Positions 1-64,000 of a DNA stretch of 64,000 nt are shown piece after piece (position 1 is the first letter of the stretch; each line of letters begins with the position of its first letter). The stretch is from NCBI GenBank assembly GCA_028821515.1, contig JAPPGA010000068.1, positions 21,790 through 85,789 on the forward strand, written 5' to 3'. A model generated the notes under the pieces. It did no database searches and was not told where the DNA came from. It saw nothing but the letters and a program-made list of their open reading frames with translations. The DNA is from Gammaproteobacteria bacterium (GTDB lineage Bacteria; Pseudomonadota; Gammaproteobacteria; Pseudomonadales; Azotimanducaceae). A program made the position numbers and the translations under genes.

Positions 1-1
1 G

Positions 2-400
2 CTACGGGAGTGCGTGGACGACCTGTGGCTCGTGGCTAACGGAACGGTGACGCGATTCGAGAACGACATCGACGCTTACGCCGAGATGCGCAAACGTCCC
101 GAACCCAAACGGCAGGAGGATCGGAAACGGGCGCTACGACGCAAGCGGGCCGAAAGGCGCGAAGCGTCGCGGCCCCTGCGGCAGCGACGGGACGCACTCG
201 AGCGCGACATGGAGCGGTGCGGAGAGGAACTCGACGAACTCAACACTGTGCTGGGCGCCAGTGCCACCTACGAACTTGCCTCGCCGGAGCGCATCAGCGA
301 GATGCTGGCCCGGCGAGGCAGAGTGAGAAAGGAACTGGCCGAGGCGGAGACCGCCTGGCTCGAAGTCCAGGAGCGGATCGAGGAGGCGGAAGCCGAGTAG
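2..400 (+). CDS. ABC-F family ATPase, C-terminal end (5' partial)
   Basis: The reading frame is open from the first bases of the window, so the gene begins upstream. The ORF-track start (GTG at 14) is probably internal. The segment LRECVDDLWLVANGTVTRF matches the end of the second ATPase domain of ABC-F proteins (Uup/YheS type), where the D-loop/switch region is followed by a 'W.v.dG.v..f.gd...Y' tail. The remaining 100 or so residues are strongly charged (RKRALRRKRAERRE) and predicted coiled coil, as in the C-terminal extension of ABC-F ribosome-associated translation factors. No membrane segment is seen, as expected for this soluble class. The exact subfamily cannot be fixed without the ATPase domains. 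Confidence 0.72.
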   Translation, partial: LRECVDDLWLVANGTVTRFENDIDAYAEMRKRPEPKRQEDRKRALRRKRAERREASRPLRQRRDALERDMERCGEELDELNTVLGASATYELASPERISEMLARRGRVRKELAEAETAWLEVQERIEEAEAE

Positions 401-418
401 ACCTCCGCCTGATTCGGG

Positions 419-1282
419 CTACCCTCCGGCTTTACCGGTGAATTCGATCGACTTGCGCACTTTCACGCCCTTGATCGGTTCGATGGTCAGCGTCTTGCGC
501 TTGGCATTCCTTCGTACGACCACCTTGACCGGCTCCTCGGCTTCCGCAACGGCCATGTAGGCGGCTTCGGCGTCGGCTACGTCGTCTTCTCCTACCCGTT
601 GCACGATATCGCCTGGCAGCAAACTGCTACCGTCCTCAGCCGTCAGCACGAGCACCCCACTATCCACACCGAAGTAAGCCCCCAGCGTTTCGCCGATATC
701 GACGAGCCTGAAACCGAATGCCTGCTCGTGGCGACGTTCGTTCCACCCCGACCAGATGTTCGAGGGAGACGCAAAGGACGTAAAGGGAATGGGTTGCGTA
801 TTCAGGACATGAGCCCTGATCATGCCCATCTGCGGCGCCACGTCCACCGTCATCGTCTCGCCATCACGCAACAGTTCCACTTCGACCGTTTCGTCTTTCC
901 CGACACGGTCCAGCGCCTCATGCAGCAGCACGATTGGCGTCTGCGAACCGGTGAGGCGGGCGCTGTTGACGCGGATCACAAGATCCTCTGGTCTGATCCC
1001 GGCATCTTCGGCACCACCGCCCGGCGTGACGCTGGCTACCCGAACACCCTCTTCGTCCTGGGTCGCGATCACGATGCCGAGGAACGGCCGGTCGGACCAC
1101 GCCTTCACATCGAACTCGCCCACATACTCATTGACGTGCTCGGCGAACTTCCCAGCCGCCTGATCGAGCATCTCCCGAGCCTTTTCCAACCTGTCCTCAA
1201 CCGACTCGTCTGCCTGGGGCGTCTTGGCAGACACCGTGACTGCGGCGAAAACGCATACCAGGGGTATCGTCCATCTCTTCAT
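419..1282 (-). CDS. Periplasmic PDZ-domain protein, third gene of an ECF sigma/anti-sigma unit
   Basis: The track start at 1306 overlaps the upstream stop (TAATG). The ATG at 1282 is preferred because GAGAGG lies six bases before it and the protein then opens directly with a signal peptide (MKRWTIPLVCVFAAVTVSA). A charged helix follows, then a PDZ domain around residues 60-140 (FLGIVIATQDEEGVRVASVTPGG) and a second PDZ-like segment around 195-265 (GVDSGVLVLTAEDGSSLLPGDIV). There is no trypsin-like Ser-His-Asp domain, so it is not DegS/HtrA itself. Its position right after a membrane anti-sigma factor suggests a role in sensing or in controlling cleavage of the anti-sigma factor. That role is inference. 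Confidence 0.75.
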   Translation of the reverse strand: MKRWTIPLVCVFAAVTVSAKTPQADESVEDRLEKAREMLDQAAGKFAEHVNEYVGEFDVKAWSDRPFLGIVIATQDEEGVRVASVTPGGGAEDAGIRPEDLVIRVNSARLTGSQTPIVLLHEALDRVGKDETVEVELLRDGETMTVDVAPQMGMIRAHVLNTQPIPFTSFASPSNIWSGWNERRHEQAFGFRLVDIGETLGAYFGVDSGVLVLTAEDGSSLLPGDIVQRVGEDDVADAEAAYMAVAEAEEPVKVVVRRNAKRKTLTIEPIKGVKVRKSIEFTGKAGG

Positions 1283-1305
1283 TGTGTACCTCTCAAACTT
1301 CAACA

Positions 1306-1815
1306 TTAAAACGCTGCCCTTAAGATTGCGGCGCCCCGATCCTGTGATTCGACCTCCACCAGGCTCTGCAGGAGCACGACCCGCTGATGTAACAGGCGTG
1401 CCCGCTCATCACTGTCGTCCACGTCCTGCAAGTACATGGCGTTGAGCGCGCCATCGACATCCGCGATGCGGTAGGCGAGGACGCGGCCCGTATCGCCGTA
1501 CGCGCCGTGGAATGGCATCGATCGCAGACGTTCCTCAAGCATCTGCGACTCGGCGATCAGGTCCGTTATCGATGCCTGCGCCGCAAGCACTTCGTAGTCG
1601 ACGTCGCCTGCGTGCTCTGAGCGCTCGCCCATGAGAACCGAAAACGCCACGGCGGCAACCAAACACGCAGCCAGTGCCAGCGGCCCTTTCGACGCCGTCC
1701 TCGGCTGTCGCTGCGCCGAGATCGCCACGACGCGATCCCCGAGGCCCGGCGGCGGATCAAGGTCCGGCAGCGCTCTGATTTCATCCCGCAGTGCTTGATC
1801 TTCCTTTTCGTTCAT
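1306..1815 (-). CDS. Putative membrane anti-sigma factor
   Basis: This 169-residue protein is encoded directly after an ECF sigma gene, with an ATGA start/stop overlap that implies translational coupling. A 45-residue acidic N-terminal part (NEKEDQALRDEIRALPDLDPPPG) precedes one membrane segment around residues 46-62 (LALAACLVAAVAFSVLMG). The rest is a periplasmic, mostly helical domain. The layout fits a single-pass anti-sigma factor whose cytoplasmic part holds the sigma factor. The zinc-binding HxxxCxxC signature of ZAS-type anti-sigma factors is absent, so the family is not certain and the call rests mainly on context and topology. Confidence 0.68.
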   Translation of the reverse strand: MNEKEDQALRDEIRALPDLDPPPGLGDRVVAISAQRQPRTASKGPLALAACLVAAVAFSVLMGERSEHAGDVDYEVLAAQASITDLIAESQMLEERLRSMPFHGAYGDTGRVLAYRIADVDGALNAMYLQDVDDSDERARLLHQRVVLLQSLVEVESQDRGAAILRAAF

Positions 1816-2357
1816 CAGTTGGTCCGCGATTCCCTCAGCCGCTGATAGCCGCGCGCGAGTTGTGACTTGGAATAACTCGCCGTACGTCCGAACAGACGGC
1901 CGATCTCCTTGTGTGTATAGCCTTCGACATCATGCAGCCAGATCACGGCCCTCGCCTTCGGCGGCAACCTGTCAAGCGCACGCTCGAGATCCGTGGCGCG
2001 TTCGACCGTTGCCTCGTCCGAGCGCACCGGATCGGCATCCGAGCGCGGGACCACCCGCCACCGGGTCCAGGGGGATCGCAACCGCATCAGGCAGTGATTG
2101 ATGGCGATCCGGCGCACCCAGGCGCCGAGCGCACCTTCCTGATCGAGGGTCCCTGCCTTGGTCAGGACGTCTACGAAGGTGTCCTGCGTCGCATCTTCAG
2201 CGAGGCCCGGATCGCCCAGCATCCGCCGCGCCGTCGTATAGACCATCCGCGAATACGACCGGTAGACCCACTCCTGGGCTGACCGATCACCGCGCTTCAG
2301 GCGCTCGAAGATATCGGCGGATGTGGCGCCGTTGGCCTGTTGCTCGAATCGAAGCAT
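1815..2357 (-). CDS. ECF-type RNA polymerase sigma factor
   Basis: This 180-residue sigma-70 family protein has region 2 around residues 25-95 (RMVYTTARRMLGDPGLAEDATQDTFVDV, then GAWVRRIAINHCLMRLR) and region 4 around 120-175 (LDRLPPKARAVIWLHDVEGYTHKEIGRLFG) with the helix-turn-helix for the -35 element. Region 3 is missing, as in ECF sigma factors. It heads a three-gene unit with the anti-sigma and PDZ genes. Its start lies opposite the Cys-rich gene that begins near 2520, so the two transcription units may share a control region. No clear ECF-type -35 motif could be picked out by eye. Confidence 0.9.
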   Translation of the reverse strand: MLRFEQQANGATSADIFERLKRGDRSAQEWVYRSYSRMVYTTARRMLGDPGLAEDATQDTFVDVLTKAGTLDQEGALGAWVRRIAINHCLMRLRSPWTRWRVVPRSDADPVRSDEATVERATDLERALDRLPPKARAVIWLHDVEGYTHKEIGRLFGRTASYSKSQLARGYQRLRESRTN

Positions 2358-2519
2358 ATGTCTTTAGATGCACGAGGCCGCCAAAAGGTCGCAGCCCGAC
2401 GACACGCGGCGACAGTGGCCGCAGGATCGTGTAGCGTTGATCCTCAAGCCTGCGCTGGCCTGGCCGCGGTACGCTCCGCACCGCAGGCACCAGCCGCTTC
2501 CCGACTCAACACCAGTCGC

Positions 2520-3515
2520 ATGTTGTCTTCCGCTCGCAGTCTCCTCCCGCCGATTCGAACCTCTGCCGCTACGTCAATCTTCGGCGCCGCCCTGCTGCTG
2601 ATCCCGCTACGTTCGGCGTTTACGGCGGACGCGGACACCGCGGCGGGCGCCATTCAGCGTCCAGCCGTCCCCGCCGAAAACAGCAATCTGATCCAGCGGC
2701 TGGAGCGGACCAGTCTGCTTAACGGCGACGAGGTGGTCGATCGGCTGGCTCTCCTGGGAGACGGGGACGAGGCTTTCCGGGAAACGGGCGGGTTCCTGAC
2801 GCCCAACCCCTACGAGCCGCAATACCGCGAGTCCGGCGCCAGCCTGGCAACGCTTCGATATCCCTTGCCGCGGCACCCGCAGAACCACGAACTGGACGAG
2901 CGCCGCAGCACGTTCGTTTTCTACGGCCAGGAGCCCGTCCTCCGCTGGTATTCGTCCCTGGGATCGAACACCGAGGTCTGCGGCGTCCAGTTTGTTGACG
3001 CCGATCGGGTGGACTACCGGCTCCGCACGTTTCATGACCGGGAGGCAGCCATGCACGCCGGTTACGTCGTGACGCACAGCCATCACTGCGGCACGTGTTC
3101 CTCCCTGCGCGACCTCGCGGTCTACCTGGCGAAACCGGATCTGACTTCGCCGGCGCGAACGTGCGCGCGGCGATGGACGGCGGCGGGCGTCAAAGCGTGC
3201 CTTATGGAGGAGGTCGGTTTCGAGGAGCGCTGCGCCGAGACCTGGGCCTACAACGTGATCCACACCCGCCGCCGATGTTCGGGGACCTGCGTCCGGCACT
3301 ACGGTCTTTGGGACGTACTGACGAACAACATGGGCGACACCCACAACGACGAGCGGGGGAATCTGAACCCGTGTCTTGCCTGCGACGAGTTTGCCTCGGG
3401 TCCAGGCTTCCAGTACGCGGCGGGACGGACACGCCGGACGTCCGGCCTCAGGTCAGCAATCCGCAGGCCTATTGAGGAGATCTACAACGTCGATCACCGC
3501 CTGTACCTCGAGTAG
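2520..3515 (+). CDS. Cys-rich exported protein of unknown function
   Basis: The track ORF starts at 2340 but would overlap the divergent sigma gene. The ATG at 2520 is preferred because it opens with a hydrophobic signal/anchor (SIFGAALLLIPLRSAF); no good ribosome site is seen, so the start is tentative. The C-terminal half is cysteine-dense: HSHHCGTCSSLRDLAVYL, then RTCARRW, KACLMEEVGF, ERCAETWAYN, RRRCSGTC and LNPCLACDE, ending in a GRTRRTSG segment. The regular Cys/Trp spacing points to a disulfide- or metal-bound secreted domain. From memory the pattern resembles uncharacterised proteins in algae and oomycetes; this could not be checked. No enzymatic motif is recognised. Confidence 0.6.
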   Translation: MLSSARSLLPPIRTSAATSIFGAALLLIPLRSAFTADADTAAGAIQRPAVPAENSNLIQRLERTSLLNGDEVVDRLALLGDGDEAFRETGGFLTPNPYEPQYRESGASLATLRYPLPRHPQNHELDERRSTFVFYGQEPVLRWYSSLGSNTEVCGVQFVDADRVDYRLRTFHDREAAMHAGYVVTHSHHCGTCSSLRDLAVYLAKPDLTSPARTCARRWTAAGVKACLMEEVGFEERCAETWAYNVIHTRRRCSGTCVRHYGLWDVLTNNMGDTHNDERGNLNPCLACDEFASGPGFQYAAGRTRRTSGLRSAIRRPIEEIYNVDHRLYLE

Positions 3516-3594
3516 AACACGCTACCGAAGGGCCAGCGTGCCCATCGTTCGCTTTGCTGATAGGGTTGTTCCGTTCCGTCGACTTCACAAGACC

Positions 3595-3897
3595 ATGACC
3601 ATTAACGAAATTGCAGACGACATGAGCCAGAAGGCAGGCTCGCTCGACCCGCTCGGCAAGACCTTGCTGTTTTGCCTGGACGACGAGGAGATGCTGATCG
3701 ACGGAACCGGCGATGCGAACGTCGTTTCGATTGTCTCAGGGCAGGAGGTCGAAGCTGACTGTACCGTGCGCATGTCGCTAGACACCTGGGGCAAGCTCCA
3801 GCGCGCCGAGATCAAGCCGTTCATGGCCGTGGCGTCGGGGAAGATCAAGGCGAAAGGCGACATGTCGATCGCCGCCAAGCTCAAGAAGCTGACCTGA
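3595..3897 (+). CDS. SCP2 sterol-binding family protein
   Basis: The track ORF starts at 3376, but the ATG at 3595 gives a clean 100-residue SCP2 domain: MTINEIADDMSQKAG followed by a beta-rich core and the closing segment GKIKAKGDMSIAAKLKKL, the usual 'G.lk..Gd...a..l..l' end. SCP2 domains form a hydrophobic tunnel that binds fatty-acyl chains or sterols in the cytoplasm. The stop codon TGA is followed at once by the GTG start of the sulfotransferase gene (TGAGTG), so the two are almost certainly co-transcribed. It may present or store a lipid substrate for its neighbours; that is inference. Confidence 0.82.
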   Translation: MTINEIADDMSQKAGSLDPLGKTLLFCLDDEEMLIDGTGDANVVSIVSGQEVEADCTVRMSLDTWGKLQRAEIKPFMAVASGKIKAKGDMSIAAKLKKLT

Positions 3898-5145
3898 GTG
3901 ACCGAAGCGTCGATCCGGCTCGGCCGTCCGGCCGCGTTCCGGGCGGCCAACGCGACCGGTTCTCTGCTGCAGCAGTGCGGCCTGTCCCTGGTTTCCCTGG
4001 ATCCCGGCGCGATTCTGGACCGGGCCAGGCGGGTGAGCGAGTTTGCATTCAACGATCCTTTGGCGGAGGAAGGACTCAACCGGCTCGTCCGTTCGTTCGA
4101 GTCCGAGGCGCACCTGAGCCTGTTCGGAAGATTCGCGATACGCCGCATGCTGCAGCGGGCTGCCGAGTCCCGCTTTCGCGTCGAGCGCGCGTTCGCGGAC
4201 CACCCGGAGATCGCGGGCGAGGAGATCCGCGACCCGGTGTTCATACTTGGCGCGCCACGGAGCGGAACGACGATCCTGCATGCCCTGCTTCATCTCGACC
4301 GAGACCACCGGGCGCCCCTGTCCTGGGAGTGTCTGCTCCCCTATCCCGCGCCCCGGCCGGCGGACTACGAAGACAACACTCGGATCGATACGGTGCGCCG
4401 GGAGTTCGAGCGGATCTTTCGGCTGGTGCCCGACTTCAGGAAGAAGCACTACATGACAGCGGACTCGCCCCAGGAGTGCCTCGCCATCACCGCCCTCAAC
4501 TTCACCAGCTTCCAGTTCCTGGCCCAGGCGTACCTGCCCGCCTACCACGAGTGGTTCGCGCATGCCGACCAGGTGCGAAACCTGCAGTGGCACCGGCGCC
4601 TTCTGCAGTTCCTTCAGTCTGGTGGCGTGCGCAGACCGCGTTGGCTGCTCAAATCGCCGGTGCACATCATGCGCCTGGGCGCGCTGTTCGAGGTGTATCC
4701 GGATGCGAAGGTGATCGTTACGCACCGCGACCCGGAATACATCGTTCCGTCGACGGCGAGCATCATCTCGTCCATGCGCTCGCTGTATTCGGACCACGAG
4801 GACACCACCCGGACCGGCCACGAGCAACTGCGGATCTGGGCCGACTACTTCAATCAGTTCCTGCGTGACCGCCAGCGACTCGCCCGGGAGTCGCAGATCG
4901 TCGATGTCCTGTTCGACGACTTCGTTCGCAACCAGATGGGTGTAGTCGAGTCCGTCTACGACCGGTTCGGCTGGGAGTTGCACGCGGATGACCGTGGCAG
5001 CATGGAGCGTTTTCTTCGCAACGAGCCCCGGGGAAAGCACGGTGTCCACGAGTACTCCCTGGCACAGATCGGCCTCACGGAGGCCGATCTCGACCGCGAG
5101 TACGCCGACTACCGGGACTTCCTCAAGTCCCTCGAACGAAACTAG
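3898..5145 (+). CDS. Sulfotransferase family protein
   Basis: This 415-residue protein starts with GTG directly after the SCP2 stop. The 5'-phosphosulfate loop for PAPS is clear at about residue 118 (FILGAPRSGTTILHALLHLD). The 3'-phosphate region follows near residue 270 (DAKVIVTHRDPEYIVPS, the usual 'KfI.l.RdP' motif). PAPS-dependent sulfotransferases move a sulfuryl group to hydroxyls or amines of lipids, sugars or small molecules. This bacterial subgroup, with a long N-terminal helical part, is often found beside lipid-related genes, which agrees with SCP2 upstream and DUF1214 downstream. The acceptor is unknown. Confidence 0.85.
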   Translation: MTEASIRLGRPAAFRAANATGSLLQQCGLSLVSLDPGAILDRARRVSEFAFNDPLAEEGLNRLVRSFESEAHLSLFGRFAIRRMLQRAAESRFRVERAFADHPEIAGEEIRDPVFILGAPRSGTTILHALLHLDRDHRAPLSWECLLPYPAPRPADYEDNTRIDTVRREFERIFRLVPDFRKKHYMTADSPQECLAITALNFTSFQFLAQAYLPAYHEWFAHADQVRNLQWHRRLLQFLQSGGVRRPRWLLKSPVHIMRLGALFEVYPDAKVIVTHRDPEYIVPSTASIISSMRSLYSDHEDTTRTGHEQLRIWADYFNQFLRDRQRLARESQIVDVLFDDFVRNQMGVVESVYDRFGWELHADDRGSMERFLRNEPRGKHGVHEYSLAQIGLTEADLDREYADYRDFLKSLERN

Positions 5146-5150
5146 ACCGC

Positions 5151-6215
5151 ATGGACGGAGGGAAGATGGAAAGCAGACAGGCGCTGGACGAGTTCCTGGA
5201 CGTGATCCGCAACGCGGACCAGACCTTCCTGGACCCGGAGAAGGAACTCGACGGGCAGGGCAAGGTGGACGGCTATCACCATTTCTTCCACCTGCTGCAG
5301 GTCGCAGTGGACTTCTACCTGCACAACGATCCGCTGCGGCCCCAGCTCATGCCGCTGGCGGACCGCAACCGCAAGCTCTACGGCGACAACGTCGACGCCG
5401 TCTATTACTTCAGCCAGGTGCGCGGCGACCAGAAGTACGTCATCAGCGGACAGCGGTTCGACAGTTGCTACCTCAGCTTCTCCCTGTACGGCGGCGATCC
5501 GAACGGCGAACTGGCGGACCGCGTCTCCCTCAACGTCAACCACCGCGACATGGAATTCGCGGAGGACGGGACCTTCGAGATCCGGCTGACGCCTGAGCCG
5601 AAGGGTGTCAACGAGTTTCGAATCGACCGGGACTCCGTGAGCCTGTTCACCCGCGAGTACTTCTTCGACCGCCCGGCTTCGCGGGAAAGCACGCTCCACA
5701 TCCGCAACGCCTCACCGCAGCCCGCCCGGTTGCCGCTAGACGATGCCGAGCTCGCACGGCGAATCCGCAGCATGGCGATGTTCTTCCAGTGCACGACATG
5801 GATCGCCCCGTTGCCGGTCGAGTTCCCGATCAACGAGTTCTGTACCCCGTTCGAGTTCGATGCGAACCAGGGCGGATGGGGAACGGTGGACAACATCTAC
5901 TGCTTCTCCCGGTTCCGGCTTCGCGAGGACCAGTACCTGAAGATCAGCTTTCGCTCGCCGGAGGCCTGCTACTGGGGGGTGCAGACATGGAACTACCTGA
6001 TGCAATCCACCAACTATGAAGACTTCCCCGTCTGCATCAACAAGGCGAACGCAGTCCCGGAACCCGACGGCCGGTACGAGATCTACCTGAGCCACCGCCC
6101 GGCGCCGCGCAACTGGATCAGCACTGCCGGATACAACGAGGGCGTTCTATTCGCGCGCTGGCTCCTGGCCGAGGCGTTGCCGGAGACGCCGGAGACGGAA
6201 GTCGGTAGCTGGTAG
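5151..6215 (+). CDS. DUF1214 domain protein
   Basis: The gene follows the sulfotransferase by 5 bases. ATG at 5151 gives 354 residues; ATG at 5166, preceded by GGAGGG, would drop five residues and is equally possible. The N-terminal half is uncharacterised (HFFHLLQVAVDFYLHNDP, ISGQRFDSCYLSF). The C-terminal third looks like DUF1214: a beta-rich domain with YWGVQTWNYL, GRYEIYLSHRPAPRNWIST and GYNEGVLFARWLL. No signal peptide or catalytic motif is visible. Such proteins often sit beside sulfotransferases and lipid-modifying enzymes, so it may be an accessory in the same pathway, but there is no direct evidence of activity. Confidence 0.72.
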   Translation: MDGGKMESRQALDEFLDVIRNADQTFLDPEKELDGQGKVDGYHHFFHLLQVAVDFYLHNDPLRPQLMPLADRNRKLYGDNVDAVYYFSQVRGDQKYVISGQRFDSCYLSFSLYGGDPNGELADRVSLNVNHRDMEFAEDGTFEIRLTPEPKGVNEFRIDRDSVSLFTREYFFDRPASRESTLHIRNASPQPARLPLDDAELARRIRSMAMFFQCTTWIAPLPVEFPINEFCTPFEFDANQGGWGTVDNIYCFSRFRLREDQYLKISFRSPEACYWGVQTWNYLMQSTNYEDFPVCINKANAVPEPDGRYEIYLSHRPAPRNWISTAGYNEGVLFARWLLAEALPETPETEVGSW

Positions 6216-6230
6216 CGGTCTCGCTTTGCG

Positions 6231-7496
6231 CTAACGCGGGTTGTCGTAGATCGAGGCTTCTGATTTCGATTCTTCGCTGATCTTCCGACCTAGTGACGGG
6301 TAGATCGGAATGTCCTCGTCCGCGAGCGACGCCATGACCTTCTTCCGTGCCATCGCCGCTTCGATGTAGGGAGCGAGTTCCTCCATCTTGCTGCGCTCGC
6401 GTTCATCCTCGCGCTCCTTGAACTCCGGCATGACTTCCGTCCCGAACACCTCCAGCGACTCGCAGATATGGTCGTGGCGGTTCCGGCCGGCCTGCTGGAT
6501 GAACGTGACCTGGTCCACGCCGCAGGCCTCGAACTTGCGCAGATGCGCGCGCAGATCGTCCGGCGTCCCGATTCCGCCCTGGCTTCCCGATAGCGCCCGG
6601 GTGATGTCGATCTGCTCCGGCTCCGCGTCCTGCAATGCCTCGAACTGTTTCCACAGGTCGGTGCGGCCGGGCTGGTGCTCACCGAAGGCGTAGAGGCTGC
6701 CGAGTGCGAAACCGAAAAACTTGAACCCGTCGAGGCCCCGGTCGATCGCCGTCTGGCGGTCGTGGTGGCACGAAAAGCTCGACACCATGCAAATGTTGGG
6801 GTTGACGGCATGGCCGATGGGCACGCACTCCTCGCTCTTGATGATCCGGTAGTACTCCTCGACCCACTCCGTCGCTTCTTCCGGGTCCACGAACGCGAAC
6901 GTCAGGGCGCCCATGCCGAGCCGCGCCGCGAGACGAATGGTGTCCCGCTGGGAACACGCCACCCACAGCGGCGGGTGCGGCCGCTGCACCGGCTTCGGCA
7001 CGATGTTCCGGCACGGCATCTCGAAGTACTTCCCCTTGTAGCCGGGGTAGGGGTCCATCGCGAGCATGTTGCAGATCTGCTCCACCGCTTCGAGATAGAT
7101 CTCACGCTTCTTCTCTACCGGGATGCGAAATCCGCCCAGTTCGAGTTCCGCCGACGATTCGCCGGTGCCGAAATCCACCCGTCCATTTGAAACGAGGTCG
7201 AGCGTCGCGATCACTTCAGCCGTGCGCGCCGGATGGTTGTACTGCGGGATGACCTGGCGAATTCCCTGGCCCAGCCGGATGTTGCTGGTGCGCTGCGAAC
7301 AGGCGGCGAGAAACACCTCCGGCGCCGACGAGTGGGAGTACTCCTCCAGGAAGTGATGCTCCACCTCCCACGCGAAGTCGATGCCGAGGCGATCCGCGAG
7401 TTCCACCTGGTCCAGCGCCTCGTTGAAGAGCTCCTGTTCGGACCCGTCGCTCCAGGGCCGCGGCAGTTGATGTTCGTAGAAGATCCCGAATTTCAT
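6231..7496 (-). CDS. LLM-class flavin-dependent monooxygenase
   Basis: This 421-residue luciferase-like monooxygenase has the family opening MKFGIFYEHQ, the barrel strand segment FAWEVEHHFLEEYSHSSAPEVFLAA, and the flavin-contact region RTAEVIATLDLVSNGRVDFGTG. These enzymes use FMNH2 supplied by a reductase to oxidise substrates with molecular oxygen. It converges on the SCP2-sulfotransferase-DUF1214 operon, with 15 bases between the stops. A helical tail after residue 340 (EFKEREDERERSKMEEL) is longer than the minimal fold. The substrate cannot be told from sequence. Confidence 0.85.
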   Translation of the reverse strand: MKFGIFYEHQLPRPWSDGSEQELFNEALDQVELADRLGIDFAWEVEHHFLEEYSHSSAPEVFLAACSQRTSNIRLGQGIRQVIPQYNHPARTAEVIATLDLVSNGRVDFGTGESSAELELGGFRIPVEKKREIYLEAVEQICNMLAMDPYPGYKGKYFEMPCRNIVPKPVQRPHPPLWVACSQRDTIRLAARLGMGALTFAFVDPEEATEWVEEYYRIIKSEECVPIGHAVNPNICMVSSFSCHHDRQTAIDRGLDGFKFFGFALGSLYAFGEHQPGRTDLWKQFEALQDAEPEQIDITRALSGSQGGIGTPDDLRAHLRKFEACGVDQVTFIQQAGRNRHDHICESLEVFGTEVMPEFKEREDERERSKMEELAPYIEAAMARKKVMASLADEDIPIYPSLGRKISEESKSEASIYDNPR

Positions 7497-8847
<1,351 letters not shown>

Positions 8848-8880
8848 TAGACTTCCCGCAACGTCAAGGGAGAGCCGTAA

Positions 8881-9195
8881 ATGAACCACGTCACCGACGA
8901 ATCATTCGAAGCCGAAGTGCTCCAGGCGGATCGGCCAGTGCTCGTCGACTACTGGGCCGAATGGTGCGGGCCATGCAAGATGATCGCCCCGATCCTGGAG
9001 GAGATCGCTGACGAATACGCCGACCGGGTCAAGGTCTGCAAGCTCGATATCGACGCTAACGCCCAGACGCCTCCAAAGTACGGCATCCGTGGCATACCGA
9101 CGCTGATGCTGTTCCGCAACGGCACGGTTGAGGCAACCAAGGTTGGAGCCTTGTCGAAGTCGCAACTCGCCGCATTTCTGGACAGCAACATCTAG
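8881..9195 (+). CDS. trxA: Thioredoxin
   Basis: This 104-residue single-domain thioredoxin has the active site [10 protein letters not shown] and the cis-proline loop RGIPTLMLF. It reduces protein disulfides in the cytoplasm using electrons from thioredoxin reductase. There is no signal peptide. ATG at 8881 follows GGGAGAG at good distance and lies 33 bases after hemB, so the two genes may be co-transcribed. A trx gene just before rho is the common order in gammaproteobacteria. The sequence is complete and ordinary in every visible respect. Confidence 0.95.
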
Positions 9196-9351
9196 AGCCG
9201 GGCGGGGGACCAGCCACCCGTCGGATTCACCTTTCTCTTCCGTCTGACGGGCTGTTCAGGCGACGGTTTCCTGACGTATCGGATGACTTGCCGCGACCCG
9301 GACAGTTTTGCTATTAATGCGTTTCCCGCCGTCGGGAACTTCCCGATTTCA

Positions 9352-9468
9352 CTAGGGGCCTGGGCTGTAGAACGGCACGCCAGTGCCGTTCTAAGCGCGG
9401 GGCAGTAGGTGGGCTTGGGCGGGGGTGAAACACGGCGCACCCGAAGGGCGACGGGTTTCATGGCGCTA
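9352..9468 (+). repeat. REP-like element, copy 1
   Basis: It begins CTAGGGGCC and ends TTTCATGGCGCTA. It contains GTAG followed by the hairpin AGAACGGCAC-GCCA-GTGCCGTTCT, then GTAGGTGGGCTTGGGCGGGG, then a second stem TGAAAC...GTTTCA enclosing CCC-GAA-GGG. The outer stem of hairpin 1 is weak in this copy. Other copies lie at 11324, 26692 and 57952. This is the only good copy not placed directly at a gene's stop codon. Confidence 0.88.
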
Positions 9469-9509
9469 AACTAATTTGGAATTGCGCTAGACGCCGCCGG
9501 TAACGGTGG

Positions 9510-9515
9510 TATATT
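9510..9515 (+). promoter_or_regulatory. Candidate -10 box of rho
   Basis: TATATT lies about 120 bases before the rho ATG. No good -35 box is found at 16-18 bases, so this is a weak call. Confidence 0.35.
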
Positions 9516-9637
9516 GCGCGTGTTCGGCGATCCGCCGATCCTTCCCGAAGCTTCGCCGGATTACCTCAACCCCCGCTCGCAGCGCGCGCTTTCCGACCCT
9601 GCGGCGCTTTCCGCCAAACGAATCGATACCATGAACC

Positions 9638-10900
9638 ATGAATCTCACTGACCTCAAAACCAAACCCGTCCCCGAACTGGTCGACATGGCCCGGGAAATC
9701 GGCCTTGAGAACCTCGCGCGGCTGCGCAAACAGGAGGTGATTGCCGCAATCCTGCGAAGGGTCGCCAAGAACGGCGAGGACATCTACGGAGAAGGTGTGC
9801 TCGAAATCCTCCAGGACGGGTTCGGCTTCCTGCGCTCACCGGGCAGTTCGTACCTGGCCGGGCCCGACGACATCTACGTCTCTCCGAGCCAGATCCGGCG
9901 TTTCAACCTCCGCACCGGCGACAGCATCTCCGGAAAGATCCGCCCGCCGAAGGACCGCGAGCACTTCGCCCTGCTCAAGGTGGACAAGATCAACATGGGC
10001 GAGCCGAACAACCGGACGCACAAGATCCTGTTCGAGAACCTCACCGCGCTGTTCCCGGACGAGCGGTTCATGCTCGAACGCGGCAACGGCAGTACGGCCG
10101 ACCTGATCGCCCGCATCATCGACCTGATCGCGCCGCTCGGCAAAGGCCAGCGGGGTCTCATCGTGTCGCCGCCGAAGGCCGGCAAGACGATCATTCTGCA
10201 GAACGTCGCCCAGTCCATCTGCGCCAACAACCCCGAGGCCATCGTTATCGTCCTGCTGATCGACGAACGTCCGGAAGAGGTCACCGACATGGAACGCACG
10301 GTGGTCGACGCCGAGGTGGTGGCGAGCACCTTCGACGAACCGCCGTCGCGTCACGTGCAGGTGGCGGAAATGGTCATCGAGAAGGCCAAGCGCCTGGTCG
10401 AGCACAAGAAGGACGTGGTCATTCTGCTCGACTCCATCACGCGCCTGGCGCGCGCCTACAACACCATCGTCCCGTCCTCGGGCAAGGTGCTGACCGGCGG
10501 CGTCGATGCCCACGCCCTCGAACGCCCAAAGCGCTTTTTCGGCGCTGCGCGCAACGTCGAGGAAGGCGGCAGCCTGTCCATCATCGCGACTGCGCTGATC
10601 GACACCGGCTCCAAGATGGACGAGGTGATCTACGAGGAATTCAAGGGCACAGGCAACATGGAACTGCATCTTGAGCGCAAGATCGCCGAGAAGCGCATCT
10701 ACCCCGCCATCAACATCCGGCGGTCTTCCACCCGCCAGGAAGAACGGCTGCTGCCGCCCGACGAACTGCAACGCGTCTGGATCCTCCGCAAGCTGCTGCA
10801 CGACATGGACGACGTCGCCGCCATCGAGTTCCTGGTCGACAAGCTGAAGGACACGAAGACCAACGCCGAGTTCTTCATGCAGATGCGAGGCGGTCGCTAG
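9638..10900 (+). CDS. rho: Transcription termination factor Rho
   Basis: Rho is a hexameric RNA helicase that loads on C-rich RNA and stops transcription. The 420-residue protein is full length. Order: N-terminal helical domain ([22 protein letters not shown]), cold-shock-like RNA-binding domain ([29 protein letters not shown]), Walker A at about residue 180 (PPKAGKTII), Walker B/Q-loop region ([17 protein letters not shown]) and R-loop ([18 protein letters not shown]). No insertion is seen in the RNA-binding domain. It follows trxA, as is usual. Confidence 0.98.
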
Positions 10901-11456
10901 CAACGACGGCGAAACAGCCGGCGGCGCCGATCGGATTCAGGCGGGGGCAGGACAGGACGGACACCCGCCAGCGCCGAGGACTACCTTCCACTAGAACGTG
11001 TCCGGCCAGTAGCTGCGGCGGCGTGCCGAAATCGCCTGTCGAGGCCAGCGAATTGAAATTGGTTTGCGTCGGTAACACCAACCTGCCGCCTTTCGGCGCG
11101 TCCGGATTGACATAGTCGAAATGCTGGAAGTCAGCGGGATACTTGAGATCGTGGTAGAAAGCGATACCGTGCCGGAATTCCAGCGAGTCGAGGAATTCAT
11201 TGGCGAACACGCCATTGTGCGCGAACAAGACTGCCGCGACTACGGCAAGCTCGCTCTTCAGCGTGTCGGGAAACCAGTTCCGGGAACCAAGCAATAGCCC
11301 ATCACTCTGTCGATTCCGCGCCACTAGCGCCATGAAACCCGTGGCCCTGACGGGCGCCGTGCTTCACCCCGCCCAAGCCCTCTGTCTCACCCTTCCCACC
11401 CGTCCCGGGTCCTGCGCCTTGATCGGCACTTCGTGCCGTTCTAACGGCGCAAGCCC
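10901..11456. other. rho-hemY convergent intergenic region
   Basis: The 556 bases between the convergent rho and hemY genes hold a decayed solute-binding-protein relic (10989-11267) and REP-like copy 2 (11324-11460). The 90 bases after the rho stop show no clear U-tailed terminator. Confidence 0.6.
10989..11267 (-). pseudogene. N-terminal relic of a family 5 extracellular solute-binding protein
   Basis: The minus-strand ORF 10875-11333 contains a hydrophobic leader (LAVVAAVLFAHNGVFA) followed by HGIAFYHDLKYPADFQHFDY and VNPDAPKGGRLVLP. This is the start of a SBP_bac_5 peptide-binding protein and closely parallels the intact gene at 28720 (HGVSYFGEFKYPPDFEHFDY, VNPDSPKGGMLVL). Homology fades after about 90 residues, near LLAGHVLVE, and the frame runs on as non-homologous sequence. 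About 500 residues of the expected protein are missing. The ATG that opens the ORF (11333) lies inside the REP-like element and is probably fortuitous. Confidence 0.75.
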
Positions 11457-11460
11457 CTAG
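11324..11460 (-). repeat. REP-like element, copy 2 (with internal insertion)
   Basis: Read on the minus strand it starts CTAGGGGCTTGCGCC and ends TTTCATGGCGCTAG, with perfect CTAG at both ends. The outer stem CTTGCGCC/GGCGCAGG encloses AGAACGGCAC-GAA-GTGCCGATCA. About 25 extra G-rich bases follow the first hairpin. The second structure keeps TGAAGC/GTTTCA (G-U pair) and GCCC-GTCA-GGGC. The TAG of its first CTAG is the hemY stop codon. Confidence 0.88.
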
Positions 11461-12551
11461 TCGGGGGGTCTCGCCGTTGCGCTTAACTCGACGTAACGTT
11501 TCGCCTTGGCCCACTCCTCGTTGAGGAGGCTTAGCCGTACCAGCGTCTGGAGCAATACCGGGTCGCGCGGTGTGTGTTCCAGCCATTTTTCCGCGGTGGC
11601 AAGCTGTTCGCCGGGGTGTCCCGACCAGATTTCGCCGTACAGTTGGATCAGCCGATCATCCGGATTCCTTTCGATGGCTCGCCTGAGTATGCGTACTGCC
11701 ACGTCCGCCTCTCCGACCGCGTCCAGGCACTGGGCATAACGCACGGCTACGGCACCGGTCCGTTTCAGTCGTCGCGGGATCTCACGCCACGTTTCCCGCA
11801 CATTCTGCGCTGCATCGGCGCTTGTGGAACTCGCTTCGAGCCGCCCGCACCAGGCACGCTGAAGCGACTGTTCGAGGTCCGACGGATCCACCGCCTTGGC
11901 CTTGCCGATCACCGGTGCAAGTTCCACAACCGCATCCCAGTCTCCAAGTTCCTCGTGGCATGCCAACAGCATGGACAGCACCCTGGGATGACGGGGCGAC
12001 GCTTCGTTGAGTCCTTCCAGCGTTTCAAGACATTCCTGCATCTGGCCGTGTTCGGCAAGGAATCGCGCGCGGGTCAGTCCGGCCGCGAGTGACGCGCCGG
12101 ACGCCGCACCGCCAGCGAGGTCGAGGAGCCGGTCCCGTTCGTCGGCATCCTTGAGTTCGTGCGCCGCGCGTGCCGCCCCGAGATAGTTGACGATAGGCGT
12201 CGGCGCGCTCGACGCAACCTCCGTCAACGCTTTCCGGGCATCTGCCCAACGACCTTCGAGAATGTGCAGGACGCCCTGTTCAGTGCGTTGATTCGCGGTC
12301 GTCTCGCGACGCTTCTGCCTCCAGTTTGCGAAGTCCGCGCCACCGCGCAAAAGGCGCCGCGCGAGCGCGAAAAGCAGGCGCGCCAGAACCCAGAGCAGCA
12401 CCAGGGCAATGAGCGCGAACCAGACGCTCGTCTCGAACGCGGCCTTGTCGTACGCGATCAGCACATAGCCCGCGTCCTTCAACATCAGGGAACCGAGCAG
12501 GCCCCCGATGATCACGGCAGCGACCGCGTAGACGAGGGTGCGGACTTTCAT
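11457..12551 (-). CDS. hemY: HemY-like membrane TPR protein
   Basis: This 364-residue HemY-family protein of gammaproteobacteria has two N-terminal membrane segments (residues 4-22, VRTLVYAVAAVIIGGLLGSL, and about 40-65, SVWFALIALVLLWVLARLLFAL). A helical TPR-like region then fills the rest. The family is linked to heme synthesis only by its place in hem operons and is not the HemY protoporphyrinogen oxidase of Bacillus. Its ATG overlaps the hemX stop by four bases (ATGA). The stop codon TAG is formed by the first bases of the adjacent REP-like element, so the element begins exactly at the end of the reading frame. Confidence 0.9.
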   Translation of the reverse strand: MKVRTLVYAVAAVIIGGLLGSLMLKDAGYVLIAYDKAAFETSVWFALIALVLLWVLARLLFALARRLLRGGADFANWRQKRRETTANQRTEQGVLHILEGRWADARKALTEVASSAPTPIVNYLGAARAAHELKDADERDRLLDLAGGAASGASLAAGLTRARFLAEHGQMQECLETLEGLNEASPRHPRVLSMLLACHEELGDWDAVVELAPVIGKAKAVDPSDLEQSLQRAWCGRLEASSTSADAAQNVRETWREIPRRLKRTGAVAVRYAQCLDAVGEADVAVRILRRAIERNPDDRLIQLYGEIWSGHPGEQLATAEKWLEHTPRDPVLLQTLVRLSLLNEEWAKAKRYVELSATARPPD

Positions 12552-13726
12552 TCGGTCTGCCCTTCGCCGGGCGGCTGCGAGTCCGCCGGGCGCCTCTGAA
12601 GTTCGAGCAGGCGGCTGAGCGATCTAGAAATGTCGGGCAGGCTTTGCTCGATGTCGAGGTCTGCGAGCCTGTCCAGGTCCTGCGCGATCCGCTGCATCGC
12701 TGCGTTTTCGGGGTCGACATATTCGTCGAGCCACTGGCGGGCAGAACTCAGACTGGTCGCGAACAGCGTCTGATCGCCTCTCAGCATGGCGAGTTGCGCG
12801 CGCTCCAGGGCGAGTCTCAGGTTGAGTTCAAGATAGATCGCTTCCTCGGGACGTATCAGCGGGCGCGGCGCAATACTGTCCCGAGTCCGAAACTCGAAGA
12901 GGCCATAGAACCGGTCCTGCAGCGCCTTGCCAAAGGACTCGGATTCCTCGCCCGGCGCTTCTGGCTCCTGGTCGGCGGCCGGCTCCGGCGTTGACCCGAT
13001 CTCGCGGAATATCCTTCCCGGGGCATCGGTGCTTCCACTCCCCGACGCGCCCGTTGCATCCGTTGCGCTGAAGTACTCCGGCTGCTTCAAAGGCAGACCC
13101 CCCAACGCGTCCTTCATGGCTTCCAGGGTAAGGAAGATGCTCTCAGCATTGGCGGTCTTGGTGTTGGCGAGCGCCATGCGTTCCTCCGCGAGGATCGCGC
13201 GGATCTCGTGCAGCGCGTAGTCGTCCAGTTCTTCGAGGATCGCATCGGCCGCGGCCAGCATCTGGTCTGCTGCGCGGGTGTCGCGCTCCATGAGCAAGCG
13301 ATTGTTGGCGATCCGGAGCAGGTACTCGACTTCCGCGAGCCTCCACGCCCCGGGATCGGGAGGCCCGTCGGCACGGCGTTCCGCGGACAACTCGGCTCGC
13401 ACCTGCTCTAGCGACGCGCTGTTTTCGGCCAGCGCCCCGGTGAGATCCGCGATCTTTTCCTGCAACGCGTCCGAACCGCTCTGCGCCATCCCGCGCGCCT
13501 GGGCCACTTCGCGTTCGAGCCGCGCGATGTCGTCCGCCAGCCGGGGTGCGACGCCGCCGCTTCCTGCAATGCCTTCCACGCGCCAATAGAGGTACCCCGC
13601 TGCTGCCAGGCTCACCAGCGATAGCAATGCGACGAGGGCTGTCCCGAAACCTCGGGACTTTCCTGGTTCGGACGCCGGCGGGTCGTCGCCCGGCGGATGG
13701 TCCGTGGTTTCCTCTTGTTCGGACAT
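12548..13726 (-). CDS. hemX: HemX-like membrane protein
   Basis: HemX family (often mislabelled uroporphyrinogen-III methyltransferase). The ATG at 13726 (MSEQEETTDHPPGDDPP) is preferred over the track start at 13744 because GGAG precedes it by six bases. A Pro/Asp-rich cytoplasmic tail leads to one membrane segment around residues 32-50 (GTALVALLSLVSLAAAGYLYW). A coiled coil and the family core follow (AWRLAEVEYLLRIANNRLLMERD). The catalytic motifs of SAM uroporphyrinogen methyltransferases are absent. The role is unknown; the place between hemD and hemY is conserved. Confidence 0.9.
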   Translation of the reverse strand: MSEQEETTDHPPGDDPPASEPGKSRGFGTALVALLSLVSLAAAGYLYWRVEGIAGSGGVAPRLADDIARLEREVAQARGMAQSGSDALQEKIADLTGALAENSASLEQVRAELSAERRADGPPDPGAWRLAEVEYLLRIANNRLLMERDTRAADQMLAAADAILEELDDYALHEIRAILAEERMALANTKTANAESIFLTLEAMKDALGGLPLKQPEYFSATDATGASGSGSTDAPGRIFREIGSTPEPAADQEPEAPGEESESFGKALQDRFYGLFEFRTRDSIAPRPLIRPEEAIYLELNLRLALERAQLAMLRGDQTLFATSLSSARQWLDEYVDPENAAMQRIAQDLDRLADLDIEQSLPDISRSLSRLLELQRRPADSQPPGEGQTE

Positions 13727-13751
13727 TGCCAACTCCGAGGCCAAGACGTTC

Positions 13752-14423
13752 CTAATGCGCGATTCGACGAACCGCCGCCACTACGGCTTCGTCTCCAGCG
13801 CCCTCGGTCACGAAGACGCGAGTAAAGCCAAGCGCTCTCGCCGACTCCGCCACGCGCTCGGACGGTACCAGCATCGCAACGTTCGCGCTGCGCGAGGAAC
13901 TAAACCACATGTCCGCGACGACCCGCAACGCGGCCTCGCTGCTACCGACGATAGCGTCGATGACTTCCGACGGATTCAGCGTACCCGGTCTAGTGACCCG
14001 CCGGTACAGACACCACTTCACTGCCGGAATGCCGCGATCCGCCAGCCACTGTTCAAGGAGTCCGCGACCGCCTTCGCCCGCCGCGATCAGAAGGCTCTGC
14101 GGCGGATCGGCCGCGAGCGAAGCGATGATTCCTTCGGAAGACGACCGGTCCGGCGTGCGGGCATCGATGCCGTGACGTTCGAGGGCCCGCCGCGTGGTCT
14201 TCCCGATGGCCATTGCCGGCGTCTCATTCCAGCCATTGCGGACCGCGGATTCCACCGCATGACCCGACAGAAAGACCGTGAGCGCGAACTGGCCCGCCGG
14301 CGGCGGGTCGGAGATGGGTTCGATCTCGAGCACGGGACGCACCCACGCTTCGAAACCCGCGTCGACAAGGCGCGAGCCCAGGCGGCTCGCGCCCGGCTCC
14401 GTCCGTGTCACCCACACACGCAT
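13752..14423 (-). CDS. hemD: Uroporphyrinogen-III synthase
   Basis: HemD closes hydroxymethylbilane with inversion of ring D to give uroporphyrinogen III. The track start (14540) lies inside hemC. The ATG at 14423 starts MRVWVTRTEPGASRLGSRL, the normal HemD opening, one base after the hemC stop, giving 223 residues. The two-domain fold is visible as a first domain with VFLSGHAVESAV and AIGKTTRRALERHG, then LLIAAGEGGRGLLEQWL and WFSSSRSANVAML. HemD sequences diverge strongly, so the call leans partly on position between hemC and hemX. Confidence 0.93.
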   Translation of the reverse strand: MRVWVTRTEPGASRLGSRLVDAGFEAWVRPVLEIEPISDPPPAGQFALTVFLSGHAVESAVRNGWNETPAMAIGKTTRRALERHGIDARTPDRSSSEGIIASLAADPPQSLLIAAGEGGRGLLEQWLADRGIPAVKWCLYRRVTRPGTLNPSEVIDAIVGSSEAALRVVADMWFSSSRSANVAMLVPSERVAESARALGFTRVFVTEGAGDEAVVAAVRRIAH

Positions 14424-14424
14424 G

Positions 14425-15312
14425 CTAGCCGAGCAGTGCTTCAGCACCCATTGCGTACAGTGCGGCCGCCGCGCGTTCGCCCAGCGCCACCGGATCATCA
14501 CCGGTTTCCGATACCCGCAGCACGTGCTCGCCACTCTCATCGCCCAACAGCGCCGTCAACGCTAGGGCGGATCCGCAGCTTTCCGCGTAGGCGCCGAGAG
14601 GCGTGGCACAGTCCGCGCCCAGCGCGCGCACCACGGCGCGCTCGGCCAGAACATTCTTCTCGACCAGCGGGTCCACGATGACCGTCAACTGCTCCCGGAC
14701 ATCGCCGCGGTCCGTCGCATACTCCACCGCGAGCGCCCCCTGTCCCGGGGCCGGCAGGCTGAGATCGACGGCGAGGCGCTGGCTGATGCGGTCGCCCAGC
14801 CCAAGACGGTCGAGTCCGGCACACGCCAGGACGAGCGCATCGACCTCCCCATCGTCCAGTTTCCTGAGACGCGTCCCGACGTTGCCGCGCATGTCCATCA
14901 TGGTGAGATCGGGACGCACGAAACGGAGTTGCATTCGTCGCCGCAGGCTCGAAGAGCCGATGCGTGCGCCTTCGGGCAACGCATCGAACGTGAGACCGCC
15001 CGACACCAATGCATCCCGGACATCTGCTCGCGAGCCAACCGTGGTGACAGCCAAACCCTCCGGGAGGGCAACGGGAACGTCCTTCATGCTATGCACGGCG
15101 ATGTCCGCGCGGCCGTCCAGCAGGGCGGTTTCGAGTTCCTTGACGAAGGCACCCTTGCCCGCAAATTTCGCGCCGGTCTGCCGGTCGCCCTGCGTCGTCA
15201 TGGAGAGCAGTTCAAACGGCACGCCCGCCGCGTCCCGGAGCAGCGATCCCACCCGTTCCGCCTGGTATCGGGCTAGCGGGCTGTTGCGGGTCGCGATCCT
15301 GATGATGTTCAT
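14425..15312 (-). CDS. hemC: Porphobilinogen deaminase (hydroxymethylbilane synthase)
   Basis: HemC polymerises four porphobilinogens into hydroxymethylbilane. The 295 residues are typical. Landmarks: RIATRNSPLARYQAERV at the start, HSMKDVPVALPEG, the substrate-binding arginines in RIGSSSLRRRMQL, and the dipyrromethane cofactor cysteine in GADCATPLGAYAE. It heads the hemC-hemD-hemX-hemY operon. A TATAAC -10-like box ends 11 bases before the ATG, so the transcript may have almost no leader. The sequence just upstream is a decayed piece of argH (see 15321). Confidence 0.96.
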   Translation of the reverse strand: MNIIRIATRNSPLARYQAERVGSLLRDAAGVPFELLSMTTQGDRQTGAKFAGKGAFVKELETALLDGRADIAVHSMKDVPVALPEGLAVTTVGSRADVRDALVSGGLTFDALPEGARIGSSSLRRRMQLRFVRPDLTMMDMRGNVGTRLRKLDDGEVDALVLACAGLDRLGLGDRISQRLAVDLSLPAPGQGALAVEYATDRGDVREQLTVIVDPLVEKNVLAERAVVRALGADCATPLGAYAESCGSALALTALLGDESGEHVLRVSETGDDPVALGERAAAALYAMGAEALLG

Positions 15313-15320
15313 GGGCGGCG

Positions 15321-15368
15321 CCGGTTATACCACTACGACCATGGACGGCTCCATCGCACACGCAAACC
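15321..15368 (+). pseudogene. Decayed argH 5' fragment
   Basis: These bases match argH 16299-16345 at about 37 of 47 positions plus one single-base insertion. TATACCACTACGAC is identical, then GGCTCCATCGC is identical. In argH this encodes [13 protein letters not shown]. Here the extra base shifts the frame after YHYD, and GSIAHA resumes in the next frame. It has the same orientation as argH, so the two copies are direct repeats flanking the toxin-antitoxin pair. Confidence 0.65.
15324..15329 (-). promoter_or_regulatory. Candidate -10 box of hemC
   Basis: TATAAC on the minus strand ends 11 bases before the hemC ATG. It lies inside the argH-like fragment. No -35 box is obvious, so this is tentative. 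Confidence 0.35.
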
Positions 15369-15400
15369 TGTCGGCGCAGGCGATCACGGCTCACCTCAAT

Positions 15401-15428
15401 TTGACAAGTGTTCGCTTTAGTGTAGGTT
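15401..15428 (+). promoter_or_regulatory. Candidate promoter of the toxin-antitoxin pair
   Basis: A perfect -35 TTGACA (15401-15406) is followed after 16 bases by TAGGTT (15423-15428), a weak -10. The AT content here is higher than in surrounding sequence. Such operons are usually repressed by the antitoxin or the complex; no clear operator is visible. Confidence 0.45.
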
Positions 15429-15459
15429 TAGCCCGACTTAGCTAGGTCGAGTGGCTGCG

Positions 15460-15711
15460 ATGAAAGTAAACATGCACCAGGCAAAATCGCAGCTTTCCAG
15501 GCTGGGCAAGCTGGCATGGGAAGGGGAAGACATCGTGATCGCAAGGGCGGGCGATCCGTGGCTTCGCCTGATGCCCTATCGCGAACGCGGAAAAGAGCGA
15601 AAACTCGGCGGGCTGGAGGGAGAGATCTGGATGGCTCCCGACTTTGACGAGGAGGACGAGGAACTCATTGAAGCGATCGAGAACTCGAAGATCTTTCCGG
15701 ACGCCGATTGA
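15460..15711 (+). CDS. Phd/YefM-type antitoxin
   Basis: ATG at 15460 gives 83 residues, starting with the family signature MKVNMHQAKSQLSRLGKLAWEG, EDIVIARAGDPWLRLMPYR. The GTG at 15451 would add three residues. The N-terminal part forms the dimeric DNA-binding fold of Phd antitoxins. The acidic C-terminal tail (DFDEEDEELIEAIENSKIF) is the usual toxin-neutralising segment. The toxin gene follows at once. The antitoxin normally blocks the PIN nuclease and represses the operon. The pair sits between a decayed argH fragment and argH itself, so it was probably acquired. Confidence 0.87.
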   Translation: MKVNMHQAKSQLSRLGKLAWEGEDIVIARAGDPWLRLMPYRERGKERKLGGLEGEIWMAPDFDEEDEELIEAIENSKIFPDAD

Positions 15712-15713
15712 CG

Positions 15714-16094
15714 ATGCAGCGGCTATTGCTCGACACGCATGTGTTCCTCTGGTGCCTGTCGAACGTCTCCGAGCTGGCCGAAGCCACCCGGGCGCAAATC
15801 GCCGACCCGCGCAATGACGTCTTCGTGAGCGCCATCACCGGCTGGGAGATCGCCGTCAAGCGCGCGAAGGGGCGCCTCACTGCCCCGGACAACCTCGGGG
15901 CGCTGGTTGCCGAACGGGGATTCGTCGATCTTCCACTCACCTTTCATCACGCGGAGCAGGCAGGAAATCTCCCCATGCATCACCGGGATCCGTTCGACCG
16001 GTTTCTGATTGCCCAAGCCCAGGCCGAAGGGTTGGTCCTCGTCACGCGGGACGCCCGAATTCCCCTCTACGGTGTACGAACGCTCACGGCCTGA
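15714..16094 (+). CDS. PIN-domain toxin (VapC-like ribonuclease)
   Basis: ATG at 15714 (126 residues) is preferred; TTG at 15708 would overlap the antitoxin stop. The PIN fold shows the acidic metal-binding residues in LLLDTHVFLWCL, the Glu in ITGWEIAVKRAKG, and the Asp pair in HHRDPFDRFLIAQA and LVTRD. Members of this subgroup (COG3744 type) are RNases acting on tRNA or rRNA when freed from the antitoxin. All the usual catalytic acidic residues seem present, so the toxin looks active. Together with the gene before it, this is a complete type II module. Confidence 0.88.
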   Translation: MQRLLLDTHVFLWCLSNVSELAEATRAQIADPRNDVFVSAITGWEIAVKRAKGRLTAPDNLGALVAERGFVDLPLTFHHAEQAGNLPMHHRDPFDRFLIAQAQAEGLVLVTRDARIPLYGVRTLTA

Positions 16095-16140
16095 ACGGCA
16101 CTGCGTCCTGTGAAGGCAGTACCGCCAGGTAGCACATCGG

Positions 16141-16146
16141 TATAAT
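16141..16146 (+). promoter_or_regulatory. Candidate -10 box of argH
   Basis: A consensus TATAAT lies 45 bases before the argH ATG, just after the toxin gene. No good -35 hexamer is found at 17 bases. Confidence 0.5.
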
Positions 16147-16191
16147 CCGCGCCCCGAACTTCCCGACTGCCATACCGGGATCCGGCCCCCA

Positions 16192-17586
16192 ATGACCGAT
16201 AAAGACGATGACAGCCTGTTGCGCGGACGGTTTTCCGAACCCACGGACGACTTCGTCGCCCGCTTTACCGCCTCCGTTGGATTCGACCGGCGGCTATACC
16301 ACTACGACATAGCAGGCTCCATCGCCCATGCACGGATGCTCGCGAAGATCGGCGTCCTGACCGAGGAAGAACGCGACGCGATCGTTGGTGGCCTCGAAAC
16401 CATCCGCGCCGAGATCGAATCGGACGTATTCGAATGGTCCGATGCGCTGGAGGACATCCACATGCACATCGAGGCCCGGCTGACGGAGCTTGTCGGCGAA
16501 GCCGGCAAGAAGCTGCACACGGCCCGCTCGCGCAACGACCAGGTCGCCACCGACATACGCCTGTACCTGCGCGACGAATCCGACGCTATCGCGGACCTTC
16601 TGACTGGGGTCATGGCACGTATCGTCGACCTGGCAGAGAGGTACAGCGCCGATCCAATGCCAGGTTTCACGCACCTGCAGACCGCGCAACCGGTGACATT
16701 CGGCCACCACATGCTGGCCTGGTTCGAGATGGCCTACCGCGACCGGGAACGATTTCAGGCATGCCGCGCTCGCCTGAATGTCTCGCCGCTCGGCTCAGCC
16801 GCGCTCGCGGGAACGACATTTCGCATCGACCGCGCCGATACCGCGGAAGCACTGGGTTTCGACCGTATCGCCGCGAACTCTCTCGACGCCGTGAGCGACC
16901 GCGACTTCGCGATCGAGTTCTGCTCCTGTGCAGCCATCGCTGCCACGCACCTGTCGCGCTGGTGCGAGGAGATGGTGATCTGGACCTCGCAGCCGTTCGG
17001 CTTCGTGGCACTGCCGGACGGGTTCTGCACCGGATCCAGCATCATGCCGCAGAAGAAGAATCCCGACGTGCCCGAACTCGTACGCGGCAAGACCGGTCGC
17101 ATCGTAGGCAACCTTACGAGCCTCCTGGTGCTGATGAAGGGCCAGCCGCTGGCCTACAACAGGGACAACCAGGAGGACAAGGAACCGCTCTTCGACACGG
17201 TCGATACGCTGAAAGACTGCCTGCGCGCCATCGGCGATATCGTCGCCGCCATGCAGCCGGATACCGCGCGCATGCGCGAGGCCGCGCGACTCGGGTTTGC
17301 CACGGCAACCGACCTGGCAGACTACCTCGTGAAGAAAGGACTGCCGTTCCGGGACGCCCATGAGGCAGTGGGTCGCGCCGTGCAGTACGCGCAGGAAAAA
17401 GGGTCCGCGCTCTCGGACCTGCCGGTGTCGGAATTGCGCGAATTCTCGGCCGAGATTGGCGAAGACGTGACGGATGTCCTGTCGCTCGAAGGCTCGCTGG
17501 CGGCACGGGACCACCCGGGCGGCACGGCCCCGAACCAGGTGGCGGCAGCGGTACGGGAAGCACGGGAGCGCCTCGGGAACGCCTGA
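16192..17586 (+). CDS. argH: Argininosuccinate lyase
   Basis: ArgH splits argininosuccinate into arginine and fumarate, the last step of arginine synthesis, as a cytoplasmic tetramer. The 464-residue length is normal. Motifs of the fumarase/aspartase superfamily are complete: [36 protein letters not shown] and the signature [20 protein letters not shown] with the catalytic serine loop. Some 47 bases of its 5' coding region recur in decayed form at 15321, on the far side of the toxin-antitoxin pair. argH next to hemC is a common order in gammaproteobacteria, here interrupted by that pair. Confidence 0.97.
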
Positions 17587-17624
17587 TCCATCCACGCCGA
17601 GGTCATCGGACTTTTCGGCCGGTT

Positions 17625-17630
17625 TATACT
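17625..17630 (+). promoter_or_regulatory. Candidate -10 box of lptM-lysA
   Basis: TATACT lies 27 bases before the lptM ATG. No convincing -35 is seen. Confidence 0.4.
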
Positions 17631-17656
17631 GCCGCCGCCAACCCAAGAGGACATCC

Positions 17657-17800
17657 ATGCGCTGGGCCTTCGTTGCAGCGATGTGCATGATGGTCGCCAT
17701 GTGCGGCCAGAAAGGTCCGCTGTACCTGCCCGAGGAGCAAGCACAGATCGCATGTTCAGTCGAACCGACAACGCACTGCACGTTGAAGACGTACGCCTGA
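17657..17800 (+). CDS. lptM: LptM (YifL) small lipoprotein
   Basis: This 47-residue gene is too short for its own entry in the track and is hidden in the ORF 17474-17800. MRWAFVAAMCMMVAMCGQKGPLYLPEE has a short hydrophobic leader, a lipobox ending in Cys and the invariant CGqKGPLYLP motif. In E. coli LptM binds the LptD-LptE outer-membrane translocon and helps correct disulfide formation in LptD. AGAGG precedes the start. The gene immediately before lysA is the standard place. Its 3' end overlaps the lysA start by 49 bases in another frame, which is unusual, so the exact end may be shifted in other strains. Confidence 0.85.
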   Translation: MRWAFVAAMCMMVAMCGQKGPLYLPEEQAQIACSVEPTTHCTLKTYA

Positions 17801-18987
17801 CCACCATCGCCGATGCGGTGGGAACGCCAGCGTACGTCTATTCCCAATCAGCCATTGAGGAACGGTATCGGCGCCTGGCCCAGGCGCTGGACGGCGCCAG
17901 CATCTGCTACTCGGTAAAGGCGAACAGCAACCTCGCCATCCTCAGGTTGATGGGAGGCCTCGGTGCCGGATTCGACATCGTCTCTGGCGGCGAGCTTGAA
18001 CGCGTGCTGCTGGCCGGGGGCGATCCCGAACGCGTCATCTTTTCCGGCGTCGGCAAGTCCGTCGCCGAGATCGATTTCGCCATCAAGGCCGGCATCGGGT
18101 GTTTCAACGTCGAGAGCGTCCAGGAACTCGGCCGGCTCGAAGCGCGGGCCAGGTTGCTGTCGCGGGTCGCACCGGTTTCCGTGCGCGTGAATCCCGATGT
18201 GGACGCCCAGACGCATCCCTACATCTCCACCGGGCTGAAACAGAACAAGTTCGGCGTGCCCGAGAGCCAGGCGCTCGAGATGTATCGCCGCGCTCACGCG
18301 TCGGACGCGCTCGATGTGCGCGGGATCGACTGCCACATCGGTTCGCAGATCGAAGACTCCGCGCCCTACGTCGACGCGCAGGAGCGCCTGTTCCGCATCG
18401 TCGATACCCTGTCGAGCGAAGGGATCGACCTTGAGCACCTCAACCTCGGCGGCGGCTTCAGCATCCGCTACCGGGACGAAACCGACTTCGACCTTGAAGG
18501 ATTCAGCCGAGACGTGGCGGCGCGGGTCGCAGCGCGCAGCATGACCCTGGTGATCGAACCGGGCCGCTATCTCGTCGCAGATGCGGGCGTATTGCTCACC
18601 CGCGTGGAGTACCTGAAGCCGGCCCCTGACGAGGGCTACCGCAATTTCGCGGTGGTCGACGCGGCCATGAACGACCTGATACGGCCGGCGCTATACCAGG
18701 CCTGGCACCGCGTCGAACCCGTGATCGCCTCCTCGGCGGCGCCTCGACGGTGGGATGTCGTCGGACCGGTGTGCGAGACCGGAGACTTTCTCGCGCTCGA
18801 TCGCGACCTTGCGCTTGAAGAAGACGCGTTGCTCGCCATTTTCGGGGCAGGTGCATACGGAATGGTCCTCGCGTCCAACTACAACAGCCGTTCCCGGCCC
18901 CCCGAGGTGCTTGTCCACGGCGATGCATTCCGCGTCGTGCGGCGGCGCGAGACAGTGAGAGACCAACTGGTGGCAGAAAGCGAATAG
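17752..18987 (+). CDS. lysA: Diaminopimelate decarboxylase
   Basis: LysA removes CO2 from meso-diaminopimelate to give lysine, using PLP. The track start at 17683 is inside lptM. ATG at 17752 (MFSRTDNALHVEDVRLTTIA) gives 411 residues, the usual length and opening. The PLP lysine is in CYSVKANSNLAIL. HIGSQIED, LNLGGGFSIRY, EPGRYLVADAG and the C-terminal CETGDFL and FGAGAYGMVLASNYNSR motifs are all present. It belongs to the conserved string lptM-lysA-(lipoprotein)-dapF-xerC. Confidence 0.97.
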   Translation: MFSRTDNALHVEDVRLTTIADAVGTPAYVYSQSAIEERYRRLAQALDGASICYSVKANSNLAILRLMGGLGAGFDIVSGGELERVLLAGGDPERVIFSGVGKSVAEIDFAIKAGIGCFNVESVQELGRLEARARLLSRVAPVSVRVNPDVDAQTHPYISTGLKQNKFGVPESQALEMYRRAHASDALDVRGIDCHIGSQIEDSAPYVDAQERLFRIVDTLSSEGIDLEHLNLGGGFSIRYRDETDFDLEGFSRDVAARVAARSMTLVIEPGRYLVADAGVLLTRVEYLKPAPDEGYRNFAVVDAAMNDLIRPALYQAWHRVEPVIASSAAPRRWDVVGPVCETGDFLALDRDLALEEDALLAIFGAGAYGMVLASNYNSRSRPPEVLVHGDAFRVVRRRETVRDQLVAESE

Positions 18988-18989
18988 CC

Positions 18990-19748
18990 ATGAATACAGG
19001 AAGAACGATGATTGAAACCAGGCCACTCCTGTCAATCTTCCTGCCGGCGCTCCTCGTCGCGACGATGTCCGGCTGCGACACTTTCGATAACCCCTTGCAT
19101 TGGGAAGAGACCCCGATGGCCGATGGCCTCGTCGGCACGTGGAAAGAAATCGAAGGACGGAACGCGGGACTGCACGCCAGGGTGTGGCGCGCCGACGACA
19201 AGACGTTGGGATTCGAGGTCACGTCTCCCGACAAGCCGCGCACGACCTTCCTCGCCAATGTCCTCACGTCAGACTCCGTGCATGTTCTGCAGGTGAGGAT
19301 GGACTCGTACAAGGAGTTCGATGAAGACGGCGGGTCGCCAGAGGACCAGGCGACCGGGTTCTATTTCGTGCGGATCGCCCCCTCGGAACACGGTGTGAAC
19401 ATTCATGATCTCGACGTCGACACGATGGGGAGGGTGGCAGAAAAAGAACTCGCCGCGTCGGACGTGACTATCCCGGAAGAAGCCTATGCGCGGTGCCTTC
19501 GTGACTCCATTCGGGACCGCATCTGGAAGAGAGTCCTGCTCGCCGGGCTGCTGAGCGAGCAGGAGGCGGAGGCGATTCAACGGGAAAGCGCCAGGTTGCC
19601 TGAAGCCAGGGTCGATCCATACCCGGAAATGGCGCGCCTCAGGACCTGCGTGGCCCACCGTCTCCCAAGCGAATCACTGGAGCAACTCTTCCTCGAACAC
19701 ACGGACGAGGTTTTCTCGGGCGAGACCAGCGTGTTCGTCCGCGAATAG
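18990..19748 (+). CDS. Putative lipoprotein of unknown function
   Basis: ATG at 18990 or ATG at 19008 (preceded by AGGAAG) both lead into a signal sequence with a lipobox-like LLVATMSGCDTF, so the mature protein would be lipid-anchored at that Cys. The mature part of about 220 residues has a beta-rich region (LVGTWKEIEGRNAGLHARVW, FYFVRIAPSEHGVNIHDLDV) and a helical C-terminal half (RDRIWKRVLLAGLLSEQEAEAI). No family is recognised. It follows lysA by 2 bases and precedes the peptidase E-like gene by 10, so it is in the same operon. Confidence 0.65.
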   Translation: MNTGRTMIETRPLLSIFLPALLVATMSGCDTFDNPLHWEETPMADGLVGTWKEIEGRNAGLHARVWRADDKTLGFEVTSPDKPRTTFLANVLTSDSVHVLQVRMDSYKEFDEDGGSPEDQATGFYFVRIAPSEHGVNIHDLDVDTMGRVAEKELAASDVTIPEEAYARCLRDSIRDRIWKRVLLAGLLSEQEAEAIQRESARLPEARVDPYPEMARLRTCVAHRLPSESLEQLFLEHTDEVFSGETSVFVRE

Positions 19749-19758
19749 GCAGACCGAG

Positions 19759-20517
19759 GTGGGCAGCATTGTCGCCATCGGCGGCGGCGCCATCCGTACG
19801 TTGGCGACCGAGCCGCTCGACCACGAGATCGTCCGCCTCGCGGGCAAGTCCCGGCCGCACGCACTTCTGATCCCCACCGCCAGCAGCGACGACCCCGATT
19901 ACACACCTGTGTTCGAGCGGGTATACGGCAGGCGACTTGGGTGTACGACGGACGTGCTCCACCTGCTCGGACGGAGGGCCGACCGGCAAGCCGTTCGCGA
20001 CAAGATCGGCCGTGCCGACATCATCTACGTGGGCGGCGGCAATACGCTCATGATGATGCGCCGGTGGCGGCACCTCGGTGTCGATGCGCTATTGCGCGCA
20101 GCGTTCGACCGCGGGGTCGTCATGTGCGGCGTCAGCGCCGGCGCGATCTGCTGGTTCGAGCGCGGCCACAGCGACTCGATGGCGTTCTACAACGCGAACG
20201 ACTGGCGCTACATCGCGGTGACCTGCCTCGGCTTCGTCAAGGGAATCGCGTGTCCCCACTACAACAGCCACACCAATGGCGTACCCCGGCGCGAGGACTT
20301 CCACCAGATGCTGAAACGGGTGAGGCAGCCGGGCCTCGCCATCGACAACAACTGCGCCGTCGCGTTCACCGATGGTGGCTTCCGCGTGTTGAGCACCAGG
20401 TGCCGCGCCAACGCGTATGCACTGTCGGTCGAGCGCGGGGAAATCACCCAGCGCAAGCTGCCCAAATCGACGCATTACATGCCCGTCGAGTCACTTCACA
20501 TGAGGCGACACCGCTGA
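19759..20517 (+). CDS. Peptidase E / cyanophycinase-like S51 family protein
   Basis: GTG start at 19759, 252 residues. The fold opens with SIVAIGGGAIRTL and has IIYVGGGNTLMMMRRW, then the nucleophile elbow VMCGVSAGAICWF with the catalytic serine of the S51 family. Peptidase E cleaves dipeptides with N-terminal aspartate, and cyanophycinases cleave Asp-Arg polymers. This short protein is nearer the peptidase E size. It is cytoplasmic, with no signal peptide. It lies in the lysA-dapF operon, which has no obvious functional link. Confidence 0.83.
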   Translation: MGSIVAIGGGAIRTLATEPLDHEIVRLAGKSRPHALLIPTASSDDPDYTPVFERVYGRRLGCTTDVLHLLGRRADRQAVRDKIGRADIIYVGGGNTLMMMRRWRHLGVDALLRAAFDRGVVMCGVSAGAICWFERGHSDSMAFYNANDWRYIAVTCLGFVKGIACPHYNSHTNGVPRREDFHQMLKRVRQPGLAIDNNCAVAFTDGGFRVLSTRCRANAYALSVERGEITQRKLPKSTHYMPVESLHMRRHR

Positions 20518-20556
20518 CACCGCCCAGAGCTTCCGGGTTCAGGCGCGACAAGCGAC

Positions 20557-20562
20557 TATAAT
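20557..20562 (+). promoter_or_regulatory. -10 box placed directly before dapF
   Basis: A consensus TATAAT is followed by six bases and then the dapF ATG. A transcript starting at the usual distance would begin at or next to the A of ATG, implying a leaderless mRNA. No strong -35 is visible. Confidence 0.5.
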
Positions 20563-20568
20563 TGGCGG

Positions 20569-21408
20569 ATGAACCTCCGGTTCACGAAGATGCACGGCCT
20601 CGGCAATGACTTCATGGTCGTCGACCTGGTCACGCAGAACGTCAACCTCGATCTCAAGCTGGTCAGGAACTGGAGCGATCGCAGGACGGGCATCGGTTTC
20701 GATCAACTGCTGACGGTGCTGCCGCCGACAGTTCCCGACGCCGACTTCAAACTTCGCATATTCAACAGCGACGGCTCAGAAGCCGAACAGTGCGGCAATG
20801 GCGGGCGCTGCGTGGCGCAGTTTGTCAGGGACACCGCCCTCACCAAGAAAAGGGGACTCGCGCTGGATACGGCCGGCGGACGCATGCACACGCGCCTGCT
20901 CAGGAACGGCAACGTGCGGGTCGAGATGAATGTCCCCAGTCTCAAGGCGACCAAGGTACCGTTTCGGCCGGAACTCGCCACGAAGGAGGGTCCGGCCTTC
21001 CGGCTGGCGCTGGACGGTGCATCGGTGCAGTTCACGCCGGTCTCAATGGGCAATCCCCATGCGGTCATTATGGTGGACGATGTCGACAGGGCGCCGGTGG
21101 AATCCGTGGGCGCTGCCCTGCAGGCGTCAGACGCGTTCCCCGAAGGCGTCAACGTGGGATTCCTGCAGGCGATGAATCCGGAGAACGCGCGGCTGCGGGT
21201 GTTTGAACGCGGCGCCGGCGAGACCCGCGCTTGCGGCAGCGGAGCATGCGCGGCGATGGTCGCTGGCAACCTGCATGGATTGCTCGATCAGCGCGCCACC
21301 GTGTCGCTCCCAGGAGGCGATATCGAACTGGCCTGGCAGGGCGAGGGCAACCCGGTCGCGATGATCGGTCCAACGGCTACCGTTTACCGAGGACGTGTCC
21401 AGCTATGA
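20569..21408 (+). CDS. dapF: Diaminopimelate epimerase
   Basis: DapF converts LL- to meso-diaminopimelate for lysine and peptidoglycan. The 279 residues start MNLRFTKMHGLGNDFMVVD. The two catalytic cysteines are present, in SEAEQCGNGGRCVAQF and GETRACGSGACAA. There is no cofactor. It is 51 bases after the peptidase gene, with a TATAAT box so close that dapF may also be made from a leaderless transcript. The order dapF-xerC-HAD hydrolase is the same as in E. coli. Confidence 0.97.
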   Translation: MNLRFTKMHGLGNDFMVVDLVTQNVNLDLKLVRNWSDRRTGIGFDQLLTVLPPTVPDADFKLRIFNSDGSEAEQCGNGGRCVAQFVRDTALTKKRGLALDTAGGRMHTRLLRNGNVRVEMNVPSLKATKVPFRPELATKEGPAFRLALDGASVQFTPVSMGNPHAVIMVDDVDRAPVESVGAALQASDAFPEGVNVGFLQAMNPENARLRVFERGAGETRACGSGACAAMVAGNLHGLLDQRATVSLPGGDIELAWQGEGNPVAMIGPTATVYRGRVQL

Positions 21409-21433
21409 TGGTGGCGCCCGACAGGAAACACCC

Positions 21434-22338
<905 letters not shown>

Positions 22339-22342
<4 letters not shown>

Positions 22343-23031
22343 TCAGGCTCGTCACCTTCGATCTCGACAACACGCTTTGGGAAACGGACAACACGATCCG
22401 CCGGGCGGAATCCGAAATGCGCGCCGTGTTCAGCCGGCGGGTGCCGGACTTTTCGGATCGGTTTGACTTTCATGCGACCCAGGCGCTGCGCGAGCAGGTG
22501 ATCGCGGACACGCCGGAGATCGCGCACGATGTTTCAAGATTGAGAACAGAGGTTCTGTTCCGCGCCGCGCGGGAGTGCGGCTGCAGCGAAGACGACGCCC
22601 GCGCCTACGCGGAAGAGGCCTTCGACGTATTCCTGGATGCCCGTCATCGCATCTCGTACCTGGATGGAGCGCTCGACCTGCTGAAGACCCTCAAGCCCCG
22701 CTACATCCTGGTCTCGCTCACCAATGGCAATGCCGATTTCCTGCGGCTTGGCCTCGACCGGTTCTTCTCGTTCGGCTTTACCGCCGCGGACGTGGGGGCC
22801 ATGAAGCCGCATCGCGCGATGTTCGATGCCGCGCTTGAGCAAGCCGGAATCGCTGCGAGTAACGCTGTCCACGTAGGCGACCAGCCGATCGACGACGTGC
22901 AGGGCGCAAAAGACGTCGGCATGCACACGATCTGGTTCAACCCCCAAGGCGCGAAGGACCCCGTGGGCGCCAGTGCGCAGGTCAGCCGGCTACGGGAGAT
23001 CCCGCGGGCCATCGCGCGGCTGGAAGACTGA
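22339..23031 (+). CDS. HAD-family hydrolase (YigB-like)
   Basis: The track start at 22018 is inside xerC. GTG at 22339 overlaps the xerC stop (GTGA) and gives 230 residues. HAD motifs: the nucleophile in VTFDLDNTLWE, LVSLTNGNAD (motif II), GAMKPHRAMFDAAL (motif III lysine) and HVGDQPIDDVQGAKDVGM (motif IV). In E. coli the gene at this place, yigB, encodes an FMN phosphatase of riboflavin metabolism. The same activity is likely here but not proven. Confidence 0.9.
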
Positions 23032-23148
23032 CAAACGGGCCCCAGCTCCGCGTCCGTGAGCACCCGGGCACGCCGCAAGATCGAAAGGTCCCAACCCGGC
23101 ATCGACTCTCCCAGTCACATCGCCGGCACCCGCCGGCCGCGCCCCGTC

Positions 23149-24576
23149 TCAGGCCTGCATGTCCTCGAGTTCCACGCCCCTGGTCTCGTGCACGAGGAAG
23201 TACACGAACGCGATCGAGACGAAGGCCGCCGCCGCGTAGAGGCCGTAGGTCCCGCCGAGACCGATCGTCGCCAGGAGGACGGGGAACGTGAGGGTCACCC
23301 CGAAGTTCGCCAGCCATTGCGCCAGTCCGCTCACCGCGAGTCCGGATCCCCGCAGTTGATTGGGGAACATCTCCGACAGCATCACCCACATCACCGGGCC
23401 CCACGAAAAGTTGAAGATCACGACATAGGCGTTGGCGGCTATCAGCGCGGCGAGCCCCATCTGGTCCGATAGTTCGAGCGTGCCCCCGGCCGAAACCATT
23501 GCGCTACCGAAAACGACCACCAGCGTCGACAGGGTGACGGCCATGCCAATGCTGCCGAAGAGAAGGATCGGCTTGCGGCCGATGCGATCGATGAGAACCA
23601 CCGTCGCGATGCAGGCCGCTATGCTGACCCCGCCCGAGAAGACGTTGATCAGGAGCGCATCGCTCTCGGCAAAACCGGCCGACTGCCACAGGACGGCACC
23701 GTAGTAGAAGACCACGTTGATGCCCACCAGTTGCTGGAACGTCGCGAGGGCGACCCCCACCCATACCAAGCGCTTGAGCCCGATCCGCCTGTCGACCACG
23801 TCCCGCAGGCTCGGCGCATGGTGGTCGCTGGCCAGCGAGTCGTAGATCTCCCGTTCCTTGGCCTCGGCCGCCGGTCCGAGCAGCCTGGTGAGCACCCGTA
23901 GGGCGCGGTCCCGCTGCCCGCTGGCGACGAGAAATCGGGGGCTTTCCGGGATGAAGAGCAACGTCACCAGGAAGATGGATGCGGGAACCATTTCCACCCA
24001 GAACATCCAGCGCCACGCTTCGAATCCCCAGGCGAGGTCGTTTATCGCACTGCCGGCGAATTGGGCGATCAGGTAGTTGCTGACGAAAGCGATGAAAAGG
24101 CCGGTGATGATCGCTATCTGCTGCAGGGTCGCGAGCGAACCCCGGTAGTGAGCTGGCGCGACTTCGCTGATGTAGGCAGGCGAGAGGATGCTCGAGGCGC
24201 CGACGGCGAGGCCGCCGAGGATCCGCCAGAAGACGAATTCAGCGGACGTCTCGGCGACGCCAGAGCCCCAGGCGCTGGCGACGAAAAACACGGCGGCCAC
24301 GACGAGTATGTTGCGGCGTCCGAAACGGTCAGCCAGGTTGCCGGCGATGAAGGCGCCCGCTGCGCAGCCGAGCAGCATCGACGCGACGTTGAACCCGGTA
24401 CCCACGCTGTCGGAGTCGAACGCGATGCGCAGGCCGTCCACAGTGCCATTGATCACGCCGCTGTCGAAGCCGAACAGGAACCCGCCAAGGGTGGCCACGA
24501 CGGAGATCAGGACGATGAACGGGAGATTGCTGGTGTCGTTGCTCAAGGGCGGTTTCTCGGCGGGTTGCACGGTCAC
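23149..24576 (-). CDS. MFS sugar porter
   Basis: This 475-residue transporter with 12 predicted membrane helices has the sugar-porter family signatures: GFLFGFDSGVINGT in helix 1, NLADRFGRRNILVV in loop 2-3, RILGGLAVGASSILSPAYISEVAP, the central PESPRFLVASGQRDRA, GINVVFYYG in helix 7, VVLIDRIGRKPILL in loop 8-9, and the closing VPLI-like region replaced by VHETRGVELEDMQA. These proteins import hexoses, pentoses or inositol with protons. It stands alone between a HAD gene and comM; substrate unknown. Confidence 0.9.
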   Translation of the reverse strand: MTVQPAEKPPLSNDTSNLPFIVLISVVATLGGFLFGFDSGVINGTVDGLRIAFDSDSVGTGFNVASMLLGCAAGAFIAGNLADRFGRRNILVVAAVFFVASAWGSGVAETSAEFVFWRILGGLAVGASSILSPAYISEVAPAHYRGSLATLQQIAIITGLFIAFVSNYLIAQFAGSAINDLAWGFEAWRWMFWVEMVPASIFLVTLLFIPESPRFLVASGQRDRALRVLTRLLGPAAEAKEREIYDSLASDHHAPSLRDVVDRRIGLKRLVWVGVALATFQQLVGINVVFYYGAVLWQSAGFAESDALLINVFSGGVSIAACIATVVLIDRIGRKPILLFGSIGMAVTLSTLVVVFGSAMVSAGGTLELSDQMGLAALIAANAYVVIFNFSWGPVMWVMLSEMFPNQLRGSGLAVSGLAQWLANFGVTLTFPVLLATIGLGGTYGLYAAAAFVSIAFVYFLVHETRGVELEDMQA

Positions 24577-24952
24577 AGTATCGATTCCAAGGCCAGGGCG
24601 ATGCCCAGAAAGGAAAAGAACCCGGCCACATGCTATTGCCTTGGCTTTGAAGTCATCAAGGGAGGGAAACCCCGATCTTCGCCTCAGCTCAAATGCCTTC
24701 CAGAAGGTGACGCAGAAAGTCGGTGTCGGCAGCCGTGAAGTGATCGCCTCGGTAAGGGTCTATAGCCAAGGGCTCGCGAACGGTACGCGCAATTGCCTAC
24801 CAGGATTGCGGCTTCGCGCCATCGAACGCCGGTCAACGACTTCTTACACTGAACGCAACACCGCGCCATCCGACTGACCTGGCGACGTCGGCGGTGCATT
24901 CCCGCACGGCACCTCGCGGGCGGGATGTCTTTTCGACCGCTTGCAGGAAGTC
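24577..24952. other. Divergent intergenic region before comM with a possible coding relic
   Basis: The 376 bases between the sugar porter and comM carry no intact gene. A short minus-strand stretch (24689-24825) reads like a decayed C-terminus and is listed separately. No clear promoter pair or hairpin is seen. Confidence 0.45.
24689..24825 (-). pseudogene. Possible decayed C-terminal coding relic
   Basis: One minus-strand frame reads FDGAKPQSW-stop, then AIARTVREPLAID, PYRGDHFTAADTDFLRHL and LEGI-stop. The amphipathic, non-repetitive composition looks like the end of a real protein interrupted by a TAG at 24797-24799. I cannot assign a family. It may be chance, so confidence is low. Confidence 0.28.
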
Positions 24953-26509
24953 ATGGACAACGTCGTCAAGCTGCACGATACCTACGGGGACGCGTCGAAG
25001 TCCGCCAGGTACACCCGTATCCACACGCGCGCCCAAGACGGCATCGAAACTCCCGCCGTGACGATCGAGGCCCATCGGCCGGGAGGTGCGCCCGCATTCT
25101 CCCTCGTCGGCATGCCCCAGACGGCGGTTCGCGAAGCCCGGGACCGCGTCAAGAGCGCGCTCAAGACGACGCGGCTCGAGTTCCCGAGGGGACAGCTCGT
25201 GGTCAACCTTGCGCCTGCGGATCTCGCCAAACTGGGTGGCCGCTACGACCTCGCCATCGCCATGAGCATCCTGGCGGAAACAAACCAGGTGCCCGGCCGC
25301 CACCTCGAACACCTCGAATTCATCGGTGAACTGTCGCTCTACGGCGAGGTGCGGCGCGTCCGGGGTTGTTTCGGAGCGGCGCTCGCGGCTCAGAACGCCG
25401 GGCGCGGGCTCGTGTTTCCCTCGGCCAATGCAGCCGAGTTGGCCGGTCTCGTGGATACGCCGCTGTACCCGGTCGAATCCCTGGCCCACGCGGTGGCGAT
25501 CACGCGAGCCGAAGACCCGGTTCCGTGGTCTCCACCTGAGCGAATCGCACCATCGCGCAGCGAGCGGATGTCGCTTGACGACGTCAAGGGTCAACTGGCC
25601 GCGAAACGCGCACTCGTGATCGCCGCGGCGGGCGGCCATCACCTCCTCATGCGCGGGCCGCCGGGCTGCGGAAAGACCATGCTAGCGAAACGCTTGGTCA
25701 ACCTCATGCCCGCCCTGACGCGGGCGGAAGCGATCGAAGTCGCCAACGTCTACTCCGTGGCGGGCAGGGACCGTCCCTCCGGCGATTTACGACCGTTTCG
25801 CGACCCCCACCACACGGCCTCCACCGCTGCCCTCGTCGGCGGTGGCGCAACAGTGGCCCCTGGCGAGTTGACGCTGGCGCATCACGGTGTGCTGTTTCTC
25901 GACGAGTTGCCCGAGTTCCGGCGCGATGCCCTCGAAGCGCTGCGCGAGCCGCTGGAGTCGGCACAGGTCGTGATCGCACGCGTGCACCAGAAATGCCGGC
26001 TGCCAGCGAGCTTTCAGTTCGTCGCCGCCATGAATCCTTGCCCCTCTGGGTTTGTCTGCGACGAGAAAGACTGCCGCTGCACGCCGCAGCAGATTCACCG
26101 GTACCGCAGCCGTCTCTCGGGTCCCCTGCTGGACCGGATCGACCTCACGGTAGAGCTGGCGCCGGTCACGGAAGACGAACTGTGGAACGGCGGATCGCTC
26201 GGTCCCGATGAGGCCACCTCTCGCCGCGAGATCGAGGTCGCTCGCGACATCCAGCTTCGCCGAAACCGAAAGTACAACCGGGAACTCGACGCCCCCGACG
26301 TCGAGCGATACTGTGCCCTCGACCCGGCGGGGCAAGACCTCCTGCGTCGCGCGGTCGAGAGCTACAAGCTGTCAGCCCGCGCAATCCACCGCGTGCAAAA
26401 AGTGGCCCGCACCATCGCGGACCTGGCCGAAGAAAGGGACATCGGGGCCTCCCATGTGGCGCAGGCACTGAAATATCGGGCCGATTCGTCAGACGCGCCA
26501 GACGAATAG
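24953..26509 (+). CDS. comM: ComM/YifB Mg-chelatase-like AAA+ ATPase
   Basis: ComM is a hexameric helicase that aids branch migration during natural transformation in Vibrio and relatives. ATG at 24953 gives about 518 residues; TTG at 24941 is an alternative, and neither has a well-spaced ribosome site. Order: an N-terminal Lon-like ChlI domain (FSLVGMPQTAVREARDRVKSAL), AAA+ core with Walker A GPPGCGKTMLAKRL and Walker B GVLFLDELPEF, and a Cys-rich insertion (CPSGFVCDEKDCRCTPQQIHRY). The C-terminal Mg_chelatase_C domain follows (SARAIHRVQKVARTIADL). It is the only competence-linked gene in the window. Confidence 0.93.
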   Translation: MDNVVKLHDTYGDASKSARYTRIHTRAQDGIETPAVTIEAHRPGGAPAFSLVGMPQTAVREARDRVKSALKTTRLEFPRGQLVVNLAPADLAKLGGRYDLAIAMSILAETNQVPGRHLEHLEFIGELSLYGEVRRVRGCFGAALAAQNAGRGLVFPSANAAELAGLVDTPLYPVESLAHAVAITRAEDPVPWSPPERIAPSRSERMSLDDVKGQLAAKRALVIAAAGGHHLLMRGPPGCGKTMLAKRLVNLMPALTRAEAIEVANVYSVAGRDRPSGDLRPFRDPHHTASTAALVGGGATVAPGELTLAHHGVLFLDELPEFRRDALEALREPLESAQVVIARVHQKCRLPASFQFVAAMNPCPSGFVCDEKDCRCTPQQIHRYRSRLSGPLLDRIDLTVELAPVTEDELWNGGSLGPDEATSRREIEVARDIQLRRNRKYNRELDAPDVERYCALDPAGQDLLRRAVESYKLSARAIHRVQKVARTIADLAEERDIGASHVAQALKYRADSSDAPDE

Positions 26510-26527
26510 GACCAGGAAGGAAGTGGC

Positions 26528-26695
26528 GTGAACCAAGAAGAGGAGCGAGCGGCCAAGGAGTTGAGGAACCTTGATGCTGCCTCCGTTAAACTGGAAGCAG
26601 AAGCGAATAAATTCGCCGCCGAAGCGAAGAAGCTGGACGCGGAAGGGCGCAAGATCGAGCGGACTGCGTACACGGACGCAGTCAAGTTAGGCTAG
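26528..26695 (+). CDS. Small charged coiled-coil protein (55 aa)
   Basis: Not in the ORF track. GTG at 26528 has an excellent AGGAAGG seven bases upstream and follows comM by 18 bases. The 55 residues (MNQEEERAAKELRNLDAAS, then VKLEAEANKFAAEAKKLD) form one amphipathic charged helix with Ala/Leu heptads, suggesting a coiled coil. No family is recognised. Its stop codon TAG is the TAG of CTAGGGGC, the first bases of REP-like copy 3. The original C-terminus may therefore have been replaced by the element. Confidence 0.6.
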   Translation: MNQEEERAAKELRNLDAASVKLEAEANKFAAEAKKLDAEGRKIERTAYTDAVKLG

Positions 26696-26807
26696 GGGCC
26701 CGCGCCGTAGAACGGCACGCGAGTGCCGATCAAGGCGCGGGACCGTAGGTGGGCTTGGGCGGGGGTGAAACACGGCGTGCCCGAAGGGCCGGCGGATTTC
26801 ATGGCTC
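26692..26807 (+). repeat. REP-like element, copy 3
   Basis: It starts CTAGGGGCCCGCGCC. The outer stem CCCGCGCC/GGCGCGGG is perfect and encloses GTAGAACGGCAC-GCGA-GTGCCGATCAA. GTAGGTGGGCTTGGGCGGGG follows, then TGAAAC...TTTCA around GCCC-GAA-GGGC, ending CATGGCTCG in place of CATGGCGCTAG. Its first CTAG provides the stop of the 55-aa gene upstream. Confidence 0.9.
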
Positions 26808-26877
26808 GCGGCATTCGCCACGATTCTTGCCGCGCTGCAGGTCGCTAATGCGTTGGGTTGGCTATAAGGAGGAGAGC

Positions 26878-27009
26878 ATGTCATTCGACAGGCACGAGAT
26901 TCTGCCGAGCGGGCTCAAGGTCGATCGTCACCGGTGGTATTTCGCCAAGCTGGTGATCGCTGTAGTCATAGGCGCAGTCGCGGCGATCGTGGTCCACTCG
27001 CTCCTGTAA
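26878..27009 (+). CDS. Small single-pass membrane protein (43 aa)
   Basis: The track ORF starts at 26749, but the ATG at 26878 is preceded by AAGGAGGAG at proper distance, a near-perfect ribosome site. The 43 residues have a short polar N-terminus (MSFDRHEILPSGLKVDRHRW) and one membrane helix of about 20 residues (FAKLVIAVVIGAVAAIVVHSLL) that ends the protein. The positive N-terminal side suggests N-in topology. No family is recognised. It stands alone between REP-like copy 3 and a carboxylesterase gene. The ribosome site is the main support for calling it real. Confidence 0.62.
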   Translation: MSFDRHEILPSGLKVDRHRWYFAKLVIAVVIGAVAAIVVHSLL

Positions 27010-27141
27010 CGCGAAGTTCTCCCCCTAAAGCAAACTCTCCGAGGACCAGTCCACCGCCTCATCCGCCGCTGCGCCCTTGCGCTGGCTGGCTGTCACTCCC
27101 AAACTTAGCCGTTTGCGAATTCAACAAACGTAGGGGAAGGC

Positions 27142-28689
27142 ATGGCCATCGTCGAGACGCGCTACGGCAAAGTAGAGGGGTACAGCAGCAACGGTATCCA
27201 GGGTTTCAGGGGCATTCCCTTTGCGGCCCCTCCCGTGGGAGAGCGGCGCTGGATGCCACCAGAGCCGCCCGAACCCTGGGCCGGCGTGCGTGACGCGAAA
27301 GACTGGGGCAAGCAGGCGTGGCAGGCGGCTTCGCCGGGCGAGGGCCCGCTGAAGTTCGTGTTCAACGCTGCCAACGCCGAGAAGCGCGACGAGGACTGCC
27401 TACAGCTCAACGTCTGGACGCCGGGCCTCGACGACGCCAAGCGCCCCGTCCTGATGTGGATCCACGGCGGTGGTTTCTCCGGTGGCACCGGAGGCACGCC
27501 CGTCTACGACGGCGAGATCATGTCCAGGCGCGGCGACGTGGTGGTGGTCACGATCAACTACCGGATAGGCCCGCTGGGATTCCTCAACCTGAACGGGGTG
27601 ACGGGCGGGCGCATTCCGTCGACCGGGAACGAGGGGTTGCTGGACCAGGTCGAAGCACTGAAATGGATCCGCGACAACATCGCGACGTTCGGCGGAGATC
27701 CCGGCAACGTCACCATCATGGGCGAGTCGGCCGGCGCCATGAGCGTCGGTGCGCTGCTGGCGTTTGCGCCGGCGAAGGGACTCATTCACCGGGCCATGCC
27801 GATCAGTGGTGCGGCGAGCACCGCGAACACGCTCGAACGGGCGGAAGCGATCGGAGAGGGCATCGTGCAGCAACTCGGCCTGTCCGGTAACGATGTCGAC
27901 AAGCTGATCGCGCTGGAGCCGGACGCGCTGTTGCAAGGCGCCATGGGGTTCAGGCTGCCGGAAGGCGGCATGAGCTTCGCGCCGGTCATCGACGGCAACC
28001 AACTTGCCGAATTGCCGCTGGACGCGATCCGGGGCGGCGTCGCGGACGGCATTCCGGTCCTGGTGGGCACGCAGCGAGACGAGTGGCGGCTGTTCGTCTG
28101 CCGAGGCGCGCTGGCGGCGGATCTCGACGAGACCAGGTTGGTAACCGAAGTTTCGAAAGTCGTCGAAGACGCGCAGGGCGTGATTGAAGGCTACCGACAG
28201 ATCCTTGGCGGTCGAGGCCACCCGACCGACGTGGTTTCAATCCTGGCGGCGATCGAGACCGGCCGAAAGATGCGCATACCGTCGATCGAACTGGCCGAGG
28301 CCATGGCGGCGCGAGGACAGCCGGCGTGGCAGTACGTGTTCACCCATGAGTCGCCCTGGGATGGCGGATACCTGATGGCGTCGCACGCGATCTTCATCGG
28401 CTTCCTTTTCGGCACGCATGACTACAGCGGCGAGAGCGCCGAGTTCTTCGGCCGGGGCGAGGCCGCCGACGCGCTCTCGGGGCACCTGCAGGACGCGGTG
28501 ATCAATCTTGCCAGGAACGGCAATCCCCGCACCGATGCGCTTGCGGACTGGGTCCCCTACGACACGCAAACACGCTCAACCGCCGTCTTCGGCCATCCGG
28601 TGGAGGTCGCGAGCGCTCCGTTCGATGAAGAGCGCCTGCTCTGGGCGAACCACCCCGTCGGACTGCCGTTCGGACCCGACAGGCAGTAG
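27142..28689 (+). CDS. Type B carboxylesterase
   Basis: This 515-residue esterase/lipase of the cholinesterase-like superfamily shows YSSNGIQGFRGIPFAAPPVG near the start, the EDCLQLNVWTP motif, the oxyanion hole HGGGFSGGTG and the nucleophile elbow VTIMGESAGAMSVGALL. A catalytic histidine is likely in MASHAIFIGFLFGTHD, where the family has 'H..d.pFvFG'. No signal peptide is present, so it is probably cytoplasmic. It sits before a peptide-binding protein gene with 30 bases between. Substrate unknown. Confidence 0.92.
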   Translation: MAIVETRYGKVEGYSSNGIQGFRGIPFAAPPVGERRWMPPEPPEPWAGVRDAKDWGKQAWQAASPGEGPLKFVFNAANAEKRDEDCLQLNVWTPGLDDAKRPVLMWIHGGGFSGGTGGTPVYDGEIMSRRGDVVVVTINYRIGPLGFLNLNGVTGGRIPSTGNEGLLDQVEALKWIRDNIATFGGDPGNVTIMGESAGAMSVGALLAFAPAKGLIHRAMPISGAASTANTLERAEAIGEGIVQQLGLSGNDVDKLIALEPDALLQGAMGFRLPEGGMSFAPVIDGNQLAELPLDAIRGGVADGIPVLVGTQRDEWRLFVCRGALAADLDETRLVTEVSKVVEDAQGVIEGYRQILGGRGHPTDVVSILAAIETGRKMRIPSIELAEAMAARGQPAWQYVFTHESPWDGGYLMASHAIFIGFLFGTHDYSGESAEFFGRGEAADALSGHLQDAVINLARNGNPRTDALADWVPYDTQTRSTAVFGHPVEVASAPFDEERLLWANHPVGLPFGPDRQ

Positions 28690-28719
28690 TTCCGAATCGG
28701 CCCTGTTTGCGCTCGCCGC

Positions 28720-30600
28720 GTGATGTGCCGCCAGACGCGCACATCACCGGCGCGCCTTGGCCGGTCGTTTGCCGCGGCCGTAGCACTCGGCGCGGCGTTT
28801 GCGGTGGCCGAGCCGACATTCCAGCACGGCGTTTCGTATTTCGGCGAGTTCAAGTATCCGCCCGACTTCGAGCATTTCGACTATGTGAATCCTGACTCGC
28901 CCAAGGGCGGGATGCTGGTGCTCGAAAGCAACAGCAACTGGCGCGCGTTCAATCCTGAGGGTGTCGCCACCCCAGGCGCCGGGATCATCATGGGGTCTGC
29001 GCCGGTCCTCTACGACACGCTCTTCATCCCGGCGGACGACGAACTCGGCACGTTCTACGGCAATCTCGCAGAAGCGGTGATGGTGGCCGACGACTTTACG
29101 TGGGTGCGCATCCGCCTTCGACCCGAGGCCCGCTGGCACGACGGCACTCCTGTAACGGCCCGCGATGTCGTGTTCACATTCGACTATCTTCGCGACAAGC
29201 TCGAAAAGCCGCGCAAGATCCGGGACAACCTGCAGTCGGCCTACTCGGTGATCAGGTCAATGGAGGTGCACGGCGATCACGAACTCACCTTTCACCTGCA
29301 AAAACTAAGCGGAGTAAACGCCGGCGTCGTTATCAGCCTCGGCAAGATTGCCATCCTCCCGGAGCACTACTGGCGCAAGCACGACATCACGGAACCAACG
29401 CTGGCGCCGCCGATCGGCAGCGGCCCCTACCGCATCGCGGACTTCAAGGTATCGGGGTTCCTGCTGTACGAGCGGGTTCCGGACTATTGGGGCCAGCACC
29501 TCGGTGTGCACCGCGGCCGCTACAACTTCGACCGGATCCGCTACGACTACTATCGCGACGGGACGGTGGCGCGGGAAGCGTTCCGCAAGGGCCTGATCGA
29601 CTACCGGCAGGAGACCGACCCGCGTTACTGGCACGAGGGCTACAACATTCCGGCGCGGGACAAGGGCTGGATCGTCATGCGCAGGCACAACTTCGGCACG
29701 TACGTCGGATTGATTCGCGCCTTCGTCCTCAACACCCGGCGGGAGAAGCTGGACGACGTGCGGGTGAGGGAAGCCCTGACCCTCGCTTTCGACTATGACT
29801 GGTACGACCGGGTGATCACCCAGGGCTTCTACATGCGTCCCGAAAGCTACTTCTCGCAGACGAGCTCTTCCGCCGTCGGCTCGCCCGACGCAGCCGAGAT
29901 CGCCCTGCTGGCACCCTTTCGCGATCAGCTACCCCAGCGCCTGTTCACGCAACCGTTCGGGTTCACGCGCTCGGGCGGCGTAGGGCGCAACCGTGGTGTC
30001 CTGCTAAGGGCGCGGGAACTGCTTCGGGAGTCGGGGTGGACAATACGCGAAGGCGTTTTGAGGAACGCTACCGGCGAGCCGTTCGAGCTTTCCTTCGTCA
30101 TCCGGTCCGTCGCCGAGAAACGCCTCGTCACCCCGTACGTCGATCAGCTGCATCGGCTTGGTTTCCGAACGCAAGTGCGCATGCTGGAGCCCGCCCAATA
30201 CATCAATACGATGAGGGAGTTCCATTTCGACATCTCCCTGCACGGTGTAGGGATTGGTCAACCGCCCACGCTCGAGCTGGTTTCCTATTTTCATTCGAGG
30301 AACGCACAGATGCCGCTGGGCTCCAACCACGCGGGGATTCAACACGATGCCGTGGATGCGATGGTGATGCAGGTGCTGAATGCACGTACGAAAGAAGAGT
30401 TGACCGCCGCGCAGAGGGCTCTCGATCGTATCCTGCTATGGAACTTCTACCTGATCCCGCTCATCTCGATCGAGGGGCCGCGCGTGCTCTACTGGGACAA
30501 GTTCGGCCGCCCCCCGTTCGACGCCGAGTTCCGCACCGGCTTTCCGGACACGTGGTGGTACGACGAAGCCAAGGCCGCCCGCATCAAGCTGTCGAACTGA
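28720..30600 (+). CDS. Family 5 extracellular solute-binding protein (YejA-like)
   Basis: 626 residues from GTG at 28720; ATG at 28723 is equally likely. The N-terminus is a signal peptide (LGRSFAAAVALGAAFAVAEP). The SBP_bac_5 fold follows, with YDTLFIPADDELGTFYGNLAEAV, the family motif WHDGTPVTARDVVFTFDYL, GSGPYRIADFKVSGFLLYERV, ALTLAFDYDWYD and NFYLIPLISIEGPRVLYWDKF. It would capture peptides or opines in the periplasm for an ABC importer, but no permease or ATPase genes are nearby. A relic of a second such gene lies at 10989-11267. Confidence 0.9.
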   Translation: MMCRQTRTSPARLGRSFAAAVALGAAFAVAEPTFQHGVSYFGEFKYPPDFEHFDYVNPDSPKGGMLVLESNSNWRAFNPEGVATPGAGIIMGSAPVLYDTLFIPADDELGTFYGNLAEAVMVADDFTWVRIRLRPEARWHDGTPVTARDVVFTFDYLRDKLEKPRKIRDNLQSAYSVIRSMEVHGDHELTFHLQKLSGVNAGVVISLGKIAILPEHYWRKHDITEPTLAPPIGSGPYRIADFKVSGFLLYERVPDYWGQHLGVHRGRYNFDRIRYDYYRDGTVAREAFRKGLIDYRQETDPRYWHEGYNIPARDKGWIVMRRHNFGTYVGLIRAFVLNTRREKLDDVRVREALTLAFDYDWYDRVITQGFYMRPESYFSQTSSSAVGSPDAAEIALLAPFRDQLPQRLFTQPFGFTRSGGVGRNRGVLLRARELLRESGWTIREGVLRNATGEPFELSFVIRSVAEKRLVTPYVDQLHRLGFRTQVRMLEPAQYINTMREFHFDISLHGVGIGQPPTLELVSYFHSRNAQMPLGSNHAGIQHDAVDAMVMQVLNARTKEELTAAQRALDRILLWNFYLIPLISIEGPRVLYWDKFGRPPFDAEFRTGFPDTWWYDEAKAARIKLSN

Positions 30601-30687
30601 TCAACCCCCGAATGTCCTCCCTGAAGCAAAGGGCCGCCAAAGTGCGCTAAGGTGCATGAGGTTCAGAACGCCAAAAGGGGATCAACA

Positions 30688-31230
30688 ATGTCCAAGTATC
30701 GACGCGTCGTCACGGGGCATGACGACGAGGGCAAGTCCATCATCGCCATGGACGGCGGGCCCGGCATCCGGCGCGGCAACTTGTACGAGATGTGGTGCAC
30801 ACAGAGCATGCCCACCCACAATCGCGAACTGGTGGATGCCGTCGAGACGCGCCCCGGTTTTCTCGAACCCGATCCCGACGGCACGATATTCCGTTTTTTC
30901 GAAGTGCGGCCGGAACGCGAGCATGGGAGCCGCGAGGATCGCGAACGCGAAAACCAGAAACGCCTCGCGGCCATGAGCGAAGAAGAGAGGGCCGCAGCGA
31001 TCGAGCGGAGACCGGACACCTCCCGCCACCCGGGGATGCACAAGACCAAGACGGTGGACTACATCATCCTGCTCAGAGGCGAGGTGACGATGCTGGTCGA
31101 CAAGGGCGAAGTGGACCTGAAGCCGTTCGACGTCGTCATCCAGCGCGGCACCAACCACGCATGGGTGAACAAGGGCGACGAGACGGCAGTCCTGGTAGCG
31201 ATGATGGTGGTGGCCGAACCGCTACCCTGA
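30688..31230 (+). CDS. Cupin-domain protein
   Basis: ATG at 30688, preceded by AAAAGGGG, gives 180 residues; the track start at 30652 is less likely. A beta-rich N-terminal half (GRNLYEMW-type strand, TIFRFFEVRPEREHGS) is followed by a charged helix and then a cupin barrel (PGMHKTKTVDYIILLRGEVTMLVDKGEVDLKPFDVVIQRGTNHAW is the region; only part of the metal site is clear, with His in GTNHAW). These proteins often occur near ring-opening dioxygenases or as sensors. No catalytic function can be assigned. Confidence 0.8.
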   Translation: MSKYRRVVTGHDDEGKSIIAMDGGPGIRRGNLYEMWCTQSMPTHNRELVDAVETRPGFLEPDPDGTIFRFFEVRPEREHGSREDRERENQKRLAAMSEEERAAAIERRPDTSRHPGMHKTKTVDYIILLRGEVTMLVDKGEVDLKPFDVVIQRGTNHAWVNKGDETAVLVAMMVVAEPLP

Positions 31231-31238
31231 GCGGGGTT

Positions 31239-32612
31239 TCACGCAAAAGCGTGCGACGCGATGAACTCCTTGACCGCGTCGACATCCGGCGGCAACACCG
31301 TCTTCCGCTCGGGAAGGTCTGCCAGTCCGTCCAGGACCGGGTGATGCGCGACATCCTCGCCTGCCGAGGCATTGACGGATTCGGGGAACTTCGCGGGATG
31401 CGCGGTTGCGAGGCACACGACCGGCCCCGATGGTTGATGCCGCCGCGCGGCGGCCACGCCGACGGCGGTATGTGGATCCAGCACGTATCCGTGACGCGCG
31501 TATACGTCACCGATCGTGGCCATGGTCTCCTCTTCGCTCACGGCGGCGGGCACGATGCCCTCATCCATCGGCCGGCCGTCTTCGATTCGGGCGGAGCCGT
31601 TTGCCGCGAAATCTGCCATGAACGTCTCAAGCGCTTCGGAACCGCCTAGCCGATAGTAGAGAAAGCGCTCGAAATTGCTCGCGACCTGGATGTCCATGGA
31701 CGGGCTGATGGTGCGATGCACGGGACCCAGCGCATAGACCCCCGTGGCGAAGAACCGGGCGAGGATATCGTTGCTGTTGGTCGCGAGAATGAGCCTGTCT
31801 ATCGGCGCGCCCATCGCACGCGCGAGGTAGCCCGCCAGGATGTCTCCGAAATTCCCGGTGGGGACGCTGAACGTCACCGGCCGATCGAACTTCAGGGCCG
31901 TGTGGAAGTAGTACACGGTCTGCGCCATGAGCCGTGCCCAGTTGACGGAATTGACGGCGCCGAGATCGAATCGTCCCTTGAACGTCAGGTCGCCGAAGAT
32001 CGATTTCACGACCCGCTGGCAGTCATCGAAAGTGCCCTGGATGGCGAGACAATGCACGTTCGGATCCGGCGTCGTGGTCATCTGGCGGGCCTGGAGTTCG
32101 CTTGTCCCCCCGTCCGGATAGAGCACGAAAATGCCGATGTTCGGGCGATTCCGGGCACCGGCGATTGCGGCGCTTCCCGTATCCCCGCTCGTCGCGCAAA
32201 GGATGTTGAGACGCCCGCCCCTCGCGTTAAGGATGTGTTCGAACATCCCGCCCAGCACCTGCATGGCGATGTCCTTGAAGGCGAGCGTCGGGCCGTGGAA
32301 CAGCTCCAGCACCCGCAGGTCGCCAACCTGCTCGAGTGGCGCGACATCAGGGTGCCGAAACGATGCGAAAGCCTTCACGACAATGCGTTCCAGCTCTTCG
32401 CGAGAGAGATCGCCAACGAACAGCTCGAACAACTCTACCGCGAGCTCTGCGAAACCAAGGCCGCGCCAATCGTCCAGCCGGGAGCCGAGATCGGGAATCG
32501 ACTCGGGCAAAAGCAGTCCGCCGTCCGGGGCCAGACCTGTCATGACCGCGTCCTGAAACGGCATGGGCGATGTGCGCCCTCTTGTGCTTACGTACCGCAT
32601 AAGGCGACGCAT
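31239..32612 (-). CDS. thrC: Threonine synthase
   Basis: ThrC makes threonine from O-phosphohomoserine using PLP. The track start gives 457 residues; the second Met (32600, MRYVSTRGRTSPMPFQDAV) is the more typical opening. The PLP lysine lies in GPTLAFKDIAMQVLGG, and the cofactor phosphate site in LCATSGDTGSAAIAG. FDDCQRVVKSIF and SVPTGNFGDILAGYLA are also typical. Usual partners hom and thrB are not beside it. A terminator hairpin after amtB separates it from the operon upstream. Confidence 0.96.
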   Translation of the reverse strand: MRRLMRYVSTRGRTSPMPFQDAVMTGLAPDGGLLLPESIPDLGSRLDDWRGLGFAELAVELFELFVGDLSREELERIVVKAFASFRHPDVAPLEQVGDLRVLELFHGPTLAFKDIAMQVLGGMFEHILNARGGRLNILCATSGDTGSAAIAGARNRPNIGIFVLYPDGGTSELQARQMTTTPDPNVHCLAIQGTFDDCQRVVKSIFGDLTFKGRFDLGAVNSVNWARLMAQTVYYFHTALKFDRPVTFSVPTGNFGDILAGYLARAMGAPIDRLILATNSNDILARFFATGVYALGPVHRTISPSMDIQVASNFERFLYYRLGGSEALETFMADFAANGSARIEDGRPMDEGIVPAAVSEEETMATIGDVYARHGYVLDPHTAVGVAAARRHQPSGPVVCLATAHPAKFPESVNASAGEDVAHHPVLDGLADLPERKTVLPPDVDAVKEFIASHAFA

Positions 32613-32651
32613 CTTAGCCGAAACAGGGTCACTGACTCACGCTAGCAGCGA

Positions 32652-32684
32652 TGCAAAAGAAAAGGGGCGCGATTCGCGCCCCTT
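32652..32684 (-). terminator. Intrinsic terminator of amtB
   Basis: The stem AAGGGGCGCG/CGCGCCCCTT has a three-base loop. On the minus strand it is followed by TTTTCTTTTG, a proper U-rich tail, 27 bases after the amtB stop. This is the clearest intrinsic terminator in the window. Confidence 0.88.
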
Positions 32685-32710
32685 CGCAGTTTTGCGAGTG
32701 GAATCGGATG

Positions 32711-33955
32711 TCAGCTCTGGGCGAACTCCGGGTAGGCCTCGATGCCCGTCTCGGAAATGTCCGCACCGACCTCTTCGTCTTCTTCGGCGAGGCGGATGCC
32801 CATCGTGAACTTCAGGATTGCCCACACCGCCAGGCTCGCGAGGAAAACCCAGCCGAAGATGCCGACGATACCGGTCAACTGGCCAGCGATGGTCGCATCG
32901 GGATTGTTGAAGACCACGGCCAGGATGCCCCATATGCCCGCCACGCCATGCACGCTGATGGCGCCCACCGGATCGTCGATCCTGAGTTTGTCGAGGAGGA
33001 CGATGGAGGGGACCACGATCAGGCCCCCGACCGCGCCGATGATCATCGACCAGAACGCCGTTCCGTTCAGCGGGTCCGCGGTGATAGAGACGAGGCCCGC
33101 GAGGGCGCCGTTCAATGCCATTGTGAGGTCGGCCTTGCCGAACCAGATATGGGCCAGGATCAGGGCCGCGACGAGGCCGCCGCAGGCGGCGATATTCGTG
33201 TTCACGAACACCTGTGCGACCGCGTTCGCCTCGTCGATGTTGGAGAGCTTCAGCTCGGAACCACCATTGAAACCAAACCAGCCAAACCACAGTACGAACA
33301 TGCCGAGCGTGGCCAGAGGCATGTTGCAGCCGGGGATCGCGTTGACGCGTCCGCCGGGGCCGTACTTGCCGGCGCGGGGTCCGAGCAGGAGCACGCCGGC
33401 CAGCGCCGCCGCCGCACCGCACATGTGCACGATGCCGGATCCCGCGAAGTCGGAGTAACCCGCTTCCGAGAGCCAACCGCCGCCCCAGGTCCACATCCCC
33501 TGCACGGGATAGATGAGCCCGGTCAGCACGACAGCAAAAATCAGGAACGCCCAGAGCTTCATGCGCTCCGCTACCGCCCCCGACACGATCGACATGGCCG
33601 TCGCGACGAACACAACCTGGAAGAAATAGTCGGACCGCTTCGAGTAGTAGGTGTCCCCGCCGCTCGCGAGCGTGTCCGCAACCGTATTCTCCGCGCCGAT
33701 GAGCGTGCCGAAGCTCGGCAGAATCGCGCCCGCGTCCACGTTCTCGTACATGATGTAGTACCCGAACAGCAGGTACATGATGCACGCGATGGAGTAGAGC
33801 GAGACGTTCTTCGTCAGGATCTCCGCCGTGTTCTTGGCGCGGACCATGCCCGCTTCCAGCATGGAAAAGCCGCACGCCATGAACATGACGAGCACGCCCA
33901 TCACCAGAAAGTAAAAGGTGTCTAGTGCGTAGTTGGTTTGGATCAAGTCTTCCAC
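32711..33955 (-). CDS. amtB: Ammonium transporter AmtB
   Basis: AmtB is a trimeric inner-membrane channel for ammonium. 414 residues with 11 membrane helices; no cleaved signal is obvious (MEDLIQTNYALDTFYFLVMG). The twin histidines of the pore are in SGIVHMCGAAAALAGVLLLG and GAISVHGVAGIWGILAV. The outer substrate gate region FVLWFGWFGFNGGSELKL is typical. The gene follows glnK by 35 bases. GlnK plugs AmtB when nitrogen is plentiful. A sigma-54 promoter with NtrC-like sites precedes the operon (35153-35367). Confidence 0.97.
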   Translation of the reverse strand: MEDLIQTNYALDTFYFLVMGVLVMFMACGFSMLEAGMVRAKNTAEILTKNVSLYSIACIMYLLFGYYIMYENVDAGAILPSFGTLIGAENTVADTLASGGDTYYSKRSDYFFQVVFVATAMSIVSGAVAERMKLWAFLIFAVVLTGLIYPVQGMWTWGGGWLSEAGYSDFAGSGIVHMCGAAAALAGVLLLGPRAGKYGPGGRVNAIPGCNMPLATLGMFVLWFGWFGFNGGSELKLSNIDEANAVAQVFVNTNIAACGGLVAALILAHIWFGKADLTMALNGALAGLVSITADPLNGTAFWSMIIGAVGGLIVVPSIVLLDKLRIDDPVGAISVHGVAGIWGILAVVFNNPDATIAGQLTGIVGIFGWVFLASLAVWAILKFTMGIRLAEEDEEVGADISETGIEAYPEFAQS

Positions 33956-33990
33956 GTAAATCTCCCGATATTCACCGGGCGTTTCGGCGC

Positions 33991-34338
<348 letters not shown>

Positions 34339-34352
34339 TCACTCATAGTTGG

Positions 34353-35039
34353 CTACATGCTTTTTGAAATCGAAAAAACCAGGCGGAGCTCGCAATCGGC
34401 ACCGCAGACTTCTTCCTCCAAATTCGTCCCAACGACGGCGAGACCGAGGTCTGCACCTCCGATGGGAATCGTCAGCGTGACACTATAGTCCATGTAGCTG
34501 TCCTCGTCCGGTCCACCAACCTCTTCCGCCATGCTCATCCCAACCTGGAAATCGAGACTCGCGGCATCGGTCGGTGCCCAGCTATAGCCGATGTAGGGGT
34601 ACAGGAACGATGGCCCGCCCGCACCGAGGTATTCAGGGGAATAGTTGACGCCCAGGGTGATGGCGCCGATTCCGATGGAACCAGCGATTTCCATGTAGTC
34701 CAGGCTGTCCCCCTCGCTCGGATACTCGAAGCGAATGACGCTGACATCGAAGGTGGTGCCATTACCGAGTTCACCCCCGTAGCCTGCGTAGAGATCGATC
34801 TCCGTGCTCGCATCGTCACCGTATTTCAGGTTGGACGCCCAGGTGCCGATGTAGAAGCCGGATTCAAACCCGTAGTCGAATCCACCCTGGATCGCCGGGT
34901 CGCGGGTCGTCTGGGACCAACCCCGGAAGGAGTAGTCCGTGGCGACCGTGACGTTGCCTGAGATCTCTCCCGCGGCAGCTCCCGTCCCGGTCCAAATGGT
35001 CATGAACGCTGCTGAGAACGCTATCGCTATCTTTTTCAT
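34353..35039 (-). CDS. TorF-family putative porin
   Basis: This 228-residue outer-membrane beta-barrel has a signal peptide (MKKIAIAFSAAFMTIWTGTGAAAG) and alternating strands such as SGNVTVATDYSFRGWSQT, YIGTWASNLKYGDDASTEIDLYAG and YMDYSVTLTIPIGG, features of the Gcw_chp/TorF family. Genes of this family often precede glnK-amtB, and the product is thought to let ammonium or small nitrogen compounds cross the outer membrane. That function is inferred. Two Cys near the end (EEVCGADCELRL) are unusual and could form a disulfide. Confidence 0.85.
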   Translation of the reverse strand: MKKIAIAFSAAFMTIWTGTGAAAGEISGNVTVATDYSFRGWSQTTRDPAIQGGFDYGFESGFYIGTWASNLKYGDDASTEIDLYAGYGGELGNGTTFDVSVIRFEYPSEGDSLDYMEIAGSIGIGAITLGVNYSPEYLGAGGPSFLYPYIGYSWAPTDAASLDFQVGMSMAEEVGGPDEDSYMDYSVTLTIPIGGADLGLAVVGTNLEEEVCGADCELRLVFSISKSM

Positions 35040-35152
35040 AGGGACAATTACCTCTTTTCCCTTGTTGCCGAAATCGGCCAGCGGGGCCGGTGCCTTTGTT
35101 GTAGTTGTTCACCGACAGCGGTCACGCCCGCAACCCCGCCTGTCTATATCCA

Positions 35153-35168
35153 AGCACTAATCGTGCCA
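35153..35168 (-). promoter_or_regulatory. Sigma-54 promoter of the porin-glnK-amtB operon
   Basis: On the minus strand TGGCAC-GATTA-GTGCT matches the consensus TGGCAC-N5-TTGCW at ten of eleven fixed positions. GG and GC are exactly ten bases apart, as sigma-54 requires. Transcription would start near 35141, about 100 bases before the porin ATG. Confidence 0.78.
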
Positions 35169-35328
35169 CCTGCGTCGCCAACGGACGAATCCCGGACATT
35201 ATCGTGCCCAGGAGCCTTCAAGCCGGGGAAGACTCCCCGACCGCTGACGCGTAAGGAAGTGCCCGCGTTCCCCCGTCGGAGGAGGCGTACTTCCATGGAG
35301 CCCAATTTTCGGCCTTTCTCGCCCCATA

Positions 35329-35345
35329 TGCACTATCGTTGTGCG
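35329..35345. promoter_or_regulatory. NtrC-like binding site 1
   Basis: TGCAC-TATCGTT-GTGCG has the 5-7-5 layout of the NtrC consensus TGCAC-N7-GTGCA, with one mismatch at the last base. It lies about 195 bases upstream of the predicted sigma-54 start. Confidence 0.68.
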
Positions 35346-35350
35346 GATTT

Positions 35351-35367
35351 CGCACCACGGAAGTGCG
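35351..35367. promoter_or_regulatory. NtrC-like binding site 2
   Basis: CGCAC-CACGGAA-GTGCG is a 5-7-5 palindrome with its centre 22 bases from site 1, about two helical turns. That would suit cooperative binding of two NtrC dimers on one face. Confidence 0.65.
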
Positions 35368-35467
35368 CCTGGATACCCGCGGTAGTACTCAATTCTCCGC
35401 CGATTGCGCAGTTTTCGAACTGCAACCGCAGTAGCATTGGGCCTGTCGGAACCTTCGCGCCGAGACG

Positions 35468-36595
35468 ATGCGTCGAGACGATTTGTCGCTTTTCTGCGAA
35501 ACGATCTCCCAAGGCCTGGGCAAGGTGGCGGCGCGTTTCGTTCGGGACATGGTCAGCGGGATCCATAGCTCGCGCTCCGTGCGATTGATGGATATCGCCC
35601 GGATTCTCGACGAGAACATCCCCCTGCACGCAACCCACAAGCGCCTCAGCCGTAACCTGGCCAACACCGAGACGGGGCGCAGGGTGGCCGAGAACCTGAT
35701 GCAAGTGGCGTGTGCCCGGGTCAACGACAACACGCGATTGCTCCTGCAGTTCTTCGACCTCGAGAAACGCTACGCGGAAAAGATGGAGTTTCTCTCGCCG
35801 CTTGGCGACGACGGCGAGGGGCCACCCAAGCGTGGCTACAGGCTGTGCGAAGTCATCGCCAGTGACGCCGGCAGCACCGCATTCCATCCCATCGCGCTTC
35901 GGCCCTGGTCGGCCCGGGCGCCGAACTCGGGGGCAGGCGAAGTTCCGGCGCTCATTCGAGAAGTGAGGCGCGCAACGGGTGGAAAGGGCCTCATCGTCAA
36001 TCGCTCCCCGGTACCGGACCCGGCGCTTCTGCTGGAACTCGCGCAGGATCCCGACTGCCGGTTCGTGTTGAACCAGCACGACGACGTCGAACTCATCTAC
36101 CGTCGCCACCAGTACACGGGTTCCGAACTGGCCGAGCGGTGTTCCACACCCTACGCCACAACGATGTACAAGCTCTGGGACGACACCGACTACGCGGTGT
36201 TCTGCCACTTCGGATACCTCCCCGTGCGACTGCCCGATTACCCCGACCGGCCATTGTTTCTCGTGGTGGTGCGTTTCGACCTGCAGCACGGCACGTATCA
36301 GACTCCACGCTTTCTGCTGCTGACGTCCGAACCCATGCGCCGCAACCGGCTCGTGCTGTCGCAACTCGTCGAAGCCTTCCTGTCGCTCGAACAGATCGAG
36401 AGGACGAACTCCGCGCTCAAGTCACAGTACCGGCTGTCCACCGTACAGGTGCAAAAATTCGACCGGCTGAAGACCTTGCTCGCGCTGTTCGAGTGCGCGT
36501 GCCACTGGGCCGCACTGGACTCAACCGCGCTGCGGACCGGTCCCGACTTCGCGTTCACGCCACATCCCGACAGGGAACTGCAGCCCTACTTCTAG
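35468..36595 (+). CDS. IS4-like DDE transposase relative, catalytically degenerate (possibly domesticated)
   Basis: The intact 375-residue ORF follows the layout of IS4-type transposases: an N-terminal region with LHATHKRLSRNLANTE, then LEKRYAEKMEFLSP, GYRLCEVIASD, and FVLNQHDDVELIYR. LFLVVVRFD and a C-terminal helix (LVEAFLSLEQIERTNSALK) follow. In active relatives the first Asp sits in an I-D-x-T/G-D strand before the 'YA.KME' motif; here it reads LLLQFFDLEKRYA. The second lies in 'v-D-R-g-g-D-R'; here it reads LIVNRSPVPDP. Only the C-terminal Glu seems kept. No terminal inverted repeats are seen. A domesticated DNA-binding role is inference. Confidence 0.62.
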   Translation: MRRDDLSLFCETISQGLGKVAARFVRDMVSGIHSSRSVRLMDIARILDENIPLHATHKRLSRNLANTETGRRVAENLMQVACARVNDNTRLLLQFFDLEKRYAEKMEFLSPLGDDGEGPPKRGYRLCEVIASDAGSTAFHPIALRPWSARAPNSGAGEVPALIREVRRATGGKGLIVNRSPVPDPALLLELAQDPDCRFVLNQHDDVELIYRRHQYTGSELAERCSTPYATTMYKLWDDTDYAVFCHFGYLPVRLPDYPDRPLFLVVVRFDLQHGTYQTPRFLLLTSEPMRRNRLVLSQLVEAFLSLEQIERTNSALKSQYRLSTVQVQKFDRLKTLLALFECACHWAALDSTALRTGPDFAFTPHPDRELQPYF

Positions 36596-36718
36596 GGGAA
36601 CCCCGTTCCTTGCAACGTGGCGCCAGCGCGGCCGGCGTCGAGAGTGATTGTCCGGGCCAGGATTGGGCCCTTCAGATGTGGCGAGGTTCCCCGCTCACGA
36701 CCCGTCAGGCGCGTTCCG

Positions 36719-37150
36719 CTATTCGGCGGCGCTCATGTAACGAATGGCGCTGACCATCTCCACATCGGAGCAGTCCATGCACGTTCCCTTGGGGGGCATG
36801 GCGCCCAGCCCGGCGTTGCTGGTGCGCAGAAGCTCGTCCATGCCTTTCTCGAGACGGGGCGCCCATTGTTCGGCATCCTGGAACAGTGGCGCCTGGGCCA
36901 CAGCCGTGGCATGGCAGGCGAAACAGAACCGGTCATAGACATCCTGCCCCGACCTCGGTTCCTGGGACACCGCCGCCTCGACCACGGGACTCGCGGCCGA
37001 AACTGAACCGCACGCCTCGTCTCCTTCAAGACAGGAACTCCCGAACGGCGCAAGACGGTCGCGGATTTCCTCGAGCGTATCTTCCGGGATCGAGCCGGCC
37101 CAAACCGGCACCGCGAGAAGTGTCGCGAGGGCGAGAAGTCGTTTCACCAT
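36719..37150 (-). CDS. Cytochrome c5-like protein
   Basis: This 143-residue exported cytochrome has a signal peptide (MVKRLLALATLLAVPVWAG), then a spacer with a Cys pair (SSCLEGDEACGS). The class I cytochrome c domain has heme site CFACHATAV at about residue 75 and axial methionine in LGAMPPKGTCMDCSD. The CMDC pair after the Met is typical of cytochrome c5 and forms a disulfide. It carries electrons in the periplasm. GGAGG precedes the ATG. It diverges from the amidohydrolase gene and has no oxidase genes nearby. Confidence 0.9.
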   Translation of the reverse strand: MVKRLLALATLLAVPVWAGSIPEDTLEEIRDRLAPFGSSCLEGDEACGSVSAASPVVEAAVSQEPRSGQDVYDRFCFACHATAVAQAPLFQDAEQWAPRLEKGMDELLRTSNAGLGAMPPKGTCMDCSDVEMVSAIRYMSAAE

Positions 37151-37252
37151 GTTCCTCCAGTTTCGCGGCGGCGATTGTACTCGATCCGAACCGCAGCAAT
37201 CGAACGCCGGAGGTTATTCTTGGCCCCGATCGTTCGAATCGAAGGTTTCCCC

Positions 37253-38278
37253 ATGCCGTATCCCGAAAACGCACCCCTTGAGCAGTGGCTGGCGCAGGCG
37301 CCGCCGGAAGACGTGCTCGAGCCGGAACTACCCATCATCGACCCCCATCACCACCTGTGGGATTGCCGGAACGCCGATCGGGACCCGCATGTCCGCTGGG
37401 AACAGAAGGTATATCTCTGCGAGGAGATATCCCGGGACATCCGGGACTCCGGCCACAACGTGGTGCAGACGGTCTTTGCCCAATGCGGCGCCTTCTACCG
37501 TGCCGACGGGCCGGAGGAGATGCGGTGCGTCGGCGAGACGGAGTTCGTTCACGGCATGGCTGCGATGAGTCGGTCCGGCAAGTACGGCGACATGCGCCTG
37601 TGCACGGGAATCTTCACCAGCGCAGACCTCCAGCTCGGCCAGGCGGTAGAGCGGGTGCTCAAGGCGCACATCGCCGCCTCGCCCAACTTTCGCGGGATAC
37701 GCTACCCGTTGCCGGCCGAAATCGACGCCCGGTTCGAGGAAGGCTACGCGATACTGGGGAAACTCGGTCTCAGCTACGACAACTACTCGCCGGACTACGA
37801 GCGTCTGCCCCGACTTGCCACGCTGGCGAAGGCGCACCCCGACGTCACCATCATCGTCAACCATCTCGGCGGGAAGATTGATCCCGATGCCGGCCCGGCC
37901 GCGATCGCGCGGTGGAAGGAGTGCATCGACGCGATCGCGGGCTGTCCCAACGCCGTCATGAAGTGTGGCGGCGCGCAGCAGCGGGTCGGGCCGTGGGAGC
38001 CGCCGTTTCACATGCATCAGCGACCGCAGGGACCGCTCGGCTCCGAGGAACTGTGCGAACTGCTGTTTCCGTATTACCAGTACGTCATCGAGGCGTTCGG
38101 CGTGGAGCGCTGCATGTTCGAGAGCAACTTCCCCGTCGACAAGGAGTCCATCTCGTACCGCACGCTATGGAACCTGCTCAAGCGCATCGCCGCGCGGCTG
38201 GGACTGAGCGATTCGGAGAAGGCGACGATGTTCAGTGGAACAGCGGCTCGCGTGTATCGGCTCCCGCCAGTGGCCTAG
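37253..38278 (+). CDS. Amidohydrolase family protein (COG3618-like)
   Basis: ATG at 37253 (MPYPENAPLEQWLAQAPPED) gives 341 residues; the track start at 37175 lies in the divergent promoter region. The TIM-barrel metal site motif PIIDPHHHLWDCR is at about residue 32. IIVNHLGGKIDPDAG and ERCMFESNFPVDKESISY supply later His and Asp ligands of the amidohydrolase-2 group. Members hydrolyse lactones or decarboxylate aromatic acids. Cytoplasmic, no signal. Substrate is unknown. It converges on an APC permease gene with 7 bases between stops. Confidence 0.86.
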   Translation: MPYPENAPLEQWLAQAPPEDVLEPELPIIDPHHHLWDCRNADRDPHVRWEQKVYLCEEISRDIRDSGHNVVQTVFAQCGAFYRADGPEEMRCVGETEFVHGMAAMSRSGKYGDMRLCTGIFTSADLQLGQAVERVLKAHIAASPNFRGIRYPLPAEIDARFEEGYAILGKLGLSYDNYSPDYERLPRLATLAKAHPDVTIIVNHLGGKIDPDAGPAAIARWKECIDAIAGCPNAVMKCGGAQQRVGPWEPPFHMHQRPQGPLGSEELCELLFPYYQYVIEAFGVERCMFESNFPVDKESISYRTLWNLLKRIAARLGLSDSEKATMFSGTAARVYRLPPVA

Positions 38279-38285
38279 GGTCTAC

Positions 38286-39671
38286 TCAAGTGCCCTGCGC
38301 GTCACGCCCGTTTCTCACGCGGTAGAAGGTCCAGACGGCAAGCCCGATCGCCGCCCAGCCGATGACCATCGCCCACTCGTAGGGCCACGCCAGCGACGAA
38401 GGGCTGAACGGCATGTACAGCGACAGGAACGCGACGCCCAGAACTATCGCGATGCCGCCGACGGTTCGCGGATAACGAACGCGAAACGGCCGCGGCAGGT
38501 CCGGGTCTTTCCAGCGCAGCACGAGGAACGCGATCGGTACAAAGAGATAGGCCACGACCACGGCCATGGAGCCGGCGTTGATGAGCCACACCAGGATGAC
38601 CCGCCCAAAGAGCGGTGAAATGCAGGACAGGACTCCAAGCACGATGACGGCGATCCAAGGCGTGCGGTATTTCGGGTGCAACCGCGAGAACGCCTTGGGC
38701 AGGACACCGGACTCCGACAACGCGAACATCACGCGGCTGCCGCAGATGATGAACGCGTTCCAGCTCGTCAGGATGCCGCCGACTCCGCCGGCGATCAGCG
38801 CGGCGCCCGCCCACGATCCGCCCCAGAGCGCCGTTGCCGCATCGGCGGTCGCAACGGTCGCGTCGGCGCGCGCCTTGGCATCCAGCCCCAGGGCCACGCC
38901 GAAGGATATGGCTCCGTACCAGAGGACGGCCATGACAAGCGAGGCGATCAGCAACCAGCCGATCCGGTTCGCCGGCAGGTCGATCTCTTCCGCCGACTGC
39001 GGCAGGACATCGAAGCCCACCATCAGCGCGGGCACCATGATGAGCACGGTGAGGATCCCCGTCGCGGGAATACCGATGAGCGGTTGTGCGTTGGACCATT
39101 CGCCGTTCCCCGCTGCGCCCGTGAAGAGAATGACGCCGGCCAGCAGGATGGCGCCAGTGATAGCGGTCTGCACGAAGGCCGCGGTGCGGATGCCGATAAC
39201 ATTGATCCAGGTCATGACCACCGTCGCGCCCACGCCTATCGCCACGAAGCCGAGGTGCACAGGAGCGTCCAGCACATGCCATAGCGTGGCGATGCGTATC
39301 TCCGGAAACAGGTATTCCACCGCCGTCGGCAGCGCGACCGATTCGAACAGGCACACGACCGCATACGCCATCAGGAGCGCCCAGGTGCAGACGAACGACC
39401 ATCCGGGACCCAGCGCGGCGCGGGTATAGACGTGTTCGCCGCCGGCCTTGGGCATGGCGGCCACGAGTTCGGAATAGGTGAGTCCGATGAAGGCGATGGC
39501 GACCCCGCCCGCCGCGAACGCGATCAGCGTCCCGAGGGACCCGGCGTTCTCGACCCAGTGACCGGTGAGCAGCACCCAGCTCCAACCGATCATCGCCCCG
39601 AAGGAGAGCGTCAGCACCTCCCGGGCGCGAAGTACGCGCTTGAAACGGCCTTCAGGTGGGCTAGAAGACAA
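38286..39671 (-). CDS. APC-superfamily amino-acid permease
   Basis: This 461-residue protein with about 12 membrane helices belongs to the APC family: the N-terminal LTLSFGAMIGWSWVLLTGHWV with the usual unwound first helix, GEHVYTRAALGPGWSFVCTWAL and the conserved mid-region PQSAEEIDLPANRIGWLL. The LHPKYRTPWIAVIVLGVLSC motif before helix 9 is typical. It would import an amino acid or amine with protons. Its start overlaps the end of the CaiB-type CoA-transferase gene by 11 bases, so the two are one operon. They may handle uptake and activation of a carnitine- or betaine-like compound; that link is speculative. Confidence 0.87.
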   Translation of the reverse strand: MSSSPPEGRFKRVLRAREVLTLSFGAMIGWSWVLLTGHWVENAGSLGTLIAFAAGGVAIAFIGLTYSELVAAMPKAGGEHVYTRAALGPGWSFVCTWALLMAYAVVCLFESVALPTAVEYLFPEIRIATLWHVLDAPVHLGFVAIGVGATVVMTWINVIGIRTAAFVQTAITGAILLAGVILFTGAAGNGEWSNAQPLIGIPATGILTVLIMVPALMVGFDVLPQSAEEIDLPANRIGWLLIASLVMAVLWYGAISFGVALGLDAKARADATVATADAATALWGGSWAGAALIAGGVGGILTSWNAFIICGSRVMFALSESGVLPKAFSRLHPKYRTPWIAVIVLGVLSCISPLFGRVILVWLINAGSMAVVVAYLFVPIAFLVLRWKDPDLPRPFRVRYPRTVGGIAIVLGVAFLSLYMPFSPSSLAWPYEWAMVIGWAAIGLAVWTFYRVRNGRDAQGT

Positions 39672-40878
39672 CGCCGGCTTTCCTCAGTCCAGCGATCTCG
39701 TCCGGTGAGAAACCGGCTTCTCCCAGCAGTTCGTCCGTATGTTCACCGAGTGCCGGCGTATGGCGAGAGATGCCGGCCGGCGTCCCGCTGAAACGTCCGG
39801 GGGGTCGAGGTTGCCGCAGCGTGCCACCCACCGGATGCTCGAACTCGACCAGTGCCCCCATTGCTCGAACCTGGGGATCGTTGGCCACCTCTTCACGCTG
39901 GTTGATCCTTGCGAAAGGCACCTGGTGCCGTTCCAGCCGCTCGCACAGGTCATCCGTGGTGAATCGCGCATAGGCATCGTCGATCGCGCGCATCACCTCC
40001 GGGCTCGGCCCCACCCCGGTGCGCACGTCGCGATCCTTCTCCGACAGCTCTTCCGTCAGTTCCAGGGCCTGGAACACACCTTTCCACTCGCGTGTCTGCA
40101 CCGGCATCGTGGCGATGTATCCGTCCGCAGTCTTCTTCACCTTGCTCGGGCGCGGCCTCTGCCTCAGCCTCTGCGTCATGACATCGACGCTCTCCCCCAC
40201 GAAGTGCTGGTTGACCATGGCGTCCGGCCAGAGAAAGAAGAGCGCGGAGTCGAGCATCGAGACGTCGATCCGCTGCCCCACGCCTGTCCGTTCCCTGGCG
40301 TACAGGGCCGAACACACCGCCTGCGCCGCCGTCATGGCAGTGACCTTGTCGCAAATGAGTGTATTGACCAATGCCGGCTCCCCCGTTTCGGGGTCCGCCT
40401 GCAACGATGCAATGCCGGAAATGGCCTGGATTACCGCGTCGTAGACACGTCGGCCAGCGTACGGCCCCGTGGCGCCAACACCGTTGATGGACGCGAATAT
40501 CAGCCGTGGGTTCAGCTCAGAGAGTGACGCGTAGCCGACACCCAGACGCTCCATCACGCCTGGCCTGAAGTTCTCCATCAAGACGTCCGCGTTAGCGACG
40601 AAACGATGCAGCACGGACTTGCCCGCATCCCCGGAAAGGTCGATGCCAATGGAGCGCTTGTTCCGGTTCAGCGCGGCGAACTGCGCGTCCAGCCCGTTTC
40701 GCGAGACCCGCATGGGACCGCGCTGCATGTCGCCGCCTGGGGGCTCCACCTTGACCACATCCGCGCCCTGGTCGCCGAGAATCGATGCCGCCATGGGTCC
40801 CGAGTAGACCGTCGTCATGTCGATGACCCGGACTCCCGACAGCGACCCGGTCATGCTCTGTTCGCGCGGTTGAATCAC
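39661..40878 (-). CDS. Class III (CaiB/BaiF) CoA-transferase
   Basis: GTG at 40878 with AAGGG upstream gives 405 residues; ATG at 40854 (MTGSLSGVRVIDMTTVYSGP) is an alternative. Features: LSGVRVIDMTTVYSGPMAA, LGDQGADVVKVEPPGGD, NRNKRSIGIDLSGDAG, DVLMENFRPGVMERLG and the catalytic aspartate in LICDKVTAMTAAQAV. The family transfers CoA between acids such as carnitine, bile acids, formate or aromatics through an Asp-bound anhydride. It overlaps the permease gene downstream. Substrate unknown. tRNA-Phe lies 13 bases upstream on the same strand. Confidence 0.92.
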   Translation of the reverse strand: MIQPREQSMTGSLSGVRVIDMTTVYSGPMAASILGDQGADVVKVEPPGGDMQRGPMRVSRNGLDAQFAALNRNKRSIGIDLSGDAGKSVLHRFVANADVLMENFRPGVMERLGVGYASLSELNPRLIFASINGVGATGPYAGRRVYDAVIQAISGIASLQADPETGEPALVNTLICDKVTAMTAAQAVCSALYARERTGVGQRIDVSMLDSALFFLWPDAMVNQHFVGESVDVMTQRLRQRPRPSKVKKTADGYIATMPVQTREWKGVFQALELTEELSEKDRDVRTGVGPSPEVMRAIDDAYARFTTDDLCERLERHQVPFARINQREEVANDPQVRAMGALVEFEHPVGGTLRQPRPPGRFSGTPAGISRHTPALGEHTDELLGEAGFSPDEIAGLRKAGVVF

Positions 40879-40891
40879 ATAAGCCCTTCGT

Positions 40892-40967
40892 TGGTGGCCA
40901 GGGGTGGAATCGAACCACCGACACGCGGATTTTCAGTCCACTGCTCTACCGACTGAGCTACCTGGCC
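40892..40967 (-). tRNA. tRNA-Phe (GAA)
   Basis: The 76-base gene reads on the minus strand GGCCAGG (acceptor), GCTC...GAGC (D stem), GTGGA-CTGAAAA-TCCGC (anticodon stem-loop, GAA), GTGTC variable loop and the T arm GGTGG-TTCGATT-CCACC, then CCTGGCC-A-CCA. The CCA end is encoded. All stems pair. It lies between the CoA-transferase gene and a truncated antitoxin. Confidence 0.96.
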
Positions 40968-41329
40968 GGATTGGACACGCGGCCGCGGAAGCGGTCGCGC
41001 GGTCGAAGGCGCGGCGTATTAAATCCCTTGGACCGAAAACGGTCAACAACCCCACCGAGCGCTTTGGGTGATCGCGTCAGTCATGTTCCCCAGTTGTTGA
41101 TGAGGTCGAAACTCGCCACCAATGACTGGGGGTATCCCCCCTCGTACGCCGCTCTCTATGCGGAGATCCGAAGTTGCATGCCCAGAGCTCGCGTGATTCG
41201 CATCACCGTGGCAAACGTCGGGTTGCCGTTTGCCGATAGCGCCTTGTACAGACTGGCTGGAGCCGCGCCGCCTAGATTGGACAACGCCGATTCTCCCTAG
41301 TCACACGAACCACGCATCCCTACCAATAT
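40968..41329. other. Region upstream of tRNA-Phe with antitoxin relic
   Basis: The 362 bases between tRNA-Phe and the pseudouridine synthase gene hold a truncated antidote-type antitoxin on the minus strand (41156-41296). An imperfect inverted repeat (TTCCCCAGT near 41091 and ACTGGGGG near 41125) is also present. The plus-strand 109-aa ORF in the track is a shadow. Confidence 0.5.
41156..41296 (-). pseudogene. Truncated addiction-module antidote (HigA-like) protein
   Basis: One minus-strand frame between stops reads LGGAAPASLYKALSANGNPTFATVMRITRALGMQLRIS in pieces: the motif 'LYKALS.nGNP.F.Tv....ralGl.L' is the C-terminal helix-turn-helix of the addiction-module antidote family (TIGR02684 type). 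A full member has about 100 residues; here only the last 45 remain, with a stop codon just upstream and no toxin gene beside it. A TTG at 41284 with AGGGAG upstream could still start a 43-residue product. Confidence 0.68.
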
Positions 41330-42004
41330 TCATCGCAACGCGCTGAATACACCTTCCGGTACCGCCGCCGAAAAAGTACCGTAACCCGGCGCGAACACGC
41401 GGCGGCAGTGCAACGCGAGGCGTGTATGTGCCTGCTCGTTTGACGCCGGCGCCCCGTAGAGATGATCGCCCACGACTGCGTGACCTATCCAGGAGAGATG
41501 GACGCGAATCTGGTGTGAGCGACCCGTAATTGGCTGCACGGCCACGAGCGTGCGCTTCTGCCCCCTCGCGATCACACGGACGCTGGTCGTGCTCGCATGG
41601 CCACCTTCGGCGTCGATCGTCCATCCTTGGCGCGTTGGTCGTATCTCCTCTCGGAGGCCCGCCACGCGGTATCGGCTCTTGCGTCCTTGCCGGAGGGGCA
41701 GGTCGATGGTCAGCGTACGCCCTGACGGCAGGTGGCCGCAGACGGCGGCTACATAGTGCTTGCGCACCGCGCGCGCATTGAAGGCGCGGCTCAGGTTCCG
41801 CTGGGTATGCCGATCGAGCGCGACCAGCAGAATGCCGCTGGTGCCCTTGTCCAGGCGGTGGACGAGGCGCGGACGGGAGTATGTGGCCTTGAGTTCCGGG
41901 AGCAGGCAGGGCGCGCCGGTGCGATCGTCCAGCACCGAGACCCCGCTTGGCTTGTTGATGACCAGCAGGCTGCCGTCTTCGAAGAGGACGTCAAGCATCC
42001 GCAA
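41330..42004 (-). CDS. RluA-family pseudouridine synthase
   Basis: This 224-residue enzyme converts a uridine in rRNA or tRNA to pseudouridine. The catalytic motif is RPRLVHRLDKGTSGILLVAL, with Asp as nucleophile. LFEDGSLLVINKPSGV at the start, RAVRKHYVAAVCGHLP and PITGRSHQIRVHLSWIGHAVVGDHLYG complete the family set. There is no S4 domain, so it is closer to the short RluA/RluE-like or TruC-like proteins than to RluC/RluD. The start (ATG 42004 or 41998) overlaps the stop of the M28-like gene upstream, implying coupling. Confidence 0.92.
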   Translation of the reverse strand: MRMLDVLFEDGSLLVINKPSGVSVLDDRTGAPCLLPELKATYSRPRLVHRLDKGTSGILLVALDRHTQRNLSRAFNARAVRKHYVAAVCGHLPSGRTLTIDLPLRQGRKSRYRVAGLREEIRPTRQGWTIDAEGGHASTTSVRVIARGQKRTLVAVQPITGRSHQIRVHLSWIGHAVVGDHLYGAPASNEQAHTRLALHCRRVFAPGYGTFSAAVPEGVFSALR

Positions 42005-43145
42005 GGGTGCGCGCGATTTGTATTACCGCGCGGCAAATCGTCTCGGTCTTTTCGAGGTCGATGGTCTCGGGCCAACGGTCGTCCGGGTGGTGGAACCAGG
42101 GGTTCTTGCCCAGAAGCGAGAGGTAGCTCCCGCCAGCGTCGAAGACATTCTGGGCTTCTCCGCCCGGGCGGACGTCGGTCGGCACGATCATCGCGGGCGA
42201 GATGCCGAAGGCCTCCAACGTTTCGAGGCCCATGGCGAAAAGGTCCGGGGAAGCCTGATAGCGAATGCCAGCAGCCAGCCGCGTACCCGCATGGTGACAG
42301 TCAGCGGCCGCAAAGTTGGCGCCGAGATGAATCCAGGCGCGGGCTCCCGTCGCGAGTCTCGGGTGCCGCGCCATGTATCGCTCAAGGCCCACATGACCCA
42401 GTTCGTGACCCGTGTTCGCGGTGAAGAGCACATCGCAACGGCCCGGGTTGTCCGCGAAGTGCCGGATACACGCGAGCCAGACGGCGATTCCACCGCCGCG
42501 CTCGGCGGTGGACGTCCACCAAGAACTGCGCGGGGTCATGATAACGAGCGGCGCCGCGTGGGGATCTCGCCCCGGAACCCGCGTCAGCACATTGCAGGCT
42601 TCGGTGTTCTCGATCGTCGCGTGGGCGACAAGGCGGGCGACCGAGTGGACCTCGGCAGCGGCGTCCAGCCAGTCGACGTCGTGTGTCGCAACCTGCAGTA
42701 CCGGCGGTCCGAACGGTCTCACGTAATCCGGCGCGTTCAGCAGCGTAAGCCCCGGAACGCCTTCCGGCGGCTTCGATCCGGCGATTACCGCGCGAAAGGT
42801 GCCGTTTCGCGCCCTCGACACCTCGGTTGAGGTTCCTCCGGGACTTGACGTCGTAACGACGATTCCTCGACCCGCACCATCGATCCGTGTCAGCGGGCAG
42901 GTGACGCCCGCTTCGTCTGTCAGGCCACCATCAAACAGTGGCACGCCGTCTGCCCGGCGACGGTCGACTTCCACCGCGCATTCGCGCAGCACCCGGCGGC
43001 GAAAGGGAAACATGTCGAGGCGCGGTTCCGCGCCTGCGGCGCGAATGGTGTCCGCGAGCCAGTGGGCCGTCGCCAGATCGCCCGCAGTTCCCGTGCGGTG
43101 CTCAGCAATCGCGTCCCAGCCTTCGATGTCGGCAGCGACGTGCAC
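41991..43145 (-). CDS. M28-like peptidase, metal site degenerate
   Basis: GTG at 43145 gives 384 residues; the start lies 7 bases after a strong hairpin and has no ribosome site, so it is uncertain. The overall order follows M28 aminopeptidases: a protease-associated-type segment, VIMTPRSSWWTSTAERGGGIAVWLA, FTANTGHELGHVGLERYM and a closing FHHPDDRWPETIDL. The last matches the 'yHt..Dt...id' histidine motif. The first His-x-Asp pair, the bridging Asp and the Glu-Glu pair are replaced, so zinc binding and proteolysis are doubtful. It may be a non-enzymatic relative. Confidence 0.65.
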   Translation of the reverse strand: MHVAADIEGWDAIAEHRTGTAGDLATAHWLADTIRAAGAEPRLDMFPFRRRVLRECAVEVDRRRADGVPLFDGGLTDEAGVTCPLTRIDGAGRGIVVTTSSPGGTSTEVSRARNGTFRAVIAGSKPPEGVPGLTLLNAPDYVRPFGPPVLQVATHDVDWLDAAAEVHSVARLVAHATIENTEACNVLTRVPGRDPHAAPLVIMTPRSSWWTSTAERGGGIAVWLACIRHFADNPGRCDVLFTANTGHELGHVGLERYMARHPRLATGARAWIHLGANFAAADCHHAGTRLAAGIRYQASPDLFAMGLETLEAFGISPAMIVPTDVRPGGEAQNVFDAGGSYLSLLGKNPWFHHPDDRWPETIDLEKTETICRAVIQIARTLADA

Positions 43146-43152
43146 GAAACGA

Positions 43153-43188
43153 GAAGGGTCCTCGAAGTCAGGTTATCGAGGACCCTTC
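43153..43188 (-). terminator. Terminator-like hairpin after katG
   Basis: A perfect 13-base stem GAAGGGTCCTCGA/TCGAGGACCCTTC with a ten-base loop lies 8 bases after the katG stop. The downstream tail on the minus strand (TCGTTTCGTG) is only mildly U-rich, so it may act as an mRNA end stabiliser or partial terminator. Confidence 0.65.
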
Positions 43189-43195
43189 CCCGACA

Positions 43196-45427
<2,232 letters not shown>

Positions 45428-45485
45428 TTACGACAAAATATCCGACCGTTAGTGCGAGCCTAGGATTTGGCTGCCTTCGCGTACA

Positions 45486-45512
45486 ACGATTATTATTGGA
45501 TGTATTAATCGT
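45486..45512. promoter_or_regulatory. Candidate OxyR operator between katG and oxyR
   Basis: The AT-rich palindrome ACGATTA...TAATCGT (arms of seven bases, 13-base spacer) lies in the divergent control region, 17 bases before the oxyR ATG. Its position fits autoregulation of oxyR and activation of katG. It does not match the full four-box E. coli OxyR site. Confidence 0.5.
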
Positions 45513-45529
45513 ATTTTGCGAATGCCGCG

Positions 45530-46435
45530 ATGAAACGCCTGCCCACGATGAAACAGCTCCAATACCTGGTAGCGCTGACGGACACCCAGCACTTCGGCCG
45601 CGCGGCGCAAAGGTGCTATATCACCCAGTCGACCTTGAGCGCCGGCATCCGCGATCTCGAGTCCGTGCTCGGCATCCCGATCGCCGAGCGATCGAACCGG
45701 CATGTGCTGATCACGCGCGTCGGCCGGCAGATCGCCGAGCGGGCAAGGGCGCTCCTGCGGGACGCGGAAGAGGTCATGGAAGTGGCCAGGGCCGGACGTT
45801 CTCCGATGACAGGAGAGATGCGGCTCGGCGTCATACCGACGATCGGTCCGTTCCTCCTGCCCCAAGTCCTACCGGTACTGCGGGACCGGTTCCCGGAGTT
45901 GACGATCTACTTGAGGGAAGAGCAGACCGCCCCGCTGCTCGCCCGCCTGGAAGAGGGAGAGCTGGACGCCGCGCTGATCGCGCTACCTTACGAAACGGAG
46001 GACTTCAGCATCGATGTCATCCTCAAGGATGAATTCCTGTTCGCCTGCCACCGCACCCACGCCCTCGCGAGTGCCGATGAGGTTTCCCTTGACGCGCTTG
46101 CAGACGAACAGCTCATGCTCCTGGCGGAAGGTCACTGCCTTCGTGGGCACACCCTCGATGCCTGCGGCGTGGGCGACACCAAGGCGCGGGCGCAGTTCGA
46201 GGCGAGCAGCCTCTATACCCTGGTGCAGATGGTCGCGGCGGGCATCGGCGTGACCCTCATACCGCGGCTCGCGGTCGACGCCAACGTCATCCAGGGAACG
46301 GGGATATCGCTCTCGAGGCTCGCAGCCCCCGCTTCGCGCGACATCGGGCTGGCATGGCGCCCCACATCGCTCCGAACGGACGACTTCCGGCTGCTGGCAA
46401 AGACGCTGAGGGAAATGCCGTCACTGGCATCGTGA
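45530..46435 (+). CDS. oxyR: LysR-type peroxide sensor OxyR
   Basis: This 301-residue LysR regulator has an N-terminal winged helix-turn-helix (MKQLQYLVALTDTQHFGRAA, then QSTLSAGIRDLESVLG). The effector domain begins near residue 90 (GEMRLGVIPTIGPFLLPQVL). The redox cysteines occur in EGHCLRGHTLDAC, nine residues apart as in the E. coli C199-C208 pair, so peroxide sensing by disulfide formation is expected. It lies opposite katG. The next gene, a methyltransferase, starts within its stop codon (GTGA). Confidence 0.95.
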   Translation: MKRLPTMKQLQYLVALTDTQHFGRAAQRCYITQSTLSAGIRDLESVLGIPIAERSNRHVLITRVGRQIAERARALLRDAEEVMEVARAGRSPMTGEMRLGVIPTIGPFLLPQVLPVLRDRFPELTIYLREEQTAPLLARLEEGELDAALIALPYETEDFSIDVILKDEFLFACHRTHALASADEVSLDALADEQLMLLAEGHCLRGHTLDACGVGDTKARAQFEASSLYTLVQMVAAGIGVTLIPRLAVDANVIQGTGISLSRLAAPASRDIGLAWRPTSLRTDDFRLLAKTLREMPSLAS

Positions 46436-47211
46436 ACGGCCCCGCACTCATGCCGCCGGATCGGGTCACCACGCTGTTCTACGAACTGTTCAGCGGACTG
46501 CCCCGGCAGGGACCGGGGACCGCCGCGAGCACGCGCCGCGCCCTCGGCTTCGTGCCGGACGTCGGCCCGAAGACCCGCGTTCTCGACATCGGCTGCGGGA
46601 CCGGCGCCCAGACTTTGGTCCTTGCGGACAGTTCGCCGTGCCGCATCATCGCCGTCGACAACCACCGACCGTTCGTCGACACGCTGAACCGAAGCGCCCG
46701 TGAACTGGGAATCGAAGACAGGTTGGAAGCTCGCGTGGCGGACATGCGCCGGCTCGACTTCGCCGATGATTCCTTCGAACTGATCTGGTGCGAAGGTGCC
46801 ATCTACAACATGGGTGTCGAAGCAGCCTTGCGCGACTGGCGACACCCGCTGCGGCCCAACGGACACATCGCGTTTACGGAGGTGTGTTGGCACAAGCCCA
46901 AACCGCCCGCTCCATGCGTTGCGTTCTGGACCCGGGAGTACCCGGCCATCCGCGACACCGCGGTACTCCTGAAAGCAATCGGGGAATGCGGATACGAGAC
47001 CGTCGCGCACTTTCCGCTTCCCGCGTCGGCATGGTGGGACGACTACTACCGGCCGCTACAGGACAACGTCACCGCATTTCGGAAGCGCCACCACGATGCG
47101 CCGGACGCGCAGGAACTGGCGGAACAGTGCCAGGAGGAAATAGACACCTGGCACGCCTATTCGCAGTTCTACGGCTACGAGTTCTTCCTGCTCCGCGCCC
47201 CCTGCCCCTGA
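46432..47211 (+). CDS. Class I SAM-dependent methyltransferase
   Basis: GTG at 46432 overlaps the oxyR stop; ATG at 46450 is an alternative. About 259 residues. SAM-binding motif I is VLDIGCGTGAQTLVLAD, motif II CRIIAVDNHRPFVD, and the acidic loop ARVADMRRLDFADDSFELIWCEGAIYNMG. The C-terminal part (AWWDDYYRPLQDNVTAFRK) is helical. The acceptor could be a small molecule; no signature fixes it. Translation coupling to oxyR is suggestive of a stress role but not evidence of one. Confidence 0.87.
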   Translation: MNGPALMPPDRVTTLFYELFSGLPRQGPGTAASTRRALGFVPDVGPKTRVLDIGCGTGAQTLVLADSSPCRIIAVDNHRPFVDTLNRSARELGIEDRLEARVADMRRLDFADDSFELIWCEGAIYNMGVEAALRDWRHPLRPNGHIAFTEVCWHKPKPPAPCVAFWTREYPAIRDTAVLLKAIGECGYETVAHFPLPASAWWDDYYRPLQDNVTAFRKRHHDAPDAQELAEQCQEEIDTWHAYSQFYGYEFFLLRAPCP

Positions 47212-47224
47212 TCCCAAGGGCAAG

Positions 47225-47758
47225 CTAGAGCTTCGAGCCCTGCAACCGACTGCCCAACCACCGGTCGGCGGACAGTTTGCCGCCACCCGAGAAGGCGAGC
47301 GGAATGAACATGACCAGGAAAATCACGGGCAGCTTGTAGTTGCCGGTACAGACGCCATCCTCGCACTGCCTGGAGATACGGTAACCGTCAAAGATATCCG
47401 AGATCGAACCGAAGCCATCGGTCGGCAGGTGCGCCGCATAGATGGCGACCAGCGTCACGACGATCAGGCACATGGATACGTACCGGGTCGCGAAGCCGAC
47501 GATCAGGAGTACGGCTCCGACGATCTCAAACCACGTCGCGAGGAACCAGTTCGCATCCGCCGACAGCAGCGAGAACGGGAAGGGGAAATCGATCCGCGCA
47601 AACCAGTTGGTGCCGCCTAGTTTCGCCAACCCGCTGTCGAGGTACTCGTAACCGAGCAGAAGCCGAAGGACGAGCAGCGAAACGTACCCGCCGGCAACGT
47701 TGAGCCAGGTTCTCACCCGCCCCTCGATGTTGAGGATCGGCCGTATCAGTGATTCCAT
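47225..47758 (-). CDS. DoxX-family membrane protein
   Basis: This 177-residue protein has four membrane helices (YVSLLVLRLLLGYEYLDSGL, WFLATWFEIVGAVLLIVGFAT, YVSMCLIVVTLVAIYAAH and LPVIFLVMFIPLAFSGGG). The DoxX family signature is 'R..lg..f...G..Kl', read here as RLLLGYEYLDSGLAKLGG. A loop with a Cys pair (RQCEDGVCTGNY) lies between helices 3 and 4. DoxX proteins are linked to thiosulfate/quinone metabolism or oxidative stress complexes. The gene converges on the methyltransferase and sits near katG/oxyR. Confidence 0.83.
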   Translation of the reverse strand: MESLIRPILNIEGRVRTWLNVAGGYVSLLVLRLLLGYEYLDSGLAKLGGTNWFARIDFPFPFSLLSADANWFLATWFEIVGAVLLIVGFATRYVSMCLIVVTLVAIYAAHLPTDGFGSISDIFDGYRISRQCEDGVCTGNYKLPVIFLVMFIPLAFSGGGKLSADRWLGSRLQGSKL

Positions 47759-47785
47759 CTTGTCCTCCGCTCAAGTCGCCTCAGG

Positions 47786-48673
47786 TTGCCCAATTTGTCT
47801 TTCGTTGTCGATGACGCTGCCCGCGCCTGCTTTGACACCCTCGATCCCGCAATCCCGCAGGACTGGCGGACATTGGCGGCGAACCTTGCCGTTCGCTGGC
47901 ACTCCGATCCGCCCCGGCGTGTCGGCCTCGCCGGCGGCCAGGGCGCGGGGAAATCCACGCTCTCCCGGGCGATCGTCGAGGCCGGCCGGCACTTCGGGCT
48001 TCGCGTCGTCTCACTCTCCATCGACGACTTCTACCTGACCCGGTCCGAACGCGAAGCGCTGGCGGACCGCGTACATCCCCTGCTGGCGACGCGCGGCCCG
48101 CCAGGTACCCACGATGTTCCGCTCTGCGAGTCGGTCATGGATGCGCTTGACGCCGAGGGCGTCGTAACGGTTCCTGTCTTCGACAAGGGTTTGGACAACC
48201 GCGCGCCGGAAACGCTCAACGTGCAGGCACCGGCGGACATCGTCCTGCTGGAGGGCTGGTGCGTCGGCGCGCGGCCGGAGCCGGCAATCAGGCTCGATCA
48301 GCCCATCAATGCCCTCGAAACCGAATCGGATTCCGAGGGCGTTTGGCGAGGTCACATCAACCAGGCACTGTCGACCGACTACGCCCGGCTGTTCGGAAAG
48401 TTGGACTGCCTTGTTTTCCTTCGTGTGCCAAACCTCGACGCGGTGGTGCGATGGCGGCTCCAGCAGGAAAGCGAACGGCCACCTGAACTGCGCCTGGACA
48501 AGGCCGGGGTCGTGCATTTCGTCGCCCACTATGAAAGGCTGACGCGCTGGATGCTGGAAGACCTGCCTGCTCGCGCCGACGTGGTTGTCGAACTCGACGA
48601 GGGACATCAGGTGGTCGGGTGTACGCTTGCAGATCATCAGGATCCAACAACCACCGCACGTGGACGACACTGA
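47786..48673 (+). CDS. P-loop kinase, D-glycerate 3-kinase-like
   Basis: The start is a TTG (MPNLSFVVDDAARACF) with only a weak ribosome site; 295 residues. Walker A is VGLAGGQGAGKSTLSRAI. SLSIDDFYLTRSER holds the catalytic/lid Asp pair. The conserved region HPLLATRGPPGTHDVPL and the Walker B-like VLLEGWCVGARP match the plant/fungal-type glycerate 3-kinase family (YGR205w/GLYK), distinct from bacterial GlxK. It would phosphorylate D-glycerate, or a related small molecule, in the cytoplasm. The next gene starts within the stop (TGATG). Confidence 0.83.
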   Translation: MPNLSFVVDDAARACFDTLDPAIPQDWRTLAANLAVRWHSDPPRRVGLAGGQGAGKSTLSRAIVEAGRHFGLRVVSLSIDDFYLTRSEREALADRVHPLLATRGPPGTHDVPLCESVMDALDAEGVVTVPVFDKGLDNRAPETLNVQAPADIVLLEGWCVGARPEPAIRLDQPINALETESDSEGVWRGHINQALSTDYARLFGKLDCLVFLRVPNLDAVVRWRLQQESERPPELRLDKAGVVHFVAHYERLTRWMLEDLPARADVVVELDEGHQVVGCTLADHQDPTTTARGRH

Positions 48674-51456
48674 TGCGATCCCATTGGCTCATCCCTGCGA
48701 TATTGGCCGCCGCTGTGGCCGCCGGCGAGACGGTCAGCCCCGTTCAACCCGTCAAGAGTCCCATTGACGACCGCGAGTACCGCCGTGTGGTATTGCCGAA
48801 CAACCTGCGTGCGCTCCTCATGCACGACCCCGGCAGCGACCGAGCCTTCACTGCGGCCAGTGTGGCCCGCGGCAGCAACCAGGACCCCAAAGGGCATGAA
48901 GGCCTCGCCCACCTCGTCGAGCACCTGTTATTCGTTGCCACGGACAAGTATCCGGAGGTCGACGGATTCAGAGACTTCCTGCGCGATCACGACGGCCGCG
49001 CCGCTGGCTTCACCGCGTCCGACCGCACCATTTTCGGCTTCCAGCTCTACGCCGACCACCTGCCGGAGGCCCTCGACCGTTTCGCGCAGTTCTTCATTGC
49101 ACCGCTATTCGAACCCGACCACATCGAACGGGAAAAACAGGCCGTGGACAAGGAGAACCATCGAAGACGGTGGGAAGAGGACTGGCAGGAAATTGCAGTA
49201 AGCAGACAAACTACTAACCCCGAGCATCCGTTGTCGCGGTTTCGGACAGGCAACCTGGAGACGCTGAGCGGCGTCGGCGGTCCGGAGGTGCGTGCCTTCT
49301 TCGAAGCCAACTATTCCGCCGACACGATCACCCTCGCCGTTCTCGGACCACACGATCTCGACATGCTGGAGGCGCTCGTTAGAGAACGGTTCGGCATGAT
49401 CGTCGATCGGGGGCTTGGATCGAGACCTTCCAATCCAACCGTCTTCCGTCCCGGAACGTTACCGGGAAGTTACACATGGCGGAACTTCAGCGAAAGAAAC
49501 CTGGGCCTTACTTTTTCGATCCCGCCACTGAAGCCACACTATCGCACCAAGCCGACCCGGTACCTTGCCGGACTTGTCGGCAACGAAAGTCCGGGGAGCC
49601 TTCACGACATTCTGAACCGCCGGGGCTGGATCAGGGAGTTGGAAGTAAAGGACCGGGCCATAGATGAACAGAACTCGCTCTTCGGGATATCGATGGAGCT
49701 GACCGAGGTCGGCGAACCCCATGTCCAGGAGATCGTCGATCTCACCTACGCCTGGATCGACCTGATCCGCCGCGAAGGCGTCGACGCGTGGCGCTATCAC
49801 GAGGAGGCCCGGCTCGCGGACATTGATTTCCGCTTCCACAACCTGACTACACCTGCCGAGACGGTCATCTACGCGGCAGACGCGCTCGCCAACTACCCGC
49901 CGGAGGATGTCCTGCGCCACTCCCACATGATGGATCGGTTCGACGCGTCGCTGATTCGCAGGTATCTCGATTTCCTGACGCCCAAGAACGCCCTTGTCTC
50001 AATCTCGGGTCCAATCGTCGATGTCGACTACGCCGGATCCCTTGACGAACCCGCGTTGCGGTGGGGACCGGCGCTGCTTCCCCAGGAGATCGATGCGCCG
50101 TTCGAACTTCCCGGACCCAATGCCTTCATCCCGAACGACCTCGACCTCTTGCTCGAACCCGGGCCGCCGGGTAAACCCGTACGCCTCGAGACCGGGACGG
50201 CCGTGGAGACCTGGCATGCGCCGGACACCGAATTTCGCACGCCCACCGTCCGCGTGGAGCTACGACTCCGTCCGGCAGAACCCTTCACGCCGGACGACAT
50301 CGTTCTCGCCACGCTCCATGCCAAACTCGTGGAACATGCCTTGCACGCCCGCACTCATGCCGCCCGGCGGGCCGGACTGACCCATGGTGTCAACTCGACC
50401 TGGACAGGGCTACGCATACATGTCGGGGGCTATCACGACAAACTCACCGTCCTGTTCGACGACATGCTCAAGACCTTTGTTGCCCTTCCGGTCGATGCGG
50501 AGCGATTCACCCTGGAGCAAACTGATCTCATCAAGACGCATGTCCATCGCGAACGCACTGAGCCGTTACGCGACACGGTCCATTACCTGCTCCATCCCGA
50601 GATGTGGCCCACGGACGTCCTTGTCGAGGCCGCGCGACGGGCAACACCCGCAACGCTCGCGACCTGGCGGAAGCAGCGACTCACGGGTATGGGTGCGACG
50701 CTGCTGGTGCACGGCAACTTGCTCGGGGAAGACGCGCAATCGCTCGCAACGCTCGTGCAGCGACGGCTCGGCATAGTCGAACTGGCGCATGTGCGTCCCA
50801 CGGCAAGGCGCCTTGCCGGATCCCTGCGCTACGAACACTCCATCGAGTTCCGCGACGACACGGACTACGCGCTATATGTCCAGGGCGAGAGCGACGCGAT
50901 CGAGGAGCGCGCGTCCATCTCCCTTATCGGGCATATGCTCAACGATCGGTACTATACGGCACTCACTGCGGATGACGAACAAACCTACGTCGCCAGTGCC
51001 TCTACGCTCTCCATCGCGGGAATCGCCGGGATCATGTTCCTGCAGTTCTCGAAGACCGGCGCGGAAGAGCTCGAAAGGCGTACGCGCGCATTCCTCGACG
51101 AGCAGCGGGCGTGGTTCCGGGACCTTTCCGCGGCCGATTTGCAGGAGCACAAGCGCAGGTGCATCGCAACGCTGCCACCGCCCGACCGGAACAACAGCGA
51201 TCGCGTGGCACGTCTCGCCAGGAATCTCACCGCGCGCGTACTCACCTTCGACGAACGGGACCAATTTGTCAGGGCCGTGAAGCGCCTCACGCCCGCCGAG
51301 GTCGCAGACACCTATGACGCCCTCATCGCTCCCTCTCGCGGCAACCGGCTGACCGTGTACAGCCCCGGGCCTGCAGGCACTGTTCCGCAGGATGGAACGA
51401 TGGTGTCATCAAGGAAGGAACTCATCCAACTCACATCGGCGAAAGCCGATCCCTGA
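48673..51456 (+). CDS. M16-family zinc protease (pitrilysin-like)
   Basis: ATG at 48673, overlapping the kinase stop, opens with a signal peptide (MRSHWLIPAILAAAVAAGETV); the track start is upstream and wrong in character. 927 residues, the four-domain size of pitrilysin/insulinase. The inverted zinc motif is GLAHLVEHLLFVATDKYP (His-x-x-Glu-His) with a third ligand Glu in QAVDKENHRRR. The second half is the inactive M16 pair. Periplasmic pitrilysins degrade small peptides. It is followed by a convergent DUF6624 gene. Confidence 0.9.
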   Translation: MRSHWLIPAILAAAVAAGETVSPVQPVKSPIDDREYRRVVLPNNLRALLMHDPGSDRAFTAASVARGSNQDPKGHEGLAHLVEHLLFVATDKYPEVDGFRDFLRDHDGRAAGFTASDRTIFGFQLYADHLPEALDRFAQFFIAPLFEPDHIEREKQAVDKENHRRRWEEDWQEIAVSRQTTNPEHPLSRFRTGNLETLSGVGGPEVRAFFEANYSADTITLAVLGPHDLDMLEALVRERFGMIVDRGLGSRPSNPTVFRPGTLPGSYTWRNFSERNLGLTFSIPPLKPHYRTKPTRYLAGLVGNESPGSLHDILNRRGWIRELEVKDRAIDEQNSLFGISMELTEVGEPHVQEIVDLTYAWIDLIRREGVDAWRYHEEARLADIDFRFHNLTTPAETVIYAADALANYPPEDVLRHSHMMDRFDASLIRRYLDFLTPKNALVSISGPIVDVDYAGSLDEPALRWGPALLPQEIDAPFELPGPNAFIPNDLDLLLEPGPPGKPVRLETGTAVETWHAPDTEFRTPTVRVELRLRPAEPFTPDDIVLATLHAKLVEHALHARTHAARRAGLTHGVNSTWTGLRIHVGGYHDKLTVLFDDMLKTFVALPVDAERFTLEQTDLIKTHVHRERTEPLRDTVHYLLHPEMWPTDVLVEAARRATPATLATWRKQRLTGMGATLLVHGNLLGEDAQSLATLVQRRLGIVELAHVRPTARRLAGSLRYEHSIEFRDDTDYALYVQGESDAIEERASISLIGHMLNDRYYTALTADDEQTYVASASTLSIAGIAGIMFLQFSKTGAEELERRTRAFLDEQRAWFRDLSAADLQEHKRRCIATLPPPDRNNSDRVARLARNLTARVLTFDERDQFVRAVKRLTPAEVADTYDALIAPSRGNRLTVYSPGPAGTVPQDGTMVSSRKELIQLTSAKADP

Positions 51457-51479
51457 TACTGCTCAAGACCCATCTTGCT

Positions 51480-52082
51480 CTAGTTGCTGCCGCGCACAAG
51501 TTCGACGTATTCCGCCAACGGCATCATCCCGATCTCCTCACGCCGCGAATCCACGTTCTCTTCGTCTTCGATAGGGAACAGTTCCAGCTTGCCTGTCTCG
51601 TCGTCCCAATAGAGTTGAGTGCCATAGACCTGGGGTTTGTCCTCGCCAACCAGGACTCGATCCTGCAACAGCGCGAACCGCCGGCGCTCGAACTCTCCCG
51701 CCTCGACAGCCGCTTTCACTAACGGCAGATACTCCACCTGTGTCTCGTGATCGGCGTGCTGAAGGATCAGGAACGCGGCAGTGGCACCGTCCCGACCCAC
51801 AAGGCTTTGGCCCGGCCATCCATGCTCGGAGATGATCTCCCGGAGCCGCGCGAGGTTCTTGGCATCCGCCTGGCTCTGCTTCTCCCAAAGCGCCATTACT
51901 TCCGGCGAGTCGTGACCGTGCTCACGAAACGCTTCCTGTATCAGCATGCGTCCGGATTGATCGGACTCGCGTAGGGCGACCAGTTCGTCGCGCAACTCGA
52001 CATTGGCCTGTCCCACCACCGGCGTGGTCTGAGCGACCAGAACAACTACAAGCGCTGAAGCAATTGCCTGCTGGGTGATCAT
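51480..52082 (-). CDS. DUF6624-like secreted protein
   Basis: This 200-residue protein starts with a signal peptide (MITQQAIASALVVVLVAQTTPVVGQ). The mature part has the repeated pattern seen in the DUF6624 family: LREIISEHGWPGQSLVGRDGATAAFLI, HADHETQVEYLPLVKAAVEAGE, and RVLVGEDKPQVYGTQLYW. These are helix-rich domains of unknown function found in many Gram-negative bacteria. No catalytic motif is visible. It converges on the M16 protease gene with 23 bases between stops. Gene and family are convincing; function is unknown. Confidence 0.78.
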   Translation of the reverse strand: MITQQAIASALVVVLVAQTTPVVGQANVELRDELVALRESDQSGRMLIQEAFREHGHDSPEVMALWEKQSQADAKNLARLREIISEHGWPGQSLVGRDGATAAFLILQHADHETQVEYLPLVKAAVEAGEFERRRFALLQDRVLVGEDKPQVYGTQLYWDDETGKLELFPIEDEENVDSRREEIGMMPLAEYVELVRGSN

Positions 52083-52206
52083 CGCGTATGGGTACCCGTC
52101 AATAGGCCGGATTTCATGGTACAGCGCACCGTCAGCCCGTTCAGGAACGATTCAGGGCCCGTGGTCTAGTCTCTCGTCATCGAATCCAATCGCCGAGGGA
52201 TGAACA

Positions 52207-52731
52207 ATGCAATTTCGCCGTTTGATCCAACCAGCAGTGCTGGCAACCGCAACGATCCTCGCCGCTGGCGTCCAGGCGTCCAGCCACTACGAGACCGCCC
52301 CAGTCACCAGCGTGATTCCCGTGTACGAGAAGGTCCGCTACGCCGTGCCCGTCGATGACTGCCGGGCCGAAACCGTTCGCTTCCCGCAGTATGGAGCGCC
52401 CGGGACGGCCCCGATTGTCGGGGCCATTCTTGGCGGCGCCGTTGGCAACGCGGTCGGACACAAGAAAAGAAACAAGCAGGTGGGCGCCGTGCTCGGGGCC
52501 GTGCTCGGCGCGAGCATCGCAAACGACATCGCCCGAGGTTCGCCCGACCGGTCGCGTGTCCGATACGGTACGCGGCACGTCTGCGACACGTTCACCGAGT
52601 ACCGCGACGAAGACAGGCTGGTTGGATACGACGTGACCTACGAATATGCCGGCCGCGCCTATACCACCCGGATGAAGCGTCATCCCGGAGACGCGATCCG
52701 CATTCGCGTGACACCCATCGAGCGTTATTGA
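52207..52731 (+). CDS. Glycine-zipper envelope protein
   Basis: This 174-residue exported protein has a signal peptide (MQFRRLIQPAVLATATILAAGVQAS). A central glycine-zipper segment comes in two parts: APIVGAILGGAVGNAVGHKK and VGAVLGAVLGASIANDIARG, typical of the SlyB/'glycine zipper 2TM' domain. A beta-rich C-terminal half follows (FTEYRDEDRLVGYDVTYEYAG). SlyB-like proteins act at the outer membrane and are often controlled by PhoP/PhoQ-type systems. A two-component system follows directly, which fits. The ATG at 52207 follows GAGGG. Confidence 0.86.
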   Translation: MQFRRLIQPAVLATATILAAGVQASSHYETAPVTSVIPVYEKVRYAVPVDDCRAETVRFPQYGAPGTAPIVGAILGGAVGNAVGHKKRNKQVGAVLGAVLGASIANDIARGSPDRSRVRYGTRHVCDTFTEYRDEDRLVGYDVTYEYAGRAYTTRMKRHPGDAIRIRVTPIERY

Positions 52732-52744
52732 CGCCCTACCGGCA

Positions 52745-52794
52745 CGCGCCAAATTTCAGTGCCAATCCTCCCCATCTGTGCGAAATTTGGCGCG
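52745..52794. promoter_or_regulatory. Large perfect inverted repeat before the response-regulator gene
   Basis: CGCGCCAAATTTC and GAAATTTGGCGCG form a perfect 13-base inverted repeat separated by 24 bases, between the glycine-zipper gene and the response-regulator start at 52835. No U-run follows. It could be an operator for an autoregulating response regulator, or a transcript hairpin separating the two genes. Confidence 0.7.
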
Positions 52795-52834
52795 ATGTCG
52801 GTAGCGGCGGACTTGCCGCAGGTACGAGAAAGAG

Positions 52835-53503
52835 ATGCGTGTTCTGTTGGTCGAGGACGAAATGCTCCTGCGCGCGCAGGTCGACAAGTACCTGCGGGAC
52901 GCGGGATTTATCGTCGATCTGGCGTCCAATGGCGAGAAAGGGCTCTATTTCGGCCTGGAGTTCGACTACGACGTCGCGGTCATCGACCTGGGCCTGCCCA
53001 AGATGCACGGCATCGACCTGATCGCGGAGCTCCGCAAACAGGATCGCGCGTTTCCCATCCTTATTCTGACCGCCCGCCGCGACTGGCAGGACAAGGTGAC
53101 CGGGCTCGAGGCGGGCGCTGACGACTACCTGACCAAGCCCTTCCACCTGGAAGAACTCAAGGCGCGCCTCGACGCGCTGATCCGTCGGTCCGCCGGTTAT
53201 GCCTCGCCCGTGGTCGAAAAGGGTCCGCTCCGCCTCGACCTAGGCGCGAAAGAGGCACGGCTGAACGGTGATGCGCTGGAGTTGACGGCTTTCGAATACC
53301 GCGTCCTGGAGTACCTGGTCATGAACCCCGCCCGCGTGATCTCGAAGGCCGAACTGACCGAGCACCTCTATGAACAGGACTTCGACCGGGACAGCAACGT
53401 CATCGAAGTCTTCATCGGACGCCTGCGCCGCAAGATCGATCCCGACGGGTCGCTGAAACCGATTCGAACGATTCGGGGTGCGGGCTACCGATTCTCCCTC
53501 TAG
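52835..53503 (+). CDS. OmpR/PhoP-family response regulator
   Basis: The 222-residue regulator has a receiver domain with the acidic pair VEDEMLL, phospho-acceptor Asp51 in VAVIDLGLPKMHGIDLIAEL, and the conserved Lys in DDYLTKPFHLEELKARL. A winged helix DNA-binding domain follows (LTAFEYRVLEYLVMNPARVISKAEL, VIEVFIGRLRRKID, RTIRGAGYRFSL). It is 30 bases before a histidine kinase gene and is the partner of that kinase. The glycine-zipper gene upstream is a plausible target. A large inverted repeat lies in its promoter region. Confidence 0.95.
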   Translation: MRVLLVEDEMLLRAQVDKYLRDAGFIVDLASNGEKGLYFGLEFDYDVAVIDLGLPKMHGIDLIAELRKQDRAFPILILTARRDWQDKVTGLEAGADDYLTKPFHLEELKARLDALIRRSAGYASPVVEKGPLRLDLGAKEARLNGDALELTAFEYRVLEYLVMNPARVISKAELTEHLYEQDFDRDSNVIEVFIGRLRRKIDPDGSLKPIRTIRGAGYRFSL

Positions 53504-53533
53504 TGTTGACTTCCCCGTTCCCGCCCACGCCGC

Positions 53534-55027
53534 ATGCTGCGACACTTCATGCGCGCTAGCCTACAGCGTCGTCTGATGGCGACGACCGCAATCGCCCTCT
53601 GTCTCTTTCTCCTCGCGACCGGCTGGATCTGGGAAAGACTGTTCACGAACAGCGTACGCGCGAGCGCCGAAGAGCAGATGCTCATCGTGGCGTATGGCCT
53701 CGTTGACGCGACCAGGAAAGAGGCGGATCCTGCCTCCCTCGGGGGGCCCTATGAGGGCGAGGGTGGACCTCGGGAGCAGGCCACGGAACCTTCCATACTG
53801 CTCCCCGACGAACTTGGCGAGCCGCGACTGTCACGACCCAATTCGGGGCTCTACGCCTATATCGAGACAGCGGACGGCACGCTGGCGTGGCGGTCGCCAT
53901 CCATGACCATCACGTCGGTGGCCGCACCACCCTACCCCCGCCCACCCCCGGGAGACTCGCGCTTTCGCAAGATAGAGATCGACGGTGTGGAACCCCGATT
54001 CCTCCTTGGTTACACCGTGATTCTCGAGGAATTCGACGACTCTGAGCTTACTTTCTGGGTACTGAACGACCAGTCTCCGTTCAATGCCGAGATTCGCGAG
54101 TTTCGCAGGAGTCTCGTGATTGGGGTGATCGCCGCCACGCTGCTCCTGGTAGTTCTGCAACTCGGCACCCTGCGCTGGGGACTCCGCCCGTTGCGACGGA
54201 TGGCGGAACGGGTCCGGGCGCTACACGCGGGGGAACGCGGTGACATCGGCGAGGACTATCCCGCCGAACTCGCCCAGCTCGCGCACACGCTGAACCGCTT
54301 TGTCGAACACGAAATGGAGAGTAGGGAACGCTATCGGCGCGCGATGGGCGACCTCGCACATAGCCTCAAAACACCGCTTGCCGTTCTGAAGAATGCCCTC
54401 GTCACACCCGACAAGCCCGACCGGACGATATTCGACGACCAGGTCGACCGCATGGAGGAGACGATCAGCCGCCAGCTGTCGCGTGCCGCGGCAATGCCTG
54501 CCGTGCTGCCGCACGAACCCGTCGCGGTCATGCCCGTCGTGGAGCGTCTGTGCCGTGCGCTCGACAAGGCATACGTCGAGAAGCATATCGACGTGGAGAT
54601 CCGTACGGCACAGGTACGCGTACGCGCGGACGAGCGCGACGTGATGGATGTATTGGGCAACCTGATAGAAAACGCCTACAAGTACTCGCACTCGAAAGTG
54701 CGCATCACCGCAAGGTGCGACAAGTGCCCCGCAATCCGGGCCCGCACGAATCCGACCGCGACCGAATCAGGCGCCGCCAGCGAGGATGGACTCGGCACGG
54801 GATTGCGCGATGCGGTCTGCATTGTCGTGGAGGACGACGGCGACGGCATTCCGGAAGCCGCGAAACGTTACGTCTTTGAACGGGGAGCACGCGCCGACAC
54901 TGCCCACTCCGGGCACGGCATCGGACTCGCATCCGCCATAGAGTTGGCGACCGCCTATGGTGGCAACGTCCAACTCGCTGACAGCGACCTGGGTGGGGCC
55001 CGGGTGATCCTCACGCTGCCCGCGTAA
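53534..55027 (+). CDS. PhoQ-like sensor histidine kinase
   Basis: This 497-residue kinase has two membrane segments (residues 13-30, LMATTAIALCLFLLATGWIW, and about 195-215, VIGVIAATLLLVVLQLG) enclosing a periplasmic sensor of about 165 residues with a proline-rich loop (PPYPRPPPGDS). A HAMP-like linker leads to the H box MGDLAHSLKTPLAVLKNAL. The N box is NLIENAYKYSHSKV, G1 VEDDGDGIP and G2 ARADTAHSGHGIGLASAIE. Between the N and G1 boxes sits an unusual insertion of about 30 residues with a CDKC motif. Layout resembles PhoQ. Confidence 0.93.
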   Translation: MLRHFMRASLQRRLMATTAIALCLFLLATGWIWERLFTNSVRASAEEQMLIVAYGLVDATRKEADPASLGGPYEGEGGPREQATEPSILLPDELGEPRLSRPNSGLYAYIETADGTLAWRSPSMTITSVAAPPYPRPPPGDSRFRKIEIDGVEPRFLLGYTVILEEFDDSELTFWVLNDQSPFNAEIREFRRSLVIGVIAATLLLVVLQLGTLRWGLRPLRRMAERVRALHAGERGDIGEDYPAELAQLAHTLNRFVEHEMESRERYRRAMGDLAHSLKTPLAVLKNALVTPDKPDRTIFDDQVDRMEETISRQLSRAAAMPAVLPHEPVAVMPVVERLCRALDKAYVEKHIDVEIRTAQVRVRADERDVMDVLGNLIENAYKYSHSKVRITARCDKCPAIRARTNPTATESGAASEDGLGTGLRDAVCIVVEDDGDGIPEAAKRYVFERGARADTAHSGHGIGLASAIELATAYGGNVQLADSDLGGARVILTLPA

Positions 55028-55029
55028 GC

Positions 55030-55097
55030 CTCAAAGCCTGGGCGGGCGCATTGCTGCGCGCCAGAAGGACCGGCGGGCTTCAGGGCGCCAGTGCTAG
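55030..55097 (+). repeat. Possible degenerate REP-like element, copy 5
   Basis: The stretch contains CCTGGGCGGGCG and then AGAAGGACCGGCGGGCTTCAGGGCGC, matching the 3' half of the element (GAAGGGCCGGCGGATTTCATGGCGC) at most positions. It ends in CTAG (55094-55097). The 5' hairpin half is missing. It follows the kinase gene in the same orientation. The similarity is moderate and could be chance. Confidence 0.32.
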
Positions 55098-57832
55098 TGC
55101 TCGACGATCTCTCGAACCGCCGCAAATAGCCGCGACCTGATCTCTTCCGCGTCGGTCTGCAGCACAGCCGTGGCGCACCAGCGCTCGAGTAACGAATCGA
55201 TGTCCGCCGGGTCGCGGTCGCGCGCCGTCAGCCCCGATTGCAGGCGGCTGACCTGCACCTCCATCCGCAGGCCCTGGTCATCGGGGGGAGAACTGATTCC
55301 CGCCCCGATCTCGGCTTCGACGGCGAGTTTCCTCAACTCGGAGAGATCCATCGACGCCTCGGCCTCGAGGCGCGGCTTGAACAGTTTCGCCAGTTCACCG
55401 GCTTCCTCGAGCCATGTCTCTTTCGATCCAGCGTCCCGTTCGATGCCGGCAAGTCGCGCATCCAGTGAATCGATCCTGTCCACGCGCGCCAACTCCGCCC
55501 GGACGCGTTGTTGCGCCGCACGGAAGCCAATATCCCGTTGGTGGTCCGACAACAGGCGGTGCACGCGACGCTCGACTTCCCTTGGCAACCCCTCCAGGGC
55601 TTCGATCTTTCCCCGACAGGCATTCAGCAGGCGGCGCGCCTCGTCGGTCGATTCTGCTTCTGCAAGCGCGTGCACGAGATCCTCGGTCAGGGCATTCGCC
55701 TGGTCTACCGCCTGGGCCAGCCGCGACCGACGCTCCTCGCGACTGGAGTCGCGGGTCGCGAACACCTCGTCGCAGATGCCGCGAAACTCTTTCCATAGGC
55801 CCTGGTCGATACGGCGGCGTGTCGGGCCGACACGTTTCCACTCCGCCTGCAGGCGTTTCATCGCCTGGGTCTGCTCGTGAATCGGACCATCCGCTTCCGC
55901 TGCAGCCCGAGCCCGCTCAACGATTTCCGCCTTTTTCGCCTCGTTACGCTCCCACTCCTCGCGCAAATGACCCGTGATCCTGTCCGTTACAGCCTTGAAC
56001 CGGGAATCCATCCGTCGCCCCGGCGACCTGTCCACTGGCCGGTAAGTGCGCCATTCCTCGCGTGCCTGACGCAGAATCTGCTCCACGCCCCTGTAGTCCG
56101 CATGCTCCCAGTCGTTCTCTTCGACGAACGCCTCGAGCTGACTGCAAATCGTCCCGCGTTGCTCCAGATTGAACTTTCGTTCCTCGGCAAGTTGCGCGAA
56201 GTGCTGGCGGCATGGCGCGAAGGCGCGCTCTGCCGCCGCATCGAACCGCTCCATCAACGCCCGGTCCCTGGCCGACTGGATACGCCCCAGCGCCTTGACC
56301 CGGCCTCGCAGGGTCTTGATCCGTTCGAGCTGCGTCTTCGGGTCCAACGGGTGATCTGCCAGTTGCTCGATTTCTTCGCAGAGGGATTCCCGCTTGCCCC
56401 GCAGCGCGAACGATTGCCAATCCGCGAGCTCACGCAAGCGGCGCGAACTTGAAGCGAGCTTCGCGCTCGGCCTCTGCTGGGCTGACTTCGGAAGATGCCG
56501 GATGCAACGGTTTGCCTCGCCCTGCAGGCGCAGCCCTTCGTTGACCTCACCCGCTTCGACCGCGTTCTCCAGCGCCTCGATCAACCTGGCGATCTCCTCC
56601 TGCACCGAGGCGAACACGTCGCGGCAGTTCTGGTCCGTCTCCGCAAACGTCTCCTGCGCGGCGGCCAGCCGCTCGATCCACTCCGGAGGAGAAGATTCTC
56701 TCGGCCAGTCGATCTTGGCCCGAAGCGACTCGGCCGCCCGGGCATGCCGGCGCGCAATCGACTGCAAGCGCCATCGTGCTTCGTAGTCTCCTTCCGGCGG
56801 TGCCTCGAATTGCGAATGTGCATTCACGATCTCTTCTATTTCCGCCCTGTGCGAGACAGCCCTGTCCAGCGCGGCCAAGAGATCGACAACTCGTTCCCGG
56901 TGTCGCGCAAACGCCTCCGCCATTTCGCTCGATGGCGACGACTTCTCCGCGAGGGCTCCCCAGCGCGTCGCGATGTTCTGCCAACGCTCGTCCAGTTCGC
57001 CGATGGCATCGATGGTATTCGCCACCTCGGAGATGGCCCGTCGCAAGGCCTCCACCTCGGTCAGAAGGCCATTGAACGAGTCGCCGTCGGCCGGTACCGG
57101 CGATTCCGGTAGCTGAAATCGCCCCTGGATGCCCGAACGGGGTTCGACCGTCTCGCCCAAGGGTTCGAGTTGGCCTTCTTTTTCCTCAAGGCCCGCCTTG
57201 AGCGCGTCCCACTCGACCTGCAACGCTTGCCGTTTCACATCGAACTGGGGGTCTCCCGCCACCAGCCGATTCGCCGAGTCGATCAGTTCTTCAGCCCGCG
57301 CCACCAACTCGTCCCGCTCGTGCCGGAGTTGCTTCAGTGCATTGAGCCGGTCGCGCACCGCGCGGTGTACGGTCTTGTCGCCACTGCGCAACGCATGTTC
57401 CAACGCAGTCAGGCGGCCTTCGCCAGCCACCTCGCCGACCATGGCAAGGCGGGTTTGCACATCCTGCAGGCCGGCGATGGCAGTTCCCAACTGCACATCG
57501 TCGATCATGGCGAGGAGTTCAGGCGAAGGAGCCCGAACAAAACGGGCAATCACAACCAGCGGGTGGGCGGCGAACGCGTGATCGTCGCCGAGTTCCGCCA
57601 AGCGGCCCGCAGCCGCGTCCGCTACTTCACTGTCGTCAAGCAGTGAGCCAAGCGTGGCCACGGATTGCAGGCGCGCGATCGCGACAATGCGCACACCGGC
57701 ATCCGCATCGGCCCTGGCCGCTTCTTCAAGTGACGAATGTTCCGAATCGTCGAGCGCGAGCAGCGCCTCGCGTCTGCGCGCCGGATTGGCGTCCGTCGTT
57801 TGCGGCTTGCGTTTGAAAAGTCTCGACAGCAT
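55094..57832 (-). CDS. DUF349-domain protein
   Basis: This 912-residue, highly charged, almost entirely helical protein has the DUF349 pattern, seen as repeated modules ending 'W...gp..r....lw..F'. The clearest are REEWRTYRPVDRSPGRRMDS, with RFKAVTDRI after it, and AEWKRVGPTRRRIDQGLWKEFR. The N-terminal 200 residues look like a HEAT-like region (RIVAIARLQSVATLGSLLDD). Such proteins are cytoplasmic; their function in most bacteria is unknown. It converges on the histidine kinase gene. Confidence 0.87.
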   Translation of the reverse strand: MLSRLFKRKPQTTDANPARRREALLALDDSEHSSLEEAARADADAGVRIVAIARLQSVATLGSLLDDSEVADAAAGRLAELGDDHAFAAHPLVVIARFVRAPSPELLAMIDDVQLGTAIAGLQDVQTRLAMVGEVAGEGRLTALEHALRSGDKTVHRAVRDRLNALKQLRHERDELVARAEELIDSANRLVAGDPQFDVKRQALQVEWDALKAGLEEKEGQLEPLGETVEPRSGIQGRFQLPESPVPADGDSFNGLLTEVEALRRAISEVANTIDAIGELDERWQNIATRWGALAEKSSPSSEMAEAFARHRERVVDLLAALDRAVSHRAEIEEIVNAHSQFEAPPEGDYEARWRLQSIARRHARAAESLRAKIDWPRESSPPEWIERLAAAQETFAETDQNCRDVFASVQEEIARLIEALENAVEAGEVNEGLRLQGEANRCIRHLPKSAQQRPSAKLASSSRRLRELADWQSFALRGKRESLCEEIEQLADHPLDPKTQLERIKTLRGRVKALGRIQSARDRALMERFDAAAERAFAPCRQHFAQLAEERKFNLEQRGTICSQLEAFVEENDWEHADYRGVEQILRQAREEWRTYRPVDRSPGRRMDSRFKAVTDRITGHLREEWERNEAKKAEIVERARAAAEADGPIHEQTQAMKRLQAEWKRVGPTRRRIDQGLWKEFRGICDEVFATRDSSREERRSRLAQAVDQANALTEDLVHALAEAESTDEARRLLNACRGKIEALEGLPREVERRVHRLLSDHQRDIGFRAAQQRVRAELARVDRIDSLDARLAGIERDAGSKETWLEEAGELAKLFKPRLEAEASMDLSELRKLAVEAEIGAGISSPPDDQGLRMEVQVSRLQSGLTARDRDPADIDSLLERWCATAVLQTDAEEIRSRLFAAVREIVEH

Positions 57833-57951
57833 GGCTGAACGTCATCCTGAATCCTTCGAGCATGTTCAGCTATCGCCGACAATCCCCGCGCCAAGTGGCT
57901 CGGCGATCGGCCTCAAGCTCCAGCCTGTTACGCTCCGAGCGGCACCATTCG

Positions 57952-58042
57952 CTAGCGCCATGTTTCACCCCCGCCCAGGCCCACCTAATGTCCTGCGCTT
58001 TGACCGGCACTAACCGTGCCGTTCTACAGCGCAGGCCCCTAG
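57952..58042 (-). repeat. REP-like element, copy 4 (short form)
   Basis: Read on the minus strand it starts CTAGGGGCCTGCGCT. The outer stem CCTGCGCT/AGCGCAGG is perfect, with two bases changed on each side relative to copy 3 so that pairing is kept. The inner hairpin is AGAACGGCAC-GGTTA-GTGCCGGTCA. The second hairpin is deleted, joining GTGAAACA to TGGCGCTAG. CTAG is present at both ends. Its first TAG is the stop codon of the CDGSH gene. Confidence 0.9.
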
Positions 58043-58278
58043 ACGAATGTGTGCGTCCCATCGCAGTGTGGCTTGTTGTTGCTGTGCTTGCACCCACAGA
58101 AGAACACCTTGCCACTCGTCTCGGCATCGAAACGTATTGGCGTGAATTCGCTGCCTGCGTGCGATCCGTCGCAGAACGGCTGGTTGCCGCTCTTTCCGCA
58201 GGCGCACCAGAAGTACTTCATGCCGGCTTCGACGTCGACCGCGAACGGCCCCCTTTGCGCGATGTTCGGCTCGGCCAC
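58039..58278 (-). CDS. CDGSH iron-sulfur protein with two clusters
   Basis: This 79-residue protein has two CDGSH-type [2Fe-2S] motifs: YFWCACGKSGNQPFCDGSHAG and VFFCGCKHSNNKPHCDGTHTF, each with three Cys and one His (C-x-C ... C-x3-H). Proteins with paired motifs are small soluble electron-transfer or redox-sensing factors. The start is GTG at 58278 with GGGAG nine bases upstream. The last codon is followed by TAG from REP-like copy 4, so the protein ends HTFV exactly where the element begins. No partner gene is visible. Confidence 0.92.
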   Translation of the reverse strand: MAEPNIAQRGPFAVDVEAGMKYFWCACGKSGNQPFCDGSHAGSEFTPIRFDAETSGKVFFCGCKHSNNKPHCDGTHTFV

Positions 58279-58478
58279 GGTGTTCTACTCCCTGAATCTC
58301 ATTTGAAACATTCTAACCGCAGAGGTTCCCCGCAAGCACCGTACTCGACGCGGCTTTTTTCTCAAGCTGCGCCCAGGCGTCGATCCTGCACGGAACGCGC
58401 CTCGGAGCAGAGCGACCAAGGGGTGTGTGCCCCACTCCAGGGAGGCTTGCCTACCCAATAGTTGACGTTGGTCTGTTA

Positions 58479-59411
58479 ATGTCGCAGCCCAAAGCTGTTG
58501 CGGCACATTTTATGGCGAGATGGGACAGGAACCCGGCGAGTTCGATACCTGACTGGTTCTGGCAGGCAGTAGAGACCCCGAGCGAGGAGCGGTTCGTCGA
58601 GGTCGAAGACTGCGATGTGTGCTATCGCGTGTGGGGAGGTGCCGAGGCCGCCGGCAAGCCAGGCATGCTGCTGATCCACGGCATGAACGCCCACAGCCGC
58701 TGGTGGGACTTCATCGCGCCCCAGTTCCTCACCGACTACCGGGTCGCCGCAATGGACCTGACCGGGATGGGCGACTCGGACTATCGCTACGTGTACGAGG
58801 CGGACACCTATGCCAGGGAGATCGTCGCGGTATGCGATGCGGCGGGATTCGACAGCGACGTGGTGGTCGTCGGACACAGTTTCGGCGGGGTCATGGCAGT
58901 CAAGGCGGCCAACCTCCATCCCGACCGGTTCGGCAGGCTGGTGCTCGTTGACTCGGGCATCCGCCATCCTGACGAACCCCCTTCCAACCAGCCGCTGATG
59001 GGCGGCGGCCGACCGAAGGCGTACCCCGACCGGGAGACCGCCGAGAACCGCTTTCGCCTGTACCCGCCGCAGCCCTGCGAGAACCAGTACATCATGGAGT
59101 ACATCGCCAGGCATTCGCTGCTGCGGGTAGACGGCGGCTGGGCCTGGAAGTTTGATGAGGAGTTGCCCCTGACCACCAAGGGCACCGATCGAACACCGGA
59201 GGACTACACAGGCATACCGATACCGGTCGGCATTGTGTACGGCGCCGAGAGCAAGTCCTTCACGGCCGGCACGCTCGAATACACGCTGAAACTGATCGGG
59301 CGCGACGTGCCGGTCGTCGCCGTGGAGGACGCCCAGCATCACGTCTTTCTCGATCAGCCCCTGGCGTTCATCGATGCATTGATGCAGGTACTGGATCGCC
59401 TCCCGTCATGA
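58479..59411 (+). CDS. Alpha/beta-fold hydrolase
   Basis: ATG at 58479 ([18 protein letters not shown]) gives 310 residues; ATG at 58512 is also possible, and the track start is unlikely. Oxyanion hole region [16 protein letters not shown], nucleophile elbow [17 protein letters not shown] with serine, and a probable catalytic His in [12 protein letters not shown] complete the triad set. The protein is cytoplasmic. Its stop overlaps the CNT transporter start (ATGA). Hydrolysis of an imported ester or nucleoside conjugate is possible but unsupported. Confidence 0.88.
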
Positions 59412-60610
59412 CGGGCCTTATCGGCATTTGCCTGCTGCCCGTTATCGCCTGGCTCCTGTCCACCAACCGCAGTGCGATCAATTGGAGAACGGTGGGGGGC
59501 GCGTTCGGTTTGCAGGTCGCGGTAGGCGCCGCCGCGCTGTACCTCCCACCCGGGCGAGCCGTCCTCGAGTGGGTCGCCGCCGCCGCGAGCCGGATACTCG
59601 ACTACAGCCTCGCTGGAATAGAGTTCGTATTCGGCAGCCTCGCCTCCGACTCGTTCGGATTCATCTTCGCCTTCCGCGTGCTGCCCGTCATCGTCTTCTT
59701 CTCCGCCCTGATCGCGGTGCTCTACTACCTGCGCGTAATGACCTGGATCGTGCGGATTTTCGGGGGGCTGCTGCAGCGCGCGCTCCGCGCCAGTCGGCCG
59801 GAATCGATGTCCGCAGCGGCCAATGTCGTTGTCGGCCTGGTGGTCGCCCCGCTGGTTGTGCGGCCGTTCATCCCAACGATGACCCGATCCGAGCTGTTCG
59901 CCGTCATGGTCGGCGGCCTCGCCACGGTCGCGGGCTCGGTCATGGCGGGGTACGCGGCTGCCGGCATCGAGTTCAAGTACCTCATCGCGGCCTCCTTCAT
60001 GGCTGCGCCCGGCGGGCTCATGATGGCCAAACTCATGGTCCCAGAAACGGAGGAACCCAGAAACGACATCGCGGACATCGACGAAGGCCGCCCCGTGAAC
60101 ATCTTCGACGCGGCCGCCAACGGCGCAATGCTGGGTCTGCGAATCGCGGCCGCGGTGGGGGCCATGCTGATCGCGATCATCGGACTGATCGCCCTGCTGA
60201 ACGGCATCATCAGCTGGGCGGGCGGATTCTTCGGCGCACCCTTCCTGACCTTCCAGCAACTCATCGGCTGGCTGTTCATGCCGGTCGCATGGATCATCGG
60301 CATTCCCTGGGCGGAGGCAGCCCAGGCCGGCAGTTTCATCGGCCAGAAGATCGTCCTGAACGAGTTCGTCGCCTACCTCGACTTCGCCCCGCACATCTCC
60401 GACCTATCCGGCGGCACCGTCGTCATCGTCACCTTCGCGTTGTGCGGATTCGCAAACTTCGGCTCGGTCGCCATATTGCTCGGCGGCTTGAGCGCCATCG
60501 CGCCGAACCGCCGGGAGGACATCGCCCGGTTCGGCATGCGCGCCCTCGTTGCGGGCACGCTCGCGAACCTCATGAGTGCCTCGCTGGCCGGTGTCTTCGT
60601 GTGGTTATAG
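59408..60610 (+). CDS. CNT-family nucleoside transporter (NupC-like)
   Basis: This 400-residue inner-membrane protein with about 9-10 helices is a concentrative nucleoside transporter. Family features are [71 protein letters not shown] and [17 protein letters not shown]. These carry the nucleoside and Na+/H+ contacts. It would import nucleosides driven by ion flow. It sits between the hydrolase gene (4-base overlap) and a TonB receptor, suggesting the receptor supplies its substrate across the outer membrane. Confidence 0.9.
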
Positions 60611-60658
60611 GTGTCCGGTTGCCTGCGAACCGATGGAGGTGATCCCCCGGGCTGCGGG

Positions 60659-63583
60659 ATGACATCCACCATGCGCCTTCGCAAACTGCTCGCGGCAGGA
60701 CCGTGCGGCGCCGGGAGCTCCTGCCTGCGCTGGCCCGCAGTCGCCTGGTCCGTCGCTGCGGTTCTGGCACTCGCGCCAAGTGGGGTGCTGGCGCAAGAGA
60801 CCACGACGGACGATCGGCAAGTGATCGAGGAGATCGTGGTGGTGGGATCGCTGATCACGCGCCGCGTGGTGTACGAGGGCAGCGCGCCGGTACAGACGCT
60901 GGATGCCGGGTTGTTCGAGTCGAGCGGCGCGGCGCAGCCAGCGGACATTCTCAAGAGCCTGACCGCAAACACAGGATCCTACATCGCCACCCAGCAGAAC
61001 AGCCTGCAGGGCAGTTCGCAGTTCAACCTGCGGGGACTGGGCCTGTCTTCGACGCTGACCCTGATCAACGGTCGGCGGGCCGGCCTGGCCCCGGTGGCCA
61101 ACGACGTCGGACATGGCTTCTTCGACATCAACACGTTGCCATTGGCGATGATCGAACGGGTCGAAATCCTTCGGGACGGCGCTTCGGCCACCTATGGCTC
61201 GCAGGCGGTGGCGGGGGTGGCGAACATCGTGACGCGCAAGGGCTTCGAAGGCCTGGAGTTCTTCGGCGGCTATCGAAGCGCCACCAACACGGCCTACGAC
61301 GCCGGTTTCGCGTCCGGGTTCGGTCTGCCCCAGGGCCACGTCAACCTGTATGGCGCCTGGCACGCGCAGGATGAGAATTTCCGGACCGATTTCGACTGGA
61401 TGATCCCGCGCGCCGTGGACCCTGACGGCGACGGCGACATCGTCGACGGCTCCTTCGACTCCGGGCGGGGTTCGCCAGGCAGCTTCCGCCGCGTGATGAC
61501 CGCACCGGACGGCCGTTACTTCCCCTTCCAGGTCGACGGCGTCAACGCGCCCCACTCTCCGGACCCGGATTGCCGGGCGGGAGGCGGCTACCCCAGCGAT
61601 TCGCTGTGCCGACTGGACTTCACCGACCAGCGCACGATGATCGCCGCCGAGCAAAGGGCCCAGTTCTTCACCGAAGCCGAGTTCCAGTTGAGCGAACGGC
61701 TGACCGTTCTTTCGGAGGTCGGCCACTCCTTCAACAGGATCGGTGACCGGGTAGGCAACATGCTGCTGGTCAACGGCAACGTGGAAGGCACCAACGAGAT
61801 CTTCGTGCCCGCCAGCCACCCCTTCAATTTCTGGACCGATCCGGACGGGGACGGCACCCTGACCCATGTCGCGCCCGCTGACTGGATTCCCGGCGTGCAC
61901 GAGGCGGTGCCACTCGGATACCTGGGCCGTCCCCTGGGCGCCGAAGCCAGCGGCCACAATTCAGGCCACGAAAAGCGACGTTTCAACAACCTGCGCGCGC
62001 TGCTCGGCGCCGAAGCCGCGCTCCCGGGGGATTGGACGGGAACATTCCACGTCGTGCATTCGCGCTCCCGCCTGCGGGTCAACGCGGATCGGCACTGGGA
62101 GGCGAAAGAGTTTGCCCGCGTGGTCGCCCAGGGACTGTGGAACCCGTTCGGCACCCGCCTGACCGCGCCCGATCTTGTCACCCCCAAGACCGTGGCCGAC
62201 GACGGGCTCGCACCGAGTCTGATCGGCAAGCGGGCGGCCAATGACGCCGAAATCTTGCGCCAGTTCGAGCGCATCCGCGAAGAAAGCGCAAAGAGCACCA
62301 TGGAGGTGGCGGAGTTCGTGGCATCGGGCGATCTGATGGAGTGGCGCGGCCAGCCGGTGTCGGTGGCGGCCGGCGCGCAGTATCGCCACCTGCATTATTC
62401 GCGGCAGCCGGACCCGCTCGACGCCATCGCCGCCGGCCCCCGGGATGTTCAGGAGTTTTCGGTGGCGGCGGATCAGCACGTCTGGGCGGCATTCGCAGAA
62501 GGCCTGACCTATTTCGGCCACCGCACCGAACTGCAGGTCGCCCTGCGCCACGAGAGCTACGACCGGGCAGGCAACACCACCGATCCGAAAATCTCCGCCC
62601 TCTTTGCCGCCACCGACTGGCTTTCCCTGCGCACTTCCTGGGGCACCTCCTTCCAGGCGCCCAGCGTGTTCCAGGCGGCCGGCAATACCGCCTCCCGCAC
62701 CTTGACCGATCCGTTCCGTTTCGATGCGCGGGGCGTGGGGCGATGCACCGTGGATCCCTCGGGCGCGATTCTTGAGCGCGGCGACAACTTCGCCTCCCCA
62801 ACGGTGCTTCGCGGCGCCCTGCTGCAACCGCAAACCGCCGACATGGCCAACTTCGGCGTGCTCTTCCGGCCACTGGACAACACCGCACTCAGCGTCGACT
62901 ACTGGGCGATCGACTACCGCAACGTCATCGCCCAGGGGCGCAGCTTCCAGGCCATACTGGAAGACGATTGCCGGGACGACGGGATGCCGAACGACCCGCG
63001 GGTGATGCGCGACCCCTCCGGCCAGATCGTCAGGGTGACCACGGATTACGAGAACATCGCCGTGGTCCAGGCACAGGGAATGGACCTGAACGCCTACTGG
63101 GACGTGGAAACGCCGGGAGGCCGTCTTCGCATCGGCGCCGACGCCACGCTGCTCACCCGCTACGACGTGGGCAACGCTGGCGGAGACCTATCAGACCAGT
63201 TGGGCACCCGCAACGACACGAACGGATTCGGTCCCACGCCCGAGCTGCGGTTCAACCTCAGCCTCGCCGGGAGTTGGGGGGCGCATGACGCCCGGCTCAC
63301 GCTGCGCTACATCGACTCCTACAAGAACGACGAAGTCGCGACGCTGCCGGAAATCGCTTCCTGGACAACGCTGGACCTGAACTACGGCTATTCCTTTGCC
63401 GGGCCAGCGAATGGGGAAGCGACGATTTCCCTAGGCGCCATCAACCTGACGGCCGAGGACCCTCCGCCGCTGCCGAGCGGGCGCACCGGCGCCCAACGCT
63501 ACAACCTGCGCCCGGGCTACGACGGCTTCGTGCATGACATCAGGGGCCGGGTGATGTATGCGCGTGTGAGCTGGCGGAAGTAG
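60659..63583 (+). CDS. TonB-dependent outer-membrane receptor
   Basis: ATG at 60659 (MTSTMRLRKLLAAG) is preferred over GTG at 60611; about 974 residues. A signal peptide ends near SGVLAQETTT. The TonB box-like EEIVVVGSLITRR is followed by the plug domain (FNLRGLGLSSTLTLINGRRAG, AMIERVEILRDGASATYGSQAVAGVANIV). The large 22-strand barrel ends YARVSWRK. It follows the CNT transporter and may bring nucleosides or nucleotides through the outer membrane. The last residue is not aromatic, which is slightly unusual. Confidence 0.93.
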   Translation: MTSTMRLRKLLAAGPCGAGSSCLRWPAVAWSVAAVLALAPSGVLAQETTTDDRQVIEEIVVVGSLITRRVVYEGSAPVQTLDAGLFESSGAAQPADILKSLTANTGSYIATQQNSLQGSSQFNLRGLGLSSTLTLINGRRAGLAPVANDVGHGFFDINTLPLAMIERVEILRDGASATYGSQAVAGVANIVTRKGFEGLEFFGGYRSATNTAYDAGFASGFGLPQGHVNLYGAWHAQDENFRTDFDWMIPRAVDPDGDGDIVDGSFDSGRGSPGSFRRVMTAPDGRYFPFQVDGVNAPHSPDPDCRAGGGYPSDSLCRLDFTDQRTMIAAEQRAQFFTEAEFQLSERLTVLSEVGHSFNRIGDRVGNMLLVNGNVEGTNEIFVPASHPFNFWTDPDGDGTLTHVAPADWIPGVHEAVPLGYLGRPLGAEASGHNSGHEKRRFNNLRALLGAEAALPGDWTGTFHVVHSRSRLRVNADRHWEAKEFARVVAQGLWNPFGTRLTAPDLVTPKTVADDGLAPSLIGKRAANDAEILRQFERIREESAKSTMEVAEFVASGDLMEWRGQPVSVAAGAQYRHLHYSRQPDPLDAIAAGPRDVQEFSVAADQHVWAAFAEGLTYFGHRTELQVALRHESYDRAGNTTDPKISALFAATDWLSLRTSWGTSFQAPSVFQAAGNTASRTLTDPFRFDARGVGRCTVDPSGAILERGDNFASPTVLRGALLQPQTADMANFGVLFRPLDNTALSVDYWAIDYRNVIAQGRSFQAILEDDCRDDGMPNDPRVMRDPSGQIVRVTTDYENIAVVQAQGMDLNAYWDVETPGGRLRIGADATLLTRYDVGNAGGDLSDQLGTRNDTNGFGPTPELRFNLSLAGSWGAHDARLTLRYIDSYKNDEVATLPEIASWTTLDLNYGYSFAGPANGEATISLGAINLTAEDPPPLPSGRTGAQRYNLRPGYDGFVHDIRGRVMYARVSWRK

Positions 63584-63637
63584 TTCCCGACGACGCCGAA
63601 TGTCCCGGGGCCAGCAACAGTCAGTCGGTTTCTCCGC

Positions 63638-64000
63638 TCAGCCCCAGCTTAGCGTCCCGCCCGTCTGGTACTCCGTGACGCGGGTTTCGAAGAAGTTCTT
63701 CTCCTTCTTGAGGTCCATAACTTCGGACATCCACGGGAACGGGTTCTTGACGCCCGGGAAGTGCTCGTCGAGACCGATCTGGACGAGCCGGCGGTTGGCG
63801 ATGAATCGCAGGTAGTCGGCCATCATGTTGGCGTTCATGCCGAGCACGCCGCGCGGCATGGTGTCGCGGGCGTAGCGGATCTCGAGTTCCGTGCCTTCGA
63901 GGATCATCTGCTTGGCCAGTTCCTGCATGCCCTCGTCCCACAGGTGCGGGTTCTCGAGCTTGATCTGGTTGATCACGTCGATGCCGAAGTTCACGTGCAT
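63638..64000 (-). CDS. nrdB: Ribonucleotide reductase small subunit, C-terminal part (partial)
   Basis: The frame is open to the end of the window, so the gene begins beyond 64000. The 120 visible residues (QIKLENPHLWDEGMQELAKQ, GMNANMMADYLRFIANRRLVQIG, FPGVKNPFPWMSEVMDLKKEKNFFETRVTEYQTG) are the C-terminus of class Ia NrdB. KKEKNFFETRVTEYQ is the typical end, and the tail binds NrdA. The di-iron and tyrosyl-radical residues lie in the missing part. The enzyme makes deoxyribonucleotides. Confidence 0.93.
   Translation of the reverse strand: MHVNFGIDVINQIKLENPHLWDEGMQELAKQMILEGTELEIRYARDTMPRGVLGMNANMMADYLRFIANRRLVQIGLDEHFPGVKNPFPWMSEVMDLKKEKNFFETRVTEYQTGGTLSWG

Follow-up and report, generated by a model that had tools for sequence, protein, structure and literature searches.

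The locus described here raises the question of why a protein resembling an IS4/Tn5-type transposase should persist as an open frame beside an ammonium-transport operon after its catalytic residues have changed. The gene (35468-36595, +; 375 aa) is the sole copy in its own genome and lies in a 64-kb stretch of DNA, called the window below. A first-pass annotation had described the protein as IS4-type, catalytically dead, free of flanking inverted repeats and retained by selection for a non-catalytic role next to NtrC-like sites, and had taken it as a single oddity. The description stands in most respects, except for the last.

No Pfam model matches the window protein, and NCBIfam returns only IS1634/IS4 matches, all of them sub-threshold. 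Its catalytic columns were identified through the intact relatives L126, L128 and L103, together with Thermus and Deinococcus plasmid transposases, which anchor the DDE positions of the alignment. A profile of intact relatives matches the Tn5 transposase with an E-value of about 1e-18, and Tn5 residues D97, D188 and E326 fall in the DDE columns. Homology along the transposase core, as expected of IS4/Tn5 descent, is present. In the window protein, Gln occupies the first catalytic Asp position (codon 94, 35747-35749, +; Tn5 D97) and Asn the second (codon 178, 35999-36001, +; Tn5 D188), and Glu is kept at the third (codon 311, 36398-36400, +; Tn5 E326). The first column holds Gln in both orthologues as well (G003 and G005), and the second holds Asp in G003, which is 95% identical, and Glu in G005. 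Within the YREK signature, Tyr is replaced by F304 and Arg by L307, with E311 and K318 retained.

Terminal inverted repeats flanking the window gene were looked for and not found, and none was found at L106 either; the intact insertion sequence L126, in comparison, has perfect ones of 18 bp. The window gene hence lacks both marks of an active IS4-type element, an intact DDE and YREK set and flanking terminal repeats, in agreement with the first-pass annotation. PF01609 matches in the same genome were set aside, the best of which (L108) reads by eye as an IS1182/IS5-like element. An AlphaFold2 model built from three sequences reached a pLDDT of 34.5 and was too poor for a fold search, so an RNase H-like fold is predicted from homology only. 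A 343-aa antisense frame with a TTG start (35333-36364, -) overlaps the gene; it was not accepted as a gene, since long antisense frames are common in GC-rich DNA.

Rather than an isolated oddity, the protein is one member of a family. Of the 207 genomes of the taxonomic family, 43 gave matches in a profile search, for a total of about 55 homologues, although the match in G399 is weak and possibly false. Genomes of genus g14 carry two to five copies, and those elsewhere mostly one. Low-scoring matches in G068, G197 and G220 were discarded, being located by eye in ComM/Mg-chelatase-like proteins. Beyond the taxonomic family, matches are scarce: a class-wide sample of 369 genomes yielded only two others, and a phylum-wide sample of 399 genomes yielded ten, several of them fragments. 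The full-length matches in the phylum-wide sample are catalytically intact. Within the taxonomic family, searching the 207 genomes turned up no relative with intact catalysis. Among viral contigs no relative was confirmed, and among plasmids none was confirmed for the window protein itself. Most of the genomes are assemblies, many of them probably metagenome-derived.

None of the 54 alignable family members retains a complete D, D, E triad. The Glu is lost in 51, the Arg of YREK in 53 and the first Asp in 43. The family profile picks up the intact L126, itself a PF01609 match, at 324 bits, and a single branch with support of 100/99 separates the sampled dead members from five intact relatives. 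Mean pairwise column identity is 0.36 overall, 0.18 around the second Asp position and 0.56 in the N-terminal region. This conservation pattern is inverted relative to that of a working transposase. Family-wide conservation peaks in a segment that in the window protein covers residues 15-66 (...IARILDENIPLHATHKRLSRNL; 35510-35665, +). By analogy with Tn5, it is presumed to be the DNA-binding part, a role that is inferred.

On the other side of the intergenic region, a divergent gene encodes a Gcw_chp family protein (34353-35039, -; Pfam PF09694, E 1.7e-36). It is followed by 33991-34329 (-) and 32711-33955 (-), which from their sequences we take to be glnK, encoding a PII protein, and amtB, encoding an ammonium transporter. 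The NtrC-like sites reported by the first-pass annotation are indeed present as two GCAC-N7-GTGC elements, GCACTATCGTTGTGC (35330-35344, +) and GCACCACGGAAGTGC (35352-35366, +). About two such sites are expected in the entire window, and these two fall within 35330-35366. The first is also present in G003, where the equivalent of the second is GCACCAAGGAAGTGC, and the same region of G005 carries GCACCAAATTGGTGC. A sigma-54-like promoter element, TGGCACGATTAGTGC (35154-35168, -), faces Gcw-glnK-amtB, and its GG-N10-GC pattern is retained in both genomes. Together, the NtrC-like sites and this element explain nitrogen control of the operon without the dead gene. A footprint comparison of the window-clade promoter revealed no convincing operator.

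The two orthologues found, in G003 (95% identity; JAPOYI010000009.1) and G005 (73%; OX638346.1), occupy the same place, with Gcw-glnK-amtB on one side and a block of cytochrome c, amidohydrolase and APC permease genes on the other. The position beside amtB, which had been proposed as a check, is hence kept in both. Only three of the nine genomes of the window genus carry the gene. Five sister genomes retain Gcw-glnK-amtB without it, which implies either a single gain in the window clade or loss in the others. In these genomes (G007, G004, G001, G008 and G002; loci L145-L149), the dead gene's place, upstream of the operon, is taken by a second PII (glnK-like) gene.

The shared divergent region, with its two NtrC-like sites and sigma-54-like element, and the place retained in three genomes would suit a window protein acting specifically as a nitrogen-responsive regulator of glnK-amtB. 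This proposal is unlikely. Control of glnK-amtB is already explained by the NtrC sites and the sigma-54 promoter, the five sister genomes have the operon with a second PII gene in place of the dead one, and homologues elsewhere adjoin unrelated operons. A specific nitrogen role of the window protein is not shown.

Across the taxonomic family, most homologues adjoin TonB receptors or catabolic genes. Across genera, the dead-gene locus is kept in g21 and, in part, in g22 and g24. A divergent TonB-dependent receptor gene is a frequent neighbour of the dead gene in g14 and g37. A member of the main receptor cluster is adjacent at 15 of 56 loci, and is upstream and divergent at 13 of these 15. Of the five dead genes in G052, a genome of 3.7 Mb with 28 plug-domain matches, four are next to a TonB receptor (p about 3e-7 under random placement). 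Relationships among receptors and among dead proteins disagree in places: the receptors at L078 and L079 are 74% identical and their dead proteins belong to different subclades, whereas those at L073 and L080 are 43% identical and their dead proteins are sisters. The pairing has therefore been remade at times and is not merely the result of co-duplication. Co-duplication as the full cause of the association was rejected; it fits some pairs, but these two reshuffled cases and L082 with g37 speak against it. The TonB receptor loci (L080, L081, L101 and neighbours) often include FG-GAP/ASPIC-UnbV and TPR proteins, and in genus g32 (L054-L058) two PEP-synthase-like genes flank the dead gene.

Expectation-maximisation from random starts over 35 upstream regions produced the de novo motif A.TTC(C/A)CCCA(A/T)AATT, with A.TTC(C/A)CCCA(A/T)A as its shorter form. 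Its likelihood gain was 119.6, against 59-66 for four dinucleotide-shuffled sets. Two clade sets run separately gave their motifs independently: TTCACCCAAAA for g21/g22/g24 and TTCCCCCAAA for g14/g37/g28/g32, also written TTCACCCA and TTCCCCCA. Clade motifs scored on the promoters of the other set lay above controls (p 5e-4 and 3e-3), and the top discriminative k-mer, out of about 150,000 overlapping tests, had p 1.1e-9. Because the promoter sets share ancestry, these p-values are not fully independent.

The same core occurs in the terminal repeats of intact relatives from four lineages (CAGGACTTTCCCCAAAAA, CTGGCGTCTCCCCATTTTTTCA, CAGGAGTCTCCCCATTTTTTTAC and CAGGGCTTTACCCAAAACTCC). Such repeats, of about 18-24 bp, are present at L126, L103, L132 and L135. 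L126 is an intact insertion sequence of 1462 bp from a genome of another class (G882), in which CAGGACTTTCCCCAAAAA at both ends coincides with the limits of other copies of the element. Fragments related to L126 and L127 of the same genome occur in G1003, G1010 and G911. A direct search with the 18-bp end of L126 gave only mild enrichment (Mann-Whitney p 0.002), so the argument relies on the motif discovered de novo. Motif sites are found in both orientations, and some promoters hold an inverted pair; the sites are thus not simply a left-over left end.

Putative end-like operators are a property of the family and not of the window gene's own promoter, which lacks the motif (best score -0.5), as does that of the G005 orthologue (2.2). 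The motif is likewise missing from the promoters of L102, L095 and L076. At L053 (G010), the dead gene is preceded, at about 141 and 122 nt, by two direct repeats of the form TGCTCA(A/G)TCATAT(C/A)TA, which may be an operator that has diverged in the lineage closest to the window clade.

Genome-wide, exact motif matches are rare, numbering 25 in 12 genomes, against five for a reversed control. Six fall in the dead gene's own promoter. The other 19 include six upstream of TonB receptors, two upstream of PEP-synthase-like genes and about six inside coding sequence. TonB receptors and PEP-synthase-like genes also occur as neighbours of dead genes at other loci. The window genus shows no excess (four matches against three for the reversed control). 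The genome of the window has two matches, one of which, AGTTCCCCCAAAAA, precedes a DUF6151 gene and has an ECF sigma/FecR pair on its other side. The same site separates the homologue L077 in G052 from a divergently oriented DUF6151 gene (39% identical). The single match in G005 precedes a TonB receptor.

These matches also bear on whether the motif belongs to the dead proteins at all. An unrelated regulator could own it, with the dead proteins under its control and engaged in another task, DNA-structural or RNA-binding. Sites ahead of genes without an adjoining dead gene, and dead genes without the motif, including that of the window, would be expected in such a case. We nonetheless regard it as improbable, given that in four lineages the terminal repeats of intact relatives of these very proteins match the motif and that the N-terminal region, the expected contact with transposon ends, is the most conserved part of these proteins. 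The resemblance to ends would equally suit an inhibitor comparable to Tn5 Inh, a role open to a dead protein that occupies the ends of active relatives, or pairs with those relatives, and so blocks their movement. The prospects of this explanation are poor: no intact relative to inhibit was found in the 207 genomes, and the sites stand singly or in pairs at the promoters of uptake genes instead of flanking elements.

Selection has acted on these genes. Omega for the window gene is 0.15-0.20 against G003 and 0.13-0.23 against G005, with dS in the window clade up to about 1.2; the dN/dS comparison suggested for the orthologues thus falls well below 1. Most other clades give 0.07-0.28. Genus g32, at 0.4-1.5, suggests relaxed or shifting selection. 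One dead-gene copy (L107, G035 C41) is disrupted, with parts left in separate frames. Open frames persist across dead homologues that are about 30% identical. A domesticated transposase is expected to stay under purifying selection at a fixed place despite having lost its catalytic residues, and this is what is seen here. A recently dead insertion sequence, whose transposase pseudogene is decaying and has yet to accumulate frameshifts, can be set aside almost entirely, as its clear IS4/Tn5 ancestry, the g32 ratios of up to 1.5 and the disrupted G035 copy are outweighed by the low window-clade omega at such dS, by frames left open at such divergence, by a clade that is catalytically dead throughout and by loci conserved in g21/g22/g24.

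The first-pass proposal of selection for a non-catalytic role is therefore supported by low dN/dS, clade-wide loss of catalysis, N-terminal conservation and end-like promoter sites in many homologues. None of the outcomes that would have refuted it (IS ends, dN/dS near 1 or an intact catalytic Asp pair) was found. The reading that we prefer is that the family consists of domesticated IS4/Tn5-type transposases turned into transcription factors that read end-derived operators, to which we assign a probability of about 0.68. Its foundations are the observed loss of catalysis, purifying selection, common ancestry, conserved positions and a motif matching the ends of intact relatives. Binding of the proteins to the motif, and an effect of such binding on transcription, are inferred without binding or expression data. 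The regulatory role of the window member is inferred in turn from its family and from selection. It might act on the promoter region shared with Gcw-glnK-amtB or on the motif upstream of the DUF6151 gene elsewhere in its genome.

Under this preferred reading, one IS4/Tn5-type transposase would have lost DNA cleavage in the ancestor of the bacterial family or early in the family's history. Its descendants would have retained the end-recognition part and become sequence-specific transcription factors. Their putative operators would be variant forms of the ancestral terminal inverted repeat (A.TTC(C/A)CCCA(A/T)A), located in the promoters of the dead genes themselves and in those of TonB-receptor, PEP-synthase-like and other uptake or catabolic genes. 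We favour, with somewhat more reserve, the broader history in which a single ancient transposase gave rise to an expanding regulator family, old ends serve as operators, specificity has drifted between clades (TTCACCCA, TTCCCCCA) and the products act as local, swappable uptake switches. If true, bacteria would have a regulator family derived from a DDE transposase, with an operator lineage that can still be traced. Sequence alone reveals the intact relatives, the dead family, the ancestral ends and the present operators, which makes the path from jumping element to gene switch directly testable in its steps.

Eukaryotes provide documented cases of transposases that became regulators, and the bacterial transposon-derived case is TldR. 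No bacterial regulator family derived from a DDE transposase was found in the literature searched, which left out most subscription papers. The intact relatives of the dead family align over the core with the Tn5 transposase, so that the catalytic columns are identifiable; the dead family differs in lacking a full DDE triad and in occurring mostly as single copies at conserved loci. Tn5 Inh and the Tn5 transposase are made from the same gene. Like Inh (PDB 1b7e), the dead proteins would be transposase-fold proteins without transposition, but no active partner of theirs was found and their sites lie in promoters. TldR proteins descend from TnpB, whose nuclease activity has been lost. They are transposon-derived, RNA-guided transcription factors of bacteria (PMC13418256). 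Both they and the dead family represent dead descendants of transposon proteins acting, in the latter by inference, as regulators beside their targets. However, the dead family does not descend from TnpB but from IS4/Tn5-type DDE transposases, and recognition of end-like DNA is inferred to be direct instead of RNA-guided. ZBED and other eukaryotic regulators derived from transposases (PMC3606216) similarly illustrate how domesticated DNA transposases become regulatory proteins, although ZBED proteins stem from the hAT family in vertebrates, whereas the family described here is bacterial and of IS4/Tn5 type.
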